From: Capsicum annuum
Lineage: Eukaryota > Streptophyta > Magnoliopsida > Solanales > Solanaceae
Assembly (NCBI RefSeq): GCF_002878395.1
Contig: NC_061115.1
Span: 212,224,779 to 212,288,778 of the forward strand
Direction: 5' to 3'
Length of the DNA stretch: 64,000 nucleotides
Shown here: positions 1 to 64,000 of the stretch, one piece after another
How positions within the stretch are numbered: the first letter of the stretch is position 1
How the letters are laid out: each line of letters starts with the position of its first letter
The notes under the pieces: generated by a model
Database searches by the model: none
What the model was told of the DNA's origin: nothing
What the model saw: the letters and a program-made list of their open reading frames with translations, nothing else
Translations under genes and position numbers: made by a program

Positions 1-195
1 CTGGTCAACCCCTTTTCCTTACCTGTGGATGATTTGTCTCTTTTTAGTTGTGTATTGGAGCAACCCCTTTTTATGTTGTGTGTGTGAATTTTTTGGTTCA
101 GTGTTGACATTCTTGGTTCTTATCATTAGAAACATAAAAAATGAAAACTTAAGCATTCTTGATTTTCATTAGCTTGTTATTTTGGTAAGTTGAGT

Positions 196-300
196 TGAGA
201 GTCTACTGGAAATAGTCTCTATCCCTGTGGTAAGGTCTGCGTACGCCTACTCTCCCCAGACTTCACTTTGTGGGATTCCTTTGGGTTATGTTGTTGTTAT
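196..300 (+). repeat. TS-type SINE / RTE-LINE 3' end fragment
   Basis: The segment reads through a 'gtctactggaaatagtctct' start, a CCCCAGACTTCACTTTGTGGG block and a short TTG-repeat end. This is the 3' half shared by Solanaceae TS-like SINEs and the RTE LINE copies elsewhere in this window. No tRNA-like head is present, so it is 5'-truncated or LINE-derived. Family assignment is from recalled consensus. Confidence 0.7.
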
Positions 301-935
301 AGATGTTGCAGCATTTGGTAAGTTAAAAGGTCAATCTGATAAAAGAAATGATTTTTCTAGATCTATTGAACTTTTTAGCTGATTGGCATCTAGTCATTTA
401 GATCAGGAGAAGTAGCTACAATGTATAAATCAGTGTTGGTGAGAACAATTACTGCAAGTCATAACACAATCAATGCTGGTTATTAGGCTATCACTTCTTA
501 GATGGAGCTTTGACCAGAGATGTCATGCTTGTAAACCGCTACTTCAAGAATGACTGTTAAGGTTGCATACCATTCATATCATATAATTGCTTCATTATGG
601 ATTCTAACATTACCCTTAACTACTTTGGGTGTTTCCGGAGTGGTTACATCAACTAGAGGTTTCATCACCTGCAACAGACATACTTAAACTTAAAGACAAA
701 AAAAGGTGATTACTGATAGAAAAAGTGCTCACTGATCACACCAACTTCTACAATGTACCTGTGGTTGGTGGGGGGAAGAATATAAATTGCATTTGGTATG
801 GAGGAAAAAGTTTGTTTGGAAATGTGCTGTTTTGAAAGATCATTTTCCAGTGTATGGTTAGGTAAAGAGGTAGGTGATATGTTGAGATGCCTTCTACAAA
901 TTAGATATTGAACCGCACAACGACTTCCTTTCTTT
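301..935. other. Intergenic or intronic DNA, no gene seen
   Basis: No convincing exon, RNA gene or complete repeat was recognised. It could be intron of the Dabb-domain gene whose last exon is at 12622, because that gene's first exon was not found in the window; this is speculative. Confidence 0.4.
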
Positions 936-940
936 GTGCC

Positions 941-1220
941 TGTTGAAGTATTGAGTTATTTGTTGTTATTTTTCTTTTTTTGTTTAGTAATTTTATTTTT
1001 GAAATTCAGTTATTTAAGTTGATATAGAATAGGATTTATTAGTATCCTAGTTGAAGGTAGAATGGGATTTTATTCGTTTCCTAGTTACAAATAGAATAGG
1101 CTTCTTTTGTCTATTTATATTCTCAGATGTGAATGAATAAATAAGAAGAATTGAATAAATAAGAAGAATATTTTTTTATCCTCAAACGTTTTCTTCTTCT
1201 CTGTGTTCTGTAGAACAACA
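941..1220 (+). repeat. 5' LTR of chimeric Copia element
   Basis: 280 bp starting TGTTGAAG and ending GAACAACA. It contains TATTTATATTCTC (around 1119) as a possible TATA region and an extra short duplication of GAATAAATAAGAAGAA (around 1135-1165) that the 3' LTR lacks. Similarity to the 3' LTR suggests a fairly recent insertion. Confidence 0.93.
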
Positions 1221-1222
1221 AT

Positions 1223-1236
1223 TGGTATCAAGAGCC
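1223..1236 (+). other. Primer-binding site of chimeric Copia element
   Basis: TGGTATCAAGAGCC lies two bases after the 5' LTR and resembles the initiator methionine tRNA 3'-end complement used by most plant Copia elements, with one extra A relative to the usual TGGTATCAGAGC. Confidence 0.85.
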
Positions 1237-1300
1237 AATTTCTTGAGGTCTGTGAGAGAGAAGACCCCCAAAATAACCCTGCGTAAAAGTCAATATTGTT

Positions 1301-2183
1301 ATGGCTTCCAACAATTTTTCAATTCCTTCGCCCCTAATTTTTTCTGGTGAGAATTATCCAATTTGGGCTATAAAGATGAGAACATACTTGCGAGCATATG
1401 ATCTGTGGCAAGTGGTAGAGGCTGGAGGAGAGGTAAATCCTTTGCCAGATAATCCAACTATGGCGCAAATTAAGAATCACAGAAAAGAGGTTGCAAAAAA
1501 CTTTAAAGCTCTCTCTTGCATACAATCAGCACTTTCAGAAGTAATTTTCGCTAGAGTTATGGCGAGTGAGACTGCAAAGGAGGCTTGGGACAAGTTGAAA
1601 GAAGAATTTCACGGAAGTGACAAGATTAGGCAAATAAAAGTGATAAATCTGAGAAGAGAGTTTGAAATTCTCAGAATGAAGGATTCAGAAACTATTGAAG
1701 AATTCTCCAACAAGTTGATGAAGGTTGCAAACCAAATCAGACTTATGGGAGAAGAGCTTACAGATTCAAGAATTGTGGAAAAGGTTCTTGTGAGTTTGCC
1801 GGAAAGATTTGAAGCAAAGATCTCCTCACTCAAAGATTCGAAAGATCTACCAAAACTGTCACCTCCAGAATTTGTACATGCTCTTCAAGCTCAAGAGCAA
1901 AGAAGATTCTTAAGGCTAGAAGAAGCTACTGAAACTGCTCTTCAAGCCATGTTCAAAGGGAAGATGCAAATGCAAGAGGAAGGTAAAATCCCAAAAACTT
2001 CTACTAATTCTAGTAGAAATAATCAAGGCGATTCTCGCAATGGAGTCAAGAAGAGAGAAAACTTTTCTCCATACAAGTATTGCAGTAAAACCAATCATAA
2101 AGAGGATGATTGTTCGTTTAAGGGGAAGAAACCACCTCTCCAGTGTAGATATTGCAATAAGCTTGGACATATTGAAAGGTTTT
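1301..2183 (+). pseudogene. Copia Gag (DUF4219/UBN2 type) cut by a solo LTR in its zinc knuckle
   Basis: About 294 residues of retrotransposon Gag. The N-terminus carries the usual F-x-GENYPIWAIKM motif (residues about 14-26), followed by a UBN2-type helical capsid region with DSETIEEFSNKL and RIVEKVLVSLPERF. A basic linker leads to a zinc knuckle starting C-R-Y-C-N-K-L-G-H. The reading frame meets the TGTAACACCCCG end of an inserted LTR at 2184, just before the last cysteine of the CCHC knuckle, so the present ORF ends in LTR sequence. The missing Cys codon is found in phase immediately after the LTR at 4798. Apart from this insertion the Gag frame is fully open, which implies the insertion is relatively young. 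Confidence 0.9.
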
Positions 2184-4793
2184 TGTAACACCCCGATTCG
2201 CTGAACCGGAATTCTACACGGTGCTTATGACCCCGAGGGACCACAAGCTAACCCATGACTGATATCTGTACCTGTATACTGCAAATCATGATATAATAAT
2301 GCGGAATACATAGAACTGTAAGGCCATAAGGTTCAACTGAATAAAATCATGTGGGTGAAAATACCCAAAACAACTCAATCTGAAAGCTAAGTCTGAACGT
2401 AAATCTAAAATCCTCTAAACTATCTGAATAAGGATTTGAAGGAACATGTCTCCAACTAACTCCGTAAAACTGAACTGAAGAAATAAATAAATGTATCAAA
2501 TCATATTGTCCTCGAATCAATGAGGACTCACTGTGTCTCTGCGACTGGAATGCTACCGCTACTGCTGGGCTGGAGCTTGTGTCTCGGAACCTATGGTGTA
2601 ACATGAAAAGAAAGCACCATAGCGCAAATGCGTCAGTACAACTGGAGTACTGAGTATACGAGGAAGGTAGGCTGAACAGAAAGGGTTTCATGCATGAACA
2701 ACACTGACTGACTAATATGAACATGGGAGTGCAAACACACATATATAGAAACTGGGACCATGAATACGTGATAGCATGACCAGTAAGCTAATACATGGTT
2801 TATTGATAACTGTCATGACTGATACTGAAACTGATAACATGGACGACTATATCTGACAGTCCTGCATATACTGAAATCTGAAGAACGCCCTGAGTTATTT
2901 TATTGAGACTGATACTGAAACTGTGGGAAGTAGTGTTTAACCGACATGCCCCATGCATGCCGTTATGGCTAAGTTGGGGTCCAATCTCTGCCCGACTGGA
3001 TGGGTGTCAATACCGTGCCATGGGTAAGGACAGCCTGTGAGTGACCCTTATCTGGCGGGTACTCAATGAGAACGGTGGGAACCCTAAACTGACGGGTTAA
3101 GCCACCTCATCAACCCTAATCTGACGGGTTAAGATGTCTCAACCTACGCTGGCTACGTAATTCTGGAACACAAGGATGACTACTAAGAATCACACCCTGA
3201 ACTGGCGGGTGAGTTCCCATCCTTGGGTTCACTCGGTGCTAACCTCTACTCCTATCTAGAGGGACTGGACATGAATAACTGACTGTGCATGACTTAATCT
3301 TACTGAATTCCGTTGACTGGCGGAATGTTACTGATATCTGATAACTGACTAAGATCATGAGGTTTTCCTGAGTCACATGACTGACTGAAGTCTATGGAAT
3401 CATAGCTTGAGTTCGGATATCGTGAAACATGACATGGCTCTAGGCACACAACTATAGTTTTCGGGTACAAGTACCCCCAGGACTCGATAGGAGGAAACTG
3501 ACACACATGACATGACTTGATCACAAGATTTGAGTCCACAATTCACAATATCATAAGTAAGGCTTTCATAATAAGAATGATTGTCAACAAACTATCACAT
3601 GATCGGGAATGCACACAACATGTATATACTTGCATGGCTTCAATAACATGGTCATTCCATATCACAACAATATCATGAGCATCTCGTACAACTTCTTCAA
3701 TTCAAGCCAATAGCATGGGGATCACGTTGAACATAAACTTAGAACATGGAATAGTCATTTAGGACTTATTATGTCATAAAAGCATGATTTCTATTCCCTT
3801 AGGTGTTTTCACAAACACCTTACATGCATATCTTAGGCATAGGTGGATTCATCAAGATTACAAATATTCAACCACCAATTTCACATATTTATACGTTAAA
3901 TACCACCATATCCTCACAATAAACATACAAAGATCCCATCTTAGGCATCATCAAACTCCAACCACATGAACATCAACCACCAACAACATAAACATCATAA
4001 TTCAAAATTTAGAAGAGGTTCTTGAGCTTCATGGACGAAAGGAGTCCATGAATCAACTCACGCATACCTTAGAAGGAAGATTCTTGATGATTGACGGAGG
4101 AATTTCCTTGAAATCGGATCTTCAAGCTTAGTTACGCAACCCTAGTTGTTTTTCTCTTTTAGTGCTCTTGGATGATGAGCTTTGAGATGATAATAGGGTT
4201 GTAATATGTTTAGAAGCTATATATTTCGTAGGGTTAAGTTTAGGGATGTGTAAGGAGTGTTAAAAGACTTAATTACCCTTAAAATAACTCAAAACGGAGT
4301 GTTTTTGGCACCTGGAACTGACTTAGGCGGCGCCCAAGTGATTGCCTAAGCTAGGTTGGGCGGCGCCTAACCAATTGCCTATGTTTGGTTGGACAACGCC
4401 TAACCAATCGCCTATCCTTACTATCTCTCACGAAAATGGGCATAACTTTTCGCTCGGCTATTGGATTAAGGCGAAATTGGTATCGTTGGAAAGCTAATTC
4501 GATTCTCTACAATTTGGTGGGTCTAAATCAGCCAAAATACCACATTAACATCAAGTTATACTCGTTCAAAGATGACCTTTGCAAAATCGAACACTAAAAC
4601 TTGATGGATTCAAAAACTCTTAGCTTGTATTGCCTTAAGTGACTCATATGAACATGCTTAATGCCTCATAAACTATCCTATCACTAGGATATTCATTGTA
4701 AGTCATGTACTCAAGTATGAATTACAGGATAGGAGATTTCATACGTAGGAATATTTATTCACTTCCTAGCTTAGAAACATGCGGGGTATTACA
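2184..4793 (-). mobile_element. Solo LTR (2.6 kb), probable Ty3/gypsy, inserted in Copia Gag
   Basis: Bounded by TGTAACACCCCG on the left and CGGGGTATTACA on the right, i.e. TG...CA ends with short inverted termini, and flanked by the perfect 5-bp duplication GTTTT (2179-2183 and 4794-4798). There is no PBS, internal domain or second LTR, so this is a solo LTR left by LTR-LTR recombination. It is homologous, in opposite orientation, to the 2.9-kb solo LTR at 48082-50972. Sense is judged to be minus from a TATA-like AAATATATAG (reverse of about 4217-4226) followed by a CTAGGGTT leader. Open frames inside are not conserved coding sequence. Very long LTRs with these ends suggest a Tekay/Del-like gypsy family, but that is recalled, not tested. 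Confidence 0.9.
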
Positions 4794-4797
4794 GTTT

Positions 4798-5250
4798 TGC
4801 AGAGTGAAGAAGGTGAACAACCAACTATCTCAAAAAGCCAACGTTTCGAAAGTTGAAGAACAGGAGGAGTTTGTGTTTACGGCGATGGCAGCAACAAGAT
4901 TGAATGATAAAAATACATGGTTTCTAGATAGTGGTTGCACTCAACACATGACCAGCAAACGAGAATATTTTACGAAGTTGGAATCTGCCAAAGGTAGTGT
5001 CAAGTTGGCCGATAAAACCACGTTGGAGATTGTTGGTAAAGGAATTGTGGCAATTAAAGCTCCCAAAGGTACTAAATTTATTCGAGATGTTTTGTTGGTA
5101 CTTGATCTTGACCAAAATCTATTGAGTATTGGTCAAATGCTAGAACAAGATTACATGTTACTGTTCAAAGACCAAAAATGTGTTGTTTCTGATTCTAGCG
5201 GCCAAGAAGTGGTTATAGTTGAAATGATAAAAAGAAGTTTTCCTTTGAAT
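4798..5250 (+). pseudogene. Copia protease / GAG-pre-integrase segment
   Basis: Resumes the Gag frame after the solo LTR: a basic linker, then W-F-L-D-S-G-C-T-Q-H-M-T, the DSG active-site motif of the Copia aspartic protease and its characteristic flank. This is followed by the GAG-pre-integrase region with D-Q-N-L-L-S-I-G-Q. The frame stops at TGA 5251-5253 where related proteins usually have a Trp codon, so a single TGG to TGA change is plausible. No integrase core follows; host-derived sequence begins instead. The ATG at 4705 lies in the solo LTR and is not a real start. Confidence 0.85.
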
Positions 5251-5253
5251 TGA

Positions 5254-6246
5254 AACTCAAATTCTGAGGAAGTTTGTCGAAGTAGTCAATGTCACAACAA
5301 TGACGGTTTTATTTTTTATTCTGGAAAAATTGAAAATTGTTGCGCTACAATGGACGTTGAAATCGAACAAATCACTTCTCAAGAAAATCCTCAAAAGCTT
5401 CAAAACAGTAAGGAGGCTATAACTAAGGATAATCCACATACTGTAGCTGGGACCACATCCGGATCTCCAGACTCTGGCAATAACAATAGTTCCAATTCAG
5501 ACCTCACTTTTCATGAAGATCAGAAGGACGGAGATGATGGGATGGATGATTGGGATGATGTGTCAAACTATGATGATGTTGATGACTATTTATCAGAATC
5601 CTTTTGCAAGAATGATAGTGTTTCAGACAATGCTTCACCTCATTCTGGTCCTTTGCAGAAATGTGGTTCAGCAGAGAAAGGAGAGCATTCCTCAGGAGAT
5701 GTTTCTTTAAATCCTGCAACATCGAGTCCTGAACCCAGTATGGATGCAACGTCAAAAGATCTTAACTTCACAGATGAAAATACCAGTGCAAGTGAAAAGC
5801 AGGTGCTTATGAGATATTTGCTTTATGGTATCTGCAAGCAGTTGTTGTGCCGACCCGTAGTTCTTAATTGTGGCCATGTTTATTGTGAAAATTATGTGAT
5901 CAATCTTAGCGACAAGCTATGTAGATGTCCAGTTTGCCAACTGGAGCATCCAAATGGATACCCCAACATTTGTTTGATTCTTGCACACTACCTGGAAGAG
6001 CAGTTTCCCGAGTTGTATGCATCAAGGGAAAAGGCATCAGCATACAGAGCTGCTCGTCAGATCCCATCTGCACAAAATCAGGACGAGGCTGCTGGCTGCA
6101 AATCACTACCTAGATTTGATCTTTCCGCATGGTTAACGGGAGGAGGGTCGCAAGTTCATATTGGGGTAGGTTGTGATCATTGTGGGATGTGTCCTATTGT
6201 TGGGGAATGGTACAAATGCAAAGACTACAAGGAGAAAATAGGAGCT
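5254..6246 (+). pseudogene. PRT1-like: Captured PRT1-like E3 ubiquitin ligase fragment (acidic linker, RING, start of ZZ)
   Basis: An uninterrupted open stretch inside the retrotransposon that is not retroviral in character. It has a Ser/Asp-rich acidic linker (about 5500-5610), a C3HC4 RING finger with V-L-N-C-G-H-V-Y-C and C-R-C-P-V-C (about 5830-5940), and a ZZ zinc finger beginning V-G-C-D-H-C-G-M-C (about 6165-6195). That order matches the second RING plus ZZ of plant PROTEOLYSIS1, the N-degron pathway ligase. RING cysteine 1 (tat at about 5824) and cysteine 5 (tat at about 5893) and one ZZ cysteine (tac at about 6228) are now Tyr, so zinc binding is lost. The frame matches the upstream protease frame. 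It ends at TAG 6247-6249. The exact 5' junction is unclear; sequence from about 5254 to 5350 could be Copia or PRT1. Absence of introns suggests capture from mRNA. Confidence 0.85.
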
Positions 6247-6440
6247 TAGAAGATGTTCATTATGGATAACTGTAAGGAGCTTATGCCCGAGTACCTTGGA
6301 TTTGTGAAGGGTGTTGTGGACTTTGATTATTTGTCTCTCAACATCTGTCGTGAGATGCTACAACAGAACAAGATTCTCAAGGTGATTAGGAAGAACCTTG
6401 TGAAAAAATGTATTGAGATGTTCAATGAAATTGTTGAGAC
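6247..6440 (+). pseudogene. HSP90-like: Captured cytosolic HSP90 fragment
   Basis: About 60 residues starting [10 protein letters not shown] and continuing through [12 protein letters not shown] and [15 protein letters not shown], unmistakably the end of the HSP90 middle domain (client/ATPase-regulating region). Substitutions at normally invariant positions (for example F-D-Y where S-E/D-D is usual) show it is decayed. The 5' junction follows the PRT1 fragment directly at about 6243-6250, apparently with one base missing from the HSP90 Arg-Arg-Val codons. The 3' junction falls in a K-E-D stretch common to HSP90 and the Copia tail. Confidence 0.88.
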
Positions 6441-6552
6441 CAAGGAGGATCAACTCGCTGATATATTTAACAAAGCTCTTCCCAAATTTAAATTTGAAAC
6501 TCTTTGTAAACAACTTGGAGTTACCAGCAAGCATCTCAAGGAGGAGTGTTGA
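6439..6552 (+). pseudogene. Copia polyprotein C-terminal tail
   Basis: Encodes [16 protein letters not shown] followed by a short tail and TGA at 6550-6552. D-Q-L-A-D-I-F-T-K-A-L is the hallmark end of the Copia RNase H region. The stop overlaps the first bases of the 3' LTR at 6547, as in many Copia elements. It confirms that the host fragments lie inside the element, not beside it. Confidence 0.9.
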
Positions 6553-6808
6553 AGTATTGAGTTATTTGCTGTTATTTTTCTTTTTTTGTTTAGTAATTTT
6601 TTTTTTTGAAATTTAGTTATTTAAGTTAATATGGAATAGGATTTATTAGTATCCTAGTTGAAGGTAGAATAAGATTTTATTTGTTTCCTAGTTAGAAATG
6701 GAATATGATTCTTTTGTCTATTTATATTCTCAGATGTGAATGAATAAATAAGAAGAATATTTTTTTATCCTCAAACGTTTTCTTCTTCTCTCTCTGTGTA
6801 GAACAATA
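6547..6808 (+). repeat. 3' LTR of chimeric Copia element
   Basis: 262 bp starting TGTTGAAG and ending GAACAATA (terminal CA mutated to TA), preceded by the polypurine tract AAGGAGGAG. It is nearly collinear with 941-1220 except for a few substitutions, a homopolymer-length change and the missing short duplication. Confidence 0.92.
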
Positions 6809-6813
6809 GTGCC

Positions 6814-7735
6814 TAACCTGTAACTTCTTGTTAAGGATTTTTTATTTTTTCCAGTATCTTGAAATTGAAGATGCCATCATCCTCAGGACGAGTTCCTTGT
6901 TGCTAGTAGCATGAAATCTTGGAAAACATTTTTGACAACCCTTTTCCCTTTCCTACTCACCAAAACACTGTCTACAAAAAAGAGTATCCATTAATTGGTT
7001 TTTCGTTGGCGCTGAGAGCATCTAATTGTTAGATCACCCTTTGATTGAGAATTTGAGATACTCATGAAAGTAGTAACTTCTAAAATGCTGAAAGGGCACT
7101 AGAGTTCTGAACTTTCCAATATCGGAGTGGGTGGATAGGTAGGAGGGATAGTAGTATAAGCTTGGCATACAAAGTTCACAAATGATCATTTACTAAATGT
7201 GGACAATGTTAAAGCAAAATAAACAAATGCATTCCTGAAATTTAGATTATAAATGTTTTGATTTTGGTAATTCCCTCAATATGATTTTAACAAAACCCCT
7301 TTTTGTCTTTGAGGTGCTTTTGAGAAGTTAATTTTGTATGCTTGCAATCACTATAATAGATGATGTTGAGACTTTCTCAGTGTTATATTGTTGTTCTTTC
7401 TCCCCAACGAGGTGTAGCTTGATCATCTCCATTGGGCTAAGCCACTCACAATGCAATTCTTTCAAGTTCATTGAAAATAGACCAAACGTCGTTCTCCCTT
7501 TTGACTAACCCATTATTGGAAAAAAAATTGTATTGTTTAGACTCCAGATAAATTTAAAAGAAAAAATGTTGTGAAATGTATGTGTTATGGTCCCCTGATA
7601 TGGATCTAGTTATGGGACACTGAAATATGAAATCTAATGTTTTCTTTTTATGATCTATGGTGCTGGCTCATTAAGTGAGAACCTGCAATCTCTTGAGTTT
7701 GAAGTACTCAAAAACTTAATAATTTTCTACTTATA
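6814..7735. other. Intergenic DNA, no gene seen
   Basis: AT-rich sequence with no convincing ORF or splice-supported exon. Confidence 0.4.
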
Positions 7736-7737
7736 GC

Positions 7738-7850
7738 CTCTGGCAGAAATGCAAGGTAAAGCTGCGTACAATACACTCTTGTGGTAGGCCCTTCCTCGGA
7801 CGCTACACACAGCAGGAGCTTTAGTGCACCAGATTGCCTTTTTTTTTTAC
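7738..7850 (+). repeat. Au-type SINE, 5'-truncated
   Basis: Contains CTCTGGCAGAAATGCAAGGTAAAG, the CTTGTGGTAGGCCCTTCC block and GGAGCTTTAGTGCACCAGATTGCC followed by a T run, the 3' two-thirds of the Au SINE family. The tRNA-like head is missing. Confidence 0.8.
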
Positions 7851-8192
7851 GTTTCATAGATTAAACCTGGAGTTTTATACAATACTGATACGATAACTAC
7901 CCCTTGAAACTAGGACATGAATTTCTAAGTTCTAATATTACTGTTGGATTTTAGCTTTGAAATTGGAGAAATAATAGAGAAAAGTTAGGAGAAAAATAAA
8001 ATATGGCAATAGTATTGTCAAAGGAAATTATTTTATTAATAACTCAAAACATGTATTTATAGCTAAATTTCTAACTACACTTCAATTTAAATTGGGATAA
8101 CTAATTCCTATTCAAATAATAAAGGGACAACTAATTCCTAAGTCACATAAGACTCTAATAATTAAAAACTACTAAAAATATATATTCCTACT

Positions 8193-8771
8193 TTATTTCT
8201 GAGACATATTTTCAACACTACTCCTTGGATTAGAAATTGTCTCGGCTTCAGCTGAATTTGACCTTTTGAATAAATCTGCCAATTCGTCTTTATTCTTGCA
8301 TGACTTATGTGCATCTTCTATTGGATTAAATATGAAACTTTTGTCTCTCATGTCAACTTGTAAAATCTCATGATTAGTAGAATCAAAGATTCGACAATAT
8401 TTGTCTCCAAATAATAATTTAAATCCTTCTTTCATTAGCTGGCCAACACTTAACAAATTTTTGTCAATATCGGGCATTTAAAGGACATTTGAAATTATTT
8501 TTGTACCTGAAACTGTTTTGATTGCAACATTCCCTTTTCCTTTTGCAGAAAGATAGTCACCCTTCTCAATTCTGATTTTCTTATTTTTCAAAGGCAAAAA
8601 CTCTTTAAAAAGAGTTTTGTCATATGTTATGTGGTTTGTACAACCACTATCAATCATCAAAAAATCAGATTTCTTGGTTGAAGATGTTGCCACAAATAAG
8701 TGATCTTCTTCTTCTTCTTTGGTGACTTGGGCTTCTGCTTCATATTTTTGAGATTTGTTTTTGCAAATCAC
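8193..8771 (-). pseudogene. Copia protease and truncated polyprotein tail
   Basis: Minus-strand translation from 8771 contains F-L-M-I-D-S-G-C-T-N-H-I-T, the Copia protease active site. One stop at about 8478 is followed by M-P-D-I-D-K-N-L-L-S-V-G-Q-L, the GAG-pre-integrase region. The frame then reaches C-K-N-K-D-E-L-A-D-L-F, a fragment of the normal C-terminal end, and stops inside the LTR. The jump from GAG-pre-integrase to the tail marks the internal deletion that removed all replication enzymes. Confidence 0.83.
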
Positions 8772-9562
8772 AGCTTCATAGCCAAGTTAATTGCAAATCT
8801 TGCATTGTGCATCTGGTCTCTTCCAACATTTAAATGGAGGATAACCTATTTTGCCACAGTGTTGGCAAGGTGGGTAATTTTTTCTTGAATTATTACCTTT
8901 GCTTTGAGTCTTGTGGTTGGCTGTCAAAACTCCTTCAACCATACCATCCTACCTCATTAGCTTCCTTTGCTCTTGCACCTACAACGTATTTAACAATTCT
9001 GCCAAGGTAATCTTGGACAGATCTTTTGTGTTTTCCAAGGTAGTTATTGATACTTTGTATCTTTCAGGCACAGCAACAAGAATTTTTTCAACAATTCTTG
9101 AATCTTTAAATTTTGTGCCAAGCAATCTTACCTAGTTAATAATGCTAAGAAGTCGGTCTGAGTACTCTTTGACGGTCTCAGATTCCTTCATCTTTTGCAA
9201 TTCGAATTCCCTTATTAGATTCAATACTTTCATGCCTCGTATTCTTTCATCTCCGGTATATTCTTCTTTCAAATAATTCCAAATTTCTTTTGGTGATTTA
9301 ATGGTCATAATTCTCATGAAAATTATTTGAGACAGACTAGCAAATAAAGTTGCTTTTGCCTTTGATTTTCTAATTTTCTTTTCCTTTTGATCTGGGCCAC
9401 TTTGGGATTATCAGGCAGCGGAACAACATCATAATCCTCCTCCACAGCCTCCCAAAGATCTAAAGCCTTAATATAAGTCTCCATTCTTATTGCCCAAAGA
9501 TGATAATTCTCACCATCAAAGACAGGAGGAGCTATTTGGGAAAAGTTATTTTCAGAATTCAT
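8770..9562 (-). pseudogene. Degenerate Copia Gag
   Basis: The N-terminus has F-D-G-E-N-Y-H-L-W-A-I-R-M at residues about 15-27 and P-L-P-D-N-P-K-V-A-Q-I-K, as in the Gag at 1301. A stop/frameshift near 9320 separates this from the UBN2 part (S-P-K-E-I-W-N-Y-L-K-E-E-Y, about 9132-9317), with further stops at about 9130 and 8940. Downstream minus-strand sequence contains C-Q-H-C-G-K and C-K-I-C-N motifs, remnants of zinc knuckles. Not functional. Confidence 0.85.
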
Positions 9563-9880
9563 CTCTCACACATCCCTCAAGAAACTGACTCTTGATACCA
9601 ATTGTTGGTTTTTAGCTTTGAAATTGGAGAAATAACAGAGAAAGAGTTGGAGAAAAATAAAATACGACAATAGTATTGTCAAAGGAAATTTTTTTATTAA
9701 TAACTCAACATTATTTATAGCTAAATTTCTAACTGCACTCCAATTTAAATTGGGATAACTAATTCCTATTCAAATAATAAAGAGACAACTAATTCCTAAG
9801 TCACATAGGACTATAATAATTAAAAACTACTAAAAATATATATTCCTACTTTATTTCTGAGACATATTTTCAACAATTAC

Positions 9881-10580
9881 TGGAATGGAGAAACTGCAAA
9901 CTACTACAAAGAAATAACTACTTCTGATTGAGAAACTTCAGATAACAACTGAAATAACTGTTAGTCCAACTAATAATGTTTAAATCATTGGAGACAAGGA
10001 GTGATAACAGTATGATCATAGTTCCTGACATTTTTCGAGTACTTCAAGTATCTTAGACTATGATGGGCGGAATTGAAGTTATTGTAGCTTGCAAGAAAAC
10101 TCCGATCTGCTCCTGACTAGTTATAGAAGTTGCTGTAGCAAATGAATTTACCCCTCTGGCCAGATGTTTTGGAGAGGAATATGGATAGCAAATGGCATGG
10201 TGCAAGGCGAAGCATGTGAAGCCTTCCCCTTCACAGTACTGGTCCATTTAACCTTTTTCCCTATTTACAACCAGTCGTATGCGTGCCCTGCCTGCCCCAA
10301 CCCTTAACTTTTTCTCAGTGTTCCTTTTCTCTTTTTCTTTTTCGTCCATCTAATCAAGATTTCTGCCCCTTCAACACATTTTCTTCGTGTTGCAGAGGCA
10401 AAACGTGTTTGTCTTTTTTAACTTTATTGAGAAGAAAATATATTCTACCTCTGAAATTCCTAATATTTATTTCTTAGGGGATAATTTTTATTTGATTCTC
10501 AAAATCTTAAGTTCACACCTATTTATCACATTCCTTTAAGAAGTACAGAAGTTGCAGCGGAAACAGCAAAAATTAGGTGA
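9881..10580. other. Intergenic DNA, no gene seen
   Basis: No exon or repeat family could be recognised with confidence. Small ORFs on both strands have no recognisable motif. Confidence 0.4.
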
Positions 10581-10582
10581 AT

Positions 10583-10656
10583 ATCGTAGTATGAGTGTAC
10601 ACTCTACTCTCTCCAGACCCCACTTGCGGGATTTCACCAGGTATGTTGTTGTTGTA
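10583..10656 (+). repeat. TS-type SINE 3' end fragment
   Basis: GAGTGTACACTCTACTCTC-TCCAGACCCCACTTGCGGGATTTCACC-AGGTATGTTGTTGTTG, the typical 3' end with a TTG tail. Confidence 0.75.
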
Positions 10657-11145
10657 TCATAGTATGAGTGTGAAAGTTGTATCTTTGTGACAATGGCCTT
10701 TCTACCGTAATTAGCTTAATTATAATCAAATATTTTGGTACTAGGGGTCTTAAAGATTTGGCGTTCACTGATATAATTTGGGATGATAACTTAAGTTAGA
10801 CATAGTTTAGCACGTCAGATTTCCGTTCTTAATGCAAGAAAGCAGTCTAGGTATAAGGATATGCAGGCCTACTTTCTGCATCTGAATCAATGAGCAAATG
10901 GTGATTTCTGTTTCTCCATTATTTACACATCCAGATAGCAAAGTATTTCGACGGGAGAGAACAAGGACTTCTCACTTTGGGTTGGGACCAAAAGTGAACT
11001 TCAGAATAGGTAATTCGCCCACCCCAGTTCCACCTTCCCACCTGCCTGACTTCCATTCCTAGCCAGGAATGTGTATCGAGGACCTTATGCTCACTTTCCA
11101 CGGGAGTTATGCCACTAAAATTCCACGTATAAACCCACACCCAAA

Positions 11146-11275
11146 GTTTTAGTCAGGTGGTAAGAGCATAGCTCATTCTATATGTCAGTTAGGTGCACGT
11201 CATAGGTTCGAATTCTATTTATACAAAGCCTAGTATTTAAGTGGAGAAGGGCAGAGAGACAAGTGTTTTGATAAT
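11146..11275 (+). repeat. tRNA-derived SINE head
   Basis: TTTAGTCAGGTGGTAAGAGC resembles a pol III A box/D arm, and ATAGGTTCGAATTCTAT is a B box/T arm with a short pairing stem. The intervening sequence does not fold into an intact anticodon arm and there is no acceptor stem, so this is a SINE head and not a tRNA gene. Confidence 0.55.
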
Positions 11276-11436
11276 TCCAAATTTCCTCTCTTCCTCACTT
11301 TCAGATGAACTTGCGTAGATAGAATAGCTATTCAATATCAATATCTCCCCCTGTAATGTTCATAGCTTCGATTGCTCAAGTTGACATTTCATCATTTTGC
11401 AACACCGCAAGTGTCTTACAAGGATGCTGCTTCCCC

Positions 11437-11459
11437 ACCCCCACCCCCACCCCCACCCC
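11437..11459. repeat. (CCCCCA)n microsatellite
   Basis: Four CCCCCAC-type units in a row. Confidence 0.8.
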
Positions 11460-11834
11460 AATCGTATTGGCTCCGCTTTGTCCTAGAAGCTACTGCTTCT
11501 GCCTCACTAGGCATGAGAGATAGCTCATGACTGGATCATGGATCTCTTTATGAACGTGAGCAACTCATGCAGCGGCAAGGACTCGCAACTTTTGAAGGGA
11601 CCAACAACCGCCCTTTACATAAACTCTATACTTGAATAGATTGTCCTGTTGAATCAAACTCAATTCTAATTGATATATGCTTAATGGAAAGGAATATGGA
11701 AGTAATATTTTGTCTTGATTCTGGCGACAAAGCCCTAAAAGTTTTATATCTAGGAGCTTGAGGAAAAAAAAAGAAAAAAAACATTCTGAGCCATTAGAAG
11801 CCTCGAGACACTTGATAACGATTCCTGCCAGTTC

Positions 11835-12098
11835 TCATGACCTAAACTGAGTGGCCTTTAAGTATCTCCATCTACTGTTACATCCAGAATTCCAGTCCAA
11901 TGATGTCTTGTCAAGATCTGATCCTTTTGATGGAATGGCATTTGGAACATGTCTAGCAGACAGGATTCTATCATGGGTTTTGAGGATTTCTATAGCAACA
12001 GAAGGTGATGATCCAACAACTAGCCATTTAGTTCCAAGCTTGAGGGATATAATAGGGCCATAAGTTTTTGCAAAATTTGTCAGAGTTATTTGAGGCAT
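11835..12098 (-). pseudogene. Cytochrome P450 N-terminal relic (CYP76-like)
   Basis: Minus-strand frame of 87 codons reading P-Q-I-T-L-T-N-F-A-K-T-Y-G-P, S-L-K-L-G-T, I-L-K-T-H-D-R, L-S-A-R, N-S-x-C-N-S-R-W-R-Y-L. These are the conserved blocks between the proline-rich hinge and helix C of plant CYP71-clan P450s, closest by eye to CYP76. Membrane anchor, I helix, ExxR and heme-binding Cys are all absent, and a stop follows immediately. A full P450 is about 500 residues, so this is an isolated exon fragment. Confidence 0.85.
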
Positions 12099-12416
12099 TT
12101 TTTAAAAAAATAACCCAATAAGTTCAAATACCTCTTTTATCTAGGCTTTGGGATCATCATGATATGCTTCTAGCTAACATGTACTGCCTAAAATGTTACT
12201 CCACTACTTTAGCACAACCATCTTAGCATTCGTGTCTCTGAAACACTCATCTTGTTAATACTGTTCCATCGCCATCAAGGGTAAGGAAAGTAGACCCAAA
12301 TGAAACATTTTCGCTTGAAAATTTAGGCACCTGGATGCATGGTTTTATCTTTCTTTTGTGATTATACACACAAGTTCTTTGGTGAGTGGGATTTTAGTTT
12401 CTTTTTCCTTGGAAGT

Positions 12417-12571
12417 TCATACACTGGGTATGTTGTTGTTTTTCATACAATGAGCCAAGGGTCTTTCAGAAACAGTCTCTCTACCTCGACGAGGTAGGGT
12501 AAGGTCGCGTACACTCTACCCTCCCCAGACCCCACTTGTGGGACTGCACTAGGTATGCTGTTGTTGTTGTT
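12417..12571 (+). repeat. Two overlapping TS-type SINE ends
   Basis: A first short tail ACACTGGGTATGTTGTTG (about 12420-12444) is followed by a longer copy: GAGCCAAGGGTCTTTCAGAAACAG-TCTCTCTACC, GAGGTAGGGTAAGGTCGCGTACACTCTACCC, CCCCACTTGTGGGACTGCAC and a TTGTTGTTGTTG tail ending at 12571. It sits about 50 bp upstream of the Dabb exon acceptor. Confidence 0.8.
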
Positions 12572-12621
12572 CTTGGAAGTTCATAGAAGTATTGAAATGT
12601 AATTTGGATGTCATATGGCAG

Positions 12622-12811
12622 GGGTAAGGATGTGAGCACAGAGAACCTCCAGCAAGGTTTCACTCATGTTTTTGAGTCAACGTTCGACAGTACAGAAGGT
12701 GTTGCAGAGTATGTAAGTCATCCGGTTCATGTTGAATTTGCAAATCTAATGCTTCCTCAGCTGGAGAAAGTCCTCGTCATCGACTACAAACCGGAGAAAG
12801 TCGGTCCCTAA
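12622..12811 (+). CDS. Stress-response A/B barrel (Dabb) domain protein, last exon
   Basis: Encodes the C-terminal 62 residues of a small dimeric alpha/beta-barrel protein of the HS1/POP3-like family: G-K-D-V-S-T-E-N-L, then G-F-T-H-V-F-E-S-T-F, E-Y-V-S-H-P-V-H-V-E-F-A and V-L-V-I-D-Y-K-P before TAA. The His-Pro-x-His motif is characteristic of Dabb domains. The exon begins after an acceptor at 12620-12621; its first base G completes a split Trp codon that precedes G-K-D in relatives. The apparent ATG at 12608 is intronic. The first exon (about 45 residues) was not found upstream, so the gene either extends beyond the window's left edge across the Copia insertions or has lost its start. The family is about 110 residues long. 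Confidence 0.8.
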
Positions 12812-13228
12812 ACTGAGTTCACAAATGGATGCACTTACAGCGATCAGTATATCCGTTTTACTTTTCTGTACTGAAATCCAATAAGAACGATGAACTTCTC
12901 TAGAGGGTGTGTATCTTGCTTGTTTGAAACTATTGTATTCACTTGCTAGACGCTAATGCAAGTAACTTATGGTCAGCTCGAGCTACTCATTGTTGTTCCT
13001 ATCTCGAGGGAGGACGATCTTCATTCGTATCTTCCCAGGGTGGAATGAAGGATGAACAGCATATATAAGTGCATTAATAAACTCAGATTAGTGTTTCCAA
13101 TTAAGTCCTTGTGACATAGAAGGGAATAAATTCTCCTTCATTTTGCAGTCATTTATTTTGGTCCATGACCTTTACTACTTACTGTAAACTCAAATACTTG
13201 AGATGTATCATTGTTCACTTTGTGCAGT

Positions 13229-13380
13229 CGTCTGTTGGCACAACAATAATGATAACATACCTAGTGTAATTACACAAGCGGGATCTAGGGAGGGTAGATA
13301 GATTGTATGCTAACCTTACCCTTACCTTGGGAGGTACAGAGATTGTTCCGATAGACAATTGCTCAAGGATAAGCACGCCA
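13229..13380 (-). repeat. TS-type SINE
   Basis: Minus-strand copy: CAACAATAATGATAACATACC-TAGTGTAATTACACAAGCGGG, then GGGAGGGTAGATAGATTGTATG, TTACCTTGGGAGGTACAGAG and TGTTCCGATAGACAATTGCTC. About 150 bp, diverged. Confidence 0.75.
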
Positions 13381-14189
13381 AGCAGATTGAAAGACGACAA
13401 CGAAATAGAAGAAATCATGGCAAAAGACCAGAAAACATGGCAAAGCATTATGAAACGGACTAGCAACTATAGTAAAAATAGTGCAATAACCGAAGTACAA
13501 GAGACAATAGGTAGTGATAGAAATCGAAAGTTAAGAGCTATGACGATGTTCTACTACCTTTAGCCTTCTACTTGAATACATGACCTCCACAACCTTCTAT
13601 AGAGGTCATGTTCTCGATATGCTGAAAGTGTGTTATGTCCTGTCTAATCATCTATTGTGTCCGGGAGATAAATAGCTAGGTGAGACAACATATTCCATAG
13701 AAACGATCCATATTAACAATTGAAGGACAAACCAAGGACCAATTTACAAATGACTAGTAAAGCATTAACATCACATGTCTATAGTTTGATCTTTGATGCT
13801 AATGAGTTAGCCTCAGCCCTCACTAAAGAGTCGAAAACAAAGAGATTCAATAATAAAATTAGCAAGGGAATCGTATAGAAATGATCGATTCTTTGGGCTT
13901 GGGCACCTCAATAAAGATATGAGCTGCTCGAAAATGACTGAAACAGTTGAATAGGAAGATCACTATGACTATAGTCTTGGTAAGTTTACCGAAAACAAAA
14001 ATGATTTATTTGATATTACGGATAGTGATGACTAACACAACCTTGGCCAGCCTTTCGAGTTCTACCACATGCATCACAGCCCATACGCCGCTCGAGGGTA
14101 ACATGTAAAAGTGTACTGAGAATAATTTAACTTCGATGAGAATTAAATAATAATCCAACGGATAACAACATTACCAAGAACACCAAACT
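13381..14189. other. Intergenic DNA, no gene seen
   Basis: No recognisable coding or repeat signal; minor ORFs are not supported. Confidence 0.4.
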
Positions 14190-14194
14190 GGATA

Positions 14195-14285
14195 GTACGA
14201 CAAACATACCCAGTGAAATCCCACAGGTAGTCTGAAACGGATACAATGTATGCAGACCTTACCCTACCTCGTGGAGGTAAAGTGG
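14195..14285 (-). repeat. TS-type SINE fragment
   Basis: GACAAACATACCCAGTGAAATCCCACAGG then TGCAGACCTTACCCTACCTCGTGGAGGTA, a minus-strand 3' end with most of the TTG tail lost. Confidence 0.7.
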
Positions 14286-14607
14286 AAAGTAAGCATCACA
14301 AATTTCAATCAAGCAAAATCTTTAATGCTGATCAAAGATGAGATGGAGCTATAATAAAAATAACTAAATGAGACTCAGATTAATGACAATTAAACTCGAC
14401 ATGCAGCTCGTGTCGTTATTACAGAAATGAATATGCAGAAGAGAAAACATTAACTTTGAGGTAGTTTTGATTACCAAATTAAGAGAGGAGGGAGGAGTGT
14501 AAACTTCTGTTCGAGATATACTTGAGGGATGATATAGCAATTACAAACTCTCCTCCAAGTAATCAAAGATCCTCGAAGGAAAAACGAAAACAATGATATG
14601 ACACTTT

Positions 14608-18717
<4,110 letters not shown>

Positions 18718-18730
18718 TTACAGACAGCTT

Positions 18731-18737
18731 TTTTATA
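18731..18737 (-). promoter_or_regulatory. Possible TATA box of mtLPD
   Basis: TATAAAA on the minus strand about 41 bp before the ATG at 18690. This would leave a leader of only some 10-15 nt, so it may not be the true promoter element. Confidence 0.3.
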
Positions 18738-19737
18738 CTGGTGCATTGGGTACTATAATGGAGGACCAGTTTCCTTTTAAAAGAATATTTTCGTTCTGGC
18801 TGCGGAGGTGTGCGGATAGGTTCAAAATTAAATATTGCTCCTGTTTTATTCCCTCCGTTGAATAATATTTATACACTAATTGTATCCGAGGGGTAATTTT
18901 ATTACTCTAACAATTTTTTTTTAATCAGTTTTAAAAAACTGACATATTTTTATATCTTATAAAAATTTAATTTTAAAATATTTATTTATCCTTGATTTAT
19001 AATTAAATAAATATTTTGATTTATTATAGATCATAAATTTTAAAAATCTTTCTTTGTTTCTTAGTTTTAGTGTCAAATCAAACTACATCATATATATAAA
19101 CTGAGGTGGAGAGAGTATATTATCTTTCTAATATAATAAATTTAATATTTTAAAAAATATAGTAAGTGATTAATAGTGTTTAGTACTAGGTATAAAATAG
19201 ACACAAGATGCAAATTATGTATTAATTTTTTAAATTAGATAAATATTAGTGTATATTATTTTTTAGTAATACAGACAACTAAGGATAAAGGGAGTAATAT
19301 TTTTGTCCTATTTTTTATTTTAATCGGTTCAAGAAAAAAGTTGTCCTCCTTTTGATAATTTATTAATTGTTATATAACGTTTGATACTATAAAATTAAAT
19401 ATTATTTTAATATATTTTATATGTTTTTTAATTTAAATTACATGACTAAAAAATTCTAACTTCTTTAAACTTTGCAATAAGTCGAATCAGATAAATAAAT
19501 TAAAATAAAGATTATTCCCTCTGTTTCAATTTATTTGTTAAATTTTAACCTGATATAAAGTTTAAAAAAATAAAATAATTTTTGAATTATTATGATCTTA
19601 AATTAAAAATATATAAAAAAAATAATAAAATACACTTTAATCTTATAATTTTAAACATGCTAGATAAAAAATTCGAACTAAAGAATTGTGTTTTCTTTCT
19701 AAAACGAACTAATTTGTTGCCAATAAAAAAACGAAAC
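18738..19737. other. AT-rich intergenic DNA with MITE-like fragments
   Basis: Contains ATTCCCTCCGTTGAATAAT (about 18857) and ATTCCCTCTGTTTCAATTT (about 19513), which look like Stowaway-type terminal repeats, but matching partners are too decayed to define elements. Confidence 0.4.
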
Positions 19738-19747
19738 GACCATATCT

Positions 19748-19916
19748 AGTGGCGGATCTAGCATATATACTAGGGGTTCATATGAACCCCTTCGACGAAA
19801 AATTACACTATTTATACACTGTTAAAATTATTTTTTATGTATATATAATATATGTTGAACCCCTTTCGTGTGTGCATTTTTGAACCCCATTAATGAATAT
19901 CTTGACTCCGCCACTG
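19748..19916. mobile_element. Small TIR element (MITE) with 10-bp target duplication
   Basis: 169 bp with termini AGTGGCGGATCT and GACTCCGCCACT, flanked by the perfect direct repeat GACCATATCT (19738-19747 and 19917-19926). TIRs of about 9-12 bp and a 10-bp duplication fit a Mutator-like MITE. It includes GGGGTTCATATGAACCCC, a perfect palindrome near the left end. A decayed relative lies at about 26925-27105. Confidence 0.85.
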
Positions 19917-20392
19917 ACCATATCTACCTTTTAAATAAATTTGTTGTCAAGCCTATATTAATTATTACTACTAATATAATTTCTCTCTCTTTTTATTTAA
20001 ATAATAAAAAAGAAGTAAATTGTAGTAGTACCTTTTAGTTTAATTTATTGTAATAAAGCTTTTTCCCTGACCATATCCATGCTCGAAAAAAGAGGTCAAA
20101 AAATGTAAAGTTGAGAAATATAGCAACAAAGAATTGTCCCTTTGAAAACATTTAATTTGGGGGGGAAAAAAAAAAGAAAAAAGAGGAAAAGTCCAGTAAA
20201 GCTCTCACAACTAAAAAAAACTCATAATCTAAACAAATTATTTCACTTTTATAAAATTTGTATTCAAGTCAACTTGCAGACACCTTTATTATTAATTCTG
20301 TTAATTAAAATTTAGGCTTAGGACAAACAATTACCTTCTTTTTTTTGTCTTTATCGTAATTTAAATAGTGATCTACAAGCGTTATATCCAAT

Positions 20393-21525
20393 TGTTAGGA
20401 TTTTTGCCTGAATTTTCTTATCAAATTTTAAGTTTTACTTTTTCTTGTAAGGAAATAAAAGTAATCATAAATACTTTTACTTTTCCTGAAAGAAAAATAT
20501 AAAATTTTTTCATATTTGACTAACCTATTTCTTGGAGGAAAGGTTTTGGACATCTGTAAATAGAAGACCCCTCTTCTCATACCATAACATAGTAGCATCC
20601 ACAATGTAGTCGTTTAAAGAGTTTCGTTTAGGGGGAGATTTTCTCCCAATAGATTTTAAGTTTATTTTGATTTAGTTTTAAATATGTAGGTCAATGGTCA
20701 AATCATAGTCAATAATATATTTTTAGTATATTTTTTGTGTCGTCTGAATTATCATCACGATAGTTTGCAACTAATAGCTTCTGCATAACGTCCTCTCGAT
20801 TTCGAACCCAACAAGTGGTATCAGAACTTACGGTTCAATGGTCCAATGGTGTGGTGAGACGAGATTAAACAGGTTCAAAGCGATTTTAAAATCAAGCTGG
20901 AACAATTTGGATGATAATGAAGATTTTTGTCTAACTACACGTGGAGCACAAGTTTCAACCATATTTTCAACATTTTTGTTGCTGCATCTTTAAAAATAAA
21001 AACAAAGTATTAATTTTTAACCCATTTTTAATCATGACAAGCAACAGTTATGAAGATTATATCTAGAACGAAGTTCATGCATGTGATGTGAAGAAGGCGG
21101 ATCAAGTGAAGAAAATCAAGCCAAAAAGGGGAGATTTGTTAGGATTTTTGTCCCGATTTTTTTACCAAATTTTAAGTTTTACTTTTTAAATAAAAGTCTT
21201 TTCCTGAAAGGAAAATATAAAACTTTTTCATATTTGGCTAACCTCTTTCTTGGAGGAAAGGTTTTGGGCATCTATAAATAGAAGACCCCTTTTCTCATAT
21301 CATAAGCATCCACAATGTAGTCGTTTAAAGAATCTCGTTTAGGGGGAGATTTTCTCCCTATAGATTTTAAGTTTATTTTGATTTAGTTTTAAATATGTAG
21401 GTCAATTGGTCAAATCATATTCAATAATATATTTTTAGTATGTTTTTTGTGTCATCTGAATTATCACCACAATAATTTGCAACTAATAGCTTCCGCATGA
21501 CGCCCTCTCGATTTCGAACCCAACA
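20393..21525 (+). mobile_element. TRIM (terminal-repeat retrotransposon in miniature)
   Basis: Two similar LTRs, 20393-20813 and 21137-21525 (both TGTTAGGATTTTTG...CGAACCCAACA), enclose only 323 bp. The flanking 5-bp duplication CCAAT is perfect (20388-20392 and 21526-21530). A PBS TGGTATCAGAAC (20816-20827) follows the left LTR and a purine tract AAAAAGGGGAGA precedes the right. No Gag or Pol reading frame exists between them. Both LTRs carry TATAAATAGAAGACCCC-like or CTGTAAATAGAAGACCCC sequence, a likely promoter. Movement would need enzymes in trans. Confidence 0.93.
20816..20827 (+). other. Primer-binding site of TRIM
   Basis: TGGTATCAGAAC, close to the initiator-Met tRNA complement TGGTATCAGAGC, three bases after the left LTR. 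Confidence 0.85.
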
Positions 21526-21530
21526 CCAAT

Positions 21531-22527
21531 TTATTAATTAGTAAACTAATTTACTAAATAGAAATGAAATTATTTTTTGAAGGAAAACACCAAAGGTAAA
21601 TGGATAAGAAATGATTGAGATATTTAGCATTTTGCAATCATACAGTAACAATAAAAAATGTTTACCCAAAAAAAAAAAATCCTTTGCCACAGAAAATTAT
21701 GTCCTCACAAACCCTACCTCCAATAGTCCTATTTAACCTTCATTCTTTGGCCAAAAATAGATTAGGAACCTCCCAATCTAGATGAGGTAGCCCACTCTTC
21801 TTACGTTGAAAGCCACTCATAAATTGTTTTTAAATAACAAGTAGCACAACCTAAAGCCACTTAAATTTGACAAATAAGACAATAGTTTAAACCCCCAACT
21901 CTTTAAAACTATCATTATATTAGTGTCAGATACTTCAAAATAGTATATTTTTGAAAGATTTAATTGATTTTGTGAGTTTCATTGATTGTCCATCTCCAGT
22001 TTGCCGATCGGTAAAATCTCTGAAATTGACCAGCCAAACGGAGTTGTTTTGGTTATTGTTTTCTAAATGAGACAGTTGCCTACGCGAATCACCCATTTTT
22101 AGACTCTGCTGAACCACAATTATAGACTGACCGTACTTGTGATAGTTTTCAAGAATCTAATATGACCACTTAGGTTTATGTTGCCACGATATTGACCTAT
22201 TGAAGTGGTGGTAGTACACTTTTGAAGTATTCTAACACAAGCACAATAACTCTTTGGTAGCATATTAGATTAGTCTAACAATCCAAGTTAAAACAAGAAG
22301 AATTTTTTCCTGAAATTACTCAAATATCACACCATTAAGTTATCCTTCCATTAAAAAGAATTGACAGTACATATACTAAAATGTTTAGCCTTACAAAACT
22401 GCTGGCTGCTTTTTCTCACTACCCTGAAGCAGCCTCAAACAGACGTGAAATCAGAAATAACAAATGATTCTTCTTTACATATTGTAGCAAAAAAATACTA
22501 ATATGGTCATCAAATGCTAGTTTACAC
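21531..22527. other. Intergenic DNA downstream of PP2C
   Basis: No coding or repeat signal recognised; the right part will include the PP2C 3' UTR. Confidence 0.4.
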
Positions 22528-25500
22528 TCAATTGCTTCCTAACAAACTTTGCAGCTTCTTCCTCGCGTCTTCAGACAAACTACAACACCTGAATCTTGGC
22601 CTCTGGGATGGAACTGGAGTGCGGTGATCAGGAGACGTAAAGCATACAACGATTGCAGTGAGATTGTCATCTGTGTCTTTAAATAAAGCTTGATTCACAA
22701 GTTCTCTGGCAGACTGCTGAGGGTCATTGTGCACCCTAAGCTCACCACGAACGATATTCACTGCTTCTTGATTTGACATCACATCCCAGATGCCATCGCA
22801 ACCAAGTATCATGAACTCATCATCCTCGGTCAACAACATCTGCTTAACTTCTGGCTCTGCAGTAAGAGGAGATGCAGACCCAAATGGAAGCTTCATATAC
22901 CAATCTCCAAGGGCTCGAGTAATTGCAAGATCACCATTTAAGCAACCATATTCAATAATACCGCCCAACTTCTCAACTCTTTGTCGTTCCATCAGACAAG
23001 TTGGCCTGTGATCTTGAGACAACTGGACTGCAACACCTTTCCTACAAAGGACAGCACGACAGTCACCGGCATTAGCAACCACCAGATGTCTTCCCAAAAC
23101 CAGAGCAGTTATTGCTGTTGTCCCGCAATAGGCATCAACATTACATTCATCAGCTAAGGCCTGATCAGCAATTAAAAAGGCTCTGAAGTGAGAGCTTTCC
23201 AATTCTTCCAAGAATGCTTGATCAACAACAGATGTTTGTGGCAAATTAGCATCTTCAAAGAAAAATCTCATTGCGTTAGTCCTGACATAAGCAGCTGCAT
23301 CAGAACCTCCATGACCATCAAACACAGCATAGAAGGCACCTGGAAGAGGCCAATTGTATAGAGAACCCAACTGATCTGAAAGATCATCAACACGAATATG
23401 TTCATCTTCATTGGATCTACGAGGTCCAATATCAGTATAGCTACCCGAACGAATAGCTGGAATAACATTTCTGCTTCTAGCTGAATCAATTATAGTCGTC
23501 TGAGTACTAGTTGAGCATCTCACACCCTAAATAATTGCAAAAATATAGAAGGTCAGAACACGGTTACACTGCATTTCAGTCACACAATCAGATAACAGTA
23601 TCAACAAGCATAACAAAAACTCTAAAACATATTCAATCATATAGCCGCTGCCCATAAAAGAAGTGAGATAATAGTGTCTGCAATCATATAACTGCAGTAA
23701 CTCACATAAGAAATGAGATAATATAGTCAAATAGCTCAACAAAATCGAAAGTAACCAACAAAAACATCGTTTATCACATGGAGAAACCAATAAGAGTTCA
23801 AAAGTGAAAATCCATTCCTTCAGCAAATAGAAAAATCACTCAACTACAGCGCAATCCCGAACTAGTTCAGTCAGACATACGAGCCCCCCTAGAATTTATC
23901 GTAGTTACACTATTCTTATACGGACCCTAAACTTAGCACAACACACTTTCTTTCAACTTGGACCTGCTACACACTTCCAGCAAAATTTTTATACCAGCAA
24001 TTCCACTACTGAAAACAACTCAAAATAGCAAAATTGAGCTTCTTAACCCCTTCCCATACCAATAATATCTATCAGATGAACCTTTATCAACTCTGAACCC
24101 TAAATATCAGAACAGATCCATAACAAATACAACAACATACGCTGTGTAACCCCCCAAGTAGGGTGTGGGTAGGGTAGAGTGTACTCAGCCCTTACTCCAA
24201 CCTCATGGAGGTAGAGAGACAGTTTCCAAGACGACCCTCAACTCAATTCCAGAATAAAAAACAACTCAGAATAGCAGAATTGAGTCTTGTTAACCCTTTT
24301 CATAGCAATAATTATCCATCAAACAAACTCCTTAAATTCCGAAAACTAAATAATACCACATCAGAACCTCTACACAGATCCAAAGCGAATACACAGAAAA
24401 AAAACCAGTGTATTCCCACACAGTGGGGTCTGGGGAGGGTAAGATGTACGTAGTCCATACCACTACCTCCGGAGAAGTAGAATACACAGAAAAAAAGCAA
24501 AGAAAAAAAAGTTGCTACAGAAAATCCAACACTAATCATCTCCGAATCCCAACAGGTCAAAAAATAGGTAAATTCTTCAAAATACGCATACATAAACCAA
24601 ATCACCACAAATTTAACTCAAAACAGTCACCCAAAAAAGAAGAACAAAATAAGGAAATCAAATCTGAAACTTCACCAAATTGGAAACCGAATAAGCAGAG
24701 GAAAATTCACAGGATTTTGGAAGAGAAGAAGGCGTAGTAGTAGCAGAAAAGACAACCAAACGCTGATGTACACAACTGAAAATTTAGGCAAGAAACAAAA
24801 TCTCGGCATCTACTACTACATCAAAACAGTAGTTGGAGTCGGCGGCTCCCCCACGGTTCCTCTACGCAGATCCAATTTTTCACAACAAACAAAAAGCACA
24901 TAGAAAAGCAAATAAAAACAATATGCTATTCGAATTCCACCCGAGCAAAATTAGGTAAATTTTTCAAATTGCTGCAAAATAACTCAAATTATTACCAAAA
25001 AGAGCAGAATAACAAGAACGGAAAATCAACAGTGAAACTTTTCCAATACGGAAACTGAATCAGCAGTCCGAAAAGTAGCAGCAGTAGTCGAAACATCAAA
25101 AAACTCCAAATTTTCCTCTGCAACCACCGGCGCTGCCATAGAAACTCGGATATACTCAACGAAAACACTATTCTACACTCAAAATCTCGGCATCTACCAT
25201 GCAGATCCACTTTTTCACAACAAACAAATACATACACAAAAAGCAACGAACAACCACATGCTAGCAGAGCAAAAATTAGGTAAATTCTTGAAAATACTAC
25301 CAAATCACGCAAACTAACTCAAAAAATTACCAAAACATGAGAAATCTGAAACTTTACTGAATCGGAAACCAAATCAGCAGCGCAAAACTATGCAAGATTC
25401 TTCAAATTACTACCAAATCACGCAAACTAACTCAAAAAAATACCAAAAAAACGAGAAATCTGATACTTTACCAAGTCGGAAACCTAATCAGCATTGCAAA

Positions 25501-26014
25501 ATTAGGTAAATTCTTCAAAATACTACCAAATCACGCAAACTAACTAAAAAAATTACCAAAAAAAGAGAAATCTGATACTTTACCAAGTCGGAAAACCTAA
25601 TCAACGGCGCAAAACTAAGTAAACTCTTCAAAATACTACCAAATCACGCAAACAAACTCCAAAAATTACCAAAAAAAGGAGAAACCGAATCAGCAGCCAA
25701 AACTAAGTAAATTCTTCAAAATACTACCAAATTACACAAACTAACTCAAAAATTTACCCTAAAAAACGAGAAATCTGAAACCTTACCAATTCAGTACGAG
25801 AAATATCAGCAGAAACCAAATCAGCAGCGCGAAATTCACGAGATTTTGGAACAGTAGTAGTAGCAGAAACATCAAAAAACTCCAAATCCTCATCACCGAC
25901 AACCTTCGCCGCCGCCGTAGAAACACCGATATAGTCAACAGAAACTTTCGGCTGACACAAAATCTCCGCATCAACAACCACCATCTTTGTTGAAGAATTC
26001 TTCACAATCATCAA
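22528..26014 (-). CDS. Protein phosphatase 2C (PPM type, DBP1-like clade), two exons
   Basis: Mn/Mg-dependent Ser/Thr phosphatase. Exon 1 is 26014-25787 (76 codons) and exon 2 is 23526-22528; donor GAATTG/GTAAGG and acceptor TTTAG/GGTGTG join in phase 0 to give 408 residues. The N-terminal 76 residues are a variable acidic region. The catalytic domain starts with the [15 protein letters not shown] block, then metal-binding V-F-D-G-H-G-G (144-150), [26 protein letters not shown] and D-D-N-L-T-A-I-V-V; all metal-ligand aspartates are present. The C-terminal R-R-C-x-S-L-S tail resembles Arabidopsis DBP1-type PP2Cs, but clade and function are inferred. The start could be either of two adjacent ATGs (26014 or 26011). 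The 2.26-kb intron contains decayed tandem copies of exon 1. Confidence 0.95.
24125..24245 (-). repeat. TS-type SINE in PP2C intron
   Basis: Minus orientation: ACAACAACATACGCTGTGTAA, GGTGTGGGTAGGGTAGAGTG, CCTCATGGAGGTAGAGAGAC and AGTTTCCAAGACGACCCTC. Confidence 0.8.
24405..24480 (-). repeat. TS-type SINE fragment in PP2C intron
   Basis: ACCAGTGTATTCCCACACAG-TGGGGTCTGGGGAGGGTAAG, then CCATACCACTACCTCCGGAG, a minus-strand 3' end without the TTG tail. Confidence 0.75.
24664..24815 (-). pseudogene. Decayed duplicate of PP2C exon 1 (distal copy)
   Basis: On the minus strand it contains GATGCCGAGATTTTG (exon 1 has GATGCGGAGATTTTG), TCTGCTACTACTAC, TTCCAAAATCC-GTGAATTT-like and GGTTTCCAATTTGGTGAAG, in the same order as exon 1 and its donor (TTGGTAAGG). 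In-frame stops and an internal deletion show it is not coding. Confidence 0.75.
25030..25200 (-). pseudogene. Decayed duplicate of PP2C exon 1 (proximal copy)
   Basis: Minus strand: GATGCCGAGATTTTG, GTATATCCGAGTTTCTA-GGC-GC, then AATTTGGAGTTTTTTGATGT followed by TTC-GACTACTGCTGCTAC, collinear with the exon-1 coding region (GGATTTGGAGTTTTTTGATG in exon 1). Stops in the exon-1 frame rule out coding use. Confidence 0.8.
25280..25780 (-). repeat. ~113-bp tandem repeat of exon-1/splice-donor junction
   Basis: ACCAAATCACGCAAACTAACT recurs at about 25299, 25412, 25524, 25638 and (diverged) 25728. Each unit also has ACTTTACCAAGTCGGAAAC or a variant, which on the minus strand reads TTG/GTAAAG, a copy of the real donor TTG/GTAAGG at 25787/25786. 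The last unit runs into exon 1 itself. Confidence 0.88.
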
Positions 26015-26142
26015 AAATTCAGTAACAAAAACTCAACAATAATTTGTAGTGATTTTATGGATTGATTTTTGATTAAGAATAATATTAAGGAGAGTTTTAA
26101 TTAATTGTTGAATTGTTAAGGAGGGTTTTTTAGTTGAAGGAT

Positions 26143-26155
26143 TTTATTTATATAG
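26143..26155 (-). promoter_or_regulatory. Probable TATA box of PP2C gene
   Basis: TATATAAATAAA on the minus strand about 130 bp upstream of the ATG, a good plant TATA match at a sensible distance for a leader of about 100 nt. Confidence 0.55.
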
Positions 26156-26159
26156 AGAT

Positions 26160-28200
26160 ATTAATTGGGCGGCTATTGGGAAAGTCGCGATTATTTATAG
26201 TCGTTAGATTAAAAAGGTACGTGTGGTTGGAACGCGTGATGCGAAAAAGGCAATGTCGATTCTTACTCGGATTACATGATCTCTTTATTAAGATATTAAG
26301 AATATAATAATAAATTTCTTCATGTTTTATTTTGATATTAATTGTACTTATTTTTAAAATTATTTTAATATTTATCTTTAAATATTAATTAATAGAGATA
26401 ACATAGTAAAGTCAGCATATCAATTATTATTTTTTATTAATAAATATGCTAAACTAAAATGAGATAAGTAAATGCGAATATAAAAAGTAATTTATTAATT
26501 TAAATTTATGTCCAATAAAATTCATCAAAGGTAAATTATTCACTATTAAAAAGAAAATTTATGTACTATAATATTTTCTTCGTTCACTTTTATTCGGCTC
26601 ATTTTAACTTGATGCGTTCATTAGGAAAATAATTATTGATATTACTTTACCATACTATTCATATTAATTGATGTATTAAAGTATTATGCCTTTTAAATAG
26701 TTTAGAGAATAAATAATTAATGATAATGATAAAATAGAAAATTTTCTTTTGTCTTACAAAATTGTAGGACTACTTATTTGGAACTCTAATTAATTTGAAT
26801 TTATGTTGGGTAAAATTCATAAAAGAAAAATTATTTATTATTAAAAGAAAAAGGGTATGTATAATACCATTTTGAGAGATTTCAAATTAAGAAACAAAGA
26901 ATTTTATTGATATTTCATATTAGGAGCGGAATTAGATAGGAATAAGGAGTATTTGAACCTCTTTACACGAAATTACATTATTTATAAAATATTAAAGTTA
27001 TTTTTGTGTTTGTATAATAAATATTGGACCTTATTTAAACTTTTTACGTATTTATTTTTAATATTTTAAATAATTTTAATAAAATTCTGATTTTGTCACT
27101 ATCTAGACTTGTGATCGAATTATATAATTGTATGTGCTTACTTCATTTATCTCAAAATACTTGACATATTTTTTTTTTTAATAAATTTCTCAAAAATAAA
27201 AAAAACATTGGTTAGAAGGAGTAGTTGATTTTATTTTAATCTTATTTTTATCTTACTTATGATCTTTATTTATTGAATATTTACTCAATTCATATGTCGT
27301 ATTTAAGGTGCTAAAATATGCAAAAAAAAAAAAAAAAAAGATAATTATTAACACTAATGTAAAGCAGAAAAAATATTACATCATCTTAAACTTTCAAAAT
27401 AAATATTTTTAATAAGAAAAATAAAGTGTTTTGAGACGAAAAGAGCAATATAAACAAAAAGTTCATCTAGGCAGCCTTTGCTAATTAGGCCATCTACGTG
27501 TTTTCCTATTATACACGAAACCTTGGACTGACTTTTTAAGAGTAAAAATTTGAAAAAGAAAATATATCTATTTAATTTCATTTTTTTTTTCAAAGATCCA
27601 ATTAAGAGGCATTCTGCAAGGAAGAATCTTAATTAGGATAATGAATTATTCATGCTAATTAATATGTTCATACAGAAGTCTCTAAAAGTATTTTATTCTT
27701 CGTTTAGATACCTAATCCAATAGGAAAGAATACAAGAATGGCAATGTTAGTGTGATAAAAATTTGTTCACATTTATGTTTATGTTAAACTAATAAATTAT
27801 GATATATTTAAGTCGTTGATCTTTACTTGTGAAATATTTTTCTCGTTTATTTTATTTATAGTTATTTTTCTTAAATTTTTATTTTTATATATCACTTTTG
27901 ACATATTAAAAAAATAAAATATTTTTTTTTATTTTATCTGTATTATTAATTATTTATTCACCAAATCATTTTCAAGACATATTTCTCTGAACTTTAATTA
28001 ATAGGGGTAGCATAATAAAATAGTCATATCAATAATTATTTAACGAGTATCATGTCAAAAAATGACAAGTAAAAACGAACTGAGAGAATAGTACTTTCTC
28101 CATTCTTAAATAAATTCTCATTTTGTTGGACACACCCTTTAACAAATTACTAACTTCTAGAAAATAAAAGGTAACTTTACAAACGTACCCCTAAATAAAT
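26160..28200. other. AT-rich intergenic DNA
   Basis: No gene seen. Holds poly(A/T) runs (for example 27321-27340), decayed Stowaway-like ends and a relative of the 19748 MITE at about 26925-27105 (shared ACGAAATTACATTATTTATA-like core). ORFs here are random AT-rich frames. Confidence 0.5.
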
Positions 28201-28234
28201 TATCAATTTATTCTTGAAGGCTTAAATAAACACT

Positions 28235-29630
28235 TATTTAGGAATAAAATTAAAAAAGAAAGAGTCAATTCCTTATATTGCCAATCAACTTTGAAAAATA
28301 TCCTACTAAAGTCACTTATTTTTTTTGTTCCAATAATGTCATTCAACTTTGTACATTTTCCTTACTAACTAACAATTGCTAAAATAGTCCTTATTCGTTA
28401 TAAGAAAAATGAGCAATATAGTCCCTTAAGGTAAATTTAAATAGTTTTTATTCTTTTATATGAAATATTAATAGGCCTCCAACTATATTTCAAATTTTTA
28501 CTTTATTACATACTCCCTCTATCCCTTTTTAGTTGGGCAAATTTCATTTTACACGATAATTAAGAAATTATAAATTGCATGAAAATTTTACTATTTCACC
28601 CTTTGACAATATTAATGATATGGGCATAGAAATGAATATTGAAATTAGAATTATTCACATTTTAATGTATACTATGAATTGTAGGGGTATCATGAAGAAA
28701 TTAATCAATTCTATTTTGATCTAGTAAGTAATTAACTAATATGAGTTATTTATTTTTAGTAAAACGACCAACTAAAATGGAACGGAGAGAGTAATGAATT
28801 TAAAAAGACATATCATAATATTAAAAAGCGAAAAAAAAATAAAAAATTGAAAGGTGTATTTAGTTTTTAAAGTCAAGTTGAAGAGGTAATATAGTTTTTT
28901 TTCCAAATAATGTAACTGGATTGACAAAAATAATGTCTAAAAATTTTAACATTTTAAAATTACACAATGTTAATATGATTTTTTTCTAATTTTATTTAAT
29001 GTTGATTGATTTATGATATTATCATGATATCCTTCATCAATATTTGAATTTATTATAGAAATTCCTTAAAATATTTATATATGATTGTTTTTCTACTAGC
29101 TAAAGAGCCGGGAGGTTGAAGGAATTCATCGTCCTTTATATGAATTGTGAATTTTCTGACAATTATTTTTAGAAGAAACAAAGAACTAAATTTGAACTAT
29201 TTTATCAAAAAAATAAAAATTAATTATAAAATAAATAAATATAAAATATTATTTTATCATTTTATAGTCGAACTTCTAAGTATCACTAACATTTTTGATG
29301 GACTACATTATTTTAATATTACAACTAGAAGTTAAATTAAAATTTTACACACTATTTTTTATAGTTAAAAGCTTTTACTATTTCATATTATTAAAGAACA
29401 TGGATCATTTCAATTCAAAAATTAACTTAAGGGATTTTTTTATTTTTTTTAAGAATAAAAACTATTTTAGCAATTATTAATTTGTAAGGAAAATATACAA
29501 ACTTGAATGACATTATTGGAACAAAAAAAAAAAAGATAAATGACTTTAGTGGGATACTTTCTTAAGTTGAGTGACAATACGATGAATTGACTCAAAAAGA
29601 AAAGGAATACTTATTTGGGAACACAAGGAA
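28235..29630. mobile_element. Inverted-repeat element with nested Stowaway MITE
   Basis: The left arm (about 28235-28410) and right arm (about 29445-29630) are reverse complements over some 170 bp; for example AGTCAATTCCTTATATTGCC and its counterpart AGTCAATTCATCGTATTGTC, and TTTGTTCCAATAATGTCATT on both. No transposase frame is visible in the 1 kb between. Exact ends and target duplication were not resolved. Confidence 0.7.
28513..28791. mobile_element. Stowaway-type MITE
   Basis: Termini CTCCCTCTATCCCTTTTTAG and the reverse complement CTCTCTCCGTTCCATTTTAG, flanked by TA on both sides (28511-28512 and 28792-28793). Size of 279 bp, AT-rich, no coding capacity. Confidence 0.85.
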
Positions 29631-29742
29631 TATTAACTTGACACACACATTAAAACTAATAAACAATAGAAATAATTTTACTACATATTTCATCCATTTT
29701 CTAAATAAATGACTTTTTTAGCTTGGACACACTCTTTGAAGT

Positions 29743-29925
29743 AGAGCCTTGGAGTAACTGGTAAAGTTGTTGTCATATGATCAGGAGGTCACGGGTTCAA
29801 GCCTTGAAAACAACCTCTTGCAGAAATGTAAGGTAAGGCCATACACCCTTGTGGCAGGGCCCTTCTCCGAACACCGCGCATAGCGATAGCTTTAGTGCAC
29901 CAGACTGTCCTTTTATTCATTCTTA
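29743..29925 (+). repeat. Au-type SINE, near full length
   Basis: tRNA-like head GAGCCTTGGAGTAACTGGTAA (A-box side) and B box GGGTTCAAGCC, then CTCTTGCAGAAATGTAAGG, CCCTTGTGGCAGGGCCCTTC, CGCGCATAGCGATAGC and the TTTAGTGCACCAGACTGTCC end with a T-rich tail. The best preserved Au copy here. Confidence 0.9.
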
Positions 29926-29929
29926 AAAA

Positions 29930-30729
29930 AATAAAAAGTGTTTTACTAACTTGTCTTTAATAAATACCTGAAAAAGAAGGTACTAGCTCTTTAATAAAAT
30001 CTTGATTTTGTAAATAAAATTTTTGTTTAAAAGAAGGTAAAATTGATAGAAATCATTAATGTTTTTTACTTAGTTAAAATGGACAAAAAGTGACATCAAT
30101 TAATTTTTCAAACTAGATAAGTATTATTGTACATCTATTTTGAGTATACTAACAAGTAAAGATAGACCAAAAAATATTTCGATGCCAAAATTTTATCACT
30201 TAATTATAATTAGTTAATACATGTATTGTCACTTCATTAAATTATTCAATTAACTATAATTATTTCATTTAATTTGATCAGATAAAAATTTTACTATGAT
30301 GTTTTGTTGCCACCTATTTGGGCAATGGTAAGGATGATGTAAGTCATTATGGAATTTCAAACAATTGACGTATTTTCTACTTATCCTCAAGGTCAAACAT
30401 ATCACACGTTAAAATTACAACAATACTATTAATTCCCAAATTAATAACGCTCACATCGTAGACAAATTGGCGGATCAAATTATATATAAAAAGCGTTGAA
30501 AATAGATTAAATAAAAATAGATAAAATATTTGACTCGCTCTGCATTTGACATGAGTGAGTCATGTGGCATGCTTTTCTTTTTCAACTTCATGCGATGACC
30601 TAAATTAAGTATTGTTTATAATCATAATTAGAGGTAGGCTGTGACAACACTTGTATGGAGCATAAAAGTATGAAACTTTTTTTTTTTAAGATTGCTATTG
30701 TATTTTCAAATTGTTGAGCTTTAACTTGC
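29930..30729. other. AT-rich intergenic DNA
   Basis: No gene or intact repeat recognised. Confidence 0.4.
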
Positions 30730-30730
30730 T

Positions 30731-30959
30731 AGAGGCGAATTTAGAATTTCAAAACAGGAAATTGAATCTACATTCAATTACCCAAGAGACACGTTGCTAA
30801 GGGGTTTCTTTTCTACCACTGAGCCATTTCTTGATTTATTTATGGGTTCCCATCTGTTAATATTTATATGTTTTAACAATTTTTCTCATGGAATTATAAG
30901 CCTTCTGTAGCAGATGTAAATTTCCAAAAGCCCACACTCGCTATCACAGATTCGCCCCT
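30731..30959. mobile_element. Probable MITE
   Basis: Ends AGAGGCGAATTTAGAATTTC and the reverse complement of CACAGATTCGCCCCT are similar (AGrGGCGAAT). No clear target duplication. It may be related to the AGTGGCGGAT element at 19748. Confidence 0.5.
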
Positions 30960-31426
30960 GTATCTCACCCGTATTTCTTGCATTTTGAAGAGCAGAAAAA
31001 AATCTCTCTACCTACTCTGAACAATCTTTTTGTGAAATTATCAAAACGAATCGATCATCTCCTATTCTGTTTGTTTTAGCAACTTATCCTAAGGCCTTCT
31101 TGCCAAGAGCTTCCATCAATGACAAAGGAAGCGACCCATCGGCTATGGCAAGGTGGCTTTGCCTATCCAATAAAAGAACAGTGTGGTGCATTAAACTCTC
31201 GCTATAATTTTAAAAAGGGAAAATGATCAAAATATTACGATCTATTATATCAAATTTACATTGCATTTATATAAAATGTTATTTTTACAACTCGAACTTA
31301 GTGACAATTTTGCATGTCTATCCAATAATCACTAAGAACAAATCAATTTCTTCTACTCAAATAATGGCTAGGGCCAAGAAGTATCCATTCCTTTCTAGAT
31401 AGTTCTTCAAATATATATATGTCAAT

Positions 31427-31969
31427 TAGGTGTGTAAAATTGAACCGACCGATTAATTAAATCGATAAAAATGTTATTAATTTATTATGTTATTGGGTTA
31501 ATAGTTTAATAAAAAAAAATTATTGGGTTTATTAGTTCGGTTCAATTTTTTCTTATTGGGTTATTGGGTAAATCAATAACCCAATAAGAATATAATATAT
31601 ATGACTTATTATATATTTCTCTTTAATTTCTATCAATTAACAAACCTGTTATTTCAATTATACAAACTCGTAATTTCTCCTAACAACATTTAGTTCAAAC
31701 TTGAAGATTCTTGTAAATTAAAACATATTATGTAAGATTTTTGATTGTAGCTAAGATTCAATTTTTTTTTTTTATGTTAGTTACTACTATTTCTATTTTA
31801 TGAGTATTTTCTTATCAGTTAAACCGAAAACTGAACCGTTAAGGACTAAAAATTGATAAACCGATAAAAAATATCTTATTGGTTTGGTTATTAATTTAGC
31901 ATATTTAAAAACCAAAAATCGATAAACCGATAATATATAAAATCGAACCAAACCGACCAGTGCACACCT
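31427..31969. mobile_element. Probable hAT-like MITE
   Basis: The left end AGGTGTGTAAAATTGAACCG and right end CGGTC/GGTTTGG-containing ACCAGTGCACACCT are inverted; the interior repeats 'ttattgggttattgggt' and 'gataaaccgataa' motifs. An imperfect TGTCAA repeat flanks both sides. Confidence 0.55.
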
Positions 31970-32089
31970 CATTGTCAACCTTCTCCAATCCAAATTAATA
32001 CGTCATTAAACACGTTAATAATATTTATTCATTGGTTGCACAAATTGGCAAAAATATTTATTATTTTCAAGTTAAGTCTACGCTGACTT

Positions 32090-32440
32090 GAATATATAAA
32101 CATATTACTCAACTTACTATATTTATACAAATTTCTATCCTTATAAAATAATTATAAAATTTTTGACTAATTATATATTTTTTTAATGTATTAAGAGTTA
32201 ATTATGTATCTTTAACACACTCAAAATTGAAAAAAAAGACTATATCAAAAGATAATTATATATCTTTACAAAGACAAAAATATATCCTCATTAAACGTAT
32301 TATGTATTTCGATAGATAAAGTCGAAAAAATATATTAAAAACTAATTATGTATCTTTACAAAGAAAAAAATATATCTTCATTATTGTGAATTAATTATAT
32401 ATCTCAACATACTCAAAATCAAAAATTTTAATAATTATAT
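32090..32440. repeat. Degenerate minisatellite, TATGTATCTTTACAAAG type
   Basis: AATTATGTATCTTTACAAAG plus an AAAAATATATC-TTCATT segment recur three to four times with variation. Related to the array at 33420-33780. Confidence 0.6.
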
Positions 32441-32825
32441 AAAATATTGAAATTTGTAATGAAGCTTCAAACCATCGAGATTTATGTTGTTTATAAGGTG
32501 TAATAATATTAGTTTTCATTAAATTAAAATTTTGTATATAAAGAAAAAGAAAAGAGGAAAACGAAAACTAGAAGCAACTTATCAAGGGGCATTCACTTGT
32601 ACAACCTATGGTCGAAAATTATACTGTTCAAATAGGATGATAATAATTTTCTTTTGGTTTTGTATGTATTGATTTGAATGACACGTAACATATTCTTACA
32701 AGTTTTTTTTCCTATTTTTTATATAAAAATCCTGATTCTACTACGAGGGTACGTAGCCATTTTGTTTTTTGTTTTTTCTTATGAGACATGCATACTTTAA
32801 GAGGAAATAATAATAGCGATAACAC

Positions 32826-33017
32826 AACCACTAGAGTTGGCATGGTGATTCATCATCATGTCCCTTAAACAAGAAATCGAGAGTTCGATCCCCGCCTTTG
32901 ACAAATGGAGCAAACTTTGTGGCCAGTTCTCTACCGCTAGTACGCTGACAAAGGAACGGAGGAAGATTAGTCTCACGGCTGTCAGCTATAGTTTTTTTGG
33001 GAAACCAAAAAAGATAA
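32826..33017 (+). repeat. tRNA-derived SINE with perfect 17-bp target duplication
   Basis: Flanked by AATAATAGCGATAACAC at 32809-32825 and 33018-33034. The head has an A box (GTTGGCATGGTGATTC) and B box (GAGTTCGATCCCC); the body ends TTTTTTTGGGAAACCAAAAA. The intact duplication shows target-primed retrotransposition and a fairly young insertion. The short ORF across it is not a gene. Confidence 0.93.
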
Positions 33018-33146
33018 AATAATAGCGATAACACTAACAACAATCATAACCATACTGTAATTTTATAAGCGGAATCGTAAAAGATAAAAGTGTATATATA
33101 TCAGAACTCAATAAACTTTGTTTTCAATGAAATAAGAACAAAAAAA

Positions 33147-33270
33147 CAACATGAAATTAATTAATTAATTACACGTAAAGAACAATTATAACGAATCTTT
33201 TGACTAATACAAACATATATAAGGAAGATTTATTCCTTACGTTGTATAGATAGTTTGTCTTTGTCTGTCT
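33147..33270. repeat. Direct repeat, copy A (partner 34462-34590)
   Basis: Begins ATGAAATTAATTAATTA, includes ACACGTAAAGAACAATTATA and CATATATAAGGAAGATTTAT, and ends near ATAGATAGTTTG. The same order is found about 1.3 kb downstream with few differences. Confidence 0.85.
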
Positions 33271-33419
33271 AGTGTTCTAATTTTTCTTTGTTCCATTCGA
33301 TATTTGGTTTCTGTATTGAAGCATCATTAATTTTTTAATTAAAAAATAATATAAACATACATCTTAACTTATCATATTAGACAAATCTCCATCCTAACAA
33401 AGTAATTACAAAATCTCAA

Positions 33420-33780
33420 TATATCGCTGTTGGATGTATCGTGAGTGTATCGTGAGTTAATTATGTATCTCGACAGACCCATAAATTGAATATATATATC
33501 GAGAGCTAATGATGTATCTTTACAAAGGAAAAAATGTATCTCCATTGAATGTATATGTATCTCGACAGATCCAAAATTGAAAAAAAATATATTGAAAACT
33601 AATTACAAAGGAAGAAATGTGTCTTCATTGTATGTATTATGTATCTCGATAGACCCAAAATTGAAAAAAAAAAATGTATCGAAAGCTAATTATGTATCTT
33701 TACAAAAGAAAAAAATGTATCTTCGTTGAATGTATCGAGAGCTAATTATATATCTTGACAAACCCAAATCGAGATTTTCT
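33420..33780. repeat. Minisatellite, ~110-bp diverged units
   Basis: Repeating pattern TGTATCTCGACAGACCCA, AAATTGAAAAAAAATGTATC, GAGCTAATTATGTATCTTTA, CAAAGGAAAAAATGTATCTT, about three copies. Confidence 0.75.
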
Positions 33781-33825
33781 ATAATTAAGCTCCAAACTAT
33801 CAAGATTTATGTTGTTTGCCCTGAT

Positions 33826-34262
33826 TTAAATTGGCGCAACACATAGTAGAACAAAGACGTAGCCGAAAATGATTAGTGGACACTATTTCTAGTTTTCTAC
33901 CGTTAAATATCACTAGACATTTTCTTTGGCTCACCACATTGTAGAACAAAGACATAGCCAAAAAGTGACCAGTGGACGCTATTTCTAGTTTTCTACCGCT
34001 AAATACCACTAGACATTTCTTTGCCTCACCACATAGTAGAACAAAGACGTAGCTGAAAAGTGATCAGTGGACACTATTTCTAGTTTTCGACTGCTAAATA
34101 CCACTAGACATTTACTTCGGCTCACCACATAGTAGAACAAAGACGTAGCCGCAAAGTGATCAGTAGACGCTATTTCTAATTTTCTACCGTTACATACCAC
34201 TAGACATTTTCCATGGCCCACAACACAGTAGAACAAAGACGTAGCCGAAAAGTCATCCTTTC
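33826..34262. repeat. ~95-bp tandem repeat, five copies
   Basis: AGAACAAAGACGTAGCCGAA recurs at about 33849, 33943, 34036, 34131 and 34228. Each unit ends with CTACCGCTAAATACCACTAG and a TTTTC run. Two more diverged copies lie at 35197-35380. The ORFs across the array simply translate the repeat. Confidence 0.9.
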
Positions 34263-34312
34263 CCCAACCCTGCACATAGCGAAAGTTTTAATTTACTAGA
34301 CTGCCCTTTAGA
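34261..34312 (+). repeat. Au SINE 3' end fragment
   Basis: CCCCAACCCTGCACATAGCG then AAGTTTTAATTTACTAGACTGCCC, a decayed Au 3' end abutting the 95-bp array. Confidence 0.65.
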
Positions 34313-34461
34313 TTGTCTTCAATAGATTTTTAGTTTAATGAACGCATTTCTTATTAACATTAGTCTAAAAAGGCACAATCAAGTCCAAGACTTAGCACAA
34401 CTATCATAAAATTGGTAGGTACAAGACATAAAAAGTGGAACTATTTCCCACAAGATAACTA

Positions 34462-34590
34462 CTACATGAAATTAATTAATTACACGTAAAGAACAATTAT
34501 AACAAATCTTTTGACTAATCCAAACATATATAAGGAAGATTTATTCCTTACATTGCATAGATAGTTTTGCCTTGGTCTGCCTAAGTCTTT
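34462..34590. repeat. Direct repeat, copy B (partner 33147-33270)
   Basis: Nearly identical order of motifs to copy A. The segment between the copies contains the two minisatellite arrays, so they may be ends of a larger duplication or of an unrecognised element. Confidence 0.85.
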
Positions 34591-35051
34591 AATTTATTTA
34601 TTTTTTAATTTCTCATTTTGTATTTAGTAATATTTGACTAATCAAAATTCGCGCATTGTAAAATCTATTTTGAGAGAAATACTCCCAATAAAATTTTTTT
34701 CTATACCTAAAGCTAGAACTTAGCTAGAACTTAAAATCTCTGATTAAAAATAGAGAGGTTTCAATTAATGTCTGAGTTTGATTTTCGAAAAGAAAATGTA
34801 ACTTTTACAAAAAGCTTTTGAAAAATATGTTTCGGATTAATTTTTAAGAAAATGTTAATAATAAATATTTTATTGATTTGTTTTGTGAAAGATCCATGGG
34901 GAAATATTGCAAAGAGTACCAGTAACAACAGGAAATTTATCAAGATATAAAGTATTTAGAATAAATCCAGACACTCAAGTTGAACAATAGAAGAACCCGT
35001 TAGATTACAAGAAGGTGGTAATAAAAGAAAAATTTTAAACTTACCAGCTCA

Positions 35052-35056
<5 letters not shown>

Positions 35057-35105
<49 letters not shown>
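35057..35105. repeat. (AT)n microsatellite
   Basis: An uninterrupted TA/AT dinucleotide run of nearly 50 bases. Confidence 0.95.
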
Positions 35106-35109
<4 letters not shown>

Positions 35110-35196
35110 CCAACCAAATGAAAAATAGTTCAATTTCTTAAGCTAAAATAGGTAACAAATTAATAAGCATTTTTCCAAAAATTACCGCGATTATTT

Positions 35197-35380
35197 ATCT
35201 AAGACATAGCTAAAAAGTGACTAGTGAATGCTATTTCTACCATTAATTACCACTAGATATTTTCTTTGACCCACCACATAGTGAAACATTTCAAAGACAT
35301 AACCAAAAAGTGAACAGTGAATGCTATTTCTAGTTCTCTACCGCTAAATACCACTTGACATTTTTTTTGGCCCACCATGT
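35197..35380. repeat. Two further copies of the ~95-bp repeat
   Basis: AAGACATAGCTAAAAAGTGA and CAAAGACATAACCAAAAAGTG start two units, each ending CCACTAGATATTTTC or CCACTTGACATTTTT, about 1 kb from the main array. Confidence 0.8.
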
Positions 35381-35569
35381 AAGTGGTATAACCTGCAAGG
35401 CACATTGAAGCAGTACTCGTTGAAACAAAAAGTCAGAAATGTTGTGTGTCAACCATCACCATTTGATCAATCAAAACTCAACACTACCTCTAGTAGGAGT
35501 GTAGGACCAAGCACTTAAAAAAAGATGCAAACAGTTCAACGCCATCAGTTTCTTTTTGGACAGGGAGAG

Positions 35570-36330
35570 CTAACAACGACAACAACGTACCCAGTGTATT
35601 CCCACAAAGTGGAGTCTGGAGAGGGTAATGTGTACGCAAGTCCACATGAAGTAGCAAGGTTGTTTGTTTCCAATGGACCTCCGACTCAGGACAGATAACA
35701 GTTTAACAAACAAAAAATATAAAAACACACAACAAAATAAGGTAACACACTGCTAGCTAATAAAGGAAACAAGACAACCACAAGATAATACTATAAACTA
35801 TCTATTCGAAATCGTAGAGATCACCGAAACACACAAACAAGAAACTCCAGACACAGGCATTGTTCCCTACTGTTACGGACGAACTCCTACCCGCTAACCC
35901 TCTACCCTGATCCGCGTCCTCCACACCTTCCTATCAAACGTCATGTCCTCGTAAGCTGTAACTGCTCCATATCATGCCTAATCACCTCCCTCCAATATTT
36001 CTTCGGTCTACCTCTACCCCGCCTAAAACCATCCATAGCCAATCCTCTCACACCTCCGTACTGGAGCATCCAAGCACCTCCTCATTACATGCCCGAACCA
36101 TCATAAACTCACTTCCCACATCTTGTCCTACACGGAAGCCATTCCCACCTTCTCCCAAATAATCTTATTTCTAACCCTATCTCTCTTGTTAAGTCCACAC
36201 ATCCATCGTAACATCCTCATCTCCGCCACCTTCAGCTTTTGGATGTGTTCTACTGTCCGACCGGCTATGTTGTATGGAGCGAAGTATTGGTCAATTAGAA
36301 CTCCCATATCCAAAAGAGCTTGCTGCACTA
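35570..36330 (-). mobile_element. 5'-truncated RTE-type LINE
   Basis: Minus strand: V-A-E-M-R-M-L-R-W-M-C-G-L and D-R-V-R-N (36328-36128), then a 3' region collinear with the LINE in the mtLPD intron, ending CCCACAAAGTGGAGTCTGGAG reversed plus a GTTGTCGTTG tail at about 35572. Frame-disrupted remnant. Confidence 0.8.
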
Positions 36331-36420
36331 AAATTGCATTGTAATTTTTTTAACATCACAAGGTTAAAATGAAATGCAAAAGTATGCAACTGTCTATGAT
36401 AATCCTAATTTGATAACCTA

Positions 36421-36516
36421 AACAACAACAACAACAACATACCCAGTGTAATCCCATAAGTGAGGTCTCGAGAGAGTAGTACGAACGCAGACCTTACCCC
36501 TACCTTGGGAGGTAAT
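36421..36516 (-). repeat. TS-type SINE fragment
   Basis: AACAACAACAACAACAACAT-ACCCAGTGTAATCCCATAAG, ACGCAGACCTTACCCCTACC and TTGGGAGGTA in minus orientation. Confidence 0.8.
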
Positions 36517-36863
36517 TTCATAACCTAACAACCATTTAAAATACACTGATAGTGGAAAAATTCTTTGTTGTCAATATGAACTGTGAAGATCTAATACACT
36601 GTCATTGTATTTTAAAATATGATAGCAAGTTCGCTTACGATTTTTATCAGGTTACCGACCAACATTTATCATACGTATAAACATCTCTTACACGGTATAT
36701 AGAACTTAAACTCGTTAGTATAACCAACATAAGATGGTACATTGATTACATGAATAACAATATAGTACCGCCAATGAACAAACATAATCATATTTGAAAC
36801 AGTTGAATCTGCAAAAAAATTATACTCACTAGTCAATTTGCAAAGTTCAGGATTGCAGCACGA

Positions 36864-39800
36864 TCACTCGCAGCAGTTTGGTTCGTGCTCTTTCTGCAAT
36901 TTCTCCCACAGACATAGTACCATCCTCGGATTCTGATAATGTGCAAGAATATAGCCTGATTCACAACCGGCATTGTAAAATCTCTCATTGTCAACATACT
37001 GTACTTTGTCACCCTTCCTCCTGAATTCCTCAACCCAAATGCCCACAGCAACATCCTCAAGTTTAAAAAGCTGACAAAAGATACAAAAACAAACAAAAAA
37101 GAGGACATTATCAACAAAAATAGCAAACAAGTTAGCATTTTGAGTGGATTCTTGACTTCAGAAATTTGTCTCGCGTGCTTCGTCTCCTCCTTTCTTTTTG
37201 GTTCAAAGGATACTATTTTATATAGCATCAAATAATATTACATTCATAGTTCTTCTATACTAGATAGTTCCAAGTTTGTCGGTGCAATTATATCTTGTTA
37301 TCAGTCCACACAAGTAGTTGTAGAATTGCTCTTGTAGTTTCTGGTCCTTCCATTTCTATTATTATTGTAGAGGATTAGTGGGTAGGAGTTCCGCCGTTCT
37401 AGTAGGGAAGAGTGCTTTGTTTGTATCTGCGCCCGGAGTTTCTTGTTCATGGTATTTCGGTGATGTCTATGATTTTGGATAGATAGTTTATAGTAGTACC
37501 TTGTGGGTGTCTTATTTCCATTAGTATCTAGCAGTGTGTTATCCCATCTTGTTGTGTGCTTTTGTATTTTCTGTCTATTATACTGTATATGTCCTGAGCC
37601 GGGGGTCTATTGGAAACAGCCTCTCTACTTCATCGAGGTAGTGGTATAGACTGCGTACACTTTACCCTCCCCAGACCTGACCCCACTTTGTGGAATACAC
37701 TGGGTATGTTGTTGTCGTCAAATACTTCAACTATTATATTATTTTTTTTGTAGTTACTGTTGTTGTGTTACTATCTGCTATTTCTTGTACTTCTATTACT
37801 TCTTCTGGACTGCTTTGGACTACTTTTCCCTTCAGCCAAGGGTCTACTGGAATCAGTCTCAGTACCTATGATATAGGGGCAATACCCTCCCTTTCCCCCG
37901 ACCCCACTTTGTGGGATAAACTGGGTATGTTGTTCTTCTTGTTGTTGTAGTAGTAGTTCCTAGTGTGTTTGCTTCAAAAACATTTAAAACAAACAACGGA
38001 GGAACTCTAGAAAGCAAAATGGTGCTTTTTTTCTAATGCAGTATTTTGCTTCATTCTATTTAGTCTGATGATGATATAAAATGTACTTAAATGAAGAAGT
38101 GGGGATTAATATAGACGAACCCAACTTGTTTGAGACTCAAACATACTTCTTGTGTTTTGCTTCTTCCTATTGATGATACGGATTAGATTCTTTTAGTAAG
38201 TTGATTATCTGTACCATTTTCTGTTAAGTCACAACAACAACAACAACAAGCCCAGTGTATTTCCATACAGTGGGGTCTGGGGAGGGTAAAATTACGCAGT
38301 CCATACCGCTACCTCCGAAGAAGTAGAGAGGCTGTTTCCGATAGACCCCTGGCATTTTCTGTTAAGTCACATAAGATCGAAATAAACAGTTCAACTATTC
38401 ATTTACTCCTTGAAACTATCTTCTTAGTAGTAATTCATGATAAGAAGGCAGAAAGATCAGGTCGAAAAGAAAGTTGAATTCTGTATCGCAACAATAAGAC
38501 TTGAGTATTACCATCAGTTCCCGTTCTTGATGGCCCTGAACAATGAACTTAGCTATATCTCGAGAAATAATATAACCTGGTCCGTGTGCCCATGGGGGAT
38601 AGGAGGAAGGAGGATATTCCTGCAGAAGGAAATTGTGATTAAAGAGATTGTATAATGCTAATATGAAAGACACGAGTTTAGAAATAAATACCTCGGGACT
38701 GATATACCACTTGTTGTCTTTATCCCTGTGGGGTGCAGAGTCGAAAGATATTCCGCCATATAATATACCATTAGGATCCTTTCCCTTGAGGCTAGATAGA
38801 ACTTCATCGATCCGTACAAAAGCATCATCATCAGTCTTCATAACGTATTTGGCAGGTAGGATTTTAACCTGCAATTTAATCAAACCAGCGTTTTAGCCAA
38901 ATATTCGTCAAAAATATATCTAAATAATACTACTAATAATAAAAGTTCCATATGAGTCTAAACCTATCGTCAACTAGTAGCTATCACCTATACGGATCTT
39001 TTTCTTCCATTGTATCCTATCTTTAGCTAAGTCTGTGTTGATACCAAGCAATTGTAGGTCTTTTGAGATCACTTCCTTCCTTGTAATTTTAGGCTTATCA
39101 TGTCCACTTTTAACACCTTCACTTACCATAGTTTCACACCTATGGACCGGTGCATCTGTATATAGACGCAGAACATGTTCAAACCATCTCAAGCAGTCAT
39201 CTCGCATTTTATCCCCAATGTGTGCTACTTGCACCTCTTGGCGAATGTGGTCATTTCTAATCTTATCTGATCTGGTATGACTGCATAAATGTCTTTGCAT
39301 CTGCATCTATGCGACACTTATCTTGTGGATATGTTGGACTTTAGCAGCCCAACATTCACTAGTTTAAGGATATAGCAAGGAATATTCTTATATACAAACC
39401 AACAACCTTTATATGTAGCCAAAAAGCCTTCATACACTAAATATTCTCCAAAATGAATTGTGAAGTAAAAAAAATTTTCACCTCACCCCAACGGGAGGAT
39501 CAATGATGTGCCCACTTACCGTCCAGCGTGACTCGAACCTTCAACCTATCAGTTGATGGAGGAGATGCTCAACCACTACTAGCGCTAGCCTCACTTCAAT
39601 TGGTGTAGTAAGACTTTATAAAGCTTTTCTGGGAGTGTATGTAATACAATCCTTTAGCAATTATAAATAAAAGAAGACTCAAATTTGTGGTGGGGCCCTT
39701 CCCCGGACACCGCGCATAGCGGTAGCTTAGTGCACCGGGCTGCCCTTTTTTAATTAAATAACGAATAAATTCAAATTTTTACTCATAAATACTTGAAAGT

Positions 39801-42100
39801 CCTTACACCCATAATACAAATCGCTATGGTCTTCAAAGCTAGCAAGCTGTAGTAATCAACAAAAGGTAATAATTGGATATCTCCATAGGCTTGTGCTTCC
39901 TTCCATAGCTCGAAATTGACCTGCCTATTTTTATCCTGCATTTGTTTTCGAAAGGACATATAAGTAATGATCAATTCCTAATAGAGCAACGAAAAACATT
40001 AGACAATGTAATTTAGCAACAAAGCTAAACAACAATATCATACAACTGAGATATCGTACTTGAAATAGATGGAGAAAATGAAATTAGTTACTACAATAAC
40101 TACTTCCAGTTGACTGCCGCACTTACAAGACCAATAAAAAATCGGACAGCTACTTCTCCTGACCGCACAGCTTCATATTGCATCCATGATTTCCTCAGTG
40201 CCATACGTCTCTCAAAATTGTTTCCAGTAGAGAAAACTCCAATTAACATGACAAGCCTCTTTTTACGAGTTGGTGGAGCTTTGAGGTGCTCAACGTCATA
40301 ACCCAAGTCCAAATCATTGGAAACAGGTAATCCTTTCGCTAAGATCGATATGGTGTCCACACCACCTATCACATTGACTCCACTAACCAACCAAGGTTCA
40401 AGTTTCTGCATTTGTAGAAACACAGTACTATAAAAGGAGTTATCCATAAAATTCACGCAACAGTTCCAAAAGATAATAAAGCTAAGTGATCTCGCTGAAT
40501 CTATCAACACTAACCTCTCTATATGCAAAAGAAGTCTCATGTCTTCCATTGACCGTCATATGGAACCCCTCTATACCAGCCCATAGTGTTGCAGTAAACG
40601 GATTACCCTCAAGAAAAGGGTAATTGGCAGCACCATAGGCACTAGAATTTGACACATTTGTGGACTTCGGATCGCTAGGATTGGTCGTATTTGCCGTTTC
40701 TTGTATATAATTTCGGAAAATTTTGGCGTTGCATTTGACTAGTCCATCAACTGATATATGTAGGAGACTATGTCAGATTACTAGGTTAGAAGGAGCATAC
40801 AACTTTCTCCAATATGCAAATGATGATATGACTTATCAAAGAGCAAAACAGGAACGATTCCTTTTCAAGCAAATGTTACATTGACGATTCATTGAATGGT
40901 TGAATTCATAATAACAAACTTTCGAAGACTTGAAATTTGTGGCATAATTCACTAAATGAGAACCATCATCATCGTGCCACGTGGGCGAACCCAATCTATA
41001 CCTATCTTGCTTCAACTGAAGCTGGTCACAAATCCTTATAGTGAAGTTCTAGTACTATCAGATAATTTTCAGAAAAGGGTTGCAATCTACTCAGAAGACA
41101 GAACGAATCCCTCTCTAAGTAAACAAGCGGTTTAGCAACTAGCAAGTAAGATCGACATTTTAGATAGAAGACTATCTCTACAAAGATATCCAAGATCACG
41201 TGTAATAGTTTCTTCCCTGAATGAACACAAATCAGAAGATCACAAAATGTCAAGTAATTCTTTTTTGAATAATTTACCTTTTATCATGTCGGTAGAGCCA
41301 TGATCAGGGCATTTTTCCACCTTACCCCATCCAGAATCATTAGTCCATGTATTTTGAGTGATGAGGGGATCCTTTGTCAAGTTCTCCCCGGGCAAAATTA
41401 CATTATAATTCAAAACTATAGGACGGTTTGTTTCCTCTGGAAGTTTTGAACCTACAAGCTCAATTTGAAAACTTTCTTGTTTTGCATCAGGTATACCGAT
41501 CACAGTAATAGATGAATCCTCAACTAAGCCACAAGGGATCCTGAGATTGCTCCCATCCCTCAATGTCGCGGTATTGAATGCAGTTACAGAATAAGGACAG
41601 TCGTCATTTTCCGTCTCAACTTGAGAGGCCTTACTTTTCTCAATAAACGAAACCAAATCTTTCCACGCTATAGCAGCCTCCTTAACTCCTTCAGCAGTTC
41701 CATTCAAACCATCTGATCTAGACAACAACAATCTCATTTTGCTCCATGCTAGCAATGCCTTAGACTCTTCCCTTGAAAAATTACTCAAGCAGTATAGATC
41801 ATTAAGCCCTTCGACATCAATAAGACGCGGTTTTTCCTTAAACGTAACTAGCTCTACTGGTTTTAATTTAACATCTTTTGGACCTTCATTAATGTCTGGA
41901 TGATCATTGAAAAACCCATAAGCTGATTGCTTTTGCGGAGACTCTCCCTCACTGCTGCCCGACTTTTCTACAATACTGTATGATTTTTCTACACTGCTGT
42001 ATCGAACCAACAAGACCAATGCAAGACCAATAATAAGAAGGTATCCAGCCCACTTCTTCCTTCCCACTTTTCTAGTTAATATATACTTCTTCATTCCCAC
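36864..42100 (-). CDS. GALT1-like: Galectin-domain beta-1,3-galactosyltransferase (GALT1-like), seven exons
   Basis: Golgi type II glycosyltransferase of family GT31 with a galectin-like lectin domain. Exons: 42100-41278, 40750-40515, 40405-40127, 39935-39807, 38868-38692, 38619-38512 and 37070-36864. All junctions are GT-AG and in phase (intron 1 splits a Val codon, the rest are phase 0), giving 652 residues. A membrane anchor lies at about residues 19-34 ([13 protein letters not shown]). The galectin region has L-R-I-P-C-G-L and [19 protein letters not shown]. The GT31 core has R-R-x-A-L-R-K-S-W-M, the catalytic DDD in K-T-D-D-D-A-F (about 502-504), and a C-terminal E-D-V-A-V-G-I-W-V. It probably adds beta-1,3-galactose to N-glycans (Lewis a pathway) if truly GALT1, or to arabinogalactan protein hydroxyproline if a GALT2-6 relative. 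No disabling change is seen. Confidence 0.93.
37370..37722 (+). mobile_element. RTE LINE 3' UTR fragment
   Basis: Plus-strand copy of the 3' UTR seen at 17460-17860 reversed: GTAGGAGTTCCGCCGTTCTA, TTGTTTGTATCTGCGC, GTATTTCGGTGATGTCTATG, CTTGTGGGTGTCTTATTTCC, then CCCCACTTTGTGGAATACAC and a TTGTTGTCG tail. No coding part remains. Confidence 0.82.
37830..37945 (+). repeat. TS-type SINE fragment
   Basis: CAGCCAAGGGTCTACTGGAA, CCCTCCCTTTCCCCCGACCC, CACTTTGTGGGATAAACTGG and a GTTGTTCTTCTTGTTGTTG tail. Confidence 0.78.
38227..38352 (-). repeat. TS-type SINE with duplicated target
   Basis: ACAACAACAACAACAAGCCC head of the tail, GTGGGGTCTGGGGAGGG, CCGCTACCTCCGAAGAAGTA, CTGTTTCCGATAGACCCC. TTTTCTGTTAAGTCACA occurs on both sides (38217-38233 region and 38355-38371), a likely target duplication of about 17 bp. 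Confidence 0.85.
38974..39306 (-). mobile_element. Second RTE-type LINE C-terminal fragment (intron 4 of GALT1-like)
   Basis: Minus-strand frame reads [29 protein letters not shown] and L-A-K-D-R-I-Q-W-K, matching the tail of LINE polyproteins but from a different subfamily than 17861-18142. No RT motifs. Confidence 0.75.
39466..39602 (-). repeat. tRNA-derived SINE in GALT1-like intron 4
   Basis: Minus strand: GAGGCTAGCGCTAGTAGTGG (A-box side), GAAGGTTCGAGTCACGC (B box), GGGCACATCATTGATCC and GTTGGGGTGAGGTG with an A/T-rich end. Confidence 0.75.
39686..39752 (+). repeat. Au SINE 3' end fragment
   Basis: GTGGTGGGGCCCTTCCCCGG, ACACCGCGCATAGCGGTAGC, TTAGTGCACCGGGCTGCCC and a T run. Confidence 0.85.
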
Positions 42101-42114
42101 TTTAACTCAGCCTA

Positions 42115-42400
42115 TACTTAACTAGTGCTTCACTAGAGGTCTCGTGTTCAAGCCCTCAATATGGAGTCCCCCCTACTTAACTAGTGCTCCACCAGAGGTC
42201 TCGCGTTCAAGCCCTCGATATGGAGTCCCCCTACTTAACTAGTGCTCCACTAGACGTCTCGTTTTCAAGCCCTCGATATGGAGTCCCCCTTCATTAGGGA
42301 GCGCTTTAGTGCTTTACCCCTAATGTGAGACTTTTCGACGTGAATCTGGATTTAGTCAGACCCCAATATGGGGTACCAGAAACTAGTGTTCCACCAACAC
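42115..42400 (+). repeat. SINE with a triplicated ~60-bp head, in GALT1-like leader region
   Basis: CTTAACTAGTGCTCCAC-AGAGGTCTC-GTTCAAGCCCTC-ATATGGAGTCCCC occurs three times in tandem (about 42117, 42177, 42235), each with a pol III B-box-like GTTCAAGCC. It is followed by one body, ATTAGGGAGCGCTTTAGTGC, GACGTGAATCTGGATTTAGT, CCCCAATATGGGGTACCAGA. It lies 15-300 bp upstream of the GALT1-like ATG. Confidence 0.85.
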
Positions 42401-42494
42401 CCAAGAACTGAAAAACCTGAATGTTCACTTAAGCCCAACATTGAAATCTTCACATAACGCAGCTAATTTATGCAGATTCTAACATTCTTGAAAA

Positions 42495-43150
42495 CTAAGA
42501 AAATCAACTTTCTGGCTTTCTTTCTTTTTCTGTACTACTTTCTATTACAGTGAAATGAACTTCAGAAAGCTAAAAAGTCCAGACTTTTCAAGAAAATGGG
42601 GGAAAAACAAATGCTGGTAAAGATCAATAATCAAAATAATAAGAACTAAATTAACCAAAAAATCAACTTTCTACCTCTATTTTCTTCTGTAATTCTTTCT
42701 TTTACAGTGAAATGAACTTTAAAGTAAAAAAGTTCAGATTTTTCAAGAAAATGGGAAAAAACAAAAGCTAGTAAAAGCAAACCAATAAGCATTAAAATTA
42801 ACCAAAAAATTCAACTTTCTACCTCTATTTTCTAATGTTCTTTCTTGTTTACACTAAAATGAACTTCAAAAAGTAAAAAAAAGTTCAAATTTTTCAATAA
42901 AATGGGGGAAAAAAAAAACAAAGATGGCAAAGATCAATAAGCACTAAAATTAACGAAAAAGCAACTTGATAAGCACTAAAATTAACCAATAAAATAAACT
43001 TTCTGCCTTTTTTTTCTTTGTACTTCTTTGTTTTACAGTGAAATGAACTTCAGAAAGTAAAAAATTTGAAGCTTTTATTTTTTTTCATAAACTGGTGAAA
43101 ATAAATTGATAAAGATCAAGAAGCCAAACAATAAGCAATAAAAATTAACT
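42495..43150. repeat. ~150-bp tandem repeat, four copies, upstream of GALT1-like gene
   Basis: Each unit has TCAACTTTCTACCTCTATTT, TTTACAGTGAAATGAACTTC, AAAAAGTTCAGATTTTTCAA-AAAATGGG and TAAGCACTAAAATTAACC. The GTGAAATGAACTT core is at about 42551, 42708, 42857 (ACTAAAATGAACTTC) and 43038. Probably within the promoter/5' UTR or a leader intron of the minus-strand gene. Confidence 0.88.
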
Positions 43151-43666
43151 AAGCCTCTGGATCTGCACAGGGGGGAAAACAAGATTTTCTTGATTTTAGT
43201 GAATAAAATGAAGAGAATTTATGAATATTTGAGAATATTAGGAAGGTGTTTGAGTTTTTACTTCTCTTCATTTGGCAGAATCAAAATTTTTATTGACGGA
43301 ATTTAAAAGTAAATTCTAAAATATTTATCGATGGAATTTAGAAGTAAATATACAATTAATATAAACTTATTGAAGGCGTCTTAAATATATATTAAAAAAT
43401 CTTTTTAATTGTATAAAAATAGTACTAGTATAATTTTTCATTTGAAAGAATTCATCCCCTGCCTTTAAAAATAGAGAGGGAACTATAATATCAAAAATCG
43501 AATTCTCACTAAGTTGAAAATTTAGATGATCAAATCACAGCTATCAATGTTTTTTTTTTTAAAAAAAAAAAAACTTAATTCCAACATTATATGGTTTAGT
43601 TAATTATTGTTATGTGTTTACCCAAACAAAAAATTATCTTTATGTTTCTAATTGTTGTATAGTAGG
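43151..43666. other. Probable promoter side of GALT1-like gene and intergenic DNA
   Basis: AT-rich with a T11/A12 junction at about 43550-43575. No gene seen and no clear TATA could be assigned. Confidence 0.35.
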
Positions 43667-43671
43667 CTTGT

Positions 43672-43772
43672 TGTTAAGAAATATGGGATGCCATATGGCT
43701 TCCTTTGCTTTGGCTTCTTGCCAAGTAGTACTCCACTTCATTATATTATTGATTACTTATAAATTTATAACA
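43672..43772 (+). repeat. 5' LTR with internal deletion
   Basis: Matches both ends of the 3' LTR but lacks about 120 bp of its middle, including TATAAATAGCC. The junction falls at CTCCACyTC, a motif that occurs at both ends of the missing segment in the 3' LTR. Confidence 0.88.
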
Positions 43773-43849
43773 TGTTATTAATATGAATTTCTGTAAAAAA
43801 AATTTCAATGATATTTAAAAGTTAGTATTTATTTTCTTAAATAATGTCT

Positions 43850-44850
43850 AATATTTCCAAATACGAATTTAGTATCCTAGATATATCGGGCAAAACTTAT
43901 ATGTCCTGAGCACTAGATGTCGAAATATATTTAAATGCAATGGATTTGACAAACACCATAAAATACGATAATAAGGCAACAAATCAAGACGAGGCCAAGA
44001 TCATGATATTTCTTCGTCATTATCTTGACGAAGGTTTAAAAATGGAATACCTCACAATTAAAGATCCTCTTATATTGTGGAACAACTTAAAAGAAAGATA
44101 CAACCACTTGAAGATGATCATCTTTTCACAAGCTCGTTATGAATGAACTCATTTGAGGTTGCAAGATTTTAAAAATATAACTGATTATAATTCTGCGATG
44201 TTTATAATTAAATTGCAGTTTAATTTATGCGGGGAAGATATCACGGATCACGACATGTTAGAAAAAACATTCTCTACTTTTCTCGCTTTGAGTATGCTCC
44301 TGCAGCAGTAGTACCAAGAAATGAAATTTAAAAGATATTCTGAATTAATTTCTCATCTTCTTGTTACTGAACAACATATTGATCTTTTAATGAGAAATCA
44401 TGAAAGTCAACCTGCTGGTACTGCTCCATTCCCTGAAGTGAATGCTGCAAATTTTCACTCAACCAGATACGAAAGAATTTCTGACCCCATTCGTGGTCGT
44501 GGTCGTGGTCGAGGCCGTGGCCATTGAAGATATCTTAATCAGGGTGATCGCCTTGCAATAAACAATAACCCTCAGCATCATCAGTGCAAAAAGAAGGGTG
44601 AAGCTCCTAAAGCAGAGCGTCAAGGACGAACTCTGAAAGTGAATGTTATCGATGCGGAGGAAAGAGGCCCTGGTCGCGTACTGTCGTACGCCAAAGCATA
44701 TGGTGAAACTTTATCAGGCATCTCTTAAGAAACCAGATAATGATGTTGAAGCAAACTTCCTCTATGAAGATAATGTTGAGCCCATGAATTTAGATGTCTC
44801 AGATTTCTTTACAATTCCGAAGGATATGTTAATCATCCTGTAGATGATGA
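43850..44850 (+). pseudogene. Degenerate Copia Gag
   Basis: Frames include L-D-I-S-G-K (43885), I-M-I-F-L-R-H-Y-L-D-E-G-L-K-M-E-Y-L (44000-44055), D-P-L-I-L-W-N-N-L-K-E-R-Y, Y-S-E-L-I-S-H-L-L-V-T-E-Q, a G-R-G-R-G-R run (44495-44520) and a zinc-knuckle remnant with C-Y-R-C-G-G (44643-44660, alternate frame). Broken by at least four stops or shifts. Confidence 0.85.
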
Positions 44851-45039
44851 ATATGAAAGAGTCTGATTGTTTTATTTTCCTATTTAGTTGTATTAGTTTA
44901 TATTTCTGTTAATAGTATCTCACTAATCTTGTAAATAAATAAAGGTTGTGTAATACGTTATGTGCTACTAATACTATAATGTTTACTTTGTTTATATTTT
45001 CATCTTGAAGAATATATGAATATTCCTAAAGTAGAAAAT

Positions 45040-45600
45040 CATAAATTTACCCCTGAAGAAGTAAATCTGAAATTAAAGATATGATAGAGAAAATTTTTTA
45101 CAGCTATATGTACACCTCGATTTGCTCCTGAAATAGCAAAATATTGACAGAAGTCCTAAGGTATCATAGTTTGATATACTTAAGGCACGTTGTAATAATT
45201 ATATTTCATTCTCGAAGAAAGAAAACTTTTGATAAATTATTAATCATATTTTATTCTCAAGAAATGAGAATTTTTGACAAATATTACAATTACAGATCCA
45301 TTCCTTGAGGTGAATGTGATATTTAGTAAGGTATATGAATGCACACTTAAATGTGAAAATCGCATTCAGAAGGAGTAGAATGAATTATTCTAAAATTTAC
45401 TCCCGGAGTAGTAAATCTGAAATTTATCTTAAATTTACCCCTGAAATAATAGAACCTTGAAGTTTACTTCTAGAATAGTAAATCCGATATTTACTCCTGA
45501 AAAAGTAAATCTGATATTTACTTCCAAAGTAGTAAGATTGTGCAATAATAAAATCTTGCAAACTACCCTTGAAATAGTAGACCTTTTACTCTAGCAAATA
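45040..45600 (+). repeat. Array of ~26-bp hairpin units inside Copia element
   Basis: TTTACTCCTGAAGTAGTAAAT-like units occur at about 45048 and consecutively at about 45400, 45441, 45466, 45491, 45517 and 45570. Each is a dyad TTTACT...AGTAAA. Confidence 0.8.
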
Positions 45601-46869
45601 ACTCATGCCATGATAAATTTGGAGTTTACAAGTTTAAATAATTTTCTTTATTGCGTGAATGATTTTGTCATCCTGAAAATGAGCATATTGAGTTTTAGAC
45701 ATATAATGAAGAACTAAAAGATTCTTCAAGGAATATTACTTGTTCTCATGATAAGTTAAATTGAACCAGCTAATGTTGAGATTGAATTTCCTAAATTATG
45801 AAAAACGTAAAAGGTGAATAAGGACCCATTCACCAGTCATTTGATATGATGCATCCATACGATGGTCACATGTACGTTTATTGTCAACCTACAGTTTGAC
45901 ATTCATAAAGTTATCTTCTCAATTAAATTGAGTCAAGGGCATAATATTCAGATAATATAGTGAAGACAACTGATATTGATAAATGTTGGTTATATTTAAA
46001 TTGGTTTAGCATTGAATGCCTCATATAAATAGCTAAACCATTATTTATGAGAATAAAGATGAAAAGTATTAGTCTGAAATATATATTGCATGCAATAGCA
46101 CTTGCGTGTATTATACCAATAAATTCTGATCAATTCTTCCCTCTCAATTGGTTCAGGATCAGGAACCATATATTTTTCATCTAATAGCTTTTTGATATGC
46201 GGTATACAATTAATAAATATGTCATGATTCACAAAGATGAATTCTCCAAAGTAGATTGGAGTATATGTAGTTTACCTAACATAAGGGGGATCATAAGCAA
46301 CTGAGAAATATATGTTAAGAATTATTGTTAGTACGATCCTCATTTAAAAGATAATTCTAGTCAAACGTCAGAAGCATTTGCTGACCCATAATTGATTTTA
46401 TATTTAGCTGCAGATGCTCATACTATATGTCCCTGAAGGATAGAATCTATAATATGCATGAAGCATGATAGATCAATCGGTTCCAAATAAAATAATCCTA
46501 GAAAAGAAAATGGAGCAAATGGCCATAATAAAGAGGCAATAGGCTCTAGAAAAGCGACCACATAACGCTTCGTGAAATCTCCAGAAGAGGTACAAGTACC
46601 TGAAAATAATGAAGTGATGAGATCTCTATAAATTATGTCGTAATGTGAACCGATATAATGATATATCATCGACAATATCTTTAGTACAATAACGCGCAAT
46701 ATTGTATAATATTATGAGGATCTGAATTCTACGTTTATTTAAGCATGCTGATGTATAAATAGTTATCAGGTGGAATATGCTTCTTGGTAAGCATAAGGTT
46801 TATTTGGCCTGTAGCCCTGACACTAGAAGATGTCATGTACTTACTATAGAATGGTACACTTGATAATAA

Positions 46870-47270
46870 AGTTTAGATGAGAATTTCAGAAGGCTTAAAG
46901 ATCCCTGAAGCATATAATTCAAAGTCTTGGAAATTATATTCAATCAGATTACAAAGATCATTTTACGATCTAAAACAATCAGGGTGTATGAGTTATAATC
47001 GCCTTAGTGAGTACTTGATAAACTAAGGTTACATAAATAATGTCATTTGTCCTTATATTTTCATTAAGAAAATGACATCAAGTTTGTAATAATCGTTGTT
47101 TGTATGGATGACATAAATTTCATTGAAACTCTAGAAGAGGTCCAAAAAGGCAATTGAATATCTAAAGAAAGAATTCGAAATGAAAGATCTTAAAAAGACA
47201 AAGCTTTGTCTTAGTCTACAGATTGAACATTTAATAGACGGGATTCATCCACCAGTCTGCCTATACTGAG
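46870..47270 (+). pseudogene. Degenerate Copia reverse transcriptase
   Basis: Translates (with stops) to A-Y-N-S-K-S-W-K-L-Y-S-I-R-L-Q-R-S-F-Y-D-L-K-Q-S-G, Y-I-N-N-V-I-C-P-Y-I-F-I-K-K and A-I-E-Y-L-K-K-E-F-E-M-K-D-L-K-K-T-K. The catalytic Asp pair is lost and several stops interrupt the frame. Confidence 0.85.
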
Positions 47271-47562
47271 AATGTAATAAAATAATTTTACACGGACAAA
47301 GGACATTCATTAAATACTCTAATGATTGTTTGATCACTTGAAGTAAGTAAAGATTCATTTCGACCTCTAAAAAGGGTGAAAAAATTCTTGATCGTGAAGT
47401 ATTATATCTCAATGATATTGGTACACTTATGTAACTTGCTAATAGCGCAAGGCGTCATATATCTCATTCTGTTATTTGATAGCTAGGTACAATTCTTCTC
47501 TTTCATGTAGATATTGAAACGGAGGTAAACATATATTCCGATATCTAAAGGGGCATATTGAT

Positions 47563-47988
47563 ATGAGTCTATTTTATATTGAAAAAGCTAGTCCAGATCT
47601 TGTTGGTTATGCAGATGCTGGTTATTTATCTGAACCAAATAAAGCAAGATCTCAAGCAGGCTATGTGTTTACATACAGAGGTACTGCTATGTCATCGCGC
47701 TCTACAAAACAGTCTATCGTTGCCACTTCTTCAAATCATGCTGAGATAATAGCTATTCATGAGGCAATTAGAGAATGCATATGCCTGATGTCAGTGATAC
47801 ATTCCATCAAAGAGAGATATGGCCTACAGCTTGATACCAAGATACTCACAGTCATATTTGAAGACAATGCAGCATGCACAACTCAATTAAAAGAAGGCTT
47901 TATAAAGGGAGATAGAACGAAGTGCATCTCGCCAAAGTTCTTCTTCACACATGATCTCCAGAAGAATGAGGATATTGATGTACAATAA
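47563..47988 (+). pseudogene. Copia RNase H remnant
   Basis: 141-codon open stretch: D-L-V-G-Y-A-D-A-G-Y-L, S-T-K-Q-S-I-V-A-T-S-S-N-H-A-E, E-D-N-A-A-C, F-I-K-G-D-R-T-K, I-S-P-K-F-F-F-T-H. These are the RNase H Asp-Glu-Asp blocks of Copia. The frame stops at 47986, where relatives continue; the rest (N-P-A-D-L-F-T-K-S-L-P) follows at 48003-48035 out of that ORF. Confidence 0.88.
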
Positions 47989-48566
47989 ATATGTTCTAGC
48001 AACAATCCAGCAGACTTGTTCACCAAATCATTACCAACTTCAATCTTTGAGAAGATGGTATATAAGATTAGGATGCGAAGATATAATATCCCGTACTTTT
48101 TTCTAGCTTGAAAAGTTTCCCAAGAATATTAGAAGCTTTCTTTGAAAGATGAATTCACTTTTTTACACGTGGTATTTTCAATATTTTCACTTTTTGTCAT
48201 GTGAGAAATTGAATAAGCTTTCCATCGATACCAAATTCGCCCAAATCTGACACCCAGGGTGAAGAGTTAGAGCCTTTTTAGTGAGACAGTGTATCACCTG
48301 AGCCTTCAGCGCGTCGCAGAGATAGCTCAAATGACAATTGTCAATTTCCAGTGTTGCTCTGTGATAGTGGAACGTCGCGCCAAACTTTCAGGTCATAGAC
48401 AAGGTGGCAACACGATAGTTACGCGTCGCGCCATCGTGCAATTTTCCATTTGTTACTTTCCATTGACTTAGCGTGATTGTGGCGCGTCGCGCCAAGGATG
48501 AAAATCGAGAAATTTTCTCAGAAATTAAATATATGTCCTAGGGTTAAAAGGGTCAATTTTCCATCC

Positions 48567-48574
48567 TATATAAG
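48567..48574 (+). promoter_or_regulatory. TATA box of the solo LTR
   Basis: TATATAAG followed about 90 bp on by CCCTAGGGTTTTC, a layout like plant retrotransposon LTR promoters. The other copy has a similar arrangement on its minus strand. Confidence 0.55.
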
Positions 48575-49319
48575 CCTTATAACACGAGATTTGGCCACAA
48601 TTCAGCAACTTACACTCAATTACTCTAAAAAACTCTCAAGAAGAAGCCCTAGGGTTTTCATAGAAGGTTCAATTCCAAGGAAATTTACCATCAAATTTCA
48701 AGAATCTCTCCGTCAATTTTCATAGAATCACAAGCTAAGGTATGCGTAGTGTTCATTCATGGACTCCTTTCGTCCATGAAGCCCAAGAATCTCTTTTCTA
48801 AGTTTAAGTTTATGGATTTCTTTATGAATTTCATGTTGAGTTTGTTTTGTTTTTGTTGAGAATGATCAATTGAATTCAAATTCATGTTGGGTAATCAATT
48901 TTATATGGAATTGATTTATATAGATTAATATTCATGTGAACCTATGAATAAACCCTAGATGATGAAATTAGAGATGAATCATTATGATTAATTGTTGTAT
49001 AATATTGTCTACATGTGCTATGCCTACCATGTGTTTGATTAAATGCCTAGACGAAGGAACAATGCCCAACTAGTATGATATCATGAAATCCCCATGTATG
49101 TACAAGCTTATGCATATCACATGTTTGGTGAAGTGCTTCAATATATGAATTATGATTGTGTTGTTGGTCATGTGTTCAAGTAAGCCATGCTATGTCAGTT
49201 TCTTCTCATCGAGTCTTCGGGGTACTTGTACCCGAACATTTAGCTGTGTGCCTAGAGCCATGTCATGTTTTCACGATTTCCTCAGTCAAGCTATGATCCA
49301 TAGAACTCAGTCCGTCATA

Positions 49320-49460
49320 TGACTCAGTAAATCTCAGAAATCTCAATAATCTCAGTAGTTCAGTAATCTCAGTGATCTCAGTACTCAATAATCTCAGTAA
49401 CATCAGTATTTCCAGTCAATCTCAGTAACTTCAGTATTCTCAGTCAGTCCTTAGAACTCA
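49320..49460. repeat. (AATCTCAGT)n minisatellite within solo LTR
   Basis: About ten imperfect copies of a 9-10 base AATCTCAGT unit. The other LTR copy lacks this expansion. Confidence 0.85.
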
Positions 49461-49937
49461 GTACATTCCGTCAGTCAACGAAACTCAGTAAATTTAATTT
49501 ATCTCCGCCAAATAATACCACTAGTATCAATTCAGTTCAGTTAATCAGTTTAATTCAGTTAATTAGTTCAGTGTCTTTAAGATAGGAGTAGGATTCAGCA
49601 CCGAGTGAGCCTAGGGATGGGGACTCACCCGCTAGATAGGACTGAGATCCCTAGAAGCAATCCCTAAGTTCTAGAACTACGTAGCCAGTGTAGGTACGAG
49701 ATGTCACCCATTAGATAGGACTGACTTATTCAGGGATCACCCGTTAGCGCAACTAAATGTATAGGACTGATCCCAGGGGTCACCCGCTAGATTAGGACTG
49801 ACTCCACAACAGTTGTCTTTACCAGTAGCGCGGTATTGACACCCTTCCAGCTGGGGTTACAGGTTGGACCCCAGTTAGCTTAGTATGGGGCATGTTGGTT
49901 AGATGAATACATCCCACAGTTTCAGTTATAGAATCAG

Positions 49938-50261
49938 GACTGTCAGATACAGTCAATTCAGCTCAGTAGTACAGATATAGGACTGTCAGATACAGTCACT
50001 TCTTATCATTTTAAATAGACTCCGGGATCACCAATTAGACATGATCGATCTCAACTATGGTCAACCAGTAACGGTATCATCAGATTTAGAGATCACCCAC
50101 CAGATAGGACTGATCTTAGATCAGTTACTCAAATATAGTATGAAACTCGGCCAGTTCCATCAGATTCAGGACTGTCAGATACAGTCACTCATGTTATCAG
50201 TTATATCAGTTATCAGAACTCATGTTATCAGTATCCAGCTTCAGGACTGTTAGACACAGTC
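49938..50261. repeat. Dispersed GACTGT-N5-ACAGTC palindromes in solo LTR
   Basis: GACTGTCAGATACAGTC occurs at 49938-49954, 49981-49997 and 50170-50186, with GACTGTTAGACACAGTC at 50245-50261; a weaker copy follows near 50286. The other LTR has one such site (2843-2859). Confidence 0.9.
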
Positions 50262-51150
50262 AATCAGACCAGTTCTTCATAATCAGAACTGTCAAAAATA
50301 GTTATTCATGTATCAGTCCCTCATATATCAGTAATTCCATGTTATTAGTAAACTCAATATTCAGAACTTAGCATTCAGTCCTATCACGATGTTAGTTACA
50401 GTTACGTATGCATGCATGTATTCTCACGTTGATGTTAGTCAGTCAGTTAGTATTGCTCATGCATATGAACCTATTGCATTCAGCCTACCTCACTTCCATA
50501 CCAGTACATTCAAAGTACTGACGCATTTGCGCTATGGTATCTTATACCATAGGTTTAGAAACACGAGCTCCAGAGAACCAGTATCATCCCAGTTTAGCGA
50601 TCAGAGTTAGCAGTGAGTTCTCATCATTCGAGGACATGATGATCACATTACTATTTCAGTTTTCAGTTTACTTCAGTGGTTGGAGTTAGTTGGGAACATG
50701 TCACATCAACTCCTTATTCAGATAGTTTGCAGGCTTTCAGACTACAGTATGTTTAGACAATTATCTCAGTTATTTTGGTATTGTTATACCATATTTTTTC
50801 AGTTATGTACTAGTATTGAACCTTATGGCCTTTCAGTTCATGTTTTCGCATTTACGATATTATTACTATTATTCAGTGCTCAATTTACAGATATCAGTCA
50901 TGGGTTAGCTTGTGGTCCTTCGGGGTCATGAGCATCGTGTAGCGTCTCGGGTACCAGATTCGGGGTGTTACAGAAGACTGAACCGATTAAAACGGGATCT
51001 TCATCAGGGAGAGTAAGAATACGCGTTGTACTCTTTTTTCCTTAACCAAGGTTTTTATCTCCTTGAATTTTTTCTGGTAAGGTTTTTAATGAGACAACAC
51101 TCAAATGCATATTCAATGAATTTTTCTTTACATGGACATCCAAGAGGGAA

Positions 51151-51374
51151 CGTTAATAAATATGGATGCCATGTGTAAGTCATGTGACTTCCCTTGCTTT
51201 GGCTTCTTGCCAAGTAATACTCCACCTCTTAAGGTGGAATATATCTTGTATTTTGAGGTGGAATATATCTTGTAATTTTGATTACTATAAATAGCCTTTG
51301 TTTACAAAGAAATGTAATGAGAAGACTACAATTTCCTCCACTTCGTTTTATAGATTACTTATAAATTTATAACA
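51151..51374 (+). repeat. 3' LTR of Copia element
   Basis: 224 bp; first base T mutated to C. Contains two copies of GAGGTGGAATATATCTTGTA-like sequence and CTATAAATAGCCTTTG as promoter. Confidence 0.88.
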
Positions 51375-51379
51375 CTTGT

Positions 51380-51834
51380 CGGATTATAGAATATAATAAG
51401 TCAATGAAAAATCAATGGAAAAAAGAATGAAGGGAAAATGAAATATTTTTTTTGTTTTTTTTGGAAGAAGTATTTTTTCGCAATGGTAGTGGAAAGGAAT
51501 TTTTATATGCTTAAATGTAGAAGTACTTTTTTATGTTGTTAGAGGATTGAGAAAAATATGTCTGATGTCTTCGGTAAATAATTGAGAGACCATTTTTCTG
51601 AATTAAATTTATTTAAATTTAAATATTTAATAATTATTTAATCCAATAATTAGGAACATGAATTATCAAATTTCATGGTCAAATGCTAGCTAAATTTTAT
51701 ACGTTGCATTTAATGATAAAAAGAATTTAAAGCGCTAGATTTCTTATTTAGATTCTTTACGATAAGATTGGAATGCGTCTTTCTCTAGATATCAAATAAT
51801 ATTTGGATTTGGGGGGAGGGGGAGGGGGAGGGTT
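51380..51834. other. AT-rich intergenic DNA with G-rich microsatellite
   Basis: No gene seen. Ends in GGGGGGAGGGGGAGGGGGAG (51811-51830), a potential G-quadruplex former. Confidence 0.5.
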
Positions 51835-51844
51835 GGGTTTATAA

Positions 51845-52479
51845 GGAAAAGGGGTCATATTTACCCCAGAACTATTAGAAATGATTTAAATATGTCCTTC
51901 GTTATATTTTAGATGCAAATATATTCCTTTCGTTATATTTTCGGTGCAAATATACCCCTCCCATCCTACTTTGGGTCAAATATATTCCTTAGCCGTTAAA
52001 TATTTGGATTCCACCTTAGAAAAAATGAATTAATTTAAATAACTCAAATCACATTTATCTAGTCAACACTCAAAAGAACCCAAATAAATGCTATACTTTC
52101 TTCTCCAAACCCATTTATTTATAAGCCAAACAACGAATTATTAGTAAAGAAAAAAAAAAGTTTGCACAATCGATTAGCTTCACGCAATACATGAAAATTT
52201 AATTTTATAATTATCATTTTCCTTTTATTGCCAATCAAATAGTTGTTGGTTGGGTATAAATAATTTGGGTCCTTCATAGTAATCCCAACCATTCACGTGT
52301 ATTTTCTAATGTTGGGATGCAAATATTTAACGGATAAGGGATATATTTGGATCAAAGTATAATAAGAGGGGTATATTTGCACCAAAAGTATAATGAAAGA
52401 TGTATATTTACACTCAAAATATAATGAAGTGCATATTTAAACTATTTCGAATAGTACAGAGTTAAATATAACCCTTTCT
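51845..52479. mobile_element. Mutator-like MITE with ~190-bp inverted repeats
   Basis: Left end AAAAGGGGTCATATTTACCC and right end (reverse complement) AGAAAGGGTTATATTTAACT; the arms stay similar for about 190 bp (TGGTGCAAATATACCCCTC type blocks, CCGTTAAATATTTG). Flanks GGGTTTATAA (51835-51844) and GGGTATATAA (52480-52489) form a 10-bp duplication with one mismatch. No transposase. Confidence 0.82.
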
Positions 52480-52489
52480 GGGTATATAA

Positions 52490-53781
52490 TGTATAAGGTT
52501 TTTGAAGTAACTTTCAGTGAACTTTTTTCTAATAAAATTTTAGTAATATACTTTATTAATGAACTTGAAAAAATAAGTGATATAAATCCAAAGAAATGTG
52601 GATGCCTCTTCTTTGGAAATTCATGTACCGAATATAAAAGCTTACTTCCCTCTTAATTCTTCTATCGATAGTTTTAGAACTTTTAACTTACTAATTCATA
52701 ATACGTTCGTTGCACGTGTATATCGCATCAAACATTATTTATTAATTAGAATTTGATAGAATTAAAATTATAGGTTAAATCTTGTTAGCGTAAGTTACTC
52801 CTTCACTATATAAAATAAAAGTTTTATATTCATTAAAACGATGAATGTTGTCCCTATATATCTAACTCAATAAATGAAGATATTATTTCATTGAAGTTCA
52901 ACTGAAAACTCATTCTAATTTTATAGTTCCATCATTTCCAAATTCACAATTATCATGCTTTTTTACAATTTCAACAATCACACATCAACCTTGAAAATTT
53001 AAGAGTTTTAGTGAAATTTTATTTGAAAAGCTATGTATACTATACGCAAGTTTATTTTATGGGTAAATAAGCTTTTAACCTATGATTATTTGGCACATCA
53101 AATAAGGAAAATAACCATTGAATAAAGTTTGGAATTAACTTTATTCTATGTTTGATCTGAGGTATTAACTAATTTGAAGATTATTTTATCCCATCATTTG
53201 TACTAAAATGATAGAATTATTATCATATATGAAGCGTAGGATAAAATAGCACTCCATGAGAAAATATCTCATGATTTAGAATATTCCTACTTAAAGAAAT
53301 ATCTCGTGAGTTAGAATATCCCTGCTTATTCAATTAAGTATACCAAAAGACCCATGTATAAACTGCCATCACCTAATACTGTCTCATCTTAAAATCCATC
53401 GCCTAATGTTGTCCCTTTTTAAAATACGTTCTATTTCAAATAAAGAATATGTAAATACACGAGCATATATGATCAACATGACATCCAGCAAGCACTGACC
53501 TAATCACTCGAGATCAGTTGCAGTTCTGAGTCATGTTCAAGAAAGACTATACCTGAAAAGCCATTTAAAATTTCAAAACATTAGAAAACATTATGGTATA
53601 CAAAAATCGAAAGGTCAACAACATCTCAGCAGTAGATTTTTTATTTTTTTTTTAGTTTTCCCAGTGACTCTGGGTGTGTTGTATTTCATTTCAAAAGATT
53701 GAATTACAACACAAGGATAGAGTCTTTTCGGCAAAAACAAAGAATGAGATGCAGGTATAGTCTTTGTCCCAAAAAGAGTAC
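52490..53781. other. AT-rich intergenic DNA
   Basis: No gene or intact repeat recognised. AAATATCTC-TGA/GTTAGAATAT is repeated around 53262-53320. Confidence 0.4.
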
Positions 53782-53960
53782 TTAGGTGCAGTGTACTAAA
53801 ACTTTTACTATGTATGGGGTCTGCGAAGGACTAAACCACAAGGGTGTATTATATGCAACCTTACCTTGCATTTTTCATGAAGCTATTATTTTCATGGCTT
53901 GAACTCATGAACTCATCATTACATGGAGGCAATGTTACTAGTTAGGTAAGAAGTCTAGCT
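53782..53960 (-). repeat. Au-type SINE
   Basis: Minus orientation: GGTGCAGTGTACTAAAACTT, CCACAAGGGTGTATTATATG, TTACCTTGCATTTTTCATGA, GGCTTGAACTCATGAACTC (B-box side) and GGAGGCAATGTTACTAGTTA. Diverged but nearly full length. Confidence 0.85.
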
Positions 53961-54869
53961 TTTTTTTTTTGTCAACAATAATCAATTGAACTTGTCTCCA
54001 CTCTCCAATAACTCTAAAAACTTGCGGTCTATGATTTGAATTTATGGACAATCAAAATACAACATAGTAAAAAGCTGCAAAGAGAGAAAAAAGAAAAAGC
54101 TAAATCAGAACTACCTAGTATACCGTAAATGCAAACACGAAATATGATCGAACCTTAAACAACGCAGACGCAGAACTCATCTTAATGATGACATGAACTT
54201 TTGAATTCAGATTTCCCTTGCAGTCCTAATTTTCATAGAATTCCTCTTCTGAAATCTACATTACAAACTAATCTCCTAATACTTGAAGTGGGATCTTTAG
54301 AAAGACCTCTTAATCTATGTATGATAAGAGTAAGATCTACGTGAACTTTGTTCTCTCTTTGCCCTACGATAACTTCAAAAATATAAATTTATTTTAAAAA
54401 AACTATTGTCTAAACCTCATGCACAAAGCTATTGAAAAAGAAATAATGGAAGATAAGTATTCTAATTTTTTAAAAATAAATATTATTTTTGTATATGAAA
54501 ATAACTTAAACAATAACTTATATTAGCATTTGCAATGGGGAAGTAGCGCGGTGATCAATCAGAACACCTTTGATATTGGAATAAGTTGAAGCTATGTATC
54601 CTCTGTACTCAATATGTCCTTGCAATGAAAGTTGAAGATGAGATAAAAATTAATATAAAATTTCATTTTTTTTCTCCAATTATATGATATCATTATTACT
54701 TGTCAAAAATTCAAAAATCATAAAGATATCTAGTAACAAAATCGTAGATTACTGAAATCAAAGGACAAACGAAAACTTCAAGAACACTTTCGCTGGACCA
54801 AAAGATTAACAGAAGTAACCGAAGTAGAAAAAAAGGGATAATCTCATAAATAACAAATGATAATCATCA

Positions 54870-55330
54870 TAAACTACAATTAAATAATACGATAATCAAG
54901 ATATTAACCTTTATATAAAATATTCCCTAAAGACGGTCGACATTCATCTACTATCTGTAAACTACAACAAATAATACGATAATAGACAAATAATACGATA
55001 ATAGAGATATCAAAATAATAAAATTAAACCTAATTTTTACACGAAAATTTCCTTAAAACTCGATTGAACATCCATCTATCACCTGTATTAAACATCTACC
55101 ACCTGTATTAAACAGAAAAATTAACAAACAGTAGCAAATCAGAAACTACAATAAAATAATACGATATTTGAGATATTAGGTTAACCTTTACAAATGATAA
55201 TCGAGATATCAATCTTTACATAAAAAATACCTCAAATCGATCGACGTTCATCGACCACCTATAAACTACAAAAAAACATATAATAATAGAGATATCAATG
55301 CAGTACAATACAATTAGACCTAACCGTAAC
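54870..55330. repeat. Degenerate ~170-bp tandem repeat, three copies
   Basis: TAAACTACAAnnAAATAATACGATAAT, GAGATATCAATCTTTACATA-like and GTCGACATTCATCTACTATC/CGACGTTCATCGACCACC blocks recur in order. Confidence 0.65.
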
Positions 55331-55934
55331 AAATTTTACGTAAACTTAAGAAAATGAATGAAAAGAAGTTTTAGTTTTTAGAGGGAAAATAACCCTAAAA
55401 TTGCTAGTTGGACAGTTACAAATGTATCTTCTGAACATAAAATAGAGGCCTATCAATTGCCCATACAAAAATACAGATTCATGTGTCTTTTTATTTGTCC
55501 ATAAATTTAGGTTTGAGGCTTGAAATAATAATTAAGAAAATAGTCGAATTAAGTCTATTTTAGTTTGGAAAAGATTTTTTTCCTACTTTTTCTCGACGAA
55601 AAAGGTAAAAAAAAAAATTGAATTCATGGGGTTTGAACGTATAATGTCAATTCTATAGATTTAATTAAAATAAAATATGATTCTTTACATATATTTCAGG
55701 ATCGTTAATTTCTTTTCATATATTTTAGGATTCATATATTTTATGTAATTTAGGATTCTAATTTCTTTGTATATATTTATTTGTTCAGGGTTCTTTCCAT
55801 ATATTTTAGGAGTTCTTAATTTAATAATATAATAATTAAAAAAAAAAGGTAAAAAGATGATTTTGTCTATTGCAGGGCGTTTTAGTGAAGGGAAAAAAGT
55901 TCAAATCACTTTTCTAAGGTCTTTACACTTTTAA

Positions 55935-56068
55935 TATATTATAGGTATAGATATAGATTATAGATATAGATATGGATATAGATATAGATATAGATATAAA
56001 TATATTTATAGATTATAGATATAGATATAAATTATAGATATAAATTATAGATATAGATAATAATAGTA
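55935..56068. repeat. (TATAGA)n microsatellite
   Basis: Imperfect run of TATAGA/TATAAA hexamers. Confidence 0.92.
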
Positions 56069-56088
56069 TCACAAGTGTGATTTGAGGA

Positions 56089-56090
56089 AT

Positions 56091-56130
<40 letters not shown>

Positions 56131-56520
56131 TATTCAATGTAATTTCATACAAATTTGAGAAAAGTAATGTGTACACACAAATCTTATCTCTACCTTGAAA
56201 GATCGAGAGTCTGTTTTTTAATATAAAGCACATGGAATTACAATGACAACAACAACAACAACAATATATCCAGAGTAATTCCACAAGTGAGATCTGAAAA
56301 TAATAATGTGTACACAAATCATATGTCTATCTTAAAAGATAAAGAATCCGTTTCAAATTAAAAAAACACACATAAAATCATGACGACAATAATAACAACC
56401 CCATACACAATATGATTTCATAAGAGGAAACTTAAAAAAAAAAATAACAAAATCAATAGTATAGACGTAAACTTTATTCTTATCTTAAAAGATAGAGAAA
56501 CTATTCCCGACAGAAAGCAC
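56089..56520 (-). repeat. (AAT)n microsatellite and decayed TS-SINE tails
   Basis: An AAT trinucleotide run (56089-56131) is followed by two or three degenerate minus-strand SINE 3' ends: ACAACAACAACAACAATATAT, CCAGAGTAATTCCACAAGTG, AGATCTGAAAATAATAATGT. Confidence 0.65.
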
Positions 56521-56598
56521 ATAAAACTACACAATGGAAAATAGATCATTTGAAGCACTGAATTTTACTAGGCCAATATAGATCTAATAGATGATGTA

Positions 56599-57818
56599 TC
56601 ATTTGTTGTGATGGTGTGAATCAATGTCTTTCATGACATCAATGGCAATTCCCAAAAGTGTGATGGGCTCTGGGACATCTTCATTTTGCTTCTCATACTC
56701 AAATGTCCATGATATCCAATTCTCTTCAACATCCAAAGTAGTCTTAAATTCCTTGTATAAATCCACAAAATCTCCTCCAACAAATTTGAAGCTGATTCTT
56801 TTCTTTTCTTTATCTATGTGATCAACAACTTGCTTTGCCACCCTCTCTCCCCCATCTTCAAAATATTTTTACAATTAGATCAATTATAAAATAATTATAT
56901 GTATACAATCAGATCAATTATAAAATAATCTGATCAGTTATAAAATAATTATATGTATACGATTAGATCAGTTATAAGATATATAATCAGATCAGTTATA
57001 GAATAATTATATGTATACAATCAGAACAGTTATAAGATAATTATATGTTAACTTACATCAATGTATAATTTATCATACATGGTTGTTAACTTGATATCTA
57101 GATTAGCAATTTTGCCAAGAGTTAATTTTGTCTAGATTATATATATATACACACAATTTTAATAAGCCGTAAAACTTTAGGTATGTTCCGGTTGTGATTA
57201 TTCTATCAATGTCATGATAAACAGAGGTCTAAAATAATATGTTGTCGGAGTGAGATCGTACTACAGTAACGAAGTTAAGCCGAAAAGAATGACCCAATTC
57301 CTCTAGAAGAAAGGAGAGAGAGAACTATATATAATTAAAAAAGATGACATATTTTAAGTGGTTAACTTATCTACGTACTATCAGGTCATTCAACTGATAT
57401 CAATATGTAAGTCATTTTAAAATGTGAGATCTGTAATCTTGAATGTAAGACAGGTTACTGACTGTACCAGATAAAGGTGAGCTGACCTAAAGAGGTACTT
57501 CATCGATTCCTTTTTTGTTTTTTGAGTAATTACAACATGAAAATCTAAATAATAAAGAACTCCATTTTTTTTTTTTATCAAAAAACTCCGAATTAAATAA
57601 TTCTTGTCTCCATAGAAAAGTAAAAGTGACTTACCATATTTAAATCTCCATTCGATAATAGTACCAACACTTCCTAATTCACCTTCATGAACCCCAAAGT
57701 GATTTATCTTATCACTTATATTAGGAATATGGTGAGGTTTGGTGTTGAAGTGATCATGAAATAGTTCTCCACCACATTTGACCTCCAAATGAGCAACTAA
57801 TTTACCCCTCAAACCCAT
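56599..57818 (-). CDS. MLP-like protein (Bet v 1 / major latex protein family), two exons
   Basis: Small cytosolic ligand-binding protein of the START-like Bet v 1 fold; MLPs are linked to defence and stress and bind hydrophobic ligands, but the ligand here is unknown. Exon 1 is 57818-57635, exon 2 56855-56599; the donor TATG/GTAAGT and acceptor TGAAG/ATGGGG share a split Asp codon, the usual MLP intron position, giving 146 residues. It starts M-G-L-R-G-K-L-V-A-H-L-E-V-K-C-G-G-E-L-F-H-D and contains N-H-F-G-V-H-E-G-E, E-R-V-A-K-Q-V-V-D, V-G-G-D-F-V-D-L-Y and W-T-F-E-Y-E-K with P-E-P. The upstream in-frame ATG at 57911 lies 7 bp after the TATA box and is unlikely to be transcribed. A relative begins at 63871 on the same strand, so this is part of a tandem family. 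Confidence 0.94.
56873..57050. repeat. Short tandem repeats in MLP intron
   Basis: ATCAGATCAGTTATAAAATA and AATTATATGTATACA units recur about five times in irregular order. Confidence 0.85.
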
Positions 57819-57917
57819 CCTCCTCTTAGCAAATAGCAATAGCAAGGAAGCGGTTACTATTACTATTTGTATATGAATGGAAAAATTGTACTTATTGAAA
57901 CCATAGTTCATTGCCCT

Positions 57918-57925
57918 TATATAGC
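57918..57925 (-). promoter_or_regulatory. TATA box of MLP-like gene
   Basis: CTATATAA on the minus strand, 100 bp upstream of the ATG, which would place transcription start near 57890. The same TATAGCTGTAATGCT context occurs upstream of the broken copy at 63970, so the promoter was duplicated with the gene. Confidence 0.7.
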
Positions 57926-58131
57926 TGTAATGCTATTAATTATTTAAAATATATTATCTTCTTTAATTATATGTATTTGTCTAAATAAGTCGTAAAACTT
58001 TTCAGGCCTATTTCGATTGAGGTTAGTATGTATAATTAAAGAAAATGATATACTTTTGTAGTAAATTTATCTATGTAATAGACGTCTGAGAACACGCACT
58101 CAAGAATTTGAACCAAAAATGCCTAATAGAA

Positions 58132-59760
58132 TGAAAAATTTTACAATGGGAGAGTCACAACCAACAAAAGTTGTGTGACTCTCCATTAATATTTTGACAC
58201 ATAAGTTGTGGGCCCCTATCTTTTTAATTTTATAATAAAAGCAATGAATAAGAGAGAGAAAATATATTTATATAATTCATATGGGTCTTAATTAGTAAAA
58301 CAAATTATGTTAAGTAAATATTAAAAATAAAAAAGAATAGAATTATATGGCTCTTGTATGAAAAACATGAACGGTAAAAACATATTTTTTTCTTTATGAT
58401 TTCATAAAAATCCATGTAAACTTTTGATCATTATTTGAGATAAAAATTACACCAAATTTATGTATATATCCTTTTTTTATTAATAGATATTTCATTCGAT
58501 TAAATTTATGATTTATTTTTAAAATTTTTAAAAAGACATATTTTTGTATTTAGTACAATAACATTTCTCATGAAATATCACAAATGAAATTTGAGAAAAG
58601 TAGAGTGTATGCAGACTTTATCAGAGGGAGTGCTTCATCTTTTTTATTTTATTAATAATTTAATTATAGAATAATATATAATTTTTACTCCCAATTAATA
58701 ATTTATAACAACATAAATTTTCGTGTTATAAAATACTATATTTTATATCAATTCAAAATTATTTATTTTTTAAATATATACCGAGTCAAAATTTCACATA
58801 AATTAAAATATATAAAATATGTGTAAAATTGACACATAGACAATATGCCTTGTTTATTCAATTTTATAATTAAAACGCAATGAAACTCAATCTATCAATA
58901 TTTATAAGGATCTTCTTAGTTATAAAATATTAAAATGTGAGTATCTTTTTTTTTTTCAGAATAATTTTTTTTATTTCTGTTTAAAATTCAATGTTTGACT
59001 TTAAAAACAGTTTTGAGTTTGTTTTCCAATAGGATTTACACTTTTATGCATAAGTTAAATACTTATTTTTCTATTAATCTAAAACATTGAAAAATTATTT
59101 TATATATTTATGTGAAAGTTTTGACTCGGTACATATTTAAGAAAATAAAAAATTTGGATTGAACTAAAATATAGTATTTTATAACCCAAAAATTTGTGTT
59201 GCTATAAATTATTAATTGGGAGTAAAAATTATATATTATTTTATAATTAAATTATTAATAAAATAAAAAAGATACCCCCTCTGATAAAGGTTGCATGTAC
59301 TCTACCTTTCTTAAATCTCATTTGTGATATTTCATGGGAAATGTTATTGTTCTAAATAAAAAAATATGTCTTTTTTTTAATTTTAAATAAAAATCATAAA
59401 TTTAAATGAATGAAATATCTATTAATAAAAATAGGATCAATACATAAAATTTGATGTAATTTTTATCTCAAATAATTATCAAAGTTTACGTAGATTTTTA
59501 TGAAATCATAAGAATTTTTTTTTTACCGTACACGTTTTTGCATACAAGAGTCATATAATTCTCCTTTTTCTCCTTTTTTATATTTATTTAACACAATTTA
59601 TTTTCCCAATTAAGACCCATATGACTTACATAAATATATTTTCTCTCTCTCTTATTCACTGGTTTCATTACAAAATTAAAAAGATAGGGGCCCACAACTT
59701 ATGTGTCAAAAAATTAGTGGAGGATCACTATTGTTTGTGACTCTCCTATTGTAAAATTTT
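58132..59760. mobile_element. Foldback / long-TIR element (Mutator-like)
   Basis: Left arm 58132 to about 58820 and right arm about 59090-59760 are reverse complements over nearly 0.7 kb each (for example ATAGGGGCCCACAACTTATG at right against its complement at left), separated by about 270 bp. Flanked by the perfect 10-bp direct repeat CCTAATAGAA (58122-58131 and 59761-59770). No transposase ORF. The left end is about 200 bp upstream of the MLP TATA box. Confidence 0.92.
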
Positions 59761-59797
59761 CCTAATAGAACATATTTTCATGTTTTCAATTTAAATA

Positions 59798-61074
59798 GGT
59801 CAAATCCATCGACAGCCTCCTAAATTTGGCACGATCTTTCACTTTGGTACCTCAACTGGACGTTGTTCATTTTTGACACTTCAAGTAGCTATTAACTGTG
59901 TTATTTTGACACTTTTTTTACAATCAGGTAAAATTATAAAGAGTGTGTAATACACACGCTGCTGACGTGGCATGCGACCGATTAAAAAAAAGATGTGGCA
60001 TTTTTTGTATAAAATAATAATTTTAAATAAATTACAATTAAAAAAAAATCTATTTTTAACTAATTAACTTAATTTTTTTTAATAAATCAATAAATAAATG
60101 CCCCCCCCCCCCAATCATCTTCTTCACCTAGCCTCCCCCCTCCCATCCAAATCATCCCAGCACCCCCACCCACCCACCAATTATCTTCTTCACCCTAGCC
60201 TTCCCCCCGTCCAAATCATCCCAGCCCCCCAACAATCATCTTCTTCACCCCAGCCTCCCCCCCTCCCCTCCCCCGTCCAAATCATCCCAGCTCCCCTCTG
60301 AATCACCTTCTCCAAACATCCCAACCACCCTCTCACCCACTCGAATCATCATCTCCAAACACCCCACCCCCCACCCCCCCCCATCTTCTTCAAAATACTA
60401 CAGCAACCCCACTCCCACCTCCAAATCTTTTTCTTCAAAATACACATCAATGGAGGTTGAATTTAACAAATTTATTCTCACCAACTTAATTTAATTTAAA
60501 CCAATTTTTAACTTATCAAAGACGATTACTCTCAAATTAATGAAAAACTTCTAATATTAATGGCGATAATCAATGGCGACAGAAAACTTCTAACATCAAT
60601 TTTCGAAACTTTATATTAACAAATCTTTTGCTCTTCTTCTTAATGAAATTTTAGATTCAATGATAATAAAAATAGAGAGATTGTGTGTATCGGCTTTGTG
60701 AAAGTGTTCTATGTTATATTGATATCATTGGGGATGATGACAGTTGTGATTCATTTATTTCACTGGAAATTTTCTAACAAAAAAAAAAAGAAGTTGATAA
60801 ATGGGCAAAATTGATTTTTAGAAACAAAAGAAAGGATATAAAAAAATGAAAGCAATTAAATATTATTATTATGGCCAAGTTGGACGCCATATCAGACAAA
60901 AAACAGTAATTACGCGCCTAAAATGGGTGAAAAATACGCGAGTTGCCACCTATGCAAAAAGTGTCAAATAACACATCCGTACACTAGTTAAGGTGCCAAA
61001 AGTGAACAACGGCCAGTTGGGGTGCCAAAGTGAAAGACCGTATCAAGTTGAGAGGGCCGTCAGTGGATTTGGCC
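59798..61074. mobile_element. Mutator-like non-autonomous element with C-rich minisatellite
   Basis: Ends GGTCAAATCCATCGACAGCC and GGCCGTCAGTGGATTTGGCC are inverted; the arms extend about 150-200 bp (CTTTCACTTTGGTACCTCAAC against CTTTCACTTTGGCACCCCAAC). The 9-bp flanks ATTTAAATA (59789-59797) and ATTGAAATA (61075-61083) differ by one base, as expected for a Mutator target duplication. The interior carries a C-rich repeat at 60100-60420. No transposase. Confidence 0.88.
60100..60420. repeat. C-rich minisatellite (~60-bp units)
   Basis: AATCATCTTCTTCACC followed by a CCTCCCCCC tract and CCAAATCATCCCAGC recurs about four times. The other strand is very G-rich. Confidence 0.85.
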
Positions 61075-61083
61075 ATTGAAATA

Positions 61084-62000
61084 TATCATAATATGAGTAT
61101 TTAAAGGAATTTACTAACAAAGTTAAGAATTTCGTCGATTGATTCCAGCTAGTTTTAGTATTATTTAACAGCTGACCTATTAAATTTAGGATTATGGTTA
61201 TCATACAGAATAGGTTCCACATTTAAGCAATAATAATTGAAAAATAGAGAGCATGAGAAATGAAGAGGAATTTCATCCATTAATTTATATTTATTTAATT
61301 TAGGAGTTATCTTCTATTTTCTTATACTTATAAATAAAATGCACTAAAAATTATTGCAATAGATGTTTGACGATGAATTTGATTGTAACATGAAAAAGAA
61401 AGAGCTTTTAATTTTGAACTTGAAAAATGGTATTTGGGGGTTGAATTTATGTGGATATGCATTTTATTTGTAAAAATTGAAGTTTTGTGAGTGACAAAAG
61501 TTTTTTTTTTTTTTTAACTTGAAAAATTGGTTAATGTTTTAAACTTGAAAAAGAAAATCATTTTTAAGAAACTCCATGTTGTTAGTATATGTATAGCCAA
61601 AAAATGAGTGTGTTGGGTTTGGAGGGGGGAGGGGGTGGGGTGGGAGAAATTGTAATTTTTTCATCCGATTTTCGATATTTATATGTGAATTTTTCAATTA
61701 ATCCAATTCTAGCCACACAAGAAAGATTAAAGTGAAAAATGCTCCTTAACAAGTTTTTTTTTTTTAAAACAATCTAAACTCGAGAAATTTAAAACTTCTA
61801 ATTAAGAAAGAATTCAGTCCAATATTTATAATAAATTTATAATTTATTTGAAAAAAAAAAAGCACAATAAAACCAAAACAATTAGGCCCCATGTTAAAAT
61901 TGATTTTAGGCCACCGATTATTGAGAGGCTCCCAGGCTATCGTTCTGCCAGCTAATGTTAGGATTTTGATTGATAACACCAAAATGAACATGTGTTTTCA
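61084..62000. other. AT-rich intergenic DNA
   Basis: No gene recognised. Contains GGAGGGGGGAGGGGGTGGGG (about 61621-61640) and T/A homopolymers. Confidence 0.4.
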
Positions 62001-62477
62001 GGGTCGTTTGGCAGAGTAGAGTGTATTGAAATGTTAATGCATGTATTAGTTTAATGTGTATTAGTAGTACCTTATTTGATATATATTTTTTATCCTATGT
62101 ATAATTAATGCAAGTATTAGTTATATACTTTATTGTGTATTGAGGTATGTATTAATAATACCTCAAAATCCATGACATTAGTAATGCAATGGATTTAATG
62201 TATGCATTAACATGCTTAAAGACGCCTATTATCCCTCAAAAAATTTTCCGCATCCTTTCCAACATATATATTGAGGGTATTATGTAAAAATTTTTTTTTT
62301 TTTTTTAGAAATTATGTAATTCATGTTTTTTTTATTACATCGAACCAAACACTGCATAAGAAAAATACAAGCATAACTAATGTTAGCATAACTAACACAA
62401 GCATTACTAATATAAGCATCACTAATACACCATATTTTGCATTATTCTTATATATTCTACCAAACCACCCCTTAAAA
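62001..62477. mobile_element. Probable hAT-like MITE
   Basis: The left end GGGTCGTTTGGCAGAGTAG and right end ACCAAACCACCCC are inverted; the interior contains CATAACTAAT/AGCATTACTAATATAAG short repeats and matching ATTAGTnnTGC-type counterparts in the left half. No clear 8-bp duplication found. Confidence 0.6.
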
Positions 62478-63045
62478 GTATTGGTCATGTATTATTTTTT
62501 TCTAACATCTTTCAACTACTCTTATCTCTTTTTTCTAACTTTTTTTGGTTATGATATGTATTACTTCCTCCGTTTTTTAAAATATGATTCTTTTTTGTAG
62601 CAATTTTTTAATTTTAATTTTTTATATAGTATATTTAAAAGCACAAAATTAAAGGATATTTTAATATATTTGATATATTTTTAATTTAAAATCACGAAAA
62701 TAGTTTTTTTCTTAAATTTCGTATCAAGTTAAATTAAGTCATTTTTTTAAACGGTGAAAGCAAGTATTATCACGGATTATGATGGGATGAATGAAATTCT
62801 TTTGTTCCCAATTATAGATTTTGAGCTTAATCTCGAAGATGATAGTTTTATAATAATGAGCGATTTTATCTTGAATAAATTTTAACAACATAAATCTGAA
62901 TTAATCAAGAAAACTTTAGTTGTCACAGGATATGTTGTTCCATTTTCACATTTCTTGGATTAAATGATTTTGCAAAAAAAAAAAAAAATCTTGAAAAATA
63001 AGGAGGTTCTATTGAAGGAAGAATTATTTGTCATGATCATCCAAC

Positions 63046-63871
63046 TACTTTTTTTATGACACAACAATAAATTCGATATAATCCCATTCAATAAGAGTAC
63101 AAACACTTTGTAATTCACCATCATGAACCTCAAAATGATTTATCTTATCACTTATATTAGGGATATGGTGAGGTTTGGAGTTGAAGTGATCATGAAACAG
63201 TTCTCCACCACACATACAATGTAATAACCCATATAATATAAGAGGGACAATTAAGGCCCCCTTTGATCATGAAAGCATAATTTTTTGGAGTTGAAAATAA
63301 AGTTGAAATTGAAATTGGAGTTGTGTTTGACCATAATTATAAATTAAAGTTATTTTTAAAATTTTGTGAGAGAAGTAAGAGCAAAAAAAGTAAAAACAAG
63401 TTTTTCTTATTTTCACTTTTCTAAAATGCAATTTCAAATTATGTTTAAAATTTTCATGGCCAAACACTATGATTTTCACTTTTTTTCACTAAATTGAAAT
63501 AATTTTTTCAAGAAAAAGTAAAAGAAATACTCATAGTCAAACCTTATCAGGTTGTCTTTTATATTGTTTGCCTAACTTATAAATTTTGTATTTTTAATAA
63601 ACCTTTGGTGGCATTTGGTGCATTGTTGATGATTTTGGTGAGTTGTGTTGGTGATTTGGTGTGTTGATTGCGATATTGGGTTGTTGTGTTGTGAATTTGA
63701 GACAAAAAGTTTTCTTTTAGACCCAAAAATATGAAAAATCTGTTTGATTTTGTGTAGAATTCTGACGAAGCTTACTTTGACGTCTTAACGTCCTTAGCGC
63801 CGGTCATGATTCTATTCTGGGTCGTGACACTTGAACACCAAATGAGCAACTAATTTACCCCTCAAACCCAT
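63046..63871 (-). pseudogene. Second MLP-like exon 1, broken by an insertion
   Basis: Minus strand from 63871: M-G-L-R-G-K-L-V-A-H-L-V-F-K (14 codons), then an insert (63220-63829), then from about 63213 C-G-G-E-L-F-H-D-H-F-N, K-P-H-H-I-P-N-I-S-D-K-I-N-H-F and T-L-I-E-W. These blocks match the MLP at 57818 closely. The splice donor is not conserved after I-E-W, and exon 2 is not seen downstream. A promoter copy with CTATATAA lies at about 63970-63980. Non-functional. Confidence 0.9.
63220..63829. mobile_element. LTR-like insertion in MLP pseudogene
   Basis: 610 bp with ends TGTAATAACCC and GGGTCGTGACA (TG...CA with inverted termini, like gypsy LTRs). Contains a hAT-like MITE (about 63255-63540: GGCCCCCTTTGATCATGAAAG and CATGGCCAAACACTATGA). 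A clear 5-bp duplication was not found, so the exact boundaries are uncertain. Confidence 0.65.
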
Positions 63872-64000
63872 CATCTCTTAGCAAATAGCAATAGTAAGGA
63901 AGTAGTTATTATTACTAATACTATATGAATGGAAAACTTGTACTTATTGAAACCATGATTCATTGCTTTATATAGCTGTAATGCTGTTAACTACTTAAAA

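Follow-up and report, generated by a model that had tools for sequence, protein, structure and literature searches.

A pol-less Copia retrotransposon family of Capsicum carrying mostly in-frame chimeras of host coding sequence, very probably assembled by serial capture of host mRNAs

Pack-TIR elements and Helitrons can hold several host gene fragments per mobile element and copy genomic DNA, introns included, and non-autonomous LTR elements of the TRIM type depend on helper enzymes. Among LTR elements, the closest counterpart to the locus analyzed here is maize Bs1, which contains segments of three host genes in a chimeric reading frame (PMC13317346). In pepper, LTR-driven retroduplication has been described for NLR genes (Kim et al. 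2017; PMC5664825), and additional ORFs carried by plant LTR elements have been reported that have no similar gene sequences outside the elements (PMC7264820).

Here we describe a Copia element located in a 64,000-nucleotide stretch of the Capsicum annuum genome (hereafter, the window), together with its relatives. The element presumably shares helper dependence with TRIM elements but keeps gag and protease and carries coding cargo, whereas its LTRs, 5-bp target duplicates, and spliced cargo set it apart from Pack-TIR elements and Helitrons and led us to reject an origin from either. As in Bs1, several host genes are joined in a chimeric frame within an LTR element; the pepper family is set apart from Bs1 as described in PMC13317346 by a different host and different genes, by the occurrence of the chimera at at least 26 places, and by sister forms that add TFB1-like and MULE-like pieces (and NAC in protein models) and in which later captures appear to overwrite earlier ones. 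The pepper elements of Kim et al. likewise are largely non-autonomous LTR elements of Capsicum with cargo from spliced mRNA and loss of introns, whereas here gag and protease are kept and the cargo is joined in frame; neither "heat shock" nor "ubiquitin" is mentioned in the main text of that paper (PMC5664825). Extra coding sequence inside LTR elements is also common to the pepper family and the additional-ORF elements, as these are presented in PMC7264820, but in the pepper family the parents can be identified and pol is lost. The literature searched, mostly titles and the openings of abstracts, yielded no account of the pepper family and no lineage in which sister copies preserve serial in-frame overwriting. 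Multi-gene capture itself is already known from maize Bs1.

Element structure and host cargo in the window

The window contains a single LTR/Copia element at 941-6808, flanked by an exact 5-bp target duplication (Table 1). Its LTRs are 87.5% identical over 279 aligned columns, with a K2P distance of 0.060 (259 aligned sites). The primer-binding-site-like sequence ATTGGTATCAAGAGCC presumably resembles the complement of initiator tRNA-Met, and the DQLADIF tail is what we take to be the end of the RNase H part. No Pfam match to integrase or reverse transcriptase was found in the scanned pieces, and host cargo fills their place; with both enzymes missing, the element is a non-autonomous derivative and not a full Copia element. 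A preliminary description, based on the nucleotide sequence, had proposed a Copia element, bounded by intact LTRs and a target duplication, in which pol is replaced by host pieces, and the LTR pair, the GTGCC duplicates, gag, the protease region, and the position of the cargo between protease and tail all agree with it. The proposed plan of one retrotransposon stands, with the amendment that gag is interrupted by a later insertion. This 2.6-kb insertion, probably a lone LTR or a small LTR element, has its own GTTTT on either side and is not part of the cargo. It is absent from 18 of 20 other copies, namely, those with a visible gag-protease join; the other two, L019 and L023, do not have the join region, and L019 carries an insertion-related stretch beside its shortened protease region. 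A relative of the insertion lies at about 48695-50975 (-) in the same window.

Table 1. Features of the Copia element and its cargo (window coordinates)
Feature	Position	Strand	Basis or remark
Target-site duplicate GTGCC, left	936..940	.	identical to 6809-6813
5' LTR, TGTTGAAG...ACAACA	941..1220	+	with short tandem duplication missing in 3' LTR
Primer-binding-site-like ATTGGTATCAAGAGCC	1221..1236	+	read from sequence
Copia gag, broken inside zinc-knuckle region	1301..2178	+	PF14223 E 3.8e-36; DUF4219 E 3.2e-9
Later nested insertion, TGTAACACCCCG...CGGGGTATTACA ends	2184..4793	+	GTTTT duplicates 2179-2183, 4794-4798
Copia protease / Pol_BBD region; in-frame stop at end in window copy	4799..5253	+	PF22936 E 4e-25
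Short Copia remnant and shortened HSP90 N-piece remnant, then presumed UBC38 5' untranslated part	5254..5349	+	BLAST in sister copies
UBC38-like E2 fragment, N-terminal part	5350..5589	+	comparison with pepper gene and P0122
PRT1 fragment: linker, second RING, half of ZZ	5579..6243	+	four exons of C3 gene: 5579-5878, 92.7%; 5878-6073, 96.4%; 6071-6186, 94.0%; 6186-6243, 96.6%
HSP90 middle-domain fragment	6254..6449	+	93.9% to HSP90 parent on C3 (196 bp)
Copia 3' coding tail, DQLADIF...; stop inside LTR	6450..6552	+	ORF translation, sister copies
Polypurine tract AAGGAGGAG	6538..6546	+	read from sequence
3' LTR	6547..6808	+	copy of 941-1220
Target-site duplicate GTGCC, right	6809..6813	.	identical to 936-940

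Between the protease and the 3' tail lies a chimera drawn from three or more host genes, with every piece oriented like gag. The PRT1-like RING/ZZ segment and the HSP90 middle-domain segment named in the preliminary description are both present, and its count of two host genes has to be raised to at least three by a UBC38-like E2 fragment. The interval 5254-6246 has matches to the ZZ domain of PRT1 in the PDB (E 1.1e-9), to PRT1-named proteins with E values down to 9e-108, and to the unnamed RING/ZZ protein P0003 of C. chinense (5e-135). Four exons of a parent gene on contig C3, near 5.08 Mb, match the element, and because it lacks all three introns between them (82 bp, about 3.4 kb, and about 0.4 kb), the segment comes from a spliced mRNA. 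The HSP90 fragment, which in the window copy is directly preceded by an in-frame stop, is matched by PF00183 (E 2.6e-30, spanning 6253-6549) and by HSP90 chains in the PDB (best E 9.3e-27), and its parent is found on contig C3 near 221.7 Mb. The window part of HSP90 falls within one parental exon, where intron loss cannot show; the HSP90 N piece of the sister element L033 has lost a 93-bp intron. Thus, the interval 5254-6440 matches both PRT1 and HSP90, and, on sequence similarity, chance is excluded as the source of these matches.

The third gene emerged from a search with residues 135-245 of the C. baccatum protein P0001, which returned UBC38 proteins of Capsicum and other Solanaceae, including P0122 (85% over 73% of the 111 residues). 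The window stretch is 84% like residues 1-87 of P0122, and the pepper UBC38 gene, on contig C7 near 205.3 Mb, is 97% identical to P0122 over residues 21-213 and 96.1% identical to window positions 5411-5589 (179 bp). Homology to the genomic exon begins, to within two bases, at the splice acceptor (5411); a search of 9.7 kb upstream of the C7 gene yielded no first exon. A 5' untranslated part of UBC38 is presumed to precede the coding fragment, which ends without the catalytic core. Upstream of UBC38, BLAST detects the HSP90 N-piece remnant in 18 of the 20 PRT1-form sister copies and gives no match to it in the window copy itself. Segments of several host genes inside one LTR element, derived from spliced mRNA (PRT1, the HSP90 N piece, and UBC38), are the hallmark of Bs1-like gene-transducing elements, and the cargo shows the intron loss by which retrogenes and retroduplicates are recognized.

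Copies, sister forms, and the likely order of capture

When the genome was queried at the DNA level with 5254-6440, 40 of 134 candidates were scored and yielded 50 matches. The further copies for which the preliminary description had proposed a search do exist: at least 26 places, including the window, cover at least 1116 of the 1187 bp at 86-100% identity and are spread over 11 chromosome-size contigs. We fetched 20 of the other 25; all 20 have the order UBC-PRT1-HSP90-tail, and 16 retain both LTRs. Judged by eye, the target duplicates of the fetched copies and the window element are exact in 9 of 17 cases, one base off in 6, and unclear in 2 (L020 and L028). The divergence between LTRs ranges from 0.035 to 0.120 across 17 copies (median, 0.060), which, when the rate of Kim et al. 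2017 (1.3e-8; PMC5664825) is applied, places amplification of the PRT1 form at roughly 1.3-4.6 million years ago. L028, a PRT1-form copy, has a longer HSP90 stretch, as would be expected if PRT1 had entered a long-HSP90 element.

Protein searches extend the family to four Capsicum species. The best 120 of 168 matches were listed, and the 29 examined comprise 26 Capsicum chimeras, from C. annuum, C. chinense, C. baccatum, and C. chacoense, and 3 PRT1 proteins; going only by name and domain list, none of the other matches listed looks chimeric. The names given to copies in public databases include Heat shock protein 82, endoplasmin homolog, and Receptor like protein 27, and some copies are joined to Kinesin NACK1 (P0001, P0031, P0032, P0036, and others). 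Such misannotated copies would inflate the counts of HSP90 and related gene families, a warning to annotators.

Nine sister elements with other cargo were also fetched, so that 30 copies were laid out in total. In L033, L034, and L041, an HSP90 N piece is followed by a TFB1/GTF2H1-like piece and then by an HSP90 middle piece, such that the TFB1-like sequence splits HSP90. This piece resembles a TFIIH subunit: the BSD domain is matched at E 3.4e-5, with 24.2 bits against the Pfam cut-off of 24.6, and GTF2H1 is matched in the PDB at E 0.0019; the upstream TFB1-like piece has no PDB match, and a PDB search with P0124 gave no useful match. L030, L031, L035, and L040 contain UBC38, then a TFB1-like remnant, then HSP90, and L036 and L042 contain UBC38, a MULE-transposase-like piece (PF10551 at E 4e-4 in L036, the one element scanned, with a score under the cut-off), and the end of the HSP90 segment. 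At least two types of UBC-TFB1 joint exist, represented by L031 and L035, and that of L031 is kept in the MULE-like form. L035, with the second joint type, belongs to a set of 21 places that have the start of their TFB1-like match in common, at about query position 467-472 and not earlier. The HSP90 part of L031 is about 120 residues longer than in the window form and meets the tail at its GLKL motif. A Trp replaces the first Arg of the HSP90 gene motif (YVWRVF versus YVRRVF) in L030, L031, L033, L034, and L035, and the same Trp, as AWKMF or AWRMF, occurs in the majority of those PRT1-form protein models long enough to include the site. The long TFB1-like piece is found together with UBC38 or PRT1 in none of the 30 copies. 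Among protein models, P0140 has UBC38 and a remnant of PRT1 joined to the end of a NAC protein, perhaps a lead to a further capture, with splicing of the gene model as another possible source. In the C. baccatum model P0123, a UBC38 fragment is joined to an F-box/LRR protein, which may be a further capture or an insertion beside a gene.

The nested remnants imply an order of overwriting, of which the simplest version starts with HSP90 and proceeds through the TFB1-like piece and UBC38 to either PRT1 (then perhaps NAC) or the MULE-like piece. A gag-protease tree of 28 of the 30 copies (L019 and L023 have too few sites) is star-like, with 2 of 25 inner branches well supported, and requires four changes for the PRT1 form; given this shape, neither a single origin nor the order is confirmed by the tree. 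The cargo forms are nevertheless clustered on it, with 6 changes compared to a shuffle mean of 8.7 and a value as low in 0 of 200 shuffles. Exchange between packaged RNAs could have blurred the order. The LTR divergence of four sister elements (0.042-0.080) is like that of the PRT1 form, which suggests a roughly contemporaneous spread of the cargo forms.

Joints, reading frame, and coding state

Comparison of the parents with the elements reveals shared letters at three joints. Where UBC38 meets TFB1, CTGAAGATGA occurs both in the UBC38 gene and in the TFB1-like piece of the sister elements, UBC38 and PRT1 have ten letters in common with one mismatch, and CTCG-TGAT is common to the HSP90 gene and the window tail; at the PRT1-HSP90 joint, the comparison gave no clear shared stretch. 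These letters fit template switching at short homology, without proving it.

The reading frame was scored in all 30 copies, counting those in which both sides of a joint were recognized. The numbers in and out of frame are 28/1 for protease to HSP90 N piece when judged by the remnant (2/1 by the longer piece), 20/5 for HSP90 N piece to UBC38 (out in L013, L022, L031, L040, and L042), 16/3 for UBC38 to PRT1, 16/4 for PRT1 to the HSP90 middle piece, and 24/1 for the latter to the tail (4/0 in the long form). For the sister cargo, they are 2/0 at UBC38 to TFB1 (2/1 with a second probe, L030 being out), 7/0 at TFB1 to the HSP90 middle piece, and 2/1 at HSP90 N piece to TFB1, where the probes are up to 400 bases apart. 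The majority is in frame at all eight joint types, some of the counts being tiny (2 of 2, 2 of 3), and the probability of eight in-frame joints at one in three each is 1.5e-4, a rough figure given that only successful forms are visible. Frame retention could, indeed, stem from ascertainment, amplified forms alone being visible.

Most copies are no longer open: 20 of 21 have stops or shifts between protease and tail, and L014, the only one open over this interval, has a gag that is not; among protein models, P0001 of C. baccatum is likewise open across the protease-to-tail span. A PRT1 E3 ligase has two intact RINGs and a ZZ domain, whereas here the match begins past the first RING, the second RING is without its first Cys, and ZZ is cut; this first zinc ligand, Cys in the parent, is Tyr in 18 of the 19 readable copies (21 examined). 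Between copies, dN/dS in the true frame is 0.58 for gag (17 rows), 0.52 for protease (18 rows), and, with 21 of 21 rows each, 0.78 for UBC38, 0.73 for PRT1, 0.56 for HSP90, and 0.47 for the tail. For gag, UBC38, and PRT1, the true-frame value exceeds that of one or both shifted frames, and for protease, HSP90, and the tail it lies slightly under the two, with wide bootstrap ranges (0.29-0.90 for HSP90), so that the comparison between copies reveals no clear constraint. Given the missing catalytic core of UBC38, the halved ZZ, and the lost RING ligand, the cargo is most likely a non-functional passenger rather than a working ligase or chaperone.

Proposed origin and alternative explanations

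Taken together, we consider it very probable that these elements form a pol-less, non-autonomous Copia family of Capsicum that acquired host mRNAs serially by template switching and spread in frame. An ancestor would have acquired an extended piece of HSP90 mRNA, placed after its protease and ahead of the 3' coding tail, and later captures would have replaced the inner cargo, with a TFB1/GTF2H1-like mRNA followed by UBC38 and then PRT1, giving the window form; a MULE-transposase-like gene and perhaps NAC would represent side branches. Element RNA and spliced host mRNAs packaged in one particle presumably recombined as the reverse transcriptase switched templates at short homologies, and this enzyme and integrase would have had to be supplied in trans by a related complete Copia helper. 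Recombinants with an open Gag-protease-cargo-tail frame would then have spread, as an open frame probably keeps the RNA stable and translated in cis.

Another history, in which a single capture of an already fused host gene or gene fragment was followed by losses that gave rise to the forms, would account for the tail and HSP90 parts common to the fetched forms, but is extremely unlikely considering that the parents reside at three separate loci on C3 and C7, that none of the 30 copies laid out unites the long TFB1-like piece with UBC38 or PRT1, and that HSP90 is split by TFB1-like sequence in three sister elements. The possibility that the LTRs belong to two separate elements flanking a genomic segment, which the preliminary description had itself raised, or that the locus is an assembly error, could appeal to the old and broken state of the window copy; it is practically eliminated by the recurrence of the segment, in the same order, at places elsewhere in the genome, by the target duplicates, and by protein records from four species, and the two-element version is ruled out by the recurrence and the duplicates alone.

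Two further explanations concern what the chimeras do. It is very unlikely that a Gag-RING-HSP90 fusion works in ubiquitin or chaperone pathways to the benefit of the element or the plant. The in-frame joints, the open intervals of L014 and P0001, the role of all three window-form cargo genes in protein quality control, and the dN/dS of HSP90, protease, and tail a little below both shifted frames speak for such a gene, but the cargo consists of fragments (UBC38 without its core, half a ZZ, a piece of HSP90) with a substituted RING ligand, dN/dS is not below the shifted frames in UBC38 and PRT1 and has a wide range in HSP90, and the TFB1-like, MULE-like, and NAC cargo of the sister forms falls outside the protein-quality theme. 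A role through small RNAs, whereby siRNAs from many silenced copies would reach the PRT1, UBC38, and HSP90 parents, is somewhat less improbable, though still unlikely: the 93-97% identity to the parents and the tens of copies are compatible with it, and captured genes are described as siRNA reservoirs in maize (PMC13317346), but it would act alongside capture and not in its place.

Returning to serial capture, we would only tentatively generalize it, with the balance tipping slightly against, to a plant LTR lineage whose mRNA cargo occupies an exchangeable slot, in which swaps occur by template switching and only in-frame Gag-cargo-tail swaps spread; if this holds, a cargo-slot element would be a naturally occurring library of in-frame fusions made from host coding sequence. 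The usual view of gene capture by LTR elements is one of single frozen events. The pepper sister copies keep apparent intermediate steps, such that joints, frame, and likely order can be read in one genome, and the capture mechanism (template switching at short homology) and the survival rule (an open frame) thereby become testable.

The surroundings of the element in the window include a second, different pol-less Copia-like element, which adjoins the first at 7942-9875 (-). Its direct repeats of about 275 bp are 94.6% alike, the primer-site regions of the two elements are alike, and its protease-like ORFs lead directly into a DELADLF-type tail, with no host cargo seen by eye. Farther along the window, at 14608-18690, 22528-23523, and 38416-42100 (-), are what we take to be likely dihydrolipoyl dehydrogenase, PP2C phosphatase, and galactosyltransferase genes, so that the element sits near genes.
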